Of a stretch of 43,803 bases of DNA, positions 1-43,803 are shown one piece after another. Origin of the DNA: a virus; IMG/VR virus record IMGVR_UViG_3300036846_000748, positions 1 through 43,803 of that record. The stretch is one strand, 5' to 3'. The position numbers and the translations under genes are program-made. How positions within the stretch are numbered: the first letter of the stretch is position 1; each line of letters begins with the position of its first letter. Below the pieces are notes generated by a model, which was not told the DNA's origin, ran no database searches, and worked only from the letters and a program-made list of their open reading frames with translations.

Positions 1-462
1 CGCGGGACCGGTGGTGGGCTGGTGGCGCAGTACGAGCGCGAGCAACAACCCGAGGATGTCGAGCTTAACGAAAAGGGCCAGATGCAGCGCGCTAACGGTA
101 ACGTGCTGTTACCTACCGCCTACCACTACGTGATCATCGTAGATCCGGAGTCCGAAGACGTCGAGCGCGCGGTGTTGCCGATGTCGTCCACGCAGCTCAA
201 GAAGTCTAAGAAGTGGAACTCCGTAATGGGCGCCATTAAGCTCCGCGACGACGAGGGCGAGCTGTTCACGCCGCCCAGCTACTCGCATAGTTACGAGCTG
301 AGTACCGCGGGCGAGAGTAACGAAAAGGGCAAGTGGTTCGGGTGGGTCATAGGCGGGGTCGAGCTGGTGAACGACCCTAAGCTGGTCCGCCTAGCCCATG
401 AATTTAGTAAATCCGCACGCAGCATCTCGTTGAAGCCGTCTGAAGATGAAAACTTAATGTAA
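1..462 (+). CDS. ssDNA-binding-like conserved phage protein, C-terminal part (gene cut by contig end)
   Basis: The frame is open from base 1, so this is the C-terminal 153 residues of a protein whose first 93 residues lie at 43397-43675; joined it is 246 aa. The full product resembles a conserved podovirus protein of the replication module, with the features DLAIPFLNILQ, a VIPC...WRPR segment, an STQLKK segment and KGKWFGW. I recall relatives annotated as single-stranded DNA-binding or recombination-associated proteins, but I see no OB-fold signature that proves this. The position directly before primase and helicase fits a replication role. A GTG at 22 is not a real start. It ends 17 bases before the primase start, in the same operon. 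Confidence 0.75.
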   Translation, partial: RGTGGGLVAQYEREQQPEDVELNEKGQMQRANGNVLLPTAYHYVIIVDPESEDVERAVLPMSSTQLKKSKKWNSVMGAIKLRDDEGELFTPPSYSHSYELSTAGESNEKGKWFGWVIGGVELVNDPKLVRLAHEFSKSARSISLKPSEDENLM

Positions 463-479
463 CCAGTTGGGGGTAGGGG

Positions 480-2000
480 ATGAAAGAGCTGGATGGGCTA
501 CGCGCCCTGTTCAGTGGGGCCGAGCACGCCTACGGAGTTTTTGTACCAAACTCTAAGGTGAACGGCCAGGGTAAAGTAGAAGGCGAGTGCCGCACAGAAA
601 AGAAGGAGGTCACCAAAGAACTTTGGGAGGAGCACATCAAAGGTACAGTCGGATTGGGTATCATCCCCATCCTCGATGAGAATAAGTGTAAGTGGGGCTG
701 TATAGACATCGACGTCTATAAGCCGCCCACCGCAGCTGTTCTCAAGACCATTGCGGATTACGGCCTGCCGTTGAGCGTATGTCACAGTAAATCGGGCGGA
801 TTACACATATTCCTGTTCATGAAGAGCCCGATCCTAGCGTCGACGATGCAGACCTTGATCGGGTCATTAGCGATTAAGCTCAAAGTCGGTAATCTTAAGA
901 AAGATCTATATCCCCGCCAGTCTAAAGTACCACCTAACGGTACGGGCAACTGGTTGAACATGCCGTATTTCGGTAGTACGCGGCGCGGGTTGGACCGTAA
1001 CGGCAACGAGCTGACGCTGGAGCAATTTCTAAAGTCCGTAGTGCTAGCCGACGAAGGAGGCTTACTCAAAGCCTTGGCGATCAAGAGCACCTATCCCGAT
1101 CCCGAAGCGCCACCTTGTGTGCAACGCATTCTGGAGGAGCCAGTGTTGGAGGGTGATCGGAACACACTATTATTTAATTATGCAATTCTTCTTAAGAAGA
1201 AGTCTTCGGATGACATCCCTGCCGAACTGCACATCATGAACGCTAAGTGTTGCAAACCACCGCTGCCCCATGCCACTGTACAAGACTTGGGTGAGCGGGT
1301 GGCTAAATCGACGTACACTTATCAGTGTAACGCCTCGCCGCTCAAGGACTGCTGTGATCGGGCGCTGTGCCTGACTCGCAGGTTTGGGATCGGACGGGGT
1401 GGCGGCATTCCGGTAGTGGAGAGTGTTACCCAATACGAAGAAGATGACGGAGTGGTGAGATACGTGCTGGGATTTAAAGGCGAAGAGGAGGCGCTGGCCG
1501 TAGACTCGGAGGAACTATACTCACAGCCTAAGTTCCGGAGAAAATTTTACGATGCGTATGGTCGCAATATGCCGAAACAGAAAAATCCGGATTGGGAAGA
1601 CCTTTTGGGCAAAATTGGAGAGCTTAGGATCAAGGTGCCCATATTGGAGGGTCTAGAAACCAATGAGATGCTTAAAACTAATCTTGAAGAATTCGTGTCT
1701 GCGAATTTGGTCGAAAACAAAGCCGAGGTCAAGGAAGGAGGAGTCTGGATAGATAAAAATAATCGGGCAAATTTTCGCATCGAGAAGTTTTTTAATTGGT
1801 TGAAGGATAAAAACTTTCCGATAAAGAGAGGTGCGTTAACTCGCTATTTCCGAGGACTGCCCGGCAATGAGACAAATTTTCCTTTAAGTATACCTAAAGG
1901 GAACGGGCAAACGACCACGACGAGAGTTGTTAGAATTCCTATGACTTTGTTAGACGAGCCCACGCGCAAACTACCGGAAGATGAGGGGGATGCTGTATGA
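480..2000 (+). CDS. Archaeo-eukaryotic primase (PrimPol/TOTE-type)
   Basis: 506 aa, probably synthesising primers for phage replication. AEP motifs are visible: GCIDIDVY with D76 and D78 (metal ligands), KSGGLHIF with S105 and H109 (sxH motif), and DLYP at 142-145 followed by GNWLNMPYF at about 156-164. A cysteine cluster (C283, C291, C292, C297), ending in RRFGIG, resembles the zinc-binding PriCT-like segment of phage and TOTE-type primases. The C-terminal 150 residues look like a small helical or winged-helix domain. The ATG follows a strong GGGGGTAGGGG site. It overlaps the helicase gene by 4 bases (ATGA), suggesting coupled translation. The 3' third (from about 1430) is clearly more AT-rich than the rest, so the C-terminal domain may have a different history. 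Confidence 0.85.
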   Translation: MKELDGLRALFSGAEHAYGVFVPNSKVNGQGKVEGECRTEKKEVTKELWEEHIKGTVGLGIIPILDENKCKWGCIDIDVYKPPTAAVLKTIADYGLPLSVCHSKSGGLHIFLFMKSPILASTMQTLIGSLAIKLKVGNLKKDLYPRQSKVPPNGTGNWLNMPYFGSTRRGLDRNGNELTLEQFLKSVVLADEGGLLKALAIKSTYPDPEAPPCVQRILEEPVLEGDRNTLLFNYAILLKKKSSDDIPAELHIMNAKCCKPPLPHATVQDLGERVAKSTYTYQCNASPLKDCCDRALCLTRRFGIGRGGGIPVVESVTQYEEDDGVVRYVLGFKGEEEALAVDSEELYSQPKFRRKFYDAYGRNMPKQKNPDWEDLLGKIGELRIKVPILEGLETNEMLKTNLEEFVSANLVENKAEVKEGGVWIDKNNRANFRIEKFFNWLKDKNFPIKRGALTRYFRGLPGNETNFPLSIPKGNGQTTTTRVVRIPMTLLDEPTRKLPEDEGDAV

Positions 2001-3226
2001 AGCAAGATCCGAATCGGGAAATTTTAATCGGTCCTCCGGGCACCGGTAAGACCACCCAGGCTACGCGGGTGGCCTACGACCGACACAAGGAATGGGGTAA
2101 CGGAATCGGTTACTTTACGTTTACGCGCCGCGCCGCGTTTGAGGCCCAGAACAGCATGCGGGGCTGGCTGAAAAATCCCAAAGCACCATTACCGCACTTC
2201 CAGACCATTCACAGTTTATGCTTTAATCAGCTCGGTATCGACAGAGGGCGGGTGTTTGACCTCGAGTCGTTTGCCGCGTTTGCTAAGCTAGACTGTTCTA
2301 AACGCATGTTCGCTAATTTTAAGGACAATCAGCCGTATAAAGGCACAACCGACGATGATCGGATCATATTTCTAATCGGATGGGCTAAGGCTCGAGGGAT
2401 GGCTAAAGTGCAGGCCATCGAGGAGATAAAATGGCGGTATAATAGGAATACGGTCAAAGCTATTTGGGATTGCATGGATACCTATAAGCGCAACCGCAGC
2501 CTGCTAGACTTCGACGATATGCTGGCGCGGTTTGTAGAAGACGACGTTAGCGTCCCCGAGTTACACACCATCGTGGTCGACGAGGGCCAAGACACCTCGA
2601 TCAAGCAGAGAGCGGTTATCGATAAGCTGCGCGCACGTAACCCGCAGGCTAAGCTGCTCTGGGCCATGGACGGGGATCAAGCCATCTTCGACTGGACCGG
2701 AAGCGGGCTAGACGTAAAGGATGTGGTGCGTAAGTCCGGTCACGTAGAGTTTCTACAACAGTCTTATCGGGTGCCGGGTCCGGTGCACGATTTAGCGATG
2801 CGGGTAATCCGACGGTGCAAGGACCGCTATCCGGTAGAGTGGCAGCCCGCTAAACACGAAGGCATGGTCAAGCACATCCGGCGCATCGACAACTTACCGC
2901 CTGAATGTAGAGAAGACCTAATTATCCTAGCCAGGAACTATTGTTATCTAATCCCATATATGCGCTGGCTTAAATCTAAGGACCTTGAATTCAGCTCACT
3001 CAAAGGTAATAAGAAATGCGCCATCCGCGTCGGGACCATCCACGAGTCCAAGGGTCTAGAGGCGGATAATGTACTGTTAGACCCCAACATGACCATGAAA
3101 TCGTGGGAAGTGTTGCATACCGACGAGGAAAAGCGCGTGTGGTACACCGCCATCACACGTGCGCGCCATAATCTATTTATCGCTTGGGCCACCGCCCGTC
3201 GCAACGCAACTAACTTGGTGTATTAA
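1997..3226 (+). CDS. UvrD/Rep-like superfamily 1 DNA helicase
   Basis: 409 aa. Walker A is GPPGTGKTT (residues 12-20), motif Ia is TFTRRAA, motif Ib is QTIHSLC, the UvrD-like LDFDDML follows at about 170, and motif II is VVDEGQD (D195, E196). Motif III is GDQAIFDWTG, motif IV is QQSYRVP, motif V is GTIHESKGLEAD and motif VI is YTAITRAR near the C terminus. This is a complete but compact SF1A 3'-5' helicase, much shorter than bacterial UvrD (about 720 aa) because the 1B/2B insertions are reduced. It probably unwinds DNA at the phage fork or during recombination, together with the preceding primase, with which it shares an ATGA overlap. Confidence 0.92.
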   Translation: MKQDPNREILIGPPGTGKTTQATRVAYDRHKEWGNGIGYFTFTRRAAFEAQNSMRGWLKNPKAPLPHFQTIHSLCFNQLGIDRGRVFDLESFAAFAKLDCSKRMFANFKDNQPYKGTTDDDRIIFLIGWAKARGMAKVQAIEEIKWRYNRNTVKAIWDCMDTYKRNRSLLDFDDMLARFVEDDVSVPELHTIVVDEGQDTSIKQRAVIDKLRARNPQAKLLWAMDGDQAIFDWTGSGLDVKDVVRKSGHVEFLQQSYRVPGPVHDLAMRVIRRCKDRYPVEWQPAKHEGMVKHIRRIDNLPPECREDLIILARNYCYLIPYMRWLKSKDLEFSSLKGNKKCAIRVGTIHESKGLEADNVLLDPNMTMKSWEVLHTDEEKRVWYTAITRARHNLFIAWATARRNATNLVY

Positions 3227-3245
3227 AATAGTTTGACTTGTAGGG

Positions 3246-3275
3246 TTTACTTCATCGGTCCGAATAGGTTATAAT
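3246..3275 (+). promoter_or_regulatory. Promoter P1, internal to the replication/modification operon
   Basis: The -35 is TTTACT (3246-3251) and the -10 is a perfect TATAAT (3270-3275), 18 bases apart. It lies in the 82-base gap after the helicase and would start transcription near 3282, ahead of an AAAGGAGAG ribosome site and the gene at 3309. The -35 matches the TTTACT found at the other module promoters. It could give extra transcription of the DNA-modification cassette. A TTGACT at 3232-3237 is too far from the -10 to serve. Confidence 0.7.
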
Positions 3276-3308
3276 CTTAGTAGATTAAATGTCTCAAAGG
3301 AGAGTCAG

Positions 3309-3620
3309 ATGCCAAAGGGAGTCAAGGTCGTAATCAGAAAACCCATGGAGGAAGAGCCCGAGGAAGAGGACGTGCGCCCATCTCGGATCGAGCGTCCTAG
3401 CTTCACGGATATTAAACAGCCCCGCTTGAAGAAATTCAAGGCCAACGCGGTGATTCATCTTCTGGTGAAGGAAAATCCTAAGCGCGCGGGCAGCGGCTCG
3501 CACCGGCGCTATGGCCTCTACACTAACGGCATGACCGTTGAAGAGGCACTAGAGGAGGGCATCACCGCCGCCGATCTGGACTACGATAACAAGAAGGAGT
3601 TTATCCGTATTGTAGCATAA
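3309..3620 (+). CDS. Small NPKR-motif phage protein (paralogue A)
   Basis: 103 aa, function unknown. The N-terminal half is charged (EEEPEEED). The C-terminal half has the pattern VIHLLVKENPKRAGS...RRYGLY..GMTVEEAL..GIT..DL.YD...FI.I, which I recognise as a widespread small phage protein family with no assigned role. Two other copies occur here, at 37625-37930 and 39215-39610, sharing the I.L......NPKR.G, (A)Y/RY.LY and TV..Y/AL core. The start is supported by AAAGGAGAG eight or so bases upstream and by promoter P1. It stands at the head of the modification gene run. Confidence 0.8.
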   Translation: MPKGVKVVIRKPMEEEPEEEDVRPSRIERPSFTDIKQPRLKKFKANAVIHLLVKENPKRAGSGSHRRYGLYTNGMTVEEALEEGITAADLDYDNKKEFIRIVA

Positions 3621-3698
3621 GTTTCACCCCACCCCCACCGGAAAGCCGCGGCACTAGGCTTGACACTCTGGAGAGACAGAGAAGAGGTATCGCGGAAG

Positions 3699-4478
3699 AT
3701 GCTGAAACGTATTTACATCACCACCTATAAGCGCGCCACCGACCAACGCACCTGGCACCGGCTAAGTCCTAAACTTCAGAAAGAAACCGTGCTCTCCGTG
3801 GACTGGGAGGAGCGCGATCTTTACCCAGGCTACCCCATCGAGGTGCTACCGGAGGGCCTTCATCGGCTTAACGCTAAGCGCCAGTACATTCTACAAACCG
3901 CGCCCGCTACCGAGATCGTGCTACTCGACGACGATCTGCAGTTTTACACCCGCAAGCAGCCCGGAGACTGGCACCTTAGAGACTCGACTCTAGAAGACAC
4001 CGACCAGATGTTCGCCACGGTGTTCAAGGAGCTGGCCGGAGACTTTGCCCATGTAGGGATTAGCGCGCGCGAAGGAAACAATACCGTAGAGACGGACGAG
4101 GCCTATAATGGGCGCATGATGCGACTATTGGGTTATCATCTGCCCACGCTGCGCGCGGTATGCACTTTCCCGCTGGTAGACTGCATGGAGGACTTCCACC
4201 TGACGCTACAGCTGCTGACCCACGGTATATCTAACTGTGTCCATTACGGCTGGGCCCAAGGTCAGAAGAACTCTAACGCCCCGGGAGGCTGTTCGACCTA
4301 CCGCACCTTAGAGTACCAGGAGGAGCGCGCTAAAGAGCTAGCCACGCTGTTCCCCGACTACGTCAAGCTGGTCCGTAAGACCACCAAGACCGCCTGGGGT
4401 GGTGGCGAGCGTACCGACGTGCGGGTTTCCTGGAAAAAAGCCTACGAAGCCGGCAAGCGGGAGCGGGACAAATGCTAG
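3699..4478 (+). CDS. GT-A fold glycosyltransferase, TET-associated (TAGT)-like
   Basis: 259 aa from the ATG at 3699; the frame extends to a TTG at 3660, but the residues there are atypical and the ATG begins the typical MLKRIYITTYKRATDQ core. It has the GT-A layout: an N-terminal strand with T-x-KR, an RLNAKRQYIL helix, then EIVLLDDDLQF with the acidic DDD (D77-D79) expected to bind metal and nucleotide sugar. A later VDCMEDFHLTLQLL segment resembles the acceptor or catalytic half. Such enzymes, described by Iyer, Aravind and colleagues with base-modification operons, are thought to put sugars on hydroxymethylated bases in phage DNA. The next gene starts 7 bases before its end. Donor and acceptor are unknown. 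Confidence 0.65.
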   Translation: MLKRIYITTYKRATDQRTWHRLSPKLQKETVLSVDWEERDLYPGYPIEVLPEGLHRLNAKRQYILQTAPATEIVLLDDDLQFYTRKQPGDWHLRDSTLEDTDQMFATVFKELAGDFAHVGISAREGNNTVETDEAYNGRMMRLLGYHLPTLRAVCTFPLVDCMEDFHLTLQLLTHGISNCVHYGWAQGQKNSNAPGGCSTYRTLEYQEERAKELATLFPDYVKLVRKTTKTAWGGGERTDVRVSWKKAYEAGKRERDKC

Positions 4479-5302
4479 ACTTCTGGTCCTTTGTAAACGA
4501 GCGCCACGCGATTTATCTTAAGCGCCAGGCCGGAGCGCAGCCGCCCTGGACCGAGCACCGCGCTTTACAGGAGAACTACTTTTGCAACGTATTCCGCGAG
4601 CTGGACACCACCACTATATGGTACGCCGGTAATATAAGAAAACCCCTGGAAAATCGGCAAGAAATTTTTATGGCCACCGTGATTTTCCGTTGGTTTAATT
4701 TTATCGAAACTGGCCGGACTTTGCTAGAGCACGGGCTGCTGACCGACTGGTCGTCCAAGCGTGCCCAGGACGCGCTGCGGGGCAGAATTAAATACGTCAC
4801 CGGCGCATACATGATTAAGACCCCCACCGGAATGGATAAACTCCACGGCGTGTGTTGGGCGATCGACCAGATGTGGCCCCAGCGTAAGGCGCTATTTGCG
4901 CAGATGAACGGTCAAAGTCTAGAGGCAGCGTGGCGGGTGCTACTGCCCTTTCCGTTCATGGGGCCGTTCATGGCGTACGAAGTCATCACCGACTTGCGCC
5001 ATACCTATATGTTGCGCGAGGCACCGGATATTATGAGCTGGGCCAATATCGGGCCGGGAGCTCGGCGTGGGTTAGACGCAATAGCCGCCGAGGGCTGCAG
5101 CCCGGATAAGTTAGGACTAGACTACATGAAATTTTTGCTGAGCCAGTCTACCGATAAGCGGGTATGGCACTACGCTAAAGACTGGCCGATGGAAATGAGG
5201 GACATTGAGCACGCTGAATGCGAATACAGCAAGTACCGGCGAGCTTGCAACGGTGAGCGTTTAAAAAGGAAATATCATGGAACTGCTCGTGAGAAACGTT
5301 AA
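4472..5302 (+). CDS. Thymine hypermodification protein (HMUDK-helical / aGPT-pyrophosphorylase superfamily)
   Basis: 276 aa, all-helical and related to DNA glycosylases. Family hallmarks: FWSFVNERHAIYLKR at the N terminus, then PPWTEHRALQENYFCNVFRELD, PFPFMGPFMAYEVITDLRHT, the WANIGPGARRGL turn, and EMRDIEHAECEYSKYRR near the C terminus. These fit the superfamily that includes the helical domain of 5-hydroxymethyl-dU DNA kinases and the alpha-glutamyl/putrescinyl-thymine pyrophosphorylases. Some members replace the pyrophosphate of an activated thymine with an amine or amino acid. There is no P-loop in this protein, so the kinase half is absent. It sits between a glycosyltransferase and a thymidylate-synthase homologue, overlapping both. 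I cannot choose between the two subfamilies by eye. Confidence 0.72.
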   Translation: MLDFWSFVNERHAIYLKRQAGAQPPWTEHRALQENYFCNVFRELDTTTIWYAGNIRKPLENRQEIFMATVIFRWFNFIETGRTLLEHGLLTDWSSKRAQDALRGRIKYVTGAYMIKTPTGMDKLHGVCWAIDQMWPQRKALFAQMNGQSLEAAWRVLLPFPFMGPFMAYEVITDLRHTYMLREAPDIMSWANIGPGARRGLDAIAAEGCSPDKLGLDYMKFLLSQSTDKRVWHYAKDWPMEMRDIEHAECEYSKYRRACNGERLKRKYHGTAREKR

Positions 5303-6236
5303 CGAAGCCTACGTCCACGGCATGACGCTACTCCACAACAGCGGGGTGCGCGAGCCGAGCCGCAACGGCGACGTGCTAGTATGTCCGTTTCCGGTGATGA
5401 CGGTCTATCTACAACCCACCGAGCGGATCCTCTTTCATACTGGGCGGGACGCTAATCCGTGGTTCCACCTAATGGAAGCCATGTGGATGTTGCTAGGTCG
5501 GGACGACGTGAAATTCGTAAGCTATTACAATAAACGCATGCTCGAATATAGCGATGACGGCGTACATCTGAACGGAGCTTACGGCCACCGTTGGCGTCAC
5601 ATGCTCGGCATCGATCAACTAGAAACGGCGGTTCAGCTTTTACGCGCCGAGCCCACTACGCGGCGCGCGGTCATTGAGATGTGGGGGGTGTATGATCTAT
5701 GGTCCAAAGATGTTCCGTGCAACACGCACATCTATTTACGGATCTTCAACGGGCGGTTAGACCTGACCGTGCTGTGCCGTTCTAACGATATAATCTGGGG
5801 CGCTTATGGCGCCAACGCGGTACACTTCTCGGTGCTGCAGGAATACTTGGCGGCGCAGTTGGGGGTGCCGGTAGGGCGGATGTATCAGTTCAGTAATAAC
5901 TACCATGCCTATGTAGATCTGTTCAATAAGAAGTGGGATAGTCTGAGTCTCATTGGTATGACTTATTCAGACCTGCACGCTACTCCAATAGTGACGGACG
6001 CACCTACATTCTTGGACGAACTGGAGGAAACTATAGCAGTCATAGAAGATCTAGATTACGGGAAGATTCAGATATCTAATGCAAAGAACCCATTTATGTA
6101 CACGCTACTGGCAATGGGAGAATCTTGGTGGGACTATAAACGCGGCGATCTCAAGTCGGCTATCGTGAGAGCTAACCAGATACCCGCACCAGAGTGGCGC
6201 ATAGCTTGTTTACAGTGGTTATATAGGAGGAACTAA
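5277..6236 (+). CDS. Thymidylate synthase homologue, candidate dUMP hydroxymethylase
   Basis: 319 aa. The catalytic cysteine is in DVPCNTH (C148). The phosphate/folate region is CRSNDIIWGAYGAN (R168, S169, D171, N180), followed by FSVLQEYLAAQLGVPVG and the SNNYHAYVDLF end of the core (H210, Y212). The asparagine near 180 suggests a uracil rather than a cytosine substrate. Ordinary thymidylate synthases transfer a methyl group; phage relatives make 5-hydroxymethyl-dUMP for base replacement. Placement right after two DNA hypermodification genes favours the latter, but sequence alone does not settle it. The ATG has AAGGA six bases upstream and the gene overlaps the previous one by 26 bases. The last 300 bases are more AT-rich than the core. 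Confidence 0.85.
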   Translation: MELLVRNVNEAYVHGMTLLHNSGVREPSRNGDVLVCPFPVMTVYLQPTERILFHTGRDANPWFHLMEAMWMLLGRDDVKFVSYYNKRMLEYSDDGVHLNGAYGHRWRHMLGIDQLETAVQLLRAEPTTRRAVIEMWGVYDLWSKDVPCNTHIYLRIFNGRLDLTVLCRSNDIIWGAYGANAVHFSVLQEYLAAQLGVPVGRMYQFSNNYHAYVDLFNKKWDSLSLIGMTYSDLHATPIVTDAPTFLDELEETIAVIEDLDYGKIQISNAKNPFMYTLLAMGESWWDYKRGDLKSAIVRANQIPAPEWRIACLQWLYRRN

Positions 6237-6574
6237 TGTCAAGAGAATCGATTTTTCAACCCGATGGTCGTCCAAGACCAGGTACCGAGGACGAGATATT
6301 CGAGGAAGAGATCACGCAGTGTGCCCTCGAGGGCATAGGGATGCTCATCGATAAGCGTGAACAGTACGGCGAGAGCTGGAAGCGGCGCGGTGGAGTCGGC
6401 GCGTTCATGATGCTAGTCCGGAAGGCTGACCGCATCGAGCATGCTGCCCGTCAAAACGGCTGGGACGTGTTCGCGGCGTGCGAGCGCGACCGCGATTTAA
6501 TCGACGACATCCGCGACCTGCGAAACTACCTTACTCTAGTCGAGCACGAAATAGGTAAGCGTCATGCTAAGTAG
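6236..6574 (+). CDS. Nucleotide modification-associated domain 1 (Nmad1, DUF1599)-like protein
   Basis: 112 aa, helical. The core DKREQYGESWKRRGGVGAF...VRKADRIEH...DDIRDLRNYLTLVEHE matches the Nmad1/DUF1599 pattern (YG.SW, K..R, D..DL.NY), an all-alpha domain often found beside base-modification genes in phages and probably related to MazG/dUTPase-type nucleotide hydrolases. It may remove or sense an unmodified nucleotide so that the modified one is used, but that is inference. The start codon overlaps the previous stop by one base (TAATG) with TAGGAGG upstream, so it is tightly coupled to the thymidylate-synthase homologue. Confidence 0.65.
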   Translation: MSRESIFQPDGRPRPGTEDEIFEEEITQCALEGIGMLIDKREQYGESWKRRGGVGAFMMLVRKADRIEHAARQNGWDVFAACERDRDLIDDIRDLRNYLTLVEHEIGKRHAK

Positions 6575-6587
6575 AGAGGAACAGATA

Positions 6588-6854
6588 ATGCTAGATAGCG
6601 CGGTGGTGGTCATCACTCGCAACATCGAGGCGGTGTTGCCCTCCACCATGAACTATGCGCTGGTGATTATTTTCGCCGATGACGATCCCATGTTGGTACA
6701 TAGCGGGAATATAAACACCGCGATGGTGGTCAATGAGCTGCGCGCCGCCGCCGATATAGCACGTCCGCCAGCAGCCAGTTTTGGTCCTCCAACGACTTAC
6801 GGGGTGAGAAGAGAGGTCTTTGAGAAACCCGCACTTAAGAAGGACAAGAAGTAA
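6588..6854 (+). CDS. Small hypothetical phage protein
   Basis: 88 aa from the ATG at 6588, preferred because AGAGAGGA lies seven bases upstream; a longer frame from 6564 would overlap the previous gene by 11 bases and lacks a good ribosome site. The product has the pattern MNYALVIIFADDDPMLVHSGNINTAMVVNELRAAADIA, similar to small alpha/beta proteins common in phage replication modules that have no known function. The C-terminal 30 residues are basic and proline-containing. It ends exactly one base before the DNA polymerase start. Confidence 0.65.
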   Translation: MLDSAVVVITRNIEAVLPSTMNYALVIIFADDDPMLVHSGNINTAMVVNELRAAADIARPPAASFGPPTTYGVRREVFEKPALKKDKK

Positions 6855-8663
6855 ATGGAGCTGCCCTATTACCAAGCGGCTAAGCAGCTGACCGTAGACC
6901 TCGAGACCTACGACCCTAACATCGAGAAGCTGGGTCCGGGGTGGGCCACCGGCGACGGTCATATCATTGGGTACGGAATCGGCGTAGTCGGTGCGCCCAA
7001 ATATACCCGTTACATCTCGGTACGCCACGAGGGCTACGCTAACTCCATGGAGCCCGAGTCCGCCAAAGCGTATATGAAAGAATTGCTTAGGTTGCCCATT
7101 CCTAAGATATTCTTCAATGCGCCCTACGACCTGGGCTGGCTTAAGCGCGAGGGTATCCGGGTAGCGGGGCCGTGTCATTGCGCTATGGGAGCTGCCGCCT
7201 TGATCGACGAGCGGCGCAACTCCTATAGCCTGAACAACGTGGGCGAATGGCTAGTCGGGCAGCGCAAGATGGACCTAGGCATCGACGGCTCCGAGCTGTA
7301 CCGTAGCGACCCTAAAGCAGTGGGCGAGTATTGTTGCGGCGACGTTAACCTTACCAGCGAAGTCTGGATGAAGGAAGAGCCGATTATAAAAAAGGATGAG
7401 CTGAGCGAGGTGCTTAAGCTGGAGTCCGATCTACTACCGCTCTGGGTACAAATGCGTTGGAACGGTATATCCATCGACGAGGAGCGCCTTAGCCAATTAA
7501 AGCAGGAGATGCTAGCTAAGTCTAAAGAGCTGGTAGATAAGGTACTGCGCGAGTACCGCTGCGCGGTGGATTTATGGGCCGCCGCCAGCATCGCTAAGCT
7601 CTGTGCCCAGGAAGGCGTCCCGTTTGCCCTGACCCCCACCGGACGCCCCAGCTTTACCCGCAGCTCGTTAGAGCTGAGCCCGCACCCGGCGCTGCGGGAC
7701 ATCGCCGCCGCTAGGCGGTTAGATAAAATCGCCAACACGTTTCTGGTGGGGCTCCAGCGCTATTTGGTCAAGGGTAAGGTCCATGCCGAGATTCACCCCA
7801 TGAAGTCCGACGATGGCGGCACCGTGACCGGGCGGCTGTCTATTTCTAATCCTGGTTTACACCAGATGCCAGGTAAGAAGTCCGGTAAGGAACTAGCCCG
7901 CATGGTGCGCGGGTTGTTTATCCCTTCTAAAGGCGTGCGCTGCCTAGCCTCGCTAGACTATAGCCAGCAGGAGCCCCGCCTCCAGATCCACTATGCCTCG
8001 GTCCTAGGACTGCAGGGTGCGGCGCAGGCCGTGAAGCAATTTACCGATAATCCCCGCACCGACTATCACCAGTTTACCGCCGACTTGATCGACTTCCCGC
8101 GCGAGCAAGCTAAGATCATTAACCTAGGCTTAGCCTATGGCATGGGCGTGACCAAGCTGGCGGCTTCCCTGCGTTGCACCTTCGAGGAGGCCAAGCTCAA
8201 GTTGGATAAGTATTACGCCGGGATGCCCTGGATGAGAGAGCTCCAGCGGGTGTGCGCCAACAAGGCCGCCGAGCGCGGCTTTATCCGTACGATCCTAGGA
8301 CGGCGGTGCCGTTACACCTACTGGGAGCCCGCCGCCAGGGTTAAGGGCGACCCGTCCCCGATGCTGCGCGCCCAGGCCGTAGAGTACTGGCCGGATCAGC
8401 CGTTGCGTCGAGCGTTTACGTTTAGGGGCATGAACGGGCTGATTCAGGGCGGGGCGGCAGACCAAATCAAGAAGGCTATGCATCACTTGTATTACGACCA
8501 TAAAGTGGTGCCGCTGCTTTCTCTCCACGACGAGATACTCGTAGAAGTGTCTGACGAAAAGGAAGCTGAGATATATAGGTCTGCAATGGAGAACGCTATC
8601 CCATTAAAAATTCCCGTAGTGGTAGATCTGAAAATAGGGACAACATGGGGGGATTGCATATGA
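6855..8663 (+). CDS. Family A DNA polymerase with 3'-5' exonuclease
   Basis: 602 aa. Proofreading domain: Exo I VDLETYD (D15, E17), Exo II FNAPYD (N88, D92), Exo III YCCGD (Y159, D163). Polymerase domain: TVTGRLSISNPGLHQMP near 323-339, motif A ASLDYSQQEPR (D368), motif B REQAKIINLGLAYG (R416, K420), motif C LSLHDEILVEV (H558, D559, E560). There is no 5' nuclease domain, as usual for phage enzymes. The position equivalent to E. coli Phe762 is Leu424. This is the replicative polymerase, and it must accept any modified dNTP made by the upstream cassette. The last 130 bases are AT-richer than the rest and abut an HNH endonuclease gene that overlaps by 4 bases. Confidence 0.96.
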   Translation: MELPYYQAAKQLTVDLETYDPNIEKLGPGWATGDGHIIGYGIGVVGAPKYTRYISVRHEGYANSMEPESAKAYMKELLRLPIPKIFFNAPYDLGWLKREGIRVAGPCHCAMGAAALIDERRNSYSLNNVGEWLVGQRKMDLGIDGSELYRSDPKAVGEYCCGDVNLTSEVWMKEEPIIKKDELSEVLKLESDLLPLWVQMRWNGISIDEERLSQLKQEMLAKSKELVDKVLREYRCAVDLWAAASIAKLCAQEGVPFALTPTGRPSFTRSSLELSPHPALRDIAAARRLDKIANTFLVGLQRYLVKGKVHAEIHPMKSDDGGTVTGRLSISNPGLHQMPGKKSGKELARMVRGLFIPSKGVRCLASLDYSQQEPRLQIHYASVLGLQGAAQAVKQFTDNPRTDYHQFTADLIDFPREQAKIINLGLAYGMGVTKLAASLRCTFEEAKLKLDKYYAGMPWMRELQRVCANKAAERGFIRTILGRRCRYTYWEPAARVKGDPSPMLRAQAVEYWPDQPLRRAFTFRGMNGLIQGGAADQIKKAMHHLYYDHKVVPLLSLHDEILVEVSDEKEAEIYRSAMENAIPLKIPVVVDLKIGTTWGDCI

Positions 8664-9115
8664 AAAGGAGAGATGGTATACTTGATGAAGCACTTTTGCC
8701 ATGGATTATAGCTCAGACCAAACCCGAAGGTGGCTGTTTCATTTGGAATGGAGATATATCCAACGGATATGGTCGCACCACATTTAGAGGAGAACAACAA
8801 AGAGTTCACAGAGTAGTTTGGATTCTTAGCTCTGGTGAAGAAATACCCAAAGGTATGTGGGTACTCCATCGCTGCGATAATTCTTTCTGCGTTAGATACG
8901 AACATCTATACATTGGTAACCATAAAGATAACATGAGAGACATGGCTGTTAGGGATCGAGCAGCTCGCGCCGGAGTTTCTAATGAAATAGTTATAGCCAT
9001 GAGAAAAGAATATACTGGCAAATGGGGGGATCAAAAAAGATTACAAGAAAAATATGGCCTTATTCAACCTACCGTCAGTAAAATACTTCTAAGGAGAAGC
9101 CGGAGGCATGTATGA
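8660..9115 (+). CDS. HNH homing endonuclease
   Basis: 151 aa starting at the ATG that overlaps the polymerase stop (ATGA); a start at 8645 is possible. The HNH_3-type core is GGCFIWNGDISNGYGR, RVHRVVW (H50), VLHRCDNSFCVRYEHLYIG (H70, C72, C77) and NHKDNMRDM (N87, N91), with two cysteines suggesting a zinc site. The C-terminal 45 residues look like a helix-turn-helix (KRLQEKYGLIQPTVSKIL). Free-standing enzymes of this type cut cognate alleles and spread themselves. Its AT-rich codon use differs strongly from the flanking helicase and from most of the polymerase, indicating recent arrival. Confidence 0.88.
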   Translation: MKRRDGILDEALLPWIIAQTKPEGGCFIWNGDISNGYGRTTFRGEQQRVHRVVWILSSGEEIPKGMWVLHRCDNSFCVRYEHLYIGNHKDNMRDMAVRDRAARAGVSNEIVIAMRKEYTGKWGDQKRLQEKYGLIQPTVSKILLRRSRRHV

Positions 9116-9300
9116 CCGAAGAACAATTCGAGGATCTTACGGATACGCTGACGATGGCCTTAGACGAGCCGTCCCTGACGGCCTGGGAGAAAAACTTCAT
9201 ATCGGACATGCAGAGCAACGTGGATAAGTGGGGTACGGACGTTCGGGTCAGCCCTAAACAACAAGCTATCCTAGATAAGATCAAAGAAAAATGCAACTAA
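9112..9300 (+). CDS. Small conserved hypothetical protein
   Basis: 62 aa, acidic. The pattern LTAWEKNFISDMQ...SPKQQAILDKIKEK resembles a short helical protein that often lies just before helicase genes in phages; its function is unknown. It overlaps the HNH gene by 4 bases (ATGA) and the SNF2 helicase by 10 bases, so all three are likely co-translated. GGAGGC precedes the start. Confidence 0.65.
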   Translation: MTEEQFEDLTDTLTMALDEPSLTAWEKNFISDMQSNVDKWGTDVRVSPKQQAILDKIKEKCN

Positions 9301-10730
9301 CTAAACTCGAGATGATGCCGCATCAAAGGGCCACGCTCGACCGCACTTGGCGCCTACGCGCCCACGCGCTCTTCTTAGAGATGGGCTTAGGTAAGACCAA
9401 GATCGCACTCGACACCGCGCTGATGCTCTGGCAGCAGCACCTGATCAGCGGGATGCTCGTGACCGCGCCTAAAGGCGCGTACCTGACCTGGGAGCAGATC
9501 GAGATCCCTAAGCTGATGCCGGACGTGCCATATCACGTAGCTACGTGGTCGGCGGGCATGGGCGCCAAGAAGTCCGAGGCGGTGCGCCGAGCCTGCAAAA
9601 GCGATAGCGTGTTCAAGATCCTCATCGTCAACATCGAGGGCTTTACCACCCGTCAGGCCTCGCTGGCGGTGCGGGCTTTTCTAGCCGCCCACCGCGTGCT
9701 CTGGGTGCTAGACGAATCGACCTCGATCAAGAACCCTGCGGCTAAGCGCTCTCAGGCGGTGCTCGATTTATCTCGCCTAGCGCCCTACCGCCGGATCATG
9801 TCCGGAGCGCCCATCAATAAGGAGCCGGTAGATATCTATAATCAGTTAATGTTCTTAGAGGACGCGCCGCTGGGCTTTAAATCGTGGTACGCCTTCCGCA
9901 ACTGCTTCCAGGTAATGAAGCCTATCTCGATCGGCAGTCGGATCATCCAAACCACCATCGGCACTCAGAACGAAGACGTACTCAACCATCGCCTTAAGGA
10001 AATCAGCACCCGCTACTGTAAGCAAGACTGTCTCAAGGAGTTGCCGCCTAAGACCTATGTGCAGCGGGTGGTCGAGCTGACGCCGGAGCAGCGGCGGGTC
10101 TATACCGAGCTCAAGCGTCAGGCGTTTTCTCTCCTAACTAAGGAAGAAATGGTGACCTATACGCTGGCGGTGGTAGAAATAGTCAAGCTCCAGCAGGTAG
10201 TATGCGGCTTCGTCTATCTGGATAACAGCCGCGTCCCGATCGATATAGCCAATAACCGCATCGACGCGCTCTTAGAGATCCTGCAGGACCACGACGGCAA
10301 GGCAGTGATCTGGGCGCGTCACCAGCATAGCGTAGAGCAAATCACCCTAGCGCTCGCGGCGGTCTACGGTAAGGATGCGGTGGCCAGTTACTACGGAGAA
10401 ACTGGCGATAAAGAACGTACGCGTATATTGCAAGAGTTCCAGGACCCGCAGGCTCCGCTGCGCTACTTCGTAGGCAACCCCGCCACCGGTAAATTCTCCT
10501 TGACCCTGACCGCGGCGCGGCTCTGCGTCTACTACAGCAACAGCTTTGACCTCGAGGAGCGCCGGCAATCCGAGGACCGCTTACACCGCACCGGCCAGCG
10601 CGCAGCGGTCACGTATATCGACCTGATCACACCGCACACCGTAGACGAGAAGATCCTAAAGAACCTGATGAGCAAGACCCAGATGTCGTCCACGATTATG
10701 GGCGACAGCTGGACCGAGTGGTTTAAATAA
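9291..10730 (+). CDS. SNF2-like superfamily 2 helicase
   Basis: 479 aa. Walker A is EMGLGKTK (G32-T36), motif Ia is VTAPKG, motif II is VLDESTSIKN (D141, E142), and motif III is MSGAPI. In the second RecA lobe, WARHQHSVEQITLAL and GETGDKERTRILQEFQ are followed by motif V SLTLTAARLCVYYSNSF and motif VI RQSEDRLHRTGQ. These are SNF2/Rad54-type ATPase motifs, here a minimal double-stranded DNA translocase without accessory domains. Phage members are usually placed with replication or recombination genes; the exact role is unknown. It overlaps the gene before it by 10 bases and the one after by 1 base. Confidence 0.92.
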   Translation: MQLTKLEMMPHQRATLDRTWRLRAHALFLEMGLGKTKIALDTALMLWQQHLISGMLVTAPKGAYLTWEQIEIPKLMPDVPYHVATWSAGMGAKKSEAVRRACKSDSVFKILIVNIEGFTTRQASLAVRAFLAAHRVLWVLDESTSIKNPAAKRSQAVLDLSRLAPYRRIMSGAPINKEPVDIYNQLMFLEDAPLGFKSWYAFRNCFQVMKPISIGSRIIQTTIGTQNEDVLNHRLKEISTRYCKQDCLKELPPKTYVQRVVELTPEQRRVYTELKRQAFSLLTKEEMVTYTLAVVEIVKLQQVVCGFVYLDNSRVPIDIANNRIDALLEILQDHDGKAVIWARHQHSVEQITLALAAVYGKDAVASYYGETGDKERTRILQEFQDPQAPLRYFVGNPATGKFSLTLTAARLCVYYSNSFDLEERRQSEDRLHRTGQRAAVTYIDLITPHTVDEKILKNLMSKTQMSSTIMGDSWTEWFK

Positions 10731-10915
10731 TGGGAGAGTTAATGCTTTACGGCACTGCGCAGCTAGATCAAACGGTCTATCATTGCGCGGTCAGCTCCTT
10801 TAAAGACCTGCTGTTTGCCTTTGCTAACACGGCGCGGCAGCTCGGAATAAAAGAAATAGAAGTAACCTACGTCTACTACGAGCTAATAGCTCAGGCCGAA
10901 CCTAAGCCCCGATAA
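10730..10915 (+). CDS. Small hypothetical protein, last gene of the rightward module
   Basis: 61 aa. The start ATG at 10730 shares its A with the helicase stop (TAATG); a second ATG at 10742 with GGGAGAG just upstream is an alternative. A central helix (FKDLLFAFANTARQLGIKEIEVTYVYYEL) suggests a small alpha/beta protein. I recognise no family. It is followed by the convergent junction with the structural module. Confidence 0.55.
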   Translation: MGELMLYGTAQLDQTVYHCAVSSFKDLLFAFANTARQLGIKEIEVTYVYYELIAQAEPKPR

Positions 10916-10978
10916 AATTGGCGGGTATACGGCCCGAGCCCGACCCGTAAAAACTCGCCCTGGACGATGCCAGTCGTC
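10916..10978. terminator. Convergent gene junction with two short hairpins
   Basis: The plus and minus modules converge here over 63 bases. Bases 10922-10947 can fold imperfectly (CGGGT pairing with ACCCG, inner GGC with GCC), and 10963-10978 form GACGA/TCGTC with a six-base loop. Read leftward, the first hairpin is followed by AATTTTAT. Neither looks like a textbook intrinsic terminator, so a weak bidirectional terminator is only a possibility. Confidence 0.3.
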
Positions 10979-11278
10979 TCAAACGCTCGTCAAACTCAGC
11001 ATCGCGACGATATAGCGGCGGTATTCGTCAAACTGAGCCTCCGTAAAGTCTTGGTGGGCCACGCCGTGGGCGTCCTCGAGCACCGCCACCGGGTTCTCCG
11101 GGTCGGACATATCCACCGAGGCTCCGGTCACGATCGATACCGGTCCCCTGAACACTTCTACGTGATACGACTGATTACCCGCGTCGTCTTTAGAATCATC
11201 GATCACCACCACCTGCCCGTTAAACGGCTTAGAGATGGTCCGAGGCTGCACCTGCGGTTGTTGCTCTTCCGGTTCCAT
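10979..11278 (-). CDS. Hypothetical protein at the end of the late operon
   Basis: 99 aa, acidic, with a Q/P-rich N terminus (EPEEQQPQVQPR). I recognise no domain; the middle (GQVVVIDDSKDDAGNQSYHVEVFRG) looks beta-rich and the C-terminal part (FTEAQFDEYRRYIVAML) helical. It is the last gene transcribed leftward and follows two holin-like genes, so a lysis-associated or accessory role is conceivable but unsupported. Confidence 0.55.
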   Translation of the reverse strand: MEPEEQQPQVQPRTISKPFNGQVVVIDDSKDDAGNQSYHVEVFRGPVSIVTGASVDMSDPENPVAVLEDAHGVAHQDFTEAQFDEYRRYIVAMLSLTSV

Positions 11279-11288
11279 TGGTCGCTCC

Positions 11289-11510
11289 TTATTGACTTTT
11301 GTTAGGGTCTTTGAGGGCTTTGAAAAAATGATTAGCGAGTGCGCCCAGCACTACTAGATAGCCGCCGACGATACCGCCTACTACATCGCCGGGCAGCGCG
11401 GGCGAGTGCCCGGTCCAGTACGCCACTATCGCAAAGAAGCCTGCGATAAACACTAGCGCTAGGAGGAATTTCCGAATCTCCGGATCGTTGAGAAAGCCTT
11501 TCGGTTCCAT
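11289..11510 (-). CDS. Two-helix membrane protein, holin candidate
   Basis: 73 aa. Two hydrophobic stretches are visible, FLLALVFIAGFFAIVAYW (about 15-32) and GGIVGGYLVVLGALANHFF (about 45-63), separated by a short polar turn, with a charged C terminus (KALKDPNKSQ). The size, topology and position late in the structural operon suit a class II-type holin. It starts one base after the previous gene's stop. Which of the two adjacent membrane proteins is the holin cannot be told from sequence. Confidence 0.55.
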   Translation of the reverse strand: MEPKGFLNDPEIRKFLLALVFIAGFFAIVAYWTGHSPALPGDVVGGIVGGYLVVLGALANHFFKALKDPNKSQ

Positions 11511-11511
11511 G

Positions 11512-11736
11512 CTATTTCTTCTCCATTGGCTTAACTACTTTGGCGTCATCAGTTTTGCGTACCGGCAGCGCGCGTCCGGCGATATAGCCGATCCCGATCC
11601 CGAACAGGACATTGCCGGCGACGTCGAGGTCGGGGATTTTAGTAAACAACGTGCCGCTACCGGCGATCTCACACATGATCGACAGCAAAATTAAAATCAC
11701 GCCCTCGAGGAACGGATTAGTAAACATCACAGCCAC
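11512..11736 (-). CDS. Two-helix membrane protein, holin or antiholin candidate
   Basis: 74 aa. Hydrophobic segments at about 9-26 (LEGVILILLSIMCEIAGS) and about 40-57 (AGNVLFGIGIGYIAGRAL) flank a short loop, and the tail is strongly charged (RKTDDAKVVKPMEKK). Together with the next gene it forms a pair of small membrane proteins, as in holin/antiholin or holin/pinholin arrangements. It overlaps the upstream glycosidase-like gene by 10 bases. Confidence 0.5.
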   Translation of the reverse strand: MAVMFTNPFLEGVILILLSIMCEIAGSGTLFTKIPDLDVAGNVLFGIGIGYIAGRALPVRKTDDAKVVKPMEKK

Positions 11737-12566
11737 CTCAGATCGTGCGGATAGACCTCGACGAATTGCGCACCCACCGCTTCGGCGTCCTCTAACGCGC
11801 GCACGATACTCGGTCCTGCGCCTCCCAGCATTTGAAACGCGATGTCACATTGATCCGCTAGCGGCGGTATGGCCTCCCACATCCACGCCGCCGAGAGCCC
11901 GTTGTTCATCGAGATCACACGGCGCGGTGCGAACTCGACCACCATATTCATCAGGGCGTAGCCGAGGTCGGGCGGGTTGAACGGAAAGAAGCCCGGTCCG
12001 TACATCCCCGCGATCTTGAGCTGCGAGTTATTCGTCCAGAACTCGACTAGCTGCCGCCACGCAAACTTGATCTTATCCGGAGTATAGCCGATATTCGTCC
12101 AGTTCCGCTCATCGTCGATCGTATGCGGTAGTAGCGTCTCCTGCGTGATCGAGTTCATACCGCAAAGCGCGTAGTGGTCAACGGTGGGCTCGCTACCGTA
12201 GCGCTGGCCTAGGGCTGCGATCAGTTGCCGGTAGCGCTCGAGATACTTCACGTCCCACGGCACCGGCATGTACTGACGGCCCGGCGCATAGCTCGCTCCC
12301 GAGACAAAGCTGAACTTCTCCGCACCAGCCACGTCGTACACCCAGTCCGGCGTACCAATGCCAGACTTGACCGAGATCGAGAGCTTGGTACTCACCGCCT
12401 GCGCCGCCGCCAACGCCGAGTCGATTAGCGTCCAATCCTCTACGCCCTCTTGGGGTTGACACTGTTTCCAATCTACTCGATACGCTAGATTAGTCGCCGC
12501 ACCGGAACCGGTCTGCAGCATGAACGGCGGCAACTGATTCAAATCGCTCAGTGAATAAATTTCCAT
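11727..12566 (-). CDS. TIM-barrel glycoside hydrolase-like protein
   Basis: 279 aa, no signal peptide. The pattern YRVDWKQCQPQEGVEDWTLIDSAL...KLSISVKSG..TPDWVY matches the start of clan GH-A barrels (W..i.P..g..dW..iD..l..a...g..l.l.v..G...P.W). Later strands (VDHYALCGMNS, LKIAGMYGPG, RRVISMNNGLS, CDIAFQMLGG, AQFVEVYPHD) continue the barrel. Catalytic glutamates are not certain; the usual NE after strand 4 is not obvious. It lies between tail-fibre genes and two holin-like genes, so it may act on host surface sugar at entry or on the wall at lysis. No other endolysin is recognisable in the genome. Confidence 0.5.
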   Translation of the reverse strand: MEIYSLSDLNQLPPFMLQTGSGAATNLAYRVDWKQCQPQEGVEDWTLIDSALAAAQAVSTKLSISVKSGIGTPDWVYDVAGAEKFSFVSGASYAPGRQYMPVPWDVKYLERYRQLIAALGQRYGSEPTVDHYALCGMNSITQETLLPHTIDDERNWTNIGYTPDKIKFAWRQLVEFWTNNSQLKIAGMYGPGFFPFNPPDLGYALMNMVVEFAPRRVISMNNGLSAAWMWEAIPPLADQCDIAFQMLGGAGPSIVRALEDAEAVGAQFVEVYPHDLRWL

Positions 12567-12568
12567 TG

Positions 12569-13102
12569 CTATCTCACCAACGACGCCCGGAAGTTAATTT
12601 GCACGACGACGATCGGTTGCGCCGTATTGTTCGTGATCGACCCACTCAGACTCGGCCAGTTGGCGCGTCCGTCCGCGCGCGAGTTGCCCGGATTCAGCGT
12701 GTAGCTACGCGGGTTGGGTGGCGCCACCGGGCTGTGCTCGATCATATCCAGCCGGTCAAAGTGAAAACCACCCGCGTGATAAATCGCGCAGAAGTTAGGA
12801 TACATCACGCCGGTGTAAGGGTTCATCGGGTAGTTGTTCTCAGAGGGATTGCTCACGCCGATGCCCGCGTAGACCGGCGGATACGCCGGATCGACCGCCG
12901 CGCCTGGCTCCTCTAGCAGGGAGCCTTGCAGGAGGCTCGCGACGCGCCCATGACCGGGACCGTAGACCGGTGGCATGGCACAATTATGCGGACAACCGAA
13001 CGCCTCTCCGGGCGGGATAATCACCCGGTCGTAGTTATACCAGTCCTCTTCGATGCAGAGCCAATCTGACGGCGCGGGTGGTTGGGTTTCGATCAAAGCC
13101 AT
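12569..13102 (-). CDS. Hypothetical tail-region protein
   Basis: 177 aa, rich in Pro, Gly, Asn and Tyr, with four cysteines near the N terminus. No signal peptide and no recognised domain. The C-terminal SGSITNNTAQPIVVVQINFR resembles a beta-strand domain seen in secreted or fibre proteins. Composition and position next to the fibre cluster suggest a virion or fibre-associated protein. Confidence 0.5.
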   Translation of the reverse strand: MALIETQPPAPSDWLCIEEDWYNYDRVIIPPGEAFGCPHNCAMPPVYGPGHGRVASLLQGSLLEEPGAAVDPAYPPVYAGIGVSNPSENNYPMNPYTGVMYPNFCAIYHAGGFHFDRLDMIEHSPVAPPNPRSYTLNPGNSRADGRANWPSLSGSITNNTAQPIVVVQINFRASLVR

Positions 13103-13111
13103 TTTATCTCC

Positions 13112-13537
13112 TTAGAATCCAATACAGCTATAAGCCAATGTGCGTGTCATCGTGACCACACCACTAAAGTTATAGATTATAAAACTTACTGTCGTTGCAC
13201 TCTTGGCGTAAATATCGACAACAAAGGGCGCTCCAGGACCGCCCCCTGTTGGAAAATCATCATTGAAATAGCAGACACTATTATTCGGACCCAACGCACT
13301 ACCAAACGTCAACGTACACGAAGTTGCTCCCGCTCCTGGGGTAACCAGTCCGGCAACTGAAGTAGATCCCGCCGCCAGCGTTGGACTAGTGCCACACGCC
13401 GACAATGTAACTGTCGCACCTGGCGTCACCGACCCCGCTGGTTGAATCGTACAATGTCCAACGTTATCGCACGGTGCAGCAGCACAGATACCTGTCAACA
13501 TGAACAGCAACCCAATACTAAATAATAGTTTTTTCAT
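13112..13537 (-). CDS. Secreted small fibre-cluster protein with signal peptide
   Basis: 141 aa from the ATG at 13537; a TTG at 13561 in the same frame is not credible because it puts polar residues before a signal peptide. The N terminus is a typical Sec signal: MKK, a hydrophobic core (LLFSIGLLFMLTGIC) and an AAA cleavage site before PCDN. The mature part is Gly/Ser/Thr/Ala-rich with six cysteines, and beta-rich (VTPGATVTLSACG, ATTVSFIIYNFSG). It begins two bases after the collagen-like gene's stop. Function unknown; possibly an exported or virion surface protein. Confidence 0.65.
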   Translation of the reverse strand: MKKLLFSIGLLFMLTGICAAAPCDNVGHCTIQPAGSVTPGATVTLSACGTSPTLAAGSTSVAGLVTPGAGATSCTLTFGSALGPNNSVCYFNDDFPTGGGPGAPFVVDIYAKSATTVSFIIYNFSGVVTMTRTLAYSCIGF

Positions 13538-13539
13538 AT

Positions 13540-14715
13540 TTAGCTCAAGAATGGACTGCAAGTTAATAGAAACGCCGTACCGTTAGGAATGCTATTCGCA
13601 TCGTTTATAGCCGGATTGACCTGAACCCCTGAATTAGTTGGCCCGTCAGTCTGCGCATCAACTTCAAGATTTAATGCCGATGGATACATAATATCGGACG
13701 CTCCGAAATTTAGCAGCCCGACGGAGCCTTGGCTGCTGTAGCGTTGCTGCGTGGTGTTGTACGTCGTTCCGGCCCCAATCGGAAACCCATGATTATCGGC
13801 AACGCCGGTCGAGGTCGCCAAGCGATAATTAAGATTGGTAGCACTGGCGAGACTTCCTACACCACCACTACCTGCGTTAGGGGCAAATGTGAAATCAAGA
13901 ATACTTGCGCTAATGTAGCAGGTGGTGTTGCTAACACCAGGATCGAACGGCCACGGCCCCATCGCCGTGCTGCATAAGTTCGTCCAGCCATTCGTGCCGT
14001 TCAAGCCACCACTACAGGATACACCGACGCACGTTCCTACCTGCTTGGCCGCAAGTACCACACACTTACCCGACGTATATAGAGGTATTTGGTGATTAGA
14101 AATACCCAAACTAACGCTGGCTGTAGTACCAGCACCAGTATTTAGGGTCGAGACAGTTCCGACTAGGCCGGTCGTTGGTGTGGATAAATTGGCATGGGTA
14201 CAAGCAAGGCCAGTGTCGTGTGCGTCACCTGCAACCGTAGAACTGATTATCGCACAATCTCCGACGACTGTTTGATTGTCGAAAACCACAGCATGTGCTC
14301 CCTGCGTCGCAATAATCGGTGAATCGGTGGTGACGGCATCGCACGTGCTATCACACACGCCGGTCGTGATTTTATCTGTAGTCGTAGTGGTTTGCACTGC
14401 ACAATTGTGAATGTCCTGTGCAGAGCAGACCCAACGCACGAGCTTATTCGCCGTCGTACCAGTCGAGGCGTTCTTAAGGTTAGGCGTCAGGTTGCCCATC
14501 GTTGAACTAGAACCAGAACCAGCAGGTCCAGCAGGCCCAGGCGAGCCAGCAGGCCCAGGCGAGCCAGCAGGCCCAGGCGAGCCAGCAGGCCCAGGTACTC
14601 CAGGTGGTCCTGGTGGACCCTGTATCTCAGTACAGCCGGTGCAATCGGCAGCCACCTGTGGAGCCAGACCAAGCGTCAGGACAACAGCTAGCAACCCTAT
14701 ATGCCAGTATTTCAT
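13540..14715 (-). CDS. Collagen-like fibre protein with signal peptide
   Basis: 391 aa from the ATG at 14715; an in-frame ATG at 14733 is an alternative. The signal peptide is MKYWHIGLLAVVLTLGLAPQVAA followed by DCTGC. Mature residues about 35-70 are a collagen-type Gly-X-Y run (GPPGPPGVPGPAG, then GSPGPA repeats). The remaining 300 residues are Thr/Ser/Asn/Gly-rich with many cysteines and look like beta-structured fibre. Collagen-like segments are common in phage fibres, where they form trimeric rods, but a Sec signal is not expected for a virion protein assembled in the cytoplasm. Part of a four-gene run with the same feature. Confidence 0.7.
   Translation of the reverse strand: MKYWHIGLLAVVLTLGLAPQVAADCTGCTEIQGPPGPPGVPGPAGSPGPAGSPGPAGSPGPAGPAGSGSSSTMGNLTPNLKNASTGTTANKLVRWVCSAQDIHNCAVQTTTTTDKITTGVCDSTCDAVTTDSPIIATQGAHAVVFDNQTVVGDCAIISSTVAGDAHDTGLACTHANLSTPTTGLVGTVSTLNTGAGTTASVSLGISNHQIPLYTSGKCVVLAAKQVGTCVGVSCSGGLNGTNGWTNLCSTAMGPWPFDPGVSNTTCYISASILDFTFAPNAGSGGVGSLASATNLNYRLATSTGVADNHGFPIGAGTTYNTTQQRYSSQGSVGLLNFGASDIMYPSALNLEVDAQTDGPTNSGVQVNPAINDANSIPNGTAFLLTCSPFLS
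14528..14595. repeat. 18-base tandem repeat encoding collagen-like GPAGSP
   Basis: Three perfect copies of CCAGCAGGCCCAGGCGAG start at 14528, 14546 and 14564, with a 14-base partial copy at 14582. On the minus strand they encode the Gly-X-Y repeats of the fibre protein. Perfect identity at the DNA level suggests recent expansion and easy length change by slippage. Confidence 0.9.
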
Positions 14716-14719
14716 TACT

Positions 14720-16177
14720 TTACCACACTTCATCCACGGTCACTGTGAATGGAATCGTGCCTGTACAGCCTACTGCGCCTACATTTGATCGGACAGTATA
14801 AAGATGATGCACACTGTCACTACTAAGTGCATAGTGATTTTTGTTGGCCACAGTACTCGTGGCAGCACAAGTAACTCCCGCACCAGCAACATCCGCAGCA
14901 GCACCTAAATCAAACAAATCAAAGCTCGGATAGGTCGTACAACTACCGGAGAAAGTACAGTTTATAGAGAATTGCAGGGGACCACCACGATATGCTGACG
15001 GAGTTGGTAAAAATGGTGGGAACACATTAAACTGATTTCCAGCTACTGCCACCGGAAATGTAGTAGTGATAAAATGTTCAGCCGGTGGCGACATCGGCAA
15101 ATAATTAACTAAACCGGCTCCAGTATAGTTCCAATTTCCAGCAGTCGGCGCATCGCCACCACCCCGTGCAAAATTAACCAATGAATTAAATTGCGAATTA
15201 ACATCTACGACATTGGCCTCGATGCATGATGTGCCTTGACACTCTTGTCCCTCACTAATATCATCGGTCTGCACAAATCCACCATTTAATACCTTCCAGA
15301 CCGTTGCCGTAGTACCCGTACCGGTGCCGAAATTGCCGTCTATTCTAATGTAAGAGCTACTAATGCTGGCGCTGTCATATCCTGTGTTACCGTTAATCTG
15401 AATACCAATTTGGCTATTACCAGTATTAAACCATTCCTTAATATAGCCATGAGCAAACGACGGACTACCGCCCGTATCGGCCACCAAACTAATTCCTATG
15501 CCATTATTCCAGAGCATCCCTTCAAGATCATAGCGTTCGGTCCATTCACCAGTGATGGAGTTTTCTAAAAGGATGCCCGCTCCGCCAAACCGTGCAATAG
15601 TTACATTGGAGACTCGGCTATTCTCGGTGCCGCCAAAGTGATAGCCGTTCGCCGCCGGACCACCAAAATTACCTTCGAGATTAAAATCCCGTAATTGACA
15701 GCCCGGTGAATTTTGATAGGAAATATTCGTTACAAACTGGTTAATCGCATCACCGTTGCCAGTATAATAGAGTGTCGTATTATTGACCCCTATAGCAGTA
15801 GCACCAGATGAACCAGCCCCTTCAATAATATAGGACATAAAATTCGTGATTGGACATTGAATAGTAGTGGTATAAGAGTAGGTTCCTGCTGGAATCTCGA
15901 CCTTGCCACCATTCGGCATAGTAGCCATGCAGCTGTTGACCTGCGCCCCTAAATCGGCTCCAGCCTGCGTTAGAGGATTGCAGATACCGTTGACACTGAC
16001 TTTATTGAGCGGCCCAGTAATATGACTACCATTAGTCACCGTGGGGTTCGGGTACATCCCGCTGAGGTCGCCACTGGCCGGACTGTTAGGGGCGCACGTC
16101 CCACCCGAAGTACAGGTGGCTGAGCAGATGGCACATGTCGCCAGAGAAATTAGAATAAGCAGAAATATGGTGCGCAT
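14720..16177 (-). CDS. Signal-peptide-bearing beta-helix tailspike-like protein
   Basis: 485 aa from the ATG at 16177, with GAGG five bases before it; the open frame continues far upstream but only as a shadow of the next gene. The signal peptide is MRTIFLLILISLATCAICSA. Next comes SGDLSGMYPNPTV, a motif common in phage fibres, then residues 75-300 with beta-helix/pectate-lyase-like repeats (GGKVEIPAGTYSY, IIEGAGSSGATAIGV, CQLRDFNLEGNFGG, NSRVSNVTIARFGGAGILLENS). Probably binds or cleaves a surface polysaccharide. Cysteines are frequent, consistent with disulfides outside the cytoplasm. Confidence 0.72.
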   Translation of the reverse strand: MRTIFLLILISLATCAICSATCTSGGTCAPNSPASGDLSGMYPNPTVTNGSHITGPLNKVSVNGICNPLTQAGADLGAQVNSCMATMPNGGKVEIPAGTYSYTTTIQCPITNFMSYIIEGAGSSGATAIGVNNTTLYYTGNGDAINQFVTNISYQNSPGCQLRDFNLEGNFGGPAANGYHFGGTENSRVSNVTIARFGGAGILLENSITGEWTERYDLEGMLWNNGIGISLVADTGGSPSFAHGYIKEWFNTGNSQIGIQINGNTGYDSASISSSYIRIDGNFGTGTGTTATVWKVLNGGFVQTDDISEGQECQGTSCIEANVVDVNSQFNSLVNFARGGGDAPTAGNWNYTGAGLVNYLPMSPPAEHFITTTFPVAVAGNQFNVFPPFLPTPSAYRGGPLQFSINCTFSGSCTTYPSFDLFDLGAAADVAGAGVTCAATSTVANKNHYALSSDSVHHLYTVRSNVGAVGCTGTIPFTVTVDEVW

Positions 16178-16188
16178 TGGTTCCTCGG

Positions 16189-18273
16189 TTATCCACAAAT
16201 ACAATTCACGATTATGCTCATGGCGTGCATATCGGTCTGCGCCAGAATTGTCAGTGAACCCGCCGTCAGGGGCTCGACGATTAGTTGTTGCCAAGGATTT
16301 CCCGGAGTGTAATACGGGGTCTCTGTGCAATGGGGCGTAGTGCTTCCTGGGCATTGGGCCTGTGGTGCGGTACCCAGCGTAATCGGACAAGCGGTGGTCG
16401 GATTCGTCGAGCCCATAACTACATTGAATGAGGCGGTGGTTCCCCCAATCGACCCACCCACGCCGCAATGGGTACCATCCGCAAAGGTCGCCGTCGGGGT
16501 TATATTAGCCGCCCCATTCGGATGTAATGAAACGGTTCCGCCATTGTTGATTGCATAGCCATTCGCCAGCAGATTTCCAGAATAGGCGTTAGCGAAATTC
16601 CCTGCGTCGGTCGCCGGAGTACTGATATAAGAATTGTTAATATCGTTAAAAATGTTACTTACACCTGCGGCATAAACAATCTCTGGGTTTGGATAAGCTG
16701 CACTATATAAAATCCCATTTACCTGCGTGGCATTTAGATTTGCGGCACTCAAGAAAGGCACCGTTGGCGCTACCCCAGAGGCCGTATCAATATTACTGAT
16801 GTTCGATTCCTGTAAGGAACCTAACAGTTTCATAAAACCATTATTGGCGTTCTGCGGCTCTAAATTGACACTTTGGATGTTGGCCTGGGTTAAGGCGCTG
16901 CTTGAACCACTATCGGCGATAAAGTTATCACCCGAAGCATTCATGCGAGCAAATCCACCATGAATCACTAACTGAATCACCGAACCATCAATGGTAATGG
17001 CGTTGGTGCCATTAGAGGAAAACTGCTGTTTACCACCAATAAAATTAAGCACAGTTTCAGAATATACTACTGGGTTAATTGCGCCTCGATAAGGTGAACG
17101 AAATCCTGGTGTATTAATTGATGAAATGTAAATAGCTTTTGCTGGATCGGCGTTCCAGTTAAACACATCGTCAATAAAGCTGTCTTGCTCGGTATTGAAC
17201 AGAACGACATCATAAGCCCCCCAAGCCTGAAACGTTACGTCCTCTAATTTATTTTCAATCGAAAACTGACCTGGCCCTGTACCGTTACGTGCCAGCAAAA
17301 CATTCGCCCCACCTGCCGCTGCTGGTGCACCACCATAGAGACCTGATTTAAAGTTCATCCTCTGAATGGTCATGAATCCGTTGCCGGTGAAATCATGGCA
17401 CACGGTCGGTGCACCGGCATTCGCATTGGTCGGCGACACACAGTTCAATGATGAGCCACCATATTGTCCAAGTGCAGTTCCACCAGTAATGACTGATCCA
17501 CCATCACCATATATCGATAGATTAGAGACCTGTGTAAAATCCAATCCTCGATGCAAATACTGACCTGTCGGCAGATACAGGGTTGGCATCAAGGGCTGGT
17601 TACGAGCTGCATTGATCCAATTCTGCAAAGACGATGAATTGTCGTAACCTACGGTATAGGATTTAGCTGTCACAGCAGTCCCACATGCTGGGGCCACCGT
17701 TAGGCTGGTCGGACTGACCAAAGCCGAGACTGTCCCGATATATGGACCGCCGGAAGCTCCTGCACCATCAATTGCTACAAGATCACCAACTAATGCTGTG
17801 GTAAAAGCTCCTGACGCAGAAGTAAAAACTGTCCCTGTGCAGGCACCATCTGGAGGACCAGATACACGAGTGCCGTCACCAGAAAAGATATTGTCACCCT
17901 TCGCTCCATAGGTCTGCGCATTGAGAACGCCATTAACGTTGACCTGGCTAATCTGATCCGAACCATCCGTATGCCCACCTGTAATCCCGACTGGTCCAAG
18001 ATAGCCCGTCAGGTTGTTGCTGATATTGCCACAGTTCCACGTACCGGCAAGCCGAGTAGCCCATGCTCCAGTACCGCCAGGACCACAGATCGCAGAGATA
18101 CAGCAATCGCTGCACCACACGCCAGTACCATCAAGTTGTGGTGTGGCCGAAGTAGTGAGATTAGCAAATGTGGTTCCAGTCGAAGTGTAGGAATAGTTAT
18201 TCTGCTTGGTCTCCGCCCCAGCCCAGGCCAGCACTGGCAACAATAGAAACAACAATAATAGCCGCTTGATCAT
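16189..18273 (-). CDS. Pectate-lyase-superfamily tailspike-like protein with signal peptide
   Basis: 694 aa from the ATG at 18273, which overlaps the previous stop as ATGA; the longer frame to 18327 is rejected because ATG 18273 begins a clean signal peptide (MIKRLLLLFLLLPVLAWA, then GAE). After a Cys-rich region (GVWCSDCCISAICG) comes VNGVLNAQTYGAKGDN, the entry to the Pectate_lyase_3 right-handed beta-helix, with SLQNWINAA and LYLPTGQYLHRGL. Repeated beta-helix rungs follow to about residue 560. Probably a depolymerase or receptor-binding spike. Coupling to the tail-fibre adaptor gene supports a tail role; the signal peptide is odd for that. Confidence 0.78.
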   Translation of the reverse strand: MIKRLLLLFLLLPVLAWAGAETKQNNYSYTSTGTTFANLTTSATPQLDGTGVWCSDCCISAICGPGGTGAWATRLAGTWNCGNISNNLTGYLGPVGITGGHTDGSDQISQVNVNGVLNAQTYGAKGDNIFSGDGTRVSGPPDGACTGTVFTSASGAFTTALVGDLVAIDGAGASGGPYIGTVSALVSPTSLTVAPACGTAVTAKSYTVGYDNSSSLQNWINAARNQPLMPTLYLPTGQYLHRGLDFTQVSNLSIYGDGGSVITGGTALGQYGGSSLNCVSPTNANAGAPTVCHDFTGNGFMTIQRMNFKSGLYGGAPAAAGGANVLLARNGTGPGQFSIENKLEDVTFQAWGAYDVVLFNTEQDSFIDDVFNWNADPAKAIYISSINTPGFRSPYRGAINPVVYSETVLNFIGGKQQFSSNGTNAITIDGSVIQLVIHGGFARMNASGDNFIADSGSSSALTQANIQSVNLEPQNANNGFMKLLGSLQESNISNIDTASGVAPTVPFLSAANLNATQVNGILYSAAYPNPEIVYAAGVSNIFNDINNSYISTPATDAGNFANAYSGNLLANGYAINNGGTVSLHPNGAANITPTATFADGTHCGVGGSIGGTTASFNVVMGSTNPTTACPITLGTAPQAQCPGSTTPHCTETPYYTPGNPWQQLIVEPLTAGSLTILAQTDMHAMSIIVNCICG

Positions 18274-18815
18274 AGGCTTATCGCTCCCCACGCATTCCAG
18301 GTGCCAGAAACCGCGCACCAGACCCAACCAAAATTACCGCCAGGTATTGCCGGTATTTGTAACATCCATTGACCATCAGCAGTTCCAGGAGATCCGGGTC
18401 TACCGCTAACCACACCAAGAAATCCGTGTAGACTTATATCCTGAATCTCCAGAGTCAGCTTATCTAAAGCGTGTTCGTGCTTCATCGCCGGGAACTTGTC
18501 GCCGTCGATGTACTGAATCTGTTGAGTTTCCTGGGTGCTCCGAGTCATTAGCAGATTGCCAGGGGCCAGCGGAGATGATAGCACGCCCAGCCCTAGAGTG
18601 GTTAGAGTCGCTCCGGTGGGATATGCTCCGAACGTATCCGCCGTCCCAGTCAACGAATAATCGCTGTTCAACACTAGAACTGATCCACTGCCGCTACTGG
18701 GGGTGTACGAAACATCCATATCCGAAAACTGAAACAGATAATACGGATATGCAAAGGCCGTGGTCACCCCGTTAGTGGCATAGGATATAGTGTTCTGGGT
18801 TCCTGTAACAGCCAT
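18270..18815 (-). CDS. Tail fibre/tailspike N-terminal adaptor protein (T7 gp17-N-like)
   Basis: 181 aa. The order TTAFAYPYYLFQFSDMDVSY, LNSDYSLTG, GNLLMTRSTQETQQIQYIDGDKFPAMKHEHALDKLTLEIQD is that of the T7-type tail-fibre N-terminal domain that docks on the tail tube (phage_T7_tail-like). The C-terminal part is short (GSPGTADGQWML...WNAWGAISL). In many podoviruses such a short adaptor carries separately encoded spikes, here presumably the following beta-helix proteins. Overlaps the ejection protein stop by 1 base. Confidence 0.82.
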   Translation of the reverse strand: MAVTGTQNTISYATNGVTTAFAYPYYLFQFSDMDVSYTPSSGSGSVLVLNSDYSLTGTADTFGAYPTGATLTTLGLGVLSSPLAPGNLLMTRSTQETQQIQYIDGDKFPAMKHEHALDKLTLEIQDISLHGFLGVVSGRPGSPGTADGQWMLQIPAIPGGNFGWVWCAVSGTWNAWGAISL

Positions 18816-21800
18816 TATGGCGCTCCTATGGGCGGACCGTACATTTCAGTTCTCTTCTGTTGTAGTCGTTCTAAAACCCGCTCCCCAAGATCCGGATTTT
18901 CCTTCACTAATGCCACCCGAGCCGCGTTGGTAAATTTATTATCGACCTTTTGCATCATCGAGGTACGCCAATAGTCATTATGGGCCGCATATTCCGGCGA
19001 ATGCATAAAATTCAGCATGTAATCGTGTTTATTCATGCCATTAATCTGGACCTCATGGCCCTGAATTTCTGCCATTCGGTTCTTGAGTCGCGCATTCTCG
19101 ATCGGATCGGTGGGGTGATAAGGCACTCCGACATGCGGGTCGTCAGGATCGGCGCGGATCCCAGTATGTCCTGCATTACCTATAAAGAAATCGGCTGTAG
19201 GGTCGAGGTTCACTCCGAGCCGTCCCAACTCCGCATCTACTTCATCCGGATCACGCATTGGGGTCTGATGAAACGGACTGAACACATAGGCGTAAGCCTC
19301 TAGCGGATTAGGCGGTATCTCTTCCGACTCGTAGCTGGGCGGGACGTACTGGGGATAGCCCCAATGGTTTAGCTTCAAGGGAATATCTGCGTGGTGTCCG
19401 GGCCAATCGAGGCGCAGCCGCTGAACCCAAGTGGTGGCTTCTCTTAATGCTGGATCCAGAGCGTGAGATATCTGCGATACGATCGCAGGCCGGATCGGCA
19501 TCGAGGCCGCATCCTCCAGATATTTCACCCCTTCATTGTAGTTACCCTGACTCATGCTAGCCAAGGCATGAAATATATTGGGGAACTGATGCATCAAGGG
19601 CGCTTGATCCAACACCTGAGAAAAAGCCATCATGGCGTGTTGCCAGTAAGCCCCTTTATTGGCTAGAGAAGACACCGCATGGGCCTCGGCCATATCGGCT
19701 GCGAACCCTATGACAGGTCTCATAGGACCCATGGCTTCGTAGCTCCAATAATGGTCGCCAAACCCTATCGAGTTGTTAGGGATGTTTCTCTCCTCTCGTA
19801 ATTTTCTTTGATCCGGCGTTAAGGATAAACCGCTACCAGTAAGATTCAAGTTACCCGCATGTTCATACAGTGCCAACATTATGGCAGCACCGGCCAACCC
19901 TTTGCCCGCCGCCAAGGTAATTGCTGGCGTACTTTGAAGTCCGCTCTCACCCCAATAACCCGCCGACTTGGGCATTATAAAGCCTATCGGAGTATTAAGA
20001 AAAGCCTCTTTCATCATGTTAAACGGAGTAGAGATGAACATTCCCCCCATTAATCTGCCGAAATGTACCTCCGGAGAATACCTAGTAGCAGGAATAGTGA
20101 GGTAATTAGCGCCCTTCTGGATCGCTGCTGCAGTTTTATTGTAATTAGTAAAGGTAAACTGATAGGCCTCATCACTCGCCGCCTTTACCAAATCATCCGG
20201 CATATCATTAACCAACTCCTCAGCTCGCCCCTTAGCAAATTTCCACCGCTCCGCTCCCCAGAGTCCCTGGGTATTGGCTTCTTCCAGTGCTTTAGATAGC
20301 GCGGCGGTCCGCACCGCAGCCCGGAAGGCAAAGGTCTTAGCAAATTGATCCTCGGCTAGAATCACCCTCGGACCAGCATTTAAGGCCATCCCGGCCACCC
20401 GTTTAATTTGGCCAGTTACTCCGGAAGAATACACCGAGGCCAAATACTGAATGGCCTCGCCAGGGTTGGTCTCGGCAAAATCATCGAATAGCGTGGTGCT
20501 GGTGTTCGGTTCTCCTCTCATCATTCCGAGATTTATCTCGGCTTGTTTCCCACCGTAGGCCAGGGTGCTACCGGCATATTTGATGGCATCGATAGGCGCT
20601 TCCATTGCACCTTTGGCCGAGGCCGCCCACATCTGAAATGCGTCTTGCGGGTGCGCACTAAACGCCCGCGCCACCCCCTTCATGGCATTCTGATAACTCA
20701 GCCAAGTCACATCGGTAACCGCCTTGGCCGCCCAGAGCTTGGGGTTCCAAAGCGCAGCCGCTACTGCTATATTGGCCGGATCCAGAGTCTTCTGCCAACC
20801 CATGATGGCGCGGGTTTTACCGGCACGCTCGGCTGCCGAACCCTTAAGTGCACCTACCTGCTGCAAAATGTCCGAGCTCTTAGAGGTCGCCTCGGCCACC
20901 GACTGCGCTATGTCCGAGGTAGACTCGCCGGTAGCCGTTTGCAGGTGGGCCAATTTAGCCACTTCATGTTGAAACAGATCCCCCGCCGTGCCGACTCGCT
21001 CCAGATCATTATTCGCAGCGGCGTCTAGATGCTCACCTGCCAGCTTTTGGATATTATCTATACTCTGCGCCGAGGCTTGGTTATAGGCGGTGGCTTGTTC
21101 GTTGGTAATCGGGGCGTTACGGTTACGCTTTATCGCCAGATTAACCGTGTCCTCATTTTGCGCCAGCCCCAGGCGTTTAGCCATCGCGCCCCGATTTGCG
21201 ATCATCTCTTTTTGCGCTGCGGCTACCTTTTGCTCCTTCGTGAGCTTCGGTGCCTCCGCAGCAGTCTTGGTCGGTGCGGCTTTTCCTTCCTCTGGCGGCG
21301 GCTCGCCGGTAGTTGTTACAGTTTTTTCACCATTAATGTCCGTAACCGTTCGGGATGAAACGGCGGACCGTCCTTCAGGCCGATACTTGGTGCTGGTGGC
21401 TATTTGCTCCGGACTAACTAGATCTCGACCCTCCGCAGTTGCCCCAAATAGCGGCTTCTGATGATCCGGTAATACGTCATGAAACTGTTCCATTTTATCC
21501 GTATCGCCAGCCGCCATTGCAGCGCGATAAGCCGGAATGGCCCAAGCTCCCAAGGATTCCTTGAGCGCGTCCATCTGTTCTTCGGAAAGCTCCTGGGTAC
21601 TGAACGAGCCACGCTCCGCTTTAGTTAGCGCAGCCATAAAGCGACCCCTGGCGTCGCGTGGGCGGCCCGCAGGTTTTGCCGGTGGCTCCTCTGGTGGGGC
21701 CTCGGCTGTCGGCGGCTTCTCGGGCTCATACGAGGGCTGGGTGCTCAGTCCTTCTGCCAAAGGGCGCTCCGGTGCTTGCGGAATGCCGTGCTGAAATTCC

Positions 21801-22918
21801 GGTCCCTGAGGCAAGTTCTCTTCCCGGAGCGCTGCGATCTTGGCGTCTCGGACCTTAGACTCGGGCGTGACTAGATGCTCCGACAGATCTATTCCGGTAT
21901 AGGGGTCGATTGCCGGAGGCGGTTTGAGCCCCACCGGGTCGGTATAGGTGTGTTGGGTATCCCCCACCGCTGCAGCCACTTCCGGGTGTTCATCGGACGC
22001 TGCCTTGATCCAGCTCGACCCGCCCGCCTCCATAGTCGCTGCAGCTGGGACCCCGGTAACCAGCCCTCCTATTAGATTAGCCGCTAAATCCGTAGCCGGT
22101 CCGGCATTAGGGCTGATTTTATGGGCTATCGAAACACCTTCTTCGCCGCCGAGCCCCGATATCCTATAGATCATGGCCGATTTGGCCACCTCAGCAGCAA
22201 AGGCACCAGCCCCCACCGTGGTGCCGTAAGTAACTGCTGCGGCTGGGCCCATGCCGATCATCGCGAGCGTCGTCGCAACATTCGCTATATACTGCGCCAC
22301 CTTAGCCTGTTTGGGCGCGGCCTGGGCCTCTTCCTCAGCCGCAGTGCCGACTCCGGCCATAGTTTTCTGTTGTTCTTTAAGCTCGCCACCAATCGCCGCG
22401 TAGATCGACGGCATGTTAGCTGGATCAACCCCCGCCTCGGCTAGCATTTGCTGTTGCTGTTCTGGCGGCAATTGTTTAAATTGTCCGAGCTTCTCGGCCA
22501 GCTGTTGAGTACGCCGCATCTTGTCCATATAGGCAGTGTCAGCGCCGTAATTGGTCATGGTGGCTTGGTCGCCAGCCTGGGTCCCAATCGGTGGCGCGCT
22601 AGTGAATACGGTGGGGGCCTCGCCCGATACCGGTGCTGCCATCCCACCCGCAAAAAAGCCGCCACCTTGATTCGGAGGAGCAGAAATTGGTGCGCGTCCC
22701 ACCGGCCCATCGGAGATTTCAGGTGGCACCACCGGAACGGGTGGTACAGGCGCGGCACCCGGACCCTCCGTCGATGGCCCTGCAGCCCCAGGCGCCATGA
22801 ACGCCGGAGGCGGCGCAGCACTGGCCGGTTCCACAGGCGGAGGTGCGTTCGGGATACTCCCGATCGGCCCTGCTGGGCTATCTTGTACAGGAACCCCTGC
22901 TGGTATATTATCGGCCAT
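18815..22918 (-). CDS. Large internal virion (ejection) protein, T7 gp16-like by position
   Basis: 1367 aa, the largest product here. The first 130 residues are Pro/Ala/Gly-rich, and residues about 200-300 carry hydrophobic Ala/Gly-rich helices. A long helical centre follows, and a further hydrophobic patch (ITLAAGKGLAGAAIMLALY) lies in the C-terminal third. I see no lytic transglycosylase motif. Position after gp14- and gp15-like genes and before the fibre adaptor matches the T7 gp16 slot, and size and composition fit a protein ejected to build a DNA conduit across the envelope. It overlaps each neighbour by one base. Confidence 0.75.
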   Translation of the reverse strand: MADNIPAGVPVQDSPAGPIGSIPNAPPPVEPASAAPPPAFMAPGAAGPSTEGPGAAPVPPVPVVPPEISDGPVGRAPISAPPNQGGGFFAGGMAAPVSGEAPTVFTSAPPIGTQAGDQATMTNYGADTAYMDKMRRTQQLAEKLGQFKQLPPEQQQQMLAEAGVDPANMPSIYAAIGGELKEQQKTMAGVGTAAEEEAQAAPKQAKVAQYIANVATTLAMIGMGPAAAVTYGTTVGAGAFAAEVAKSAMIYRISGLGGEEGVSIAHKISPNAGPATDLAANLIGGLVTGVPAAATMEAGGSSWIKAASDEHPEVAAAVGDTQHTYTDPVGLKPPPAIDPYTGIDLSEHLVTPESKVRDAKIAALREENLPQGPEFQHGIPQAPERPLAEGLSTQPSYEPEKPPTAEAPPEEPPAKPAGRPRDARGRFMAALTKAERGSFSTQELSEEQMDALKESLGAWAIPAYRAAMAAGDTDKMEQFHDVLPDHQKPLFGATAEGRDLVSPEQIATSTKYRPEGRSAVSSRTVTDINGEKTVTTTGEPPPEEGKAAPTKTAAEAPKLTKEQKVAAAQKEMIANRGAMAKRLGLAQNEDTVNLAIKRNRNAPITNEQATAYNQASAQSIDNIQKLAGEHLDAAANNDLERVGTAGDLFQHEVAKLAHLQTATGESTSDIAQSVAEATSKSSDILQQVGALKGSAAERAGKTRAIMGWQKTLDPANIAVAAALWNPKLWAAKAVTDVTWLSYQNAMKGVARAFSAHPQDAFQMWAASAKGAMEAPIDAIKYAGSTLAYGGKQAEINLGMMRGEPNTSTTLFDDFAETNPGEAIQYLASVYSSGVTGQIKRVAGMALNAGPRVILAEDQFAKTFAFRAAVRTAALSKALEEANTQGLWGAERWKFAKGRAEELVNDMPDDLVKAASDEAYQFTFTNYNKTAAAIQKGANYLTIPATRYSPEVHFGRLMGGMFISTPFNMMKEAFLNTPIGFIMPKSAGYWGESGLQSTPAITLAAGKGLAGAAIMLALYEHAGNLNLTGSGLSLTPDQRKLREERNIPNNSIGFGDHYWSYEAMGPMRPVIGFAADMAEAHAVSSLANKGAYWQHAMMAFSQVLDQAPLMHQFPNIFHALASMSQGNYNEGVKYLEDAASMPIRPAIVSQISHALDPALREATTWVQRLRLDWPGHHADIPLKLNHWGYPQYVPPSYESEEIPPNPLEAYAYVFSPFHQTPMRDPDEVDAELGRLGVNLDPTADFFIGNAGHTGIRADPDDPHVGVPYHPTDPIENARLKNRMAEIQGHEVQINGMNKHDYMLNFMHSPEYAAHNDYWRTSMMQKVDNKFTNAARVALVKENPDLGERVLERLQQKRTEMYGPPIGAP

Positions 22919-24237
22919 TACTTCACGTCAAACAGTTTTTGCAATTTCTTCAAATCGTCCGCAGTCGTGCTCGTTTTCTTAACCGGAGGAATAGTGCTCC
23001 GATACCATCGGTCTCCGACCTGAGACAGTTCTTGATTATCATGCGACCCATTAACTTCGGAAGCAGCCAAGCCCTTCTCGTTATTCATCTTTATCCTATC
23101 ATCAGGATTTATAGCTGTCCAAGGATACTTAGCCTCGATGCGCGCATTAATGTTCGTGAGCATCGTTTTCTTAGCTTCCCCAAATGTGGTCGTAGAATTC
23201 TCCCTCATGGCATTTGCCATGCTGGTAACCTTCTCTCGACCAGGACCCCTTAGATTCGGGTCGGATCCGTGGGTCGCCATAAACATGTTTATTTGCTCAG
23301 GACTCATCTCCGGATGATCGATTAAATACTGACTCAGCGAATCGGCCAAACCATAATTAGCGGGCGGTTGCCCCGAAACCGTCTGCCAACCTTTACTCGA
23401 CAATTTGCCGAATCTATAAAGCTCCCAAGCCTGCGCCAAATTCAATTTGCCCTGCAGCGCTAGCTCATCGTTAGCATTCTGTATTGCCTGAAATTCCCGA
23501 CTAGCCGTATGGTCCTTGCGCTCCATTATACCGCCCGCTCTCCACTGAATTAGAGACAAATCCTGCGGTTTGAGATGAGCCTGCTCTGGGGTCATGTTCA
23601 TTACGGCTATAGGATCCTCGTCTGCGGCCTTACTAACCATCGCAAACTGCATATCGTAAACCATTTTATCGTTGTACTTATTGGCGGTACCTTGACCGAT
23701 AAAGCCCTTTTGCATTACGCTATTCACACTGTCTTGATAGCCCTGCAAAATTCCTGGGACCTGATTAGCCTGGGCCGACGTAGCGGCTACGATGGTCTTA
23801 TCGTGCAGGGCATCGAGATTATCCCTAGCGTTCGTAACCCCCAGTGCTTGGCTTTCTAGATCCGAGCGCTTCATGTCCTCCGCCCGACGGAGCGCCAGCT
23901 GCGGGGCGAGTTCCGGACCCGCCGCCGCGTACTGCTTAGCCAGCTTACTGCTTAAATCCGTCAGGGCTTGAGTTCTAATTTGATTTAGCTGATCGGGATC
24001 TTGAATGCTCCGAGTATCGTGGAAAATCTGCGACGAGCCCGTGATGTAATCGGCGTCCGCCGCATGGAAATTAATGTTGCGGTTCATCTCCTGGGCTTGG
24101 CGGCCCATCTCATACGCCTGATCCTGTATATCGCCAGCGGTCTTAGCTACGGTGCTGCCCACGTCTCCGGCAGAGACGCTGACCACCCCCGGAAGAGATA
24201 TTCCGGAAGTAGGCTGTATTTGCGGTAGTTCGGGCAT
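22918..24237 (-). CDS. Internal virion protein, T7 gp15-like by position
   Basis: 439 aa, almost entirely helical and polar (GRQAQEMNRNINFHAADADYITGSSQIFHDTRS; LTDLSSKLAKQYAAAGPELAPQLALRRAEDMKRSDLE). No catalytic motif. It lies between the gp14-like protein and the large ejection protein, as gp15 does in T7-like phages, and probably forms part of the ejected core. Assignment rests on synteny and composition more than on sequence similarity. Start and stop are within one or two bases of both neighbours. Confidence 0.7.
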   Translation of the reverse strand: MPELPQIQPTSGISLPGVVSVSAGDVGSTVAKTAGDIQDQAYEMGRQAQEMNRNINFHAADADYITGSSQIFHDTRSIQDPDQLNQIRTQALTDLSSKLAKQYAAAGPELAPQLALRRAEDMKRSDLESQALGVTNARDNLDALHDKTIVAATSAQANQVPGILQGYQDSVNSVMQKGFIGQGTANKYNDKMVYDMQFAMVSKAADEDPIAVMNMTPEQAHLKPQDLSLIQWRAGGIMERKDHTASREFQAIQNANDELALQGKLNLAQAWELYRFGKLSSKGWQTVSGQPPANYGLADSLSQYLIDHPEMSPEQINMFMATHGSDPNLRGPGREKVTSMANAMRENSTTTFGEAKKTMLTNINARIEAKYPWTAINPDDRIKMNNEKGLAASEVNGSHDNQELSQVGDRWYRSTIPPVKKTSTTADDLKKLQKLFDVK

Positions 24238-24750
24238 TTAACCGTTACCGCTCCCCGACGCGGAAGAACCACCCAGAGAACCTCCCGAAGAAGAAGAAGA
24301 AGAAGAAGTAGAACCTCCTTTATACAACCTATAGCCCTTGGTAAACCCCTCCAGCAGCGAGCCTCCGGCCCCTAAGAATCCGGCGGTTTCGGCCTGTTGC
24401 CCCTTATACCTAGAAACGTCCGCCGCATATAGATCTCGCGTCGCCGCCATCCGCCCGCTGTACATAGTGTACATGTCGTTGATTTTCTGTTCCTCGGCCG
24501 AACGCGTAGCAACTAGTCCGGGCGAGCCCTGACTGGTGACTCCTGCGGCACCAGTATTGGCGTTGATCTTAGCCAGGGTCTGCACCGCCTCATAATCGTC
24601 CGAAGATATCTTAGCCCCCGCCTGCTGCATTTCTAGCTGCGCCTGTTGCTGCTGCTGATATGCCTCGGCGTCTGCCGCGCCCTTCTGGGCCATGCCCTGC
24701 GCGATCGAGCCAAATGCGCTGACCGCAGTGGTGGCGGCTATCAGAGCCAT
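24238..24750 (-). CDS. Internal virion protein, T7 gp14-like
   Basis: 170 aa from ATG 24750; a GTG at 24762 with GGAGG eight bases upstream is equally possible and would overlap the previous gene by 10 bases. It starts MALIAATTAVSAFGSIAQGMAQKGAADAEAYQQQQQAQLE, the typical gp14 layout of a short membrane-active helix followed by a long amphipathic helix. The C terminus is a low-complexity Ser/Gly tail encoded partly by a GAA/TTC microsatellite. Gp14-type proteins are ejected first and insert in the outer membrane. Confidence 0.78.
   Translation of the reverse strand: MALIAATTAVSAFGSIAQGMAQKGAADAEAYQQQQQAQLEMQQAGAKISSDDYEAVQTLAKINANTGAAGVTSQGSPGLVATRSAEEQKINDMYTMYSGRMAATRDLYAADVSRYKGQQAETAGFLGAGGSLLEGFTKGYRLYKGGSTSSSSSSSGGSLGGSSASGSGNG
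24287..24307. repeat. (GAA)7 microsatellite in the gp14-like gene
   Basis: Seven GAA triplets in a row on the plus strand encode a polyserine run on the minus strand. Triplet slippage would change the length of the serine tail without shifting frame. Confidence 0.9.
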
Positions 24751-24752
24751 TT

Positions 24753-25178
24753 CTATTCCCACGAGAAATGCCTCCGATAGATATGGTACTTGGGTTTATC
24801 GTGGGCCGTCCAGAAACTGTAACCTAGCCAGCGCAACCAGCGCAGCGTCTTAGGAAAGCGTATATCTACGATCACCTGCAGCCAGTCTAGACGATAATCT
24901 TTGGCTATCGTCAGCATGAAATCTTTGACTAGGCGCGCGATCATAATATGCCGGTCTATCCAGGAGCTCGCGAACAGCCACGCGTCACCCCCGTGATCGC
25001 CTCTAATATAAACGCCGCCACAAAGAACAACGCTAGCGCCGTCTTTAATCGTAAAAGCCGGACCCTGTAGGATATAGCTCTCCGGATCTTCAATCTCTTT
25101 CAATGCCTCCAGCTCTACTTCACGCGGAGCTACCAGCCGCCAGTCCCCGGCTTTGTATGGCTCGATAATAGCCATCAA
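24753..25178 (-). CDS. Internal virion protein / acetyltransferase-fold protein, T7 gp13-like
   Basis: 141 aa. The layout MAIIEPYKAGDW.LV......LE.L.EIEDPESYILQGPAFTIKDGASVVLCGGVYIRGDHGGDAWLFASSW is typical of the small GNAT-fold protein encoded between the tail nozzle and the internal proteins of T7-like phages. The end (LDWLQVIVDIRFPKTLRWLRWLGYSF) is the usual last GNAT strand and helix. Whether it acetylates anything is unknown. Two adjacent ATGs (25178, 25175) exist; the first overlaps the nozzle gene as ATGA. Confidence 0.72.
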   Translation of the reverse strand: MMAIIEPYKAGDWRLVAPREVELEALKEIEDPESYILQGPAFTIKDGASVVLCGGVYIRGDHGGDAWLFASSWIDRHIMIARLVKDFMLTIAKDYRLDWLQVIVDIRFPKTLRWLRWLGYSFWTAHDKPKYHIYRRHFSWE

Positions 25179-27526
25179 TTTTCGCCAATAGTGACGTCCC
25201 CAAACACCGATATTAACGTACAGGGCAGCGGTAAGTCCTGCATGACGGTCCAGATCCCCTGCCGGTCATTCTTAAGATTACTCACCGCCGTATCTAAAGT
25301 CTGAACAGGTAGGGCCTGAGTCATGGGGTCGGTGCCCCTAAAAGCGATCCGCTGCCCGTTAATCACCACATTAACCGTGTTCTGCAGCTTGGCCCAGAGC
25401 TTGACGTAGCGCTTCAAATAACCCTGAGAATTCATGCCGCCCTTAATCTCCAGGTTAAGGGAGCTGAGTTGCGAGACATAATTCAGGCCCACCTCGACCA
25501 CCTGCGAGGGACTCGGTAGCGTGATCGTGCCGGAAGTAGGCACCGTCACATAGCCCAGGAACGCGCCGTCGCCGATGACCGCTACCGACCGTCCGGCTAG
25601 ATAAGCCAGCCCGCTAACCGCCGAATGCACCGACCCCAGATCCGTTCTAGTCGAGGCGTCGGTATTAACCGTCCAGTCCGCCTTCTCGATAAAATAACCC
25701 AGCTCGTTGCGGTTAGTCACCATCCAAATGTCGTCGTTAATACTCGCCGGAACCCCCGCAATGCCTCCGCTGGTCACTGCCGGCATTATGCCGATGCTCA
25801 CGACCTTATCCGGCAGCGGGGTAGCTTGTCTAGACCAGCCCCAGACGTCATCGTCCTTCTTATAGGTCATGGCTAACAATTCGCCGTCGTTGCACGTGAC
25901 CCACGCCAGGCGGTCGGGGTTCTGCTGGTATTTCAGCTCTTTAAAACCCGACGTATTCAAGATCCCCGCGTAAAGGTTCATTTCTCTACTAGCAAATACG
26001 CTACTGTAGATACTGAACGAAAACTCCAGCACCCTGGTCAAATTGTGCTGAATATACAGCAACTGACTCTCTACCTGCACCGGCTGAATTCTACTCGAGC
26101 CGTATAAGGACTGCACCAACGTGTTGATGTTACTGGGCGTTATGACCGAAGTGTTACCGCCCACGCCGCCGCCAGAGCCGATCGCCCATTCTCCTGCCAC
26201 GTTACCCGTGACCAGCTGACCCTGATACGGGGCCATCCACAACATAGTATCGAACAGCCCGCTATCTTCGGTGAACTCTACCCCGTCATCATCTAAAGTA
26301 CCCTTAGCAAAATTCTCGTAATCTCCCACCACACTGCCAAATGCGGTCGTCGCTAATAGCGTGGCCCCTCCTACCCAAAACCTGCCGCCAAAAAACGCGC
26401 AGCAACGCGGATAACCGTTAGTAGCAGAAAAGGCCCCGTCTTCAATCGACCAGGCCCCACCAGAAATGGGCATCGCCCGAATGGCCCCAGTCGAGCCGGT
26501 ATAGGTCTCATTGATCGCCGAGTACAACTGCACACTTACCTCGGAGGAGGTGATCACCTGAATTATCTTCATCACCGCCCCGCCAGCGACTATATAGCGG
26601 CCCACATCCGCAGAGCGGAAGCTGTCTACCTGGGCCGGTGCGGTGGCACTTTCGACCGGGAACTGTACAAAAGTATACGCGGTTTGGACCCCTCCGATCC
26701 CTAGCTTAGTGCTAGAATTCCAGCCACTGGTATTGATGTTTCCTAAAGAAAAATAAGACTGCGGCGAACCGTATAAAAACCACTGCGCCGCATTGATCGC
26801 AGCCGTAGAAACGAACGGGTCGCTAATGTCCACGGTAATCTGATTATACAGCGTGGAGGTGGTGACGCCATCCACGGCAGTACCGCCGCCGACCGCGGTG
26901 ATGTAGCCTCGGCCCTGGCCCGAAAGCACCGCCTTACCCACATCTCCGGCTATGAAAATCGGGGCGGAAGCGGTAAAAGTCACGCCGTTCCCAGCTACCG
27001 CTCCTGGGGTCAACGAAATACTCCCACCAGCAATATTGGTCTTAAACTGATTAGTGGCCGGAGAGTGAAATGCCGGCTGCGTTAGCGTCCACGCAAAATC
27101 CGTAGTCCGATTAAGCCGCATGATCGGATGATTAGGATGAACGATATACATCACATCGTTTTGTTGTGAAAACTTAATGTCCCATAAGTCATCCGTAGAA
27201 GTATCGTACGGCGTAGCGATCTCGAGCGGCCCACCACCAAACTGAATTTGTCCTGCAGGCGTATAAAACCTCAGGCGCTTATTCCCGAACTCTAGAAGAT
27301 ACGGCTGGAGGGTCGACACCCGGAACTCGATGAGCCGACTCGGTCCCATCGCTGGGACGATATACTTGCGCCCAGGGCGACGGTACACCGCGCCATATAT
27401 CGTAGGAATAAACCCACTACAGACCGACAGCGACGTGAAATACCGGCCCAGATCGGTGCGCCCGTACATCAACGGAGTGATCTCTCCTCCGTTAAAATTA
27501 TTCTGAATGTACTTAGCCTGTCCCAT
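25175..27526 (-). CDS. Tail nozzle protein (T7 gp12 / tubular protein B-like)
   Basis: 783 aa. The N-terminal signature NNFNGGEITPLMYGRTDLGRY...CSGFIPTIYGAVYRRPGRKY is characteristic of the podovirus nozzle protein, followed by VMYIVHPNHP and later GRFWVGG. The body is beta-rich, consistent with a multi-domain propeller. Hexamers would form the distal tail tube. It overlaps the gp11-like gene by 1 base and the gp13-like gene by 4, so the tail genes are translationally coupled. Confidence 0.92.
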   Translation of the reverse strand: MGQAKYIQNNFNGGEITPLMYGRTDLGRYFTSLSVCSGFIPTIYGAVYRRPGRKYIVPAMGPSRLIEFRVSTLQPYLLEFGNKRLRFYTPAGQIQFGGGPLEIATPYDTSTDDLWDIKFSQQNDVMYIVHPNHPIMRLNRTTDFAWTLTQPAFHSPATNQFKTNIAGGSISLTPGAVAGNGVTFTASAPIFIAGDVGKAVLSGQGRGYITAVGGGTAVDGVTTSTLYNQITVDISDPFVSTAAINAAQWFLYGSPQSYFSLGNINTSGWNSSTKLGIGGVQTAYTFVQFPVESATAPAQVDSFRSADVGRYIVAGGAVMKIIQVITSSEVSVQLYSAINETYTGSTGAIRAMPISGGAWSIEDGAFSATNGYPRCCAFFGGRFWVGGATLLATTAFGSVVGDYENFAKGTLDDDGVEFTEDSGLFDTMLWMAPYQGQLVTGNVAGEWAIGSGGGVGGNTSVITPSNINTLVQSLYGSSRIQPVQVESQLLYIQHNLTRVLEFSFSIYSSVFASREMNLYAGILNTSGFKELKYQQNPDRLAWVTCNDGELLAMTYKKDDDVWGWSRQATPLPDKVVSIGIMPAVTSGGIAGVPASINDDIWMVTNRNELGYFIEKADWTVNTDASTRTDLGSVHSAVSGLAYLAGRSVAVIGDGAFLGYVTVPTSGTITLPSPSQVVEVGLNYVSQLSSLNLEIKGGMNSQGYLKRYVKLWAKLQNTVNVVINGQRIAFRGTDPMTQALPVQTLDTAVSNLKNDRQGIWTVMQDLPLPCTLISVFGDVTIGEN

Positions 27527-28278
27527 TAGCCGCCGGCAAAGTCTATTCCGGTATTGCCGTAGCCCATCCGGACATCTACGATGGTGGTATCGAACAGGGA
27601 GTCCGGCAGCTGTTCGACGCCGTTAACATAGGCGGCTTCTAGCATAATGTCTTGATAATCTTTCTTAGAATTGGCGACTATTTGCTCCAGGCCGTTTTGA
27701 CCAAAAGCCATGTCCATGGCCATCTTGTTGGTCAGCGCCTCGATAAACAACTCGTCGAACACCGTGGGGTCCTGAACCATCATGATGTATTCAATCCCCA
27801 CCGGAATCTGGCTCGTCGTAGCGGCGGTGACCGGCCCGTTGCTGGGATCGGAGCTAGGCTGGAGCCCGAGTAGCGGACCCGGTACCGAAGTAATCGGCTG
27901 CGCGGCGGTATAGATGGTCCGACCTATAACCCGCCACACCATATCTTTAGGCGAGAACCGATGGACCCGTAGGCAGTCGTTAGGTAGCTGATAGGCAAAC
28001 CCAAAATTCACCTGCCCGGTCCCCCGATCCGCCGGAGTGATGATGTCCAGGTTTAACGGCGCAGCCGCCAGCTGTGCCAGCGCCGCCCATTTACGCGCGA
28101 AGTTCCACGGGATTTTCCGTAGGAGCATGTTGCGGTTATGATAGTACAGTGCCGAGGCGGCGCGAGCGGTGTCGGTCTCGTCGTCGAAAGCGTCGATCAT
28201 GCCCTGACCTAATTTGATCAGAGCCCGATTAACAATATCGATGTCGCTAGAGCTGGTGACGCCAGTGTCTATGCTCAT
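27526..28278 (-). CDS. Tail tube adaptor protein (T7 gp11 / tubular protein A-like)
   Basis: 250 aa. DIDIVNRALIKLGQGMIDAFDDETDTARAASALYYHNRNMLLRKIPWNFARKWAALAQL is the hallmark N-terminal helical part of podovirus tail adaptor proteins, followed by FAYQLPNDCLRVHRF. A dodecamer links the portal to the nozzle. AGAGGC lies before the ATG. It is preceded by a 79-base gap containing a strong stem-loop (28293-28327) that separates it from the capsid-side genes. Confidence 0.9.
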   Translation of the reverse strand: MSIDTGVTSSSDIDIVNRALIKLGQGMIDAFDDETDTARAASALYYHNRNMLLRKIPWNFARKWAALAQLAAAPLNLDIITPADRGTGQVNFGFAYQLPNDCLRVHRFSPKDMVWRVIGRTIYTAAQPITSVPGPLLGLQPSSDPSNGPVTAATTSQIPVGIEYIMMVQDPTVFDELFIEALTNKMAMDMAFGQNGLEQIVANSKKDYQDIMLEAAYVNGVEQLPDSLFDTTIVDVRMGYGNTGIDFAGG

Positions 28279-28292
28279 AATGCCTCTTAATT

Positions 28293-28327
28293 GGTCCCCA
28301 CCCGCAAGGGGGTTGCGGGCAGGGACC
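28293..28327. other. Strong 13-bp stem-loop between head and tail genes
   Basis: GGTCCC (28293-28298) pairs with GGGACC (28322-28327) and CCCGCAA (28301-28307) pairs with TTGCGGG (28313-28319), with a CA/CA internal mismatch and a GGGGG loop. Read in the direction of the late genes it is followed by AATTAAGAG, not a T run. It may be an attenuator, an RNase processing site or an mRNA stabiliser setting the capsid-to-tail expression ratio. Confidence 0.7.
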
Positions 28328-28357
28328 GCAGACGCCGACCGTGAGGGAGAACGCAGT

Positions 28358-28894
28358 CTACGCCTGGTTGCCTTCCACGTACACCAGCCAGCCCGAAATT
28401 ACCGTGCCCGCCGCCGGGGCGGCACCGGCAAAACTGCCCTGAACGATAATACGTGCCGCACCAAACTGCGGTGGGACGTTGCCGGTGCTCAGATCGCCAC
28501 GGTTATCGGTGCCTACCTGCTCTCCGGCCAGGAGCATCACATTGGTCACTACGGTAGACGCCGCCGCTATAGAAGCCGCATTGACCCAACGGGTGGCGCT
28601 ATTGTTGGCGGTATTATTGGGGTCTACTTTGCCCACACTAAAGGTGGCGCCAGCACCTGCGGCCGAGGTGGTAAAAAAGATCCCGTACATCCGCGCGGTA
28701 GGCTCCAGGTAAGCCAGATCTAGCACATCACCTATGATAACACCGCCCGAAGCAGGCTGGGTGAACGAAAAGCGCCAAATCTGCTCGCCGCCTCCGGCAT
28801 CCGTATTACGAATGAAGTTGGGCGAGCCCTGGAGTCCGCCCAGCGCCGGATTGCCGCGTTGAAACGTGATTTGATCGGAATAAAATTGTGCCAC
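28358..28894 (-). CDS. Head-associated (decoration or head-fibre candidate) protein
   Basis: 178 aa from a GTG start with GGAGG seven bases upstream. The sequence is Ala/Gly/Thr/Asn-rich and beta-structured, without catalytic motifs; segments such as EQIWRFSFTQPASGGVIIGDVLDLAYLEPTARMYGIFF suggest a beta-sandwich. It lies directly after the major capsid gene (12-base gap) and before the hairpin, the place where decoration or accessory head proteins are found. I do not recognise the family. Confidence 0.6.
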   Translation of the reverse strand: MAQFYSDQITFQRGNPALGGLQGSPNFIRNTDAGGGEQIWRFSFTQPASGGVIIGDVLDLAYLEPTARMYGIFFTTSAAGAGATFSVGKVDPNNTANNSATRWVNAASIAAASTVVTNVMLLAGEQVGTDNRGDLSTGNVPPQFGAARIIVQGSFAGAAPAAGTVISGWLVYVEGNQA

Positions 28895-28906
28895 GCTATT
28901 TCCTCC

Positions 28907-29866
28907 TTACGGCTCAACGGTCGCGGCTTGAACCACCTTGACTTCTTCGATCCGTGTTGCCCCCATCACCATCTCCATATAGATCTGGGTGGTGAAGGAC
29001 AGATCGGCGCGCTCCGCCATCTTAGTAATTACTTCCTCTTGCACCGCCAGACCTACTCCCGACATGCAAAAGAATAACGAGAGGCGGTCACCGGTATTGA
29101 CCCCAACGGGGGCGTTAGCCGGATAGCTAATCCCGAACGTCACGCCGCCGACTAGCGGCAGCCGATTAGACATAATGAACTTAAAGCCCATCATGCTGTC
29201 GACCGCGCCCTCGACCAGCGCCTTAACGGAGTTATAATCCGCGCTAGTAATCTGAGGCTGAGACAACATCTGGGTCAGGCCGTAGGGCGAGATCACCGCG
29301 TAACGCTCCTCGTCCGGATCGACGTCGGCCAGATCAAACATCAACTTGATCCGACGTAGCCGCTGAATCGACCAGTGGCCGGTGTCGGTGGTCCCGGTCT
29401 GAAGAGAACTGTCGTTGTTAATCGGTGCATCGCCCAGGATCTGCGCCACCGGAAACGGCACCGAGGTCTGTCCGTCCGAGCCCGCCTGCGCCGTACCAAA
29501 TGCGCCAGCAACGATAATATCATCCTTTAAGCGGCCAAAAGCGTTGGCCGCGTTGATCGTATAGTCGCTTTCGGGGTTAATCAGCACCTTGAGCTTATCG
29601 TCGTTATCCACGGTGTCGCCCCAATTATAGGTCGACATGCTAACCCGCCGCCGCGAATGCGGGGTGCTGATCTGGGGAGTGGGCGAGGCCCGACTAACTT
29701 TCTGCACCGCAGCGGTCGCCCCGATGCGCTCGAAATAGTAGTTCATCCCCACTATATCGGGTTGACGTCTAACGGTAGATTCGAGACGACTTCCTTTCTG
29801 TTGGGACAGAAAAGTTACATTGTCCCTATACTGCTGAACAAATGCCTGATCAATTGTTACGCTCAT
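28907..29866 (-). CDS. Major capsid protein
   Basis: 319 aa. It begins TIDQAFVQQYRDNVTFLSQQKGSRLESTVRRQPDIVGMNYYFERIG, followed by a beta-rich body (RRRVSMSTYNWGDTVDNDDKLKVLINPESDYTINAANAFGRLKDDIIVAGAFG) and SLFFCMSGVGLAVQEEVITKMAERADLSFTTQIYMEMVMGATRIEEVKVV. This is the pattern of a podovirus capsid family with the HK97 fold (phage tail/capsid genes next door agree). The ATG has no Shine-Dalgarno of its own; a ten-codon leader frame with a perfect ribosome site ends on it (see 29863-29895). Confidence 0.88.
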   Translation of the reverse strand: MSVTIDQAFVQQYRDNVTFLSQQKGSRLESTVRRQPDIVGMNYYFERIGATAAVQKVSRASPTPQISTPHSRRRVSMSTYNWGDTVDNDDKLKVLINPESDYTINAANAFGRLKDDIIVAGAFGTAQAGSDGQTSVPFPVAQILGDAPINNDSSLQTGTTDTGHWSIQRLRRIKLMFDLADVDPDEERYAVISPYGLTQMLSQPQITSADYNSVKALVEGAVDSMMGFKFIMSNRLPLVGGVTFGISYPANAPVGVNTGDRLSLFFCMSGVGLAVQEEVITKMAERADLSFTTQIYMEMVMGATRIEEVKVVQAATVEP

Positions 29867-29895
29867 TGGCTTAGACTAAAGGCTTTTTCCTTCAC
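29863..29895 (-). CDS. Ten-codon leader peptide coupled to the capsid gene
   Basis: A GTG at 29895 lies seven bases after GGAGG (29907-29903) and opens a frame encoding VKEKAFSLSQ (initiator read as Met). Its TGA overlaps the capsid ATG as ATGA. The capsid start itself has no ribosome site within 20 bases (upstream TTTAGTCTAAGCCA). The arrangement suggests that ribosomes load on the leader and reinitiate on the capsid gene. Not detectable by usual ORF length cut-offs. Confidence 0.5.
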   Translation of the reverse strand: MKEKAFSLSQ

Positions 29896-29946
29896 TGCCT
29901 TTCCTCCGATTAAATTTTAACGGGAGGTTGCCCGAGCGTTTCGGAC

Positions 29947-29974
29947 CGCCCTACACAGTGACGACTGTGAGGCG
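29947..29974. other. Stem-loop between endonuclease and capsid genes
   Basis: CACAGT (29954-29959) and ACTGTG (29964-29969) pair around a GACG loop; CGCC (29947-29950) and GGCG (29971-29974) can extend the stem across a small bulge. It sits in the 116-base gap before the capsid gene. A smaller CGGG/CCCG hairpin follows at 29921-29934. No T run, so processing or mRNA protection is as likely as termination. Confidence 0.5.
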
Positions 29975-29982
29975 AAGAACGG

Positions 29983-30498
29983 TTAGCCGTGGATCGCTTC
30001 TTCTCGATTGCCCACTGGATTCACAAATAGCGCTTTACGTAACGAAAGTAAAGGCGGATTTTTAAGATAATCTACGGCTCGTTGAACCCCTTCTAGCGTG
30101 TCCCCCAACTTACCTAACGCCAAATTACATGATGTACAAAGAAGACCACGAATCTCCATAGTCTCGTGGTCGTGATCCTTATAAACCGTATTCGGCTTAC
30201 GTCCTATTTCTTTCTTACAGATACCGCAGGCATAGTTCTGAAAACGCAGCAGTCTAGACATCTCTTCGTTACTGGTACGATACTTTCTCTTTAACCAACG
30301 GTCTACTTTGCCTGCCTGCCAATTAAGAACATGTTTCCTATACAGTCTGCCATACTCTCGGCTATAGGCTTTTCTCTCTTCTAGGGTCTTACCCCAGCGC
30401 GGCAACTTAACATTTTTGGGTAAGATGTAACGATTATTGATCCCAACAACACGACGAACTTCATCATGCGACAAGCCAACATGCTTTACTTCTTTCAT
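29983..30498 (-). CDS. Endonuclease VII-type HNH endonuclease, probable homing enzyme
   Basis: 171 aa. The zinc/His-Me finger core is CGICKKE (C91, C94), VYKDHDHET (D108, H109, D110, H111), IRGLLCTSCNLALG (C121, C124, N125) and GDTLEGVQRAVDYLK. This is the recombination endonuclease VII domain. The N-terminal 90 residues are basic and helical, likely DNA-binding. In T7-like phages an EndoVII-like enzyme can resolve branched DNA, but here it lies alone between head genes, has its own promoter 6 bases before the start codon and more AT-rich codons than its neighbours, which favours a homing endonuclease. Confidence 0.8.
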   Translation of the reverse strand: MKEVKHVGLSHDEVRRVVGINNRYILPKNVKLPRWGKTLEERKAYSREYGRLYRKHVLNWQAGKVDRWLKRKYRTSNEEMSRLLRFQNYACGICKKEIGRKPNTVYKDHDHETMEIRGLLCTSCNLALGKLGDTLEGVQRAVDYLKNPPLLSLRKALFVNPVGNREEAIHG

Positions 30499-30504
30499 GC
30501 CTTT

Positions 30505-30533
30505 AGTGTAGCTAAAGGCTAATTCTAAGTAAA
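30505..30533 (-). promoter_or_regulatory. Promoter P6 for the EndoVII-type gene, leaderless
   Basis: On the minus strand TTTACT (30533-30528), a 17-base spacer and TACACT (30510-30505). The block GCTTTACTTAGA is identical to that of promoter P2 upstream of the terminase. The ATG follows the -10 after only six bases, so the transcript would start at or next to the start codon. Confidence 0.6.
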
Positions 30534-30535
30534 GC

Positions 30536-30718
30536 CTACTTTTTTAATCCCTTGGTTAAAGACCCCTCCGGATACTTGCCGCCGTGCTTGGCTTCCGCGC
30601 GCTTCTCGCTCAGCATGATGGCAACCGCTTGTTTCTGACTCTTGACCTTGGGACCACCCTTAGAGCCAGAATGGAGCTTGCCGTGCTTCCATTTGTGCAT
30701 CACCTGACTAGAAGGCAT
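30536..30718 (-). CDS. DUF6496-like small basic protein
   Basis: 60 aa, strongly basic. The core VMHKWKHGKLHSGSKGGPKVKSQKQAVAIMLSEKRAEA is typical of DUF6496, a short protein common in phages and of unknown function. GGGG lies before the ATG. It lies 3 bases after the scaffold gene in the head module, so a minor virion or DNA-associated role is possible. Confidence 0.75.
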   Translation of the reverse strand: MPSSQVMHKWKHGKLHSGSKGGPKVKSQKQAVAIMLSEKRAEAKHGGKYPEGSLTKGLKK

Positions 30719-30721
30719 ATT

Positions 30722-31567
30722 TTACCCCTGCAGCTCGACCCGTTTCTGATACAGCTTGTACATCTCGTCCACGGCGATCTTATGGCCCGGATGATTGGGG
30801 TCACGGTACGGACCTTTGGGATCGGCGCGCATCTCGGCAATCTTTTTACTGACTTCTACGATTTCTTCTTCCGTGGGCACCGTGCTCTCCTCTACATGAG
30901 TATTATCTTCACCCAGACCCTTACCCAGCTCGTTAAAGAACTCGATCAGCACCGGATTCCGGCTTTCGCCACTCGAGTCCAGCCACTTAATCAACGGGTG
31001 CTCGGTATTGTTGTTCAGGACCTTTAACATCGCACGCTGAGCTACGCCGAACTCCCGATCGTAGCCCGCACCCCACTTAGACCTCAGATCTTGTTGACCC
31101 TGATCGTAGCGGTGCTCTAGAGTTTCAAATGCGGCTTTATTTTGGTCGATATACCAATTGTAAAGGTTTTTGCCCTGCTCCGTGGTCAGGCCCAGCTTAT
31201 GAAACTGTTCTCGCGCCCCTTTTTCAAAGTCTTCATTATACGGCGCACCGTCGGGCCAGCCCTCGCGGCGCATCTCATAGGCATCCGGCTTCTCGGGACG
31301 GAACTTAGAATGAAACGCCTCCCAGTCTTCGGGCTTAGCGTCTTTGCCCGGCAGCGCCACCGAGCGTCCCTGATATTTGATCAATTCCGCGTGCTTAACC
31401 GCCAGGTCTTGCGGGTCTTTGATATTGTCCCAGAATTTCTCAGTCCTCAGACTCTCGGGGACTATTTGACTGACCCAGCCCCGATCCGTCGAAGACGTCG
31501 AAGCCGGTTTCGGTGTGCTCTCCGACCCGTTGGGGCTTGATGTCAGCGTCGATGACTGTTCTGCCAT
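30722..31567 (-). CDS. Scaffolding (capsid assembly) protein
   Basis: 281 aa, acidic, polar and helical, with a disordered Ser/Thr/Pro-rich N terminus (SSTLTSSPNGSESTPKPASTSS) and a long helical body, ending in a basic helix (AVDEMYKLYQKRVELQG). Position between portal and capsid, plus composition, identify it as the scaffold. The start is supported by GGGAGAG seven bases upstream. Its first 128 bases overlap, in another frame, the 3' end of the preceding Bbp19-like gene. Confidence 0.82.
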   Translation of the reverse strand: MAEQSSTLTSSPNGSESTPKPASTSSTDRGWVSQIVPESLRTEKFWDNIKDPQDLAVKHAELIKYQGRSVALPGKDAKPEDWEAFHSKFRPEKPDAYEMRREGWPDGAPYNEDFEKGAREQFHKLGLTTEQGKNLYNWYIDQNKAAFETLEHRYDQGQQDLRSKWGAGYDREFGVAQRAMLKVLNNNTEHPLIKWLDSSGESRNPVLIEFFNELGKGLGEDNTHVEESTVPTEEEIVEVSKKIAEMRADPKGPYRDPNHPGHKIAVDEMYKLYQKRVELQG

Positions 31568-31805
31568 GCTCTAACTCTCCCTGCTCTACTCTAGACAGAA
31601 TGTCCAGGACCACGAACCGTTTGCCCTCGTTAGCAATGGTCTTAGAGACATTGCCGTCCGGCTCCAGACTAGTCCGCTCTACGTACCTATCCCTTAAATC
31701 CCAGAGCACTATTTCGCCGCCCGGACTCCCGGCCAGCGAAGCATAAGCCAGCGAGATCTGCTTCTCGCTATAGCGCCTAAGCCGCTTGGCCACCTTGCGC
31801 ACCAC
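31440..31805 (-). CDS. Bbp19-like small phage protein, overlaps scaffold and portal genes
   Basis: 121 aa from a GTG (31805; a second GTG follows at 31802). The segment LAGSPGGEIVLWDLRDRYVERTSL...ANEGKRFVVLDIL matches the Bbp19 family pattern (GR.VL.DL...C/Y....S......A..EG.R.VVL.IL), a small protein usually encoded beside the portal in podoviruses. The recognisable domain ends near residue 90; the last 43 codons lie wholly inside the scaffold gene in another frame and look arbitrary. It also overlaps the portal gene end by 29 bases. Confidence 0.65.
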   Translation of the reverse strand: MVRKVAKRLRRYSEKQISLAYASLAGSPGGEIVLWDLRDRYVERTSLEPDGNVSKTIANEGKRFVVLDILSRVEQGELEHGRTVIDADIKPQRVGEHTETGFDVFDGSGLGQSNSPRESED

Positions 31806-33483
31806 CGCCCTGAGATCTCATAGCCGCCATTTTAGCCGCAGGCGAGCCCGGCTGCGGCGCTTGGTTCAAGGCTGTAAGCAGCGGCGCGGCCTTACTGGCT
31901 GCGCTCATGCCCTGCTCCGCCTGCTGCGGTCCCTGCTGTTGGGCCTGCTGCTGGGCCTCTTGGTCGCGATAATCCTGAGTATCCTGCTCGTCCCGCACTA
32001 CCGAGGGTGGCACCCCGGTCAACATCGCCATCTGCCGGATCGCCTCGTCAAAGTTGATCACGTCGCCGGTCTTAGGGTTGATCTGCATAATGGGCTCGAC
32101 GGTCGTGAGCAGCTGCTGGATCGAGGCTACGTCCGCTGCTTTCTGCGCCCGCGCCAGCGGTCCCTCGTAACGGATCTTAAGCGTGACCTTGCCCATTTGT
32201 TGCGCCGCCTGAATGGCCTGCGGAATCGGCGGAAAGATGTTATAGCGCATCCCGATGGCAAAAGTGCGGTCGATGCAGGGTTTGAGCAGCTCACTCTCTA
32301 ACCGACCCAGCGCCGGTCCCATAATCCGCTGCATCAGCTCGTAACGCACTCGGACCTCCTCGGCGGTCATCTGCGGTCCCTGCTGCAGCTGCAACTGATC
32401 CGAGTAATACATCTCCCGGATGCTGGTCTTAAGCTGCTCGGACTTGAGGTTACTGACCTTGAAGTCGATCCCTAGGAGCAGCGGCTGCACCGAATCCATA
32501 CTGCGCACCGTGGTGGGTGCTCCGGGCTGTAGTCGCACTGGGCCGATGGCATCTCCGGCTAAAACCTTAATAGGCGGGTCAACCACCTTAGATAATGCTT
32601 TGAGCTCGAGCTCCGTGACCTTGTTCAAAGACCGAATATCCGGCAGCGCTACATGGCTGGGACCGCGCCCGTAGGTTTCGCCGTTAACCTTGCTCCACCT
32701 AGGGCACATGAACGGGAACTCTTGATAGCCCTTATTGTTCAGAAGTACGCGTTGCTGCGCCAGGAACCAGGTCGAGTCCCATTTATTCAACAGTGGTGCG
32801 TTAGTCCCACTGGCCGGATAGACTCCCTGTATCACCACATGGGGCAAGTCCGGCCGCAACGTAGAAAGGATATTATCGTCCGCCGCATCCGGCCACTTGA
32901 TGCGGATCGCCTCCGAGGTCATCGAGAAAGACCGGAAGACCGTGTTGGCGCGACCGTCCGGACCCTCGGACAGCACATAGCGGCCACACGGCACGCTCTG
33001 AAACTCCAGACCCGGGAACGAGCGGTCTACCGACATGGCCACGTCTTCGTACAGGCACGCGGTGCCGAACACCACCAGATCCAGATAAGTCTCGTGCACC
33101 TCGCTAGCAAAATTCGAGCGGTTGAACTCCCAGATCATCCGATCGGTCACTTGATGGAGCCACACCCGCACCTCGTCTACCTGGTTCAGGTCTTGATCGT
33201 CGGTCTCTAAGTAAAACCAGCGCAGATGGCTGGAGGTCAGGCTGCCGTGCATCGACGAGGCCAGCATCTCGCTAGCCCGCACCGCGGTCGAGTCGAACAG
33301 CTTCTGGGTGCGCTTAGTGCCCGGCACCCGCCGCACTTGAATCGAGTTCTTACGCGGCAACACATAGTCGGCGAGTTCCTGATACTCCGCGGACCAAATG
33401 CGCCACGGCACCAGTAGATCGTTATAACGCCGGATGTCCCGCGCTAGGCGGTCGGTGTCGCTCTGACTAAGGTTAGTGGCCAC
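31777..33483 (-). CDS. Portal protein (podovirus head-tail connector)
   Basis: 568 aa. The T7-type signature is clear: RRYNDLLVPWRIWSAEYQELADYVLPRKN near the N terminus, LFDSTAVRASEMLASSMHGSLTSSHLRWFYLE, VHETYLDLVVFGTACLYED, and later TAEEVRVRYELMQRIMGPALGRLESELLKPCIDRTF. Twelve copies form the DNA channel. The C-terminal 70 residues are Gln/Gly/Ala-rich. Stop is within the Bbp19-like gene start. Confidence 0.95.
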   Translation of the reverse strand: MATNLSQSDTDRLARDIRRYNDLLVPWRIWSAEYQELADYVLPRKNSIQVRRVPGTKRTQKLFDSTAVRASEMLASSMHGSLTSSHLRWFYLETDDQDLNQVDEVRVWLHQVTDRMIWEFNRSNFASEVHETYLDLVVFGTACLYEDVAMSVDRSFPGLEFQSVPCGRYVLSEGPDGRANTVFRSFSMTSEAIRIKWPDAADDNILSTLRPDLPHVVIQGVYPASGTNAPLLNKWDSTWFLAQQRVLLNNKGYQEFPFMCPRWSKVNGETYGRGPSHVALPDIRSLNKVTELELKALSKVVDPPIKVLAGDAIGPVRLQPGAPTTVRSMDSVQPLLLGIDFKVSNLKSEQLKTSIREMYYSDQLQLQQGPQMTAEEVRVRYELMQRIMGPALGRLESELLKPCIDRTFAIGMRYNIFPPIPQAIQAAQQMGKVTLKIRYEGPLARAQKAADVASIQQLLTTVEPIMQINPKTGDVINFDEAIRQMAMLTGVPPSVVRDEQDTQDYRDQEAQQQAQQQGPQQAEQGMSAASKAAPLLTALNQAPQPGSPAAKMAAMRSQGGGAQGGQAA

Positions 33484-33484
33484 C

Positions 33485-33700
33485 CTAGTCGTCTACGCGG
33501 CCTTTTTCATACGGCGTGTGCGGTCCGGCCGAGCCGGTGGTGGTGCTAATCTCCGCACCGCAGGGCGCTGCCGGTACCCGCATGTTGGCGTCCGGGCCGT
33601 TAGCGTTGCCCACCTCCGCTGCCGGGTTACGTATCCCGCGCATCCCCCGCCCCGGTGCGCTCGTGTTACCGCCGCTGCGGTGTTGTCCGTCGTTGTTCAT
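33485..33700 (-). CDS. Small hypothetical head-module protein
   Basis: 71 aa, rich in Gly, Asn, Ala and Pro, apparently unstructured (GNTSAPGRGMRGIRNPAAEVGNANGPDANMRVPAAPCG). No recognised family. Packed between portal and the next gene with one-base gaps, so expressed with them; the compact spacing is the main reason to accept it. Confidence 0.5.
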   Translation of the reverse strand: MNNDGQHRSGGNTSAPGRGMRGIRNPAAEVGNANGPDANMRVPAAPCGAEISTTTGSAGPHTPYEKGRVDD

Positions 33701-33701
33701 G

Positions 33702-33953
33702 CTATTCTCCTGCTAGGATCACGCTCTCTACCGTGATGTGGATCTGCGCCGCCTCCGGACGCACGTCGCCGCGCACGTGCACCATCACGCCGTTATAGAT
33801 CGGACTTTTCCAGGGCATCTGCTCCACTAAGGCCGTGACCGCGGTGTTCAGGGCGGTGTGGGACTCCTCGGCCTGCTCCTTGAGCTGGCGCATCTTATCC
33901 TTAAAGTGCGCCAACATCTGATCTTTCTTACCCACCAGGCAAACATCGAACAT
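33702..33953 (-). CDS. Small hypothetical protein with amphipathic N-terminal helix
   Basis: 83 aa. Residues 8-45 form a likely coiled helix (KKDQMLAHFKDKMRQLKEQAEESHTALNTAVTALVEQ), followed by a short beta region (SPIYNGVMVHVRGDVRPEAAQIHITVESVIL). Family not recognised. Located between portal and terminase genes with one-base spacing, as small accessory genes often are in podoviruses. Confidence 0.55.
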   Translation of the reverse strand: MFDVCLVGKKDQMLAHFKDKMRQLKEQAEESHTALNTAVTALVEQMPWKSPIYNGVMVHVRGDVRPEAAQIHITVESVILAGE

Positions 33954-33954
33954 T

Positions 33955-34143
33955 CTAAGCTCCTGTCAAGGTGTTGGCGCCGGTGGTCTGGGGTCCGGCT
34001 CCGGCCTGCCCGCTGCCCGGAGTAGATAACATCGTAGCCGCCGCCCCCATACGGCGATTAGCCGCCTGCAGCTTAGCCGTGAGCGCGGTGTTCTCTACCG
34101 GCTTCATTACCGGCAGCGGCGGCGGTTTAGGCGGTGCACCCAT
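33955..34143 (-). CDS. Small proline-rich protein common between terminase and portal
   Basis: 62 aa from ATG 34143, which overlaps the terminase stop by one base (TAATG) with GGGA six bases upstream; ATG 34155 is an alternative. Pattern MGAPPKPPPLPVMKPVE...RRMGAAATMLSTPG is the short protein often found beside phage terminase and portal genes, with PP-rich N terminus and a [R]RGxxxTxLtg motif. Function unknown. Confidence 0.6.
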   Translation of the reverse strand: MGAPPKPPPLPVMKPVENTALTAKLQAANRRMGAAATMLSTPGSGQAGAGPQTTGANTLTGA

Positions 34144-35510
34144 TAAGAATCCCATAGATTAAACTCCGTCTCAGCTATAGTCTCGTTGCGCAGCACGTCA
34201 AACTCCTTCTCGACCACTACCGCGCTGTTCGTGTAGTTGTTCAGGCGGCTCAGCGCGGTAGCGAAGTAGCGCCAAGCGTCCGCGCCGTGGCTCGACCAGT
34301 CGTGCACTGGGATATCGCGGTAGACCCGATTCTTATCGTCGTACTCGCGGTGGTAATTCTGCAGCGCCTTGAGGCCACGCGCACACTTGGTAGCGTCAAA
34401 CCAGCACTTAGGTAAGACCGCGCGGGCGGCGGCGATGCCGTCGTAAATGGGCAGCTTAGGCAGCGCCCAGAAATTGATGCCTAGACGGCGCGCGGCCTCG
34501 ATTCTAGAGACGCCGGTGGTATACTCCGTGACGTTGATGTCGTGCGGGGCGTAGTGCTCGGCGTAGACGTAGGGCTTGAGCCGGACCTGCCGAATGTGAT
34601 AGTCCAGCGGGTAGCCTTCTTCCTCGTAGTAGTCTATGATGCGGTACTCAAAGCCCCGGACAGATTGCACGAACCAGATGGCGGTGGCATCGTGCCGGCC
34701 CAGGTCCCACACCGTGAATACCGGCAGGCTCGGATCATAGACGATCGAGCGGATCTGGTCTTTCTGATGTAGCTCGGTAATCAGGGTGCCGTAATAACTG
34801 CCGGCAAAAGTCCCAGCGAAGTCGCAATAATATTCCTGCTTGGCGGTGTCGGCGTCGATATTGCCGGAGGCGATCTCGCGCTCCACGTCCGCCAGCGTCA
34901 TCACCGGTCCACCGCCCTCGCCCTCGGCGTCGCGCCACGTCTGCTCGATATTCAGCAGGTTACAGTACCAGTCCGGATTATTCTTGTTCGACTCCCACAA
35001 GTCAAAGGCGTGGTTCTTACCACGCGGCGTGAAGATAAAGCTGGCCCAGCCCTGGTTCTCCACCAATATCGGGGAGAGCAAGGCCCAGGCGGTGGGGTCC
35101 TGAATGGCGTACTCACTGAAGACTAGACCGACCGGGTTCATGCCTACCAGCTGGTCGGTGTTGTCGCTGCCCAACAGGCGGTAGATACTACCGTTAGCCA
35201 GCTCGACCTTCAACTCGGTCTCGTTCTTACCGGCCACCAGCTCCGGCGGGAAGTGCTCCATAAAGCCAAAGCCGTCCGCCCCGATGCCGTCCCAGATGAT
35301 GCCCTTAGCCTGCTTGTAGGTGGGCAAGATATGCGCATATAAGCCCTTGCGCTCCATCATGCGGCAGATCGTGAAGTTGAGCCAGGTCTTGTCCTTGCCG
35401 CTACGGCGGTGCCACACACACATAAAGCGCCGGATGCCGTCCGCGTAGGCTACGAAGGCGCGGCGCTGGTAGCTGCGCGGGGAATAGTGGTGGGGCAATC
35501 GTATCAGCAT
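34143..35510 (-). CDS. Terminase large subunit
   Basis: 455 aa. ATPase: adenine-binding PRSYQRRAF, Walker A-like WHRRSGKDKT (33-42), Walker B GLVFSEY (E133), coupling motif FTPRGKNH. Nuclease: FTVWDLGRHDATAIWF (D269) and a later HGADAWRY acidic site. Somewhat shorter than T7 gp19, with the nuclease intact. It powers packaging of DNA through the portal. It is one base from the small subunit gene. The mode of DNA end formation cannot be read from the sequence. Confidence 0.95.
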   Translation of the reverse strand: MLIRLPHHYSPRSYQRRAFVAYADGIRRFMCVWHRRSGKDKTWLNFTICRMMERKGLYAHILPTYKQAKGIIWDGIGADGFGFMEHFPPELVAGKNETELKVELANGSIYRLLGSDNTDQLVGMNPVGLVFSEYAIQDPTAWALLSPILVENQGWASFIFTPRGKNHAFDLWESNKNNPDWYCNLLNIEQTWRDAEGEGGGPVMTLADVEREIASGNIDADTAKQEYYCDFAGTFAGSYYGTLITELHQKDQIRSIVYDPSLPVFTVWDLGRHDATAIWFVQSVRGFEYRIIDYYEEEGYPLDYHIRQVRLKPYVYAEHYAPHDINVTEYTTGVSRIEAARRLGINFWALPKLPIYDGIAAARAVLPKCWFDATKCARGLKALQNYHREYDDKNRVYRDIPVHDWSSHGADAWRYFATALSRLNNYTNSAVVVEKEFDVLRNETIAETEFNLWDS

Positions 35511-35824
35511 CAGAGTTGGCGGTAACTGGTGATCTCGATGGTCAGCTTAGCCTCGGTGCCGGGCGGGATCCCAATTTCCATCGACTTGAGCTTAGGATAC
35601 AGGTAGCTGGCCACCTCGCTATGACACCTCAGGCGCAGCTCGGGCGGAGTGGCCGGGTTAACCGCCATCTGCGCCAGCGCCACCAGCGGGTTGTACTCCT
35701 TAGTCATGGGCAGTCCGAGGTCGTCCATATAGGCGCGCAGCTCGGCCTGCAGCCGCGCGAATAGATCTTGCACGGTCTCCTGCTTGGCCGGTAACAGCGT
35801 GCCGTCGGTGCGGGTGCGTGCCAT
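35510..35824 (-). CDS. Terminase small subunit candidate
   Basis: 104 aa, helical N terminus (QETVQDLFARLQAELRAYMDDLGLP) and MAVNPATPPELRLRCHSEVASYLYPKLKSMEI, a pattern typical of small proteins that precede podovirus terminase genes and act as DNA-recognition subunits. First gene of the late operon. The ATG has no Shine-Dalgarno: only TCCCTCC separates it from the -10 of promoter P2, so it is probably translated from a leaderless mRNA. Confidence 0.75.
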   Translation of the reverse strand: MARTRTDGTLLPAKQETVQDLFARLQAELRAYMDDLGLPMTKEYNPLVALAQMAVNPATPPELRLRCHSEVASYLYPKLKSMEIGIPPGTEAKLTIEITSYRQL

Positions 35825-35831
35825 GGAGGGA

Positions 35832-35860
35832 GCTATACTCCGGGGTGCGCTCTAAGTAAA
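35832..35860 (-). promoter_or_regulatory. Promoter P2, late structural operon, leaderless
   Basis: On the minus strand -35 TTTACT (35860-35855), 17-base spacer and -10 TATAGC (35837-35832). The terminase small subunit ATG begins eight bases after the -10 end. It is back to back with P3, and GTAAAGC/GCTTTAC around the two -35 boxes forms a perfect seven-base inverted repeat, so one factor could control both. Confidence 0.68.
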
Positions 35861-35869
35861 GCTCGGCGC

Positions 35870-35898
35870 TTTACCTGCGGGCGGGGGTAGGCTATAAT
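35870..35898 (+). promoter_or_regulatory. Promoter P3, rightward small-gene operon
   Basis: -35 TTTACC (35870-35875), 17-base spacer containing GCGGGGGTAG, and a perfect TATAAT (35893-35898). The ribosome site TAGGAGGT and the ATG at 35920 follow. The whole region resembles promoter P5 (42156-42184), which shares GCTTTAC, TGCGG and GCGGGGGTAG in the same order. Confidence 0.72.
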
Positions 35899-35919
35899 AT
35901 ATATAGGAGGTAAGGGTAG

Positions 35920-36177
35920 ATGGAAAAGGCGTTAGACGAGGAGCTACTAGAAGTATTAAACCGGTTATTAGACTCTGTGGCCCAGCGGGTCGAAGACCTG
36001 GGGGTTAGTAAGGAGCAATCGGCAGTATTTTTCCAGGCGGTTAACGACGCCGCCAATGACTGGGAGGTAGAATACGCGCGGGGCAGCGGGGCGGCCGAGT
36101 TGATGATAGTCGGCTTTAGCCTGATCACGTTGCTCAGTACCAACGTCACTAACCGCGATAAGACGCAAGACCAGTAG
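35920..36177 (+). CDS. Hypothetical small protein, first gene after P3
   Basis: 85 aa, acidic, mainly helical (EELLEVLNRLLDSVAQRVEDLGVSKEQSAVFFQAVNDAANDWEVEY), with a hydrophobic stretch near the C terminus (AAELMIVGFSLITLLSTNV) that may be a membrane or buried helix. Family not recognised. A near-perfect AGGAGGT precedes the ATG, predicting high expression soon after infection. Confidence 0.65.
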   Translation: MEKALDEELLEVLNRLLDSVAQRVEDLGVSKEQSAVFFQAVNDAANDWEVEYARGSGAAELMIVGFSLITLLSTNVTNRDKTQDQ

Positions 36178-36186
36178 GAGGCAAAG

Positions 36187-36354
36187 ATGAAGAGGGGTAA
36201 CGGCCCGGAGGAGGAGAGCGTGTACATCGAATTGAGCGTACTCTACACGTTATATTTCTTACTCACCGATACGGCGGTGTACGCCGCGGTGCCCGCCCAG
36301 TACCAGGCGGACATCGATCTACTGATAGCGGCTATCGAGCCACATCTGGGATAG
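36187..36354 (+). CDS. Small hypothetical protein (55 aa)
   Basis: A 55-codon frame with TAGGAGG five bases before the ATG, filling the gap exactly between its neighbours. The product begins MKRGNGPEEESVYIELSVLY and continues with a hydrophobic-aromatic segment (TLYFLLTDTAVYAAV) and an acidic helix (QADIDLLIAAIEPHLG). Family not recognised. Short enough to be missed by automated length cut-offs; the ribosome site and tight spacing support it. Confidence 0.65.
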   Translation: MKRGNGPEEESVYIELSVLYTLYFLLTDTAVYAAVPAQYQADIDLLIAAIEPHLG

Positions 36355-36357
36355 GGT

Positions 36358-36975
36358 ATGAAGATCCCACGACCCATGGGACCAGCCGAGTATGAGGCGC
36401 GCCTTGGGCGGCTGGTCGAATGCTACCGGGCGCGCATGGAACAGCTCGACCAGCCGAGGCTGCGCGCCGGTAAACAGCGGTTCCCTAAAATCTGGGACGT
36501 CCTAAGGGCAATGGGCCCGCTCACCGCGCGCGAGGCCTGTATCCTGGGCGGCGCGGGCGATCTGCCGGACGGGCGCTACGGCCCGCTCCTGCACCACCTA
36601 GAAGTCAACGGCTGGGCCGCCAAACACGACCAGATCTGGCAGGTGTGGAACACCCGCGGGCATCCGGTGCGGCATCCGGTCTGGCGGTTCGTAGCCGCAC
36701 CGGACGGCTCCAGGGCGCGCAAGCGCATAGCCCTCGACGAGTTCAACGCCGCCGTCGCGCGGCTCGAGCTGGGGCGCGGCACCGCGCTCTGCCTAACGCG
36801 GCGCATAGCCCACGGAGCTAAGGAGCAGAAATGGCAACATCAAGGAAAGACCCAGCGGAACCAGGAGATCGTCCGGAGGCGGTTAGCGGGGGAGAGTCTG
36901 AGCGATCTGGGCGCGGAGCACGGCATCAGCCGCGAGCGCACGCGACAGATCGTAGAGCGGGCGGTAAGAAGGTGA
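36358..36975 (+). CDS. Sigma-70 region 4-like DNA-binding protein
   Basis: 205 aa, basic. The C-terminal 40 residues, NQEIVRRRLAGESLSDLGAEHGISRERTRQIVERAVRR, match the region 4 helix-turn-helix of sigma70 factors (L.DLG...GISRER.RQI...A), which contacts the -35 element. Residues 45-115 may be a second helical or winged domain (IWDVLRAMGPLTAREACILGGAGDLPDGRYGPLLHHLEVNGW). No region 2 for -10 recognition is visible, so it is not a full sigma factor. It may be a phage activator that redirects host polymerase, possibly to the TTTACT promoters (inference). Confidence 0.7.
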   Translation: MKIPRPMGPAEYEARLGRLVECYRARMEQLDQPRLRAGKQRFPKIWDVLRAMGPLTAREACILGGAGDLPDGRYGPLLHHLEVNGWAAKHDQIWQVWNTRGHPVRHPVWRFVAAPDGSRARKRIALDEFNAAVARLELGRGTALCLTRRIAHGAKEQKWQHQGKTQRNQEIVRRRLAGESLSDLGAEHGISRERTRQIVERAVRR

Positions 36976-36977
36976 GT

Positions 36978-37172
36978 ATGAAGCAACAGCTAGAGCAGAT
37001 TAGAGACCGGATAGCGGTCCTGCTTAAAAAGACCCAGAGGGAAATTGCTCAGGATGAGACCAAAGAGGGAGATGAGAGCGGGGAGGAGCGGTTAGTTAAA
37101 CTAGAATGCGTGGTCGCCTACCTGACGACGGCGGGGGAGGCGGTCGTGCACTGTCTGGACGAGGGGTTATAG
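36978..37172 (+). CDS. Small coiled-coil-like hypothetical protein
   Basis: 64 aa from ATG 36978, with AAGGTGAG just upstream, two bases after the previous stop. The open frame reaches 36831, but that part is a shadow of the sigma-like gene. MKQQLEQIRDRIAVLLKKTQREIAQDETK is a likely amphipathic helix, followed by a second helix (LVKLECVVAYLTTAGEAVVHCLDEGL). Family not recognised. Last gene before the repeat island. Confidence 0.6.
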   Translation: MKQQLEQIRDRIAVLLKKTQREIAQDETKEGDESGEERLVKLECVVAYLTTAGEAVVHCLDEGL

Positions 37173-37275
37173 TAGACTCCGTATAGCTGCTATGGGAAGG
37201 GGGAGGAGACTAGGGAATTTCGTGAAGGGTTCCCCGCCATTGGGCGACAGCCAATAGATCTTTAGGGGTCGGGCC
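37173..37275. other. Non-coding spacer before the CTAG array
   Basis: No gene is seen. Short inverted repeats (ATTGG/CCAAT at about 37238-37254, GGGAA/TTCCC at about 37214-37235) could fold, but none has a T run. Base composition here is ordinary; the unusual composition starts at about 37265. Confidence 0.5.
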
Positions 37276-37541
37276 TAGCTAGTTAGCTATAAAGCTACCC
37301 CCCTCCTTTGCTAGCGGGCTACATAGCTAGTTAGCTATAAACCCTGGAACATAGCTAGTTAGCTAGTTAGCCTGCCCGCTAGGCGATAACTAGCTAGTTA
37401 GCTAGGTAACTAGGCCGCTAGGCGATAACTAGCTAGTTAGCTAGGTAACTACGCCGCTAGGCCGCTATTTAATATATACGCGTATTAGCGTAACCGCTAG
37501 TTAGTAGCTAGCTAGTTAGCTAGGTAACTACGCCGCTAGCC
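37276..37541. repeat. TAGCTAGTTAGCTA array with 39-base tandem units
   Basis: TAGCTAGTTAGCTA occurs in direct orientation at 37276, 37324, 37352, 37391, 37430 and 37509. Units 37376-37414 and 37415-37453 are tandem 39-base copies differing at one base, and 37509-37539 matches part of the unit again. The motif is rich in CTAG and nearly palindromic. It could be a protein-binding array, a partition or packaging signal, or part of an origin. Confidence 0.9.
37505..37522. repeat. 18-base inverted repeat, left arm
   Basis: TAGCTAGCTAGTTAGCTA here is the exact reverse complement of 37924-37941. The two arms bracket the gene at 37625-37930 at a distance of about 400 bases. Confidence 0.9.
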
Positions 37542-37624
37542 AGCTTAATAGCTATAGAAATTATTTTAGCAGGGAGGAAAATAAACTATAGCCTTTAGGC
37601 CCCGCTATAGGTAATATACTAAGT

Positions 37625-37930
37625 ATGGTTAATAAAAACCTAACTAAAGCAGGCGCGGCTAAAACCGCGCCTAAAACCTTAGCCCTTAACCCGGTACCGG
37701 TAGCGCCTATTACGTACCCGGTAACGGCGGTTATACGCCTAACCCCTAAGGGCGCGGCGTTTAACCCTAAGCGGCCCGGTACGGCGGCCTACGCCCTTTA
37801 CGCGGCTTACGGTAAGGGCGGCCTTACGGTAGGCGCGTACCTGGCCGCCGCGGCGCGTACCGCGCGGCCTAAGGCGGGGCGGGTAGCTATAGCGTGGGAC
37901 GTAGCGCGCGGCTATATAACGGTTAGCTAA
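37625..37930 (+). CDS. NPKR-motif phage protein (paralogue B), extreme codon bias
   Basis: 101 aa, very close in pattern to paralogue C at 39215-39610: AVIRLT..G....NPKR.G..AY..Y..Y.KG....TV..Y..A..T.R.KAGR.AIAWD.ARGYITV. The N-terminal 30 residues are basic and proline/alanine-rich. Because GA, CA, TC and TG steps are avoided, the protein has no Glu, His, Gln or Cys and only one Asp and one Ser. No Shine-Dalgarno lies near the ATG; a TATACT ends four bases upstream, so a leaderless start is possible. The stop codon lies in the right inverted-repeat arm. Function unknown. Confidence 0.75.
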   Translation: MVNKNLTKAGAAKTAPKTLALNPVPVAPITYPVTAVIRLTPKGAAFNPKRPGTAAYALYAAYGKGGLTVGAYLAAAARTARPKAGRVAIAWDVARGYITVS

Positions 37931-37941
37931 CTAGCTAGCTA
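37924..37941. repeat. 18-base inverted repeat, right arm
   Basis: TAGCTAACTAGCTAGCTA, the exact reverse complement of 37505-37522. It contains the stop codon of the paralogue B gene and runs up to the terminator. Confidence 0.9.
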
Positions 37942-37945
37942 AGCT

Positions 37946-37986
37946 AAGCGGTTAGGGTTAAGCGCCCTAGCCGCTTTTATTTTTTA
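37946..37986 (+). terminator. Strong intrinsic terminator
   Basis: AAGCGGTTAGGG (37946-37957) pairs with CCCTAGCCGCTT (37965-37976) over twelve positions with one G-T wobble and a seven-base loop, followed by TTATTTTTTA. This is a textbook rho-independent terminator for rightward transcription, placed 15 bases after the paralogue B gene. Confidence 0.88.
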
Positions 37987-38049
37987 CCGTAAACTAGCTA
38001 AGTAGCTAGTTAGCCTGCTAGCTATCCTGCCAGAACATGGCCTGCGTGC

Positions 38050-38067
38050 GGGTTCGCAAAGGTTGGC
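38050..38067. repeat. Direct repeat, copy 1 (GGGTTCGCAA..GTTGGC)
   Basis: GGGTTCGCAAAGGTTGGC here matches 38226-38243 at 16 of 18 positions, 176 bases apart. The pair frames the dyad cluster. It overlaps the first dyad. Confidence 0.75.
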
Positions 38068-38081
38068 AACATATGTTGCCA
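38064..38081. promoter_or_regulatory. Operator-like dyad 1, perfect 18-bp palindrome
   Basis: TGGCAACATATGTTGCCA is a perfect palindrome. Related GGCAA/TTGCC dyads follow at 38138-38156 and 38189-38203, so it is likely a binding site for a dimeric regulator or a replication initiator. Confidence 0.65.
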
Positions 38082-38137
38082 CCGATGACATCGTATCTGG
38101 GGACCCCCATTGGTTGTTGTTTCAAATAATGAATGTT

Positions 38138-38156
38138 GTAACAAACATTGTTTGCC
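38138..38156. promoter_or_regulatory. Operator-like dyad 2
   Basis: GTAACAAACATTGTTTGCC contains the palindrome CAAACATTGTTTG with a one-base centre. It lies just downstream of the -10 of candidate promoter P8, where a bound protein would block transcription. Confidence 0.55.
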
Positions 38157-38158
38157 TC

Positions 38159-38187
38159 CCTATATTCCTTTACGCCAGTCAAGTAAA
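38159..38187 (-). promoter_or_regulatory. Candidate promoter P8 between dyads
   Basis: On the minus strand TTTACT (38187-38182), 17-base spacer and TATAGG (38164-38159). Dyads 2 and 3 flank it on either side. No minus-strand gene lies directly downstream, so it would make a short non-coding RNA or an antisense transcript towards the paralogue B terminator. Confidence 0.4.
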
Positions 38188-38188
38188 T

Positions 38189-38203
38189 AGGCAAACATTG
38201 CCT
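38189..38203. promoter_or_regulatory. Operator-like dyad 3
   Basis: AGGCAAACATTGCCT pairs AGGCAA with TTGCCT around ACA. It abuts the -35 of candidate promoter P8. Confidence 0.55.
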
Positions 38204-38225
38204 GTTTTTACGACGCCATGCGGAC

Positions 38226-38243
38226 GGGTTCGCAAGAGTTGGC
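38226..38243. repeat. Direct repeat, copy 2
   Basis: GGGTTCGCAAGAGTTGGC, partner of 38050-38067. A frame spanning this area (38063-38353) starts with TTG, lacks a ribosome site and is not accepted as a gene. Confidence 0.75.
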
Positions 38244-38319
38244 GGTCTTTTAGACGAAACATTGGTTGCATTAGAGGTATCGCGCGTAAAGAGCTAAAAG
38301 CGTACCGAGCTCAAAACGC

Positions 38320-38574
38320 GTATTTTAATACACAACAGTCGATAAAAGAGTAGTAGTTTTTTGAATTCCGAAAACCTCGGTGGGAGTCGGTCCCATAATA
38401 GGATTAGAAATTAAATAATACAATAATACAATAATCCCAACTTTTTTCATTGTAAAAATAAAAAAATAATTTAAAATCGTATTATTGGTCTGCTGACGTC
38501 GTCAAACGCCGAGCCCACGTAAGTCCAGCGCCTACTACAGCCCGATGTATTATAATACAAAAAACTGTATTATT
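38320..38574. other. AT-rich iteron-like segment, candidate replication origin
   Basis: No gene is seen between 38044 and 38663. The heptamer GTATTAT or its complement occurs at least six times: AATAATAC tandem copies at 38414-38435, GTATTATT at 38479-38486, a perfect 14-base palindrome TGTATTATAATACA at 38546-38559, and GTATTATT at 38567-38574. A GTATT..AATAC dyad lies at 38320-38331. Long A/T tracts at 38440-38475 could melt easily. Together with the dyads this resembles an origin, but nothing here proves it. Confidence 0.45.
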
Positions 38575-38616
38575 TTTATGGTTTTCTAAAAAGGCCAGAT
38601 ATGAAAGGACACCGCC

Positions 38617-38645
38617 ACTATACCGCGCCCCTAATCCAAAGTAAA
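38617..38645 (-). promoter_or_regulatory. Candidate promoter P7 facing the AT-rich segment
   Basis: On the minus strand TTTACT (38645-38640), 17-base spacer and TATAGT (38622-38617). A run of nine C (38646-38654) touches the -35 on its upstream side. It reads into the gene-free AT-rich segment and could make an origin-priming or regulatory RNA. Confidence 0.5.
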
Positions 38646-38663
38646 CCCCCCCCCTTTAGGCAT

Positions 38664-38921
38664 TTACTCTATTACTTCACACGGAATACCACGAAATTTT
38701 ATATCGTGCTCTGATTGATCGGTGTTGAACCTCGCTGTCACAAGGAAGCCGTCGGTTCTATTAGGAAAAGAACCCGTTTGCTGTTCTATAATTCCGACGA
38801 AATCTTTCATAGCCCGTATATGTTCTAATGCCTTCGTAGGGGACCCCGCTATAAAAGTCAGCGATACTTCTTCATTCTTCTCGCCAGTAACCACCCATAC
38901 TTCCATATCCTTATTCTCCAT
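38664..38921 (-). CDS. Hypothetical protein, last of the leftward small-gene operon
   Basis: 85 aa (80 if ATG 38906 is used, which has GGAG nine bases upstream). Alternating beta and helix (MEVWVVTGEKNEEVSLTFIAGSPTKALEHIRAMKDFVGIIEQQ...FLVTARFNTDQSEHDIKFRGIPCEVIE) suggests a small alpha/beta protein. Family not recognised. It overlaps the preceding gene by up to 11 bases. Confidence 0.6.
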   Translation of the reverse strand: MENKDMEVWVVTGEKNEEVSLTFIAGSPTKALEHIRAMKDFVGIIEQQTGSFPNRTDGFLVTARFNTDQSEHDIKFRGIPCEVIE

Positions 38922-39129
38922 CCTTGTCCGTCTCCGGGAACATGCCCCGCCAGTCCGCGCGAGTACACCCAGTAATGAGAAACTCGCGCTCCCAAGCCAG
39001 CAGACCGGGCATCACATCTTGAATTAGCGCCCCTGCTACCCAGCGCTCGTACTGCTCCTGGGTTATATCGAGCACTACCGAGTTGGTCTCCCCAGTGATG
39101 GGCGACCGCCTGACGACCACCGTTGCCAT
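38911..39129 (-). CDS. Conserved small phage protein
   Basis: 72 aa from ATG 39129, which has GGAGG eight bases upstream; the longer frame to 39204 is not supported. The pattern SPITGETNSVVLDITQEQYERWVAGALIQDVMPGLLAWEREFLITGCTRADWRGMF is a recognisable phage family (ITGE.N...L.IT..Q..RW..G.LIQD..P.L...EREF..TG.T...W...F) of unknown function, found among early or accessory genes of podo- and siphoviruses. Confidence 0.75.
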   Translation of the reverse strand: MATVVVRRSPITGETNSVVLDITQEQYERWVAGALIQDVMPGLLAWEREFLITGCTRADWRGMFPETDKDGE

Positions 39130-39214
39130 GACCGTAACCTCCTCGGCCCGTTTTATCTCCAGCATGCAGAGTTCGTCCAGACGGGCCAGAACTGGTAAGA
39201 ACACCGCTAGACCG

Positions 39215-39610
39215 CTATTTCCCAGCAGGCGCGACCGTAATGTAACCCCGCGCTAGGTCCCAGGCGATGGCGGCACGGCCCGCTTTGGATCTCTCCGTAG
39301 TCCCCACCGCATCCACATACTCCCGCACCGTCATGCCTTTAGCCCCCTTTTGATAGAGCTCGTACATCCGGTAGGCTACCGCCCCGCCGCGTTTGGGGTT
39401 GCCCTTAGCGCCCACCTCCGTAAGCCGGATTACATCGGTATCCGCATATTTGGCTACCCGCCGCACTGGCGCTTTCTCTGCCACCTTATCCGGTGCCTTG
39501 ACCACCGGCTTAGCTATTGCCTTGCCTTTAGCCTTGACGACGTCGAGAGACATCTTCAAGCTGTCCGCTACCGTTGGGGCCTCTGCCGCCTTCTTCTGTG
39601 TCTGTGCCAT
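39215..39610 (-). CDS. NPKR-motif phage protein (paralogue C) with basic N-terminal tail
   Basis: 131 aa. Residues 1-55 are a Lys/Ala/Pro/Val-rich tail reminiscent of histone H1-like tails (VKAKGKAIAKPVVKAPDKVAEKAPVRRVAK). Residues 58-125 are the NPKR domain, with VIRLTEVGAKGNPKRGG, AYRMYELYQKG, MTVREYVDA and RSKAGRAAIAWDLARGYITV. The basic tail suggests nucleic acid binding. Codon use is ordinary, unlike paralogue B. AGAGGT precedes the start. Confidence 0.75.
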   Translation of the reverse strand: MAQTQKKAAEAPTVADSLKMSLDVVKAKGKAIAKPVVKAPDKVAEKAPVRRVAKYADTDVIRLTEVGAKGNPKRGGAVAYRMYELYQKGAKGMTVREYVDAVGTTERSKAGRAAIAWDLARGYITVAPAGK

Positions 39611-39629
39611 TATAGCACCTCTATAGGAG

Positions 39630-39652
39630 CCTACCCCTTACGTGGGGTTAGG
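39630..39652. other. Hairpin in the leader of paralogue C
   Basis: CCTACCCC and GGGGTTAGG pair over eight bases with a one-base bulge around TTACGT, about 20 bases before the paralogue C start. It may protect or attenuate the transcript. The rest of the 105-base gap 39611-39715 shows only a weak TATAGT (-10-like) with no clear -35. Confidence 0.5.
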
Positions 39653-39715
39653 ACTTATCCTTTAACTACTATAGCCTACCGGCTCGCCCAAAACTAGCCT
39701 ACTTTCGCCGCTATT

Positions 39716-40102
39716 TTAGCCAGCTCCGTTTATGCCGAACAGCATGTTACGCAACCAGTCACGGTCGATGTTGCGGCCGAACACGCATATGGGCGTATCC
39801 GGGTACAGCCGCTCGATCACCGCCGAGTGGCCGTCCCAGAGATTGAGCTCGTTATCCTTAACGTGGGTCAGTATCCAGCACCGCCCGCCCGCGCGCACCC
39901 GGCGCACACACCAGGCGCGCTGTTCCGGTGACAGCCGATCTTTGCCCACCTTGAGCTCGATCCACACCTCTACGCCGTTATAGAGTGCGTTTACGTCGAA
40001 CACGCCCTGCCCGGTGCCGCCGCTCTCGATGCGCTGCGTCTCTACCGCACCGCCCAGCGTGAACTTGAGCCAGCTCCAGAGCTGACTGTGAGTTTCGATC
40101 AT
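39716..40102 (-). CDS. VRR-NUC-like PD-(D/E)xK nuclease
   Basis: 128 aa from ATG 40102, which overlaps the previous stop by one base with GGAG eight bases upstream. The core is QGVFDVNALYNGVEVWIELKVGKDRLSPEQRAWCVRRVRAGGRCWIL: an aspartate in FDVNA, the E.K pair in WIELKV and the following LSPEQ..W helix are the hallmark of small phage VRR-NUC or Holliday-junction-resolvase-like nucleases. Probably acts in recombination or host DNA breakdown. No other resolvase is evident except the EndoVII-type enzyme. Confidence 0.75.
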   Translation of the reverse strand: MIETHSQLWSWLKFTLGGAVETQRIESGGTGQGVFDVNALYNGVEVWIELKVGKDRLSPEQRAWCVRRVRAGGRCWILTHVKDNELNLWDGHSAVIERLYPDTPICVFGRNIDRDWLRNMLFGINGAG

Positions 40103-40374
40103 TAGTCGATCTCCTGTTTCTTGCATAGGAACGCGTCGCCGACGATATAGTCCTGGGTATTTATCCAGTGCCGATACAACACCGTAGCGTGGTGATTATA
40201 CGGCAGCTCCTTGCGCCGCCCGTCCTCGTCGACCACTAGCCAGCCGTCGCGCATTGCGACCAGCTCGATGTAGCCGCCGCCGATAAACGACTTGAGCTCC
40301 TCGAGTGAGTAATGGGTCCCTTGCTTGGGACGCGTTAGCACCACCGCATAGTCCGCCTTGATTATGATGCCCAT
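40102..40374 (-). CDS. DUF3846-like protein
   Basis: 90 aa. The pattern YSLEELKSFIGGGYIELVAMRDGWLVVDEDGRRKELPYNHHATVLYRHWINTQDYIVGDAFLC matches DUF3846 (LE.LQ..VGG.IE.V......L.V.EEG....LP.N..AT.L......D.I.GDV.). The domain is common in phages and mobile elements, with no established function. One-base gap to the gene before. Confidence 0.75.
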   Translation of the reverse strand: MGIIIKADYAVVLTRPKQGTHYSLEELKSFIGGGYIELVAMRDGWLVVDEDGRRKELPYNHHATVLYRHWINTQDYIVGDAFLCKKQEID

Positions 40375-40375
40375 G

Positions 40376-40648
40376 CTAGCTCCGTATAGTGTTTTGCAAT
40401 ACGCGTTTCATGGTGGCGCTATTGAGTCCTTCTTTGAGTAACGCCTCTACATCGCGTGGCTGGCGCATATTGCTGATCAGGATCGCCTCGGTGTTATCGG
40501 CGGCTTCTTCGTCGTAGGCCACTAGTACCACTTTGACCGTGGGCTCGGCCTCCGCCATGGTCATGACCATGCGGTGAAAGACCACGAACGCCTTATCCAG
40601 TGGCCCGCCTGGTAGCAGATTAGACTTACTCCGCTCGTCTTTTGCCAT
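40376..40648 (-). CDS. Hypothetical early-type protein
   Basis: 90 aa. A central alpha/beta segment (KAFVVFHRMVMTMAEAEPTVKVVLVAYDEEAADNTEAILISNM) and a helical end (RDVEALLKEGLNSATMKRVLQNTI) are visible. Similar small proteins that contain ILISN.. and a final helix occur in phages, but I cannot name a family. Packed one base from the DUF3846 gene. Confidence 0.6.
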   Translation of the reverse strand: MAKDERSKSNLLPGGPLDKAFVVFHRMVMTMAEAEPTVKVVLVAYDEEAADNTEAILISNMRQPRDVEALLKEGLNSATMKRVLQNTIRS

Positions 40649-40651
40649 GAC

Positions 40652-40978
40652 CTAGCTCCTGGCGATCTTGAGTTGAATCGCCTGTTCGTCGGCCCCGACC
40701 TCTACATTAATCCCGTAGACTTTGCGCCCGCGCTTATTGTGGAAGTTCAGTAATCTAGGCTGAGCGCGCAGCTGGGCCAGCGCGATAATCGCCTGGTTCT
40801 GGCTCAGATAGAAGTGATAGGTCTCGCCTATCCAGAGCCGAAACGAGGGCTGGTGTATGAACACTAGCCCGTGGTCTTTGAACGGCTCCGAGCTAGTCTC
40901 GCTGGGCCGGTCTTGCGTGGCCATCCTAGCGTATTCTAGGATGCGCTGTTGAATGTACGTTACCGTAGCCTTATCCAT
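40652..40978 (-). CDS. Hypothetical early-type protein
   Basis: 108 aa, mixed alpha/beta, with several aromatic residues in the middle (FKDHGLVFIHQPSFRLWIGETYHFYLSQNQAIIALAQLRAQ). The last third (RGRKVYGINVEVGADEQAIQLKIARS) is beta-like. Family not recognised. It overlaps the winged-helix gene by 8 bases. Confidence 0.6.
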   Translation of the reverse strand: MDKATVTYIQQRILEYARMATQDRPSETSSEPFKDHGLVFIHQPSFRLWIGETYHFYLSQNQAIIALAQLRAQPRLLNFHNKRGRKVYGINVEVGADEQAIQLKIARS

Positions 40979-41387
40979 CTTGCACCTCCGAGTTGGGCTG
41001 AACTAGCCTATACGTAATCGGGGACACCGCGCGGTTGACCGTGACCATCTTCTTCTCTACGCACCGATTAAGCAGCGAGCGCGCGTTAGAGATGGTCACG
41101 CCGAGTGCGGCGGCGGTCTCGTTGACCGTAGTCTTAGGGTGACTCTGGATGTAATCCGTGAATTGCCTGGTCCGGGTGCCGTTGGGTGCCCGGTCCGGGT
41201 TCCACTTATGCGTGCCCGCCGGATGTGCGGCGCGCTCCGTAGGCACCTGGACCTCCGCGATCAGCGCCTCGGCGATCGAGCGGTTGACCGCATTAAACTG
41301 CTCTTTGGTCTGGAGTATCTTGCGCTCGAGTTCCTCTAGCGCGGCTTTATGCTGCGCGTGTTGCCGCATCAATTCGGCTAATTCCAT
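40971..41387 (-). CDS. Coiled-coil and winged-helix DNA-binding protein
   Basis: 138 aa from ATG 41387, which overlaps the stop of the preceding 58-codon gene (TGATG). Residues 1-45 form a coiled coil (LMRQHAQHKAALEELERKILQTKEQFNAVNRSIAEAL). Residues 75-130 form a winged helix (TRQFTDYIQSHPKTTVNETAAALGVTISNARSLLNRCVEKKMVTVNRAVSPITYRL), with the recognition helix near VTISNARSLLNRC. A dimeric transcription regulator is plausible; it could bind one of the dyad clusters, though no evidence links them. Confidence 0.65.
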   Translation of the reverse strand: MELAELMRQHAQHKAALEELERKILQTKEQFNAVNRSIAEALIAEVQVPTERAAHPAGTHKWNPDRAPNGTRTRQFTDYIQSHPKTTVNETAAALGVTISNARSLLNRCVEKKMVTVNRAVSPITYRLVQPNSEVQDG

Positions 41388-41563
41388 CACTTTAACCTCT
41401 GCAATTTAGTTATTGCCCGTTTCCTCGGGTAGCTCCGGTAGTGCGCCCGGACCACATACGACCCTACGATATATTTGTCGTGTACCGGTCTCAGCTCCTC
41501 CCTGAGCTTGTTAATCGCCGCCGTGATCGACCCGTACTGCTGTTCTAGCTCATCCCACTTCAT
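41387..41563 (-). CDS. Small hypothetical protein (58 aa)
   Basis: A 58-codon frame that fills the gap between the winged-helix and zinc-ribbon genes, with stop and start overlaps on both sides (TGATG downstream, 14 bases upstream). Product: MKWDELEQQYGSITAAINKL, a helical RREELRP-like stretch, then a basic C terminus (YVVRAHYRSYPRKRAITKLQRLK). Family not recognised. Too short for usual cut-offs; the coupling supports it. Confidence 0.6.
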   Translation of the reverse strand: MKWDELEQQYGSITAAINKLREELRPVHDKYIVGSYVVRAHYRSYPRKRAITKLQRLK

Positions 41564-41747
41564 GACCCTTGATCCTCTCCCACCCGAAGAGTTCCGCTGC
41601 AGTCATGGCTAGCCGCTTACAGTGTGGACACTGCCACGGGAAGGCGTTATCCTGGGTTAGTTCCCGGATCGACACCTGGTTGACGAACGCTGCGAGCTCG
41701 CCCTTGAAGCCGCACTCGCTGCAGGCTGGGGATTGTTGTTTCTTCAA
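41550..41747 (-). CDS. Zinc-ribbon protein with TTG start
   Basis: 65 aa. CSECGF (C9, C12) and CPHCKR (C40, C43) form a four-cysteine zinc ribbon; the rest is short and polar. The start is a TTG that overlaps the stop of the previous zinc-ribbon gene (TTGA), with AAGGAG eight bases upstream. Such small zinc proteins are frequent early phage products and may bind nucleic acid or host proteins. Confidence 0.65.
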   Translation of the reverse strand: MKKQQSPACSECGFKGELAAFVNQVSIRELTQDNAFPWQCPHCKRLAMTAAELFGWERIKGHEVG

Positions 41748-41917
41748 GCCTTTTTCTCCTTATCCCATTTAATCATCGCCGCGATCCGGGCCGGGATGAC
41801 CCGCGTATCGTTGCACGTGTTACAACACCGCGCGTTAACATCGTCCAACACCGGCTGCGGGTTGTTCCCGATTCCGACCAGGTTAAGCCCGCAAAGCGAG
41901 CACTTCCGTACTTTCAT
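41744..41917 (-). CDS. Small zinc-finger protein (57 aa)
   Basis: A 57-codon frame with GGAAGG just before the ATG. CSLCG (C6, C9), NNPQPV and RCCNTCNDTRVIPARI (C31, C32, C35) match a common phage zinc-finger family (C.LCG....NP.P......CC..CN..VI..R). The end (MIKWDKEKKA) is basic. Function unknown. Translationally coupled to the TTG-started zinc ribbon after it. Confidence 0.7.
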   Translation of the reverse strand: MKVRKCSLCGLNLVGIGNNPQPVLDDVNARCCNTCNDTRVIPARIAAMIKWDKEKKA

Positions 41918-41931
41918 TCCTTCCTAACCTC

Positions 41932-42120
41932 CTACTTCCTCAGCGTTACCGCTGTTTTGGACCAGTTACGTTTAAGACACCTGCCGTTCTGGTCGTGTTC
42001 GTGAAAGCGTCTCATCTCGCCCAGCTCTTTCCAGCACTGGGGTTTAACTACCCGTCGCGCTTCTTTCTTGCGCTCCTCCGCTGCCGCCACCGCCGCTCTA
42101 ACTTCTACCGGTATCTTCAT
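41932..42120 (-). CDS. Small basic hypothetical protein, first gene of leftward operon
   Basis: 62 aa from ATG 42120 with GGGAG seven bases upstream; ATG 42126 lies too close to that site. MKIPVEVRAAVAAAEERKKEARRVVKPQCWKELGEMRRFHEHDQNGRCLKR is helical and basic, with a C..C/H..H set (CW..L..M..FHEHD..GRCLKR) that might bind metal. Family not recognised. It is the first product made from promoter P5. Confidence 0.6.
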   Translation of the reverse strand: MKIPVEVRAAVAAAEERKKEARRVVKPQCWKELGEMRRFHEHDQNGRCLKRNWSKTAVTLRK

Positions 42121-42155
42121 TCTCATGCTCCCTTCTACCTAACCTACCTATACCT

Positions 42156-42184
42156 AATATACTACCCCCGCTTCCGCAAGTAAA
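42156..42184 (-). promoter_or_regulatory. Promoter P5, leftward small-gene operon
   Basis: On the minus strand TTTACT (42184-42179), 17-base spacer TGCGGAAGCGGGGGTAG and TATATT (42161-42156). It would drive the ten or so small genes down to 38664. The spacer is nearly the same as in promoter P3, so the two promoters appear to be copies. Confidence 0.75.
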
Positions 42185-42231
42185 GCCCCGATTTACGCCA
42201 ATGTTATCCATGTTTAGCTGTTTAACGCCAT

Positions 42232-42244
42232 GGTTAATTTAACC
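42232..42244. promoter_or_regulatory. Operator-like palindrome at promoter P4
   Basis: GGTTAATTTAACC is a perfect dyad with a one-base centre, ending three bases before the P4 -35. A TTAAC/GTTAA pair just upstream overlaps it. The 120-base region between P5 and the first rightward gene holds nothing else I can name. Confidence 0.5.
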
Positions 42245-42246
42245 GC

Positions 42247-42275
42247 TTTACTTTGAAAGGCGGACGTAGTAAATT
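42247..42275 (+). promoter_or_regulatory. Promoter P4, replication/modification operon
   Basis: -35 TTTACT (42247-42252), 17-base spacer, -10 TAAATT (42270-42275). The first gene starts at 42306 after AAGGGAGAG. The operon continues through the contig junction to 10915. Confidence 0.6.
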
Positions 42276-42305
42276 CGTAACGGTTTAGAAATATAAGGGA
42301 GAGCT

Positions 42306-42824
42306 ATGGAAGACGCGGATCTAAATCGGATACGGCAGGCGGTGTTCCAACTCATCAACATTCAGTCGGCGGAGGAAAAAGCTATCGACGCATTGACTAA
42401 GATTACGCAGGAGTTGCATAAGCTCGAGTTCGAGATCATACCGGAGCTGATGCACGAACTAGGGGTGCAGAAGATCGTACTGGACGACAGCATTAACCTG
42501 GAGGTCAAGCCGTTCTACCGCGCGGCGATCCCCGTAGAGCGGCGCAACGAGGCGTTTGACTGGCTGCGCGCTAACGGCTTTGGGGATCTGATTAAGCGCG
42601 AAATCAGCGTAAAGTTCCCGCGCGGGCAGGATGACGCGGCTACCGCCCTGATCCGTGCCATCGTGGAGCAGGGCTGGGCCTACCAGGATAGCGAGCAGGT
42701 TAACAAGTCTACGCTAGGCGCTTGGCTGCGCGAGCAGTTCGAGCGCGGCAACGCTAACCTGCCGTTAGAGAAATTGGGCGGGTTCATCGGTGAACGGTGT
42801 GTTCTAAAAATCAAGGGAGAATAA
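42306..42824 (+). CDS. Conserved phage replication-module protein of unknown function
   Basis: 172 aa. The N-terminal half is helical (LNRIRQAVFQLINIQSAEEKAIDALTKITQELHKLEFEIIPELMHELG). The second half has PFYRAAIPVERRNEAFDWLRANGFGDLIKREISVKFPRGQDD and STLGAWLREQFERGN, a pattern I recognise from podovirus replication modules beside the ssDNA-binding-like gene, without a known activity. Start supported by GGGAGAG. Followed by a GGGAGAATAAAATGA ribosome cassette that recurs after the methyltransferase gene. Confidence 0.7.
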   Translation: MEDADLNRIRQAVFQLINIQSAEEKAIDALTKITQELHKLEFEIIPELMHELGVQKIVLDDSINLEVKPFYRAAIPVERRNEAFDWLRANGFGDLIKREISVKFPRGQDDAATALIRAIVEQGWAYQDSEQVNKSTLGAWLREQFERGNANLPLEKLGGFIGERCVLKIKGE

Positions 42825-42829
42825 AATGA
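42815..42829. repeat. Ribosome-site direct repeat, copy 1
   Basis: GGGAGAATAAAATGA carries the Shine-Dalgarno and ATG of the methyltransferase gene. An identical 15-mer lies at 43371-43385 and a close variant at 43387-43400, so the methyltransferase gene is bracketed by them. Confidence 0.9.
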
Positions 42830-43380
42830 GTGCCACCAACCGAGGGCTAGAGAGAATGCCCTTAGATGATTATCCAACACCGGATTGGCTAATCAACGCG
42901 ATAGTGCCGCTGCTAGAGACACTCGCTCCTCAGACTATCTTGGAGCCAGCCTGTGGCAGTGACCAAGCCATCGTTAAGATATTGAAGAGAGCTTTTCCCA
43001 AGGCCGAAGTAGTGGCATCGGATATCGTGCCTCCGTGGAATTGTGATTTCTTAACCATGGAGCCTGACCCAATATTCGATGTGATAATCAGTAACCCGCC
43101 ATTCTATGTTTCCGAACAGTTCATACGCCATGCAATGGGGTTTCGGAGAAATAGGGAGCGCTCTAGTGTCATAATGCTTAATCGGATAAATTTCTTGGGC
43201 AGTAAAGCCCGAGCCAAGTGGCTAAGAGAGTGGCCGCCTTCCATATACGTCACTCCCCGTAGGCCATCTTTTGGTCTCAACAAGCACGGTAAGCCAGGAA
43301 CCGACGCAACGGAGTTTGCTTGGATGTGTTGGAACGACCAACCGTCCTCGGTGAATATTTTAGACACAGAGGGAGAATAA
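42826..43380 (+). CDS. SAM-dependent DNA adenine-type methyltransferase
   Basis: 184 aa. YPTPDWLINAIVPLL is the usual entry, motif I is ILEPACGSDQAI, VVASDI follows, and the catalytic motif IV is FDVIISNPPF. These are class I methyltransferase motifs with the NPPF of N6-adenine (or related) enzymes. No target recognition domain is apparent, so specificity is unknown. It may protect phage DNA from restriction or mark it. Codon use is more AT-rich than both neighbours, and short direct repeats flank it, suggesting later insertion. Confidence 0.82.
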   Translation: MSATNRGLERMPLDDYPTPDWLINAIVPLLETLAPQTILEPACGSDQAIVKILKRAFPKAEVVASDIVPPWNCDFLTMEPDPIFDVIISNPPFYVSEQFIRHAMGFRRNRERSSVIMLNRINFLGSKARAKWLREWPPSIYVTPRRPSFGLNKHGKPGTDATEFAWMCWNDQPSSVNILDTEGE

Positions 43381-43385
43381 AATGA
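43371..43385. repeat. Ribosome-site direct repeat, copy 2
   Basis: GGGAGAATAAAATGA, identical to 42815-42829. Directly after it, GGAGAATAAGATGA (43387-43400) gives a second ribosome site and ATG, so the next gene has two possible starts, 43382 and 43397. Confidence 0.9.
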
Positions 43386-43396
43386 AGGAGAATAAG

Positions 43397-43803
43397 ATGA
43401 AAGAGCTCGTGAAGAAAGTATCGCATCTACCCAGCACCCTGAGTCTGTTCAAAGAACACGCGGGTGGCGGTATGGAGAACATGACCACCGCCGATCTGGC
43501 TATTCCGTTCCTGAATATCCTGCAGACGAATAGCCCGCAGCTGTCCCGTGCCGAGTCTAACTACGTCAAAGGCGCGGTGGCGGGGCAAATCTTCAATTCG
43601 GTGTCTACCAAAGTCTGTGACAAAATGCGCGTCATCCCGTGCGCTTTTCAGCATAAGGTCGTAGAGTGGCGTCCGCGCGGGACCGGTGGTGGGCTGGTGG
43701 CGCAGTACGAGCGCGAGCAACAACCCGAGGATGTCGAGCTTAACGAAAAGGGCCAGATGCAGCGCGCTAACGGTAACGTGCTGTTACCTACCGCCTACCA
43801 CCG
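43397..43803 (+). CDS. ssDNA-binding-like conserved phage protein, N-terminal part (gene cut by contig end)
   Basis: The frame continues past the contig end into base 1. From ATG 43397 (AAGGAG six bases upstream) the joined product is 246 aa; from ATG 43382 it is 251 aa. The part seen here includes TTADLAIPFLNILQTNSPQLSRAE, a short SVSTKVCDKMRVIPCAFQHKVVEW segment and the GTGGGLVAQY join. Same protein as described at 1-462. Bases after 43675 repeat the contig start, and the last two bases do not match it. Confidence 0.75.
   Translation, partial: MKELVKKVSHLPSTLSLFKEHAGGGMENMTTADLAIPFLNILQTNSPQLSRAESNYVKGAVAGQIFNSVSTKVCDKMRVIPCAFQHKVVEWRPRGTGGGLVAQYEREQQPEDVELNEKGQMQRANGNVLLPTAYH
43676..43803. 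repeat. Contig terminal redundancy
   Basis: Bases 43676-43801 are identical to 1-126; 43802-43803 (CG) differ from 127-128 (TA). The redundancy falls inside one gene and restores its frame, so it is most simply an assembly overlap of a circular or circularly permuted genome. It is probably not the phage's own direct terminal repeat. Confidence 0.9.

Follow-up and report, generated by a model that had tools for sequence, protein, structure and literature searches.

A small gene and its terminator occupy a TpS-free island in a phage with a predicted thymine hypermodification pathway, and similar islands recur in kinase-bearing phage contigs

In the window analysed here (the whole 43,803-nucleotide stretch of virus record IMGVR_UViG_3300036846_000748), a segment of 757 bases at positions 37260-38016 (no strand assigned), which contains upstream repeats, one small gene (gene B) and the terminator of that gene, is almost devoid of thymine followed by guanine or cytosine. 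Only 20 CA, GA, TC and TG steps were found in this segment against about 175 expected (binomial p = 1.9e-58), confirming a depletion that is real and far beyond chance. Since CA is TG and GA is TC when read on the opposite strand, the four missing steps make up one rule of the double strand, namely that neither strand has T before G or C (TpS). The type of kinase that this virus encodes targets TpS, so that the virus's own pathway should fail to modify the island. We consider it probable that the island is a transcription unit under selection to escape modification, so that the host RNA polymerase can read it on hypermodified DNA. What we observed directly is the avoidance of TpS, the match of all six islands to a gene with its terminator, and the reappearance of such islands in phages that bear the kinase; from these we infer the role in transcription.

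An earlier note on this DNA had placed the island at 37265-38025; the island is real, and its edges were refined to about 37260 or 37275 on the left and 38016 on the right. Dinucleotide odds ratios, which the note had proposed as a check, were CA 0.10, GA 0.14, TC 0.04, TG 0.15 and TA 2.82 in 37265-38025, whereas all five were near 1 over the whole window. The genome-wide ratios of the four depleted steps were 0.89-0.96, the depletion being limited to the 757 bases, and the rate of forbidden steps was 23% genome-wide as compared with 20 in 757 bases in this maximal segment. When only the boundaries between A/T and G/C were counted, which takes out the effect of base composition, 19 of 231 boundaries in the island were of the forbidden type, where half would be expected. 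In a scan of the window the TpS rule scored 130, and the best of the other strand-symmetric pairings of dinucleotide classes scored 19; islands of the opposite polarity were absent from 165 records (maximum score 9.8). The two strands were purged of TpS equally, and the constraint therefore seems to lie on the double helix and not on the template strand alone. As to the cause, the avoidance of many restriction or modification motifs suggested earlier was right in kind, but a single dinucleotide, the target of the virus's own predicted pathway, suffices, and the avoidance of many restriction sites was dropped.

Gene B (37625-37930, + strand) encodes a small domain of the NPKR type of 101 amino acids and retains five kinase sites, as compared with 53.3 +- 5.1 when synonymous codons for this protein are drawn at random and with a minimum possible of three, a floor imposed by the protein at its start Met, Trp91 and Asp92. 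The dinucleotide counts reported earlier for this gene (TC 0, GA 1, CA 1, TG 3) were exactly reproduced, and the purging was as strong in coding sequences as in the non-coding DNA of the islands. A weak candidate promoter (37593-37620, + strand; CTTTAGG, 15 nt, TATACT), recognised by consensus match only, is free of TpS, and downstream an intrinsic terminator (37946-37985, + strand) has a 12-bp stem and eight T; the island stops 31 bases past this T-run. The region 5' of the gene is occupied by an array of TAGCTAGTTAGCTAG and GTAACTACGCCGCTAGG units (37276-37546, no strand assigned). The TAGCTAGTTAGCTAG array is iteron-like and itself poor in TpS. Two paralogues of gene B in the same genome follow the ordinary grammar, as had been claimed: in both paralogue A (3309-3620, + strand), which adjoins the modification genes, and paralogue C (39215-39610, - strand; 79 kinase sites against 83 expected), TpS stands at the random expectation for synonymous coding.

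By its head-tail connector (PF12236) and its DNA polymerase A, the window virus belongs to a short-tailed type of phage, and three genes for a putative modification pathway stand in a row on its + strand. These are a TET-associated glycosyltransferase (3660-4478; PF20691, phrog_842), a 5-hmdU DNA kinase (4472-5302; PF18723, E 2.7e-45) and a thymidylate synthase homologue (5277-6236; PF00303, phrog_5131), which we presume to be a dUMP hydroxymethylase, although the sequence families matched here do not separate hydroxymethylase from synthase. The kinase is 33% identical to that of phage M6, which is among 92 phage records with homologues of it; a profile scan for the kinase found 192, and a scan with the single sequence found none. 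5-hmdU DNA kinases of phages start thymine hypermodification, and their published target is TpS (PMC6449724, PMC7653180): in M6, ViI and phiW-14 the modified thymines sit in TG or TC, written 'TS' (PMC6449724), and the TpS context was confirmed with SP8 DNA treated with 5hmdU DNA kinase (PMC7653180). By analogy the window kinase would share the TpS specificity of its relatives, and the thymines of this virus are probably decorated chemically where T precedes G or C.

The earlier note had also called for a search for segments with the same depletion, and five further phage contigs were found to have one, giving six TpS-free islands in uncultivated phage contigs (the window, L003, L118, L119, L198 and L259). 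A scan of 3.65 Mb, mainly kinase-bearing contigs and phages, gave four of these (L118 5795-6397, L119 8232-8889, L198 7681-8148 and L259 1521-2009); note that the scanned set was picked by the presence of the kinase and that several of its contigs are fragments. The kinase gene is present in the window and in these four contigs. The L003 contig, a close relative of the window, is a 6.7-kb fragment too short to show a kinase.

The orthologue of gene B in L003 encodes a protein with 70% identity, and has three violations of the rule in 433 bases, all at the start ATG (Met1), a Trp codon and an Asp codon; the Trp-Asp pair did not vary in an alignment of the four closest homologues. Between gene B and its L003 orthologue there are 87 nucleotide differences, with 26 codons changed synonymously, and 87 random substitutions would make about 49 violations. 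The avoidance of TpS has thus been maintained over a long divergence. This comparison bears on the idea that the island is an assembly artefact or recently acquired foreign DNA. Its abrupt edges and its repeats would fit such an origin, but six separate contigs obey the same rule, the L003 orthologue keeps it over the 87 differences, and the grammar has no codon for seven amino acids (D, E, H, Q, C, W and M), so that no genome can have it. We regard this explanation as hardly conceivable; the foreign replicon of the earlier note is excluded by this logic, and an assembly error was dropped in view of the six contigs.

The genes of L118 and L119 break the rule only once, at the start ATG, and so stand at the floor, as compared with 55-61 violations under random coding. 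Nine sites are left in the gene of L198, on reading apparently in Asp, Glu and His codons of HNAERH...ADIKYD...E, and eleven in that of L259, most of them at the start codon and in Ser, His and Asp codons and a few elsewhere. The leftover TpS, mostly at the start codon or at conserved residues, looks like the outcome of selection on both DNA and protein. In the TpS-free gene of L198 (7733-7990, - strand), ATG, GTG and TTG are all absent in frame and an AGGGG run precedes an ATT codon, which suggests that this gene may start at ATT, a change that would do away with the last TpS site that cannot be avoided. In three other kinase contigs, genes of the same family are flanked by stretches with a weaker TpS depletion (L117 11552-11754 and 10898-10978, L135 4716-4827 and L153 17997-18088), and these are possibly intermediate states.

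An ordinary-grammar paralogue lies near the island gene in the window (paralogue C), L118, L119, L198 and L259. The existence of such neighbours is informative about mutational erosion, in which the modified base or its repair would mutate TpS away. A mutator of a single dinucleotide would make no distinction between coding and non-coding DNA, as observed. It should, however, act genome-wide, yet the neighbouring paralogues and other genes keep normal TpS, and each of the six separate islands matches a gene and its terminator. The mutational process proposed in the earlier note is accordingly very unlikely, to the point that we give erosion scant credence, and cytosine deamination and other mutational processes were dropped, the paralogues being spared.

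In each of the six islands a single gene, about 77-110 codons long, precedes an intrinsic terminator; the island ends 8-31 bases past the T-run of the terminator in four of them and 119 bases past it in two. Candidate -35 boxes of the CTTTACT type with TA-rich -10 boxes are present upstream in five of the six, the window having the weak candidate only. This arrangement, with one gene and an end just past its terminator in every case, speaks against a replication origin, packaging site or recombination site kept unmodified with a coincidental gene. The iteron-like repeats upstream of gene B and the terminase genes a few genes away from the window island favour a site of this kind. The repeats are, however, not common to L003, and coding DNA is purged as strongly as non-coding DNA, so that we judge it very improbable. 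In fact, a repeat array of the window type was absent from the L003 island and from the other islands read, and the exact DNA pattern of the window repeats had no match in the viral contigs.

The preferred reading, that the islands are transcription units kept unmodifiable, draws on an experiment in vitro, in which a template with phosphorylated 5hmU gave with E. coli RNA polymerase 10% of the output of a 5hmU template and 37% of that of natural DNA (PMC6457204). On this basis the TpS-free unit would, most simply, remain open to the host polymerase on fully modified DNA. By analogy, the final hypermodified base would also hinder the host polymerase, and this hindrance would be the selective force. 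With no kinase target on either strand, the whole unit would stay unmodified while the rest of the genome is hypermodified; the host RNA polymerase could then still read it on incoming, fully modified virion DNA, and the small protein would be made first or at all times. Its product might be an early regulator, possibly binding DNA. The window yielded no recognisable phage RNA polymerase, an absence of little weight since the control for the family matched nowhere. The block of transcription cannot be absolute, because most of the genome is modifiable yet must be transcribed. A block of elongation alone would predict stronger purging of the template strand, and the equal purging of both strands counts against it.

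A reading that we hold tentatively goes further. Some phages with hypermodified thymine would carry one dedicated 'unmodifiable' ignition gene, free of TpS from promoter to terminator, which starts infection through the host RNA polymerase and whose product licenses transcription of the modified genome. As part of the same tentative reading, the reduced alphabet would go so far that most of the protein does without seven amino acids, and in one case the ATG start has apparently been replaced.

The equal purging of the strands over the whole unit would also fit the protection of double-stranded DNA from a host nuclease that depends on modification, the gene encoding a counter-defence protein on DNA without the recognised modified bases, and small early phage genes are often counter-defence genes. 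Against this, cutting of the remaining genome would be lethal all the same and leave ends exposed, known families were unmatched, and the matches in a defence library were only weak and below threshold. We consider the nuclease explanation rather improbable.

The proteins of the window and L003 belong to a small-domain family with the motif NPKR ... W-D ... G-Y-I, and those of L198, L153, L135 and others to a family with HNAERH ... IKYD ... GFIT. The NPKR (A4) and HNAER (A5) profiles, for proteins of the window type and of the L198/L259 type, matched in hhalign with a probability of 97% (E 1.2e-10); by this profile comparison the two sets are related and form one small-domain family. The TpS-free proteins of L118 and L119 reached hhalign probabilities of only 53% against HNAER and 13% against NPKR. 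Iterated profile searches collected 48 distinct NPKR/HNAER members from the scanned DNA but none from the controls, and the homologue in L004 has ordinary grammar. The gene B protein had no match in viral contigs or named phages in a single-protein search and no Pfam or PHROGs match, paralogues C and A had none in named phages, and a profile scan of bacterial and archaeal genomes gave no relatives of the domain. In its AlphaFold model (mean pLDDT 81) a helical core lies between short strands. The model showed no significant fold match to the PDB or to viral models, and as regards a winged-helix DNA-binding fold the PDB matches were non-significant (best E 2.1); that the protein binds DNA is a guess.

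Larger proteins with an NPKR-type domain at the C-terminus are encoded in six contigs (L063 9257-9952, L076 8396-9313, L030 3928-4734, L015 4207-4671, L036 8885-9706 and L026 7535-8338), and in these six the genes lie near the 5-hmdU kinase, often directly beside it. The position of these domain relatives beside the kinase would be expected if the product regulated the modification machinery or acted together with it, and if feedback required the gene or its operators to stay unmodified, as an autoregulated unit, and the repeat array of the window could serve as the operator. That array is, however, missing from the other islands read, control through an operator needs no purging of an entire coding region and terminator, and the same genomes have ordinary paralogues. 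Such feedback is unlikely in our view, and a unit kept readable by the host polymerase remains the preferred explanation.

Depletion of TpS extends in a lesser degree to other promoters of the window lineage, which also lean away from TpS. A divergent promoter region (35825-35919, no strand assigned) has 8 of 32 boundaries of the forbidden type, with promoters of the type GCTTTAC(C/T)-17-TATAAT on both strands, and the intergenic region upstream of paralogue C (39611-39715, - strand) has 9 of 40. Among the kinase phages generally, TpS depletion of promoters was no stronger than in the control phages and only the window lineage stands out, so that a general depletion of promoters across kinase phages was not supported. 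The promoter form GCTTTAC(T/C)-17-TATAAT is common to related phages, and palindromes of the AGTAAAGnnCTTTACT type overlap divergent -35 boxes at 35855-35875, 42185-42246 and 30534 of the window and at 1277-1289 of L004. Upstream of the island, 36358-36975 encodes a protein of 205 amino acids with a match to sigma-70 region 4, a possible transcription factor. Pam3-like genes gp34 and gp33, together with a methyltransferase-like fragment, occupy the two ends of the window (1-462 and 42306-43803), an arrangement that suggests a permuted or an incomplete genome.

No TpS island was found in 0.79 Mb of kinase-free phage DNA (SPO1, T4, phiKZ, lambda, T7, N4, HTVC010P, MW202510 and BUCT708, in all of which the absence of the kinase was checked). 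M6, ViI and phiW-14 were among ten kinase phages from culture that were scanned whole or largely, and these ten likewise had no island, so that the island is a trait of some lineages and not needed by all hypermodified phages. Genes free of TpS in this way were not described in the literature searched, which covered few subscription papers.

The thymidine hypermodification of M6, ViI and phiW-14 involves the kinase family encoded in the window and TpS, the dinucleotide that is depleted in the island (PMC6449724, PMC7653180), but these phages were without a TpS-free gene both in our scan and in the literature searched. The on/off switch of Vanikova 2019, in which the 5-HMU DNA kinase shuts down E. 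coli RNA polymerase in vitro (PMC6457204), is an effect that a TpS-free unit would evade; it is a test-tube system with a Pveg template, and a natural resistant gene is not described there. The islands address the question of how a phage starts transcription from DNA with bulky groups on its bases. A gene that avoids the modification of its own phage would be a direct genomic record of this start-up problem and would mark the gene expressed first, and an uncharacterised family of small proteins is thereby linked to hypermodified phages. Such a gene also lets the sequence context of the modifying enzyme be read from the genome alone, as a test free of culture. In restriction-site avoidance, the 4-6 base sites of a host enzyme are lost genome-wide; selection strips short motifs from phage DNA in both cases, whereas the window case concerns one transcription unit, a dinucleotide and the phage's own enzyme. 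The CpG islands of vertebrates are unmodified stretches permissive for transcription in an otherwise modified genome. They are, however, rich in the target and kept unmodified, whereas the window island is without the target and its coding sequence has been purged as well.
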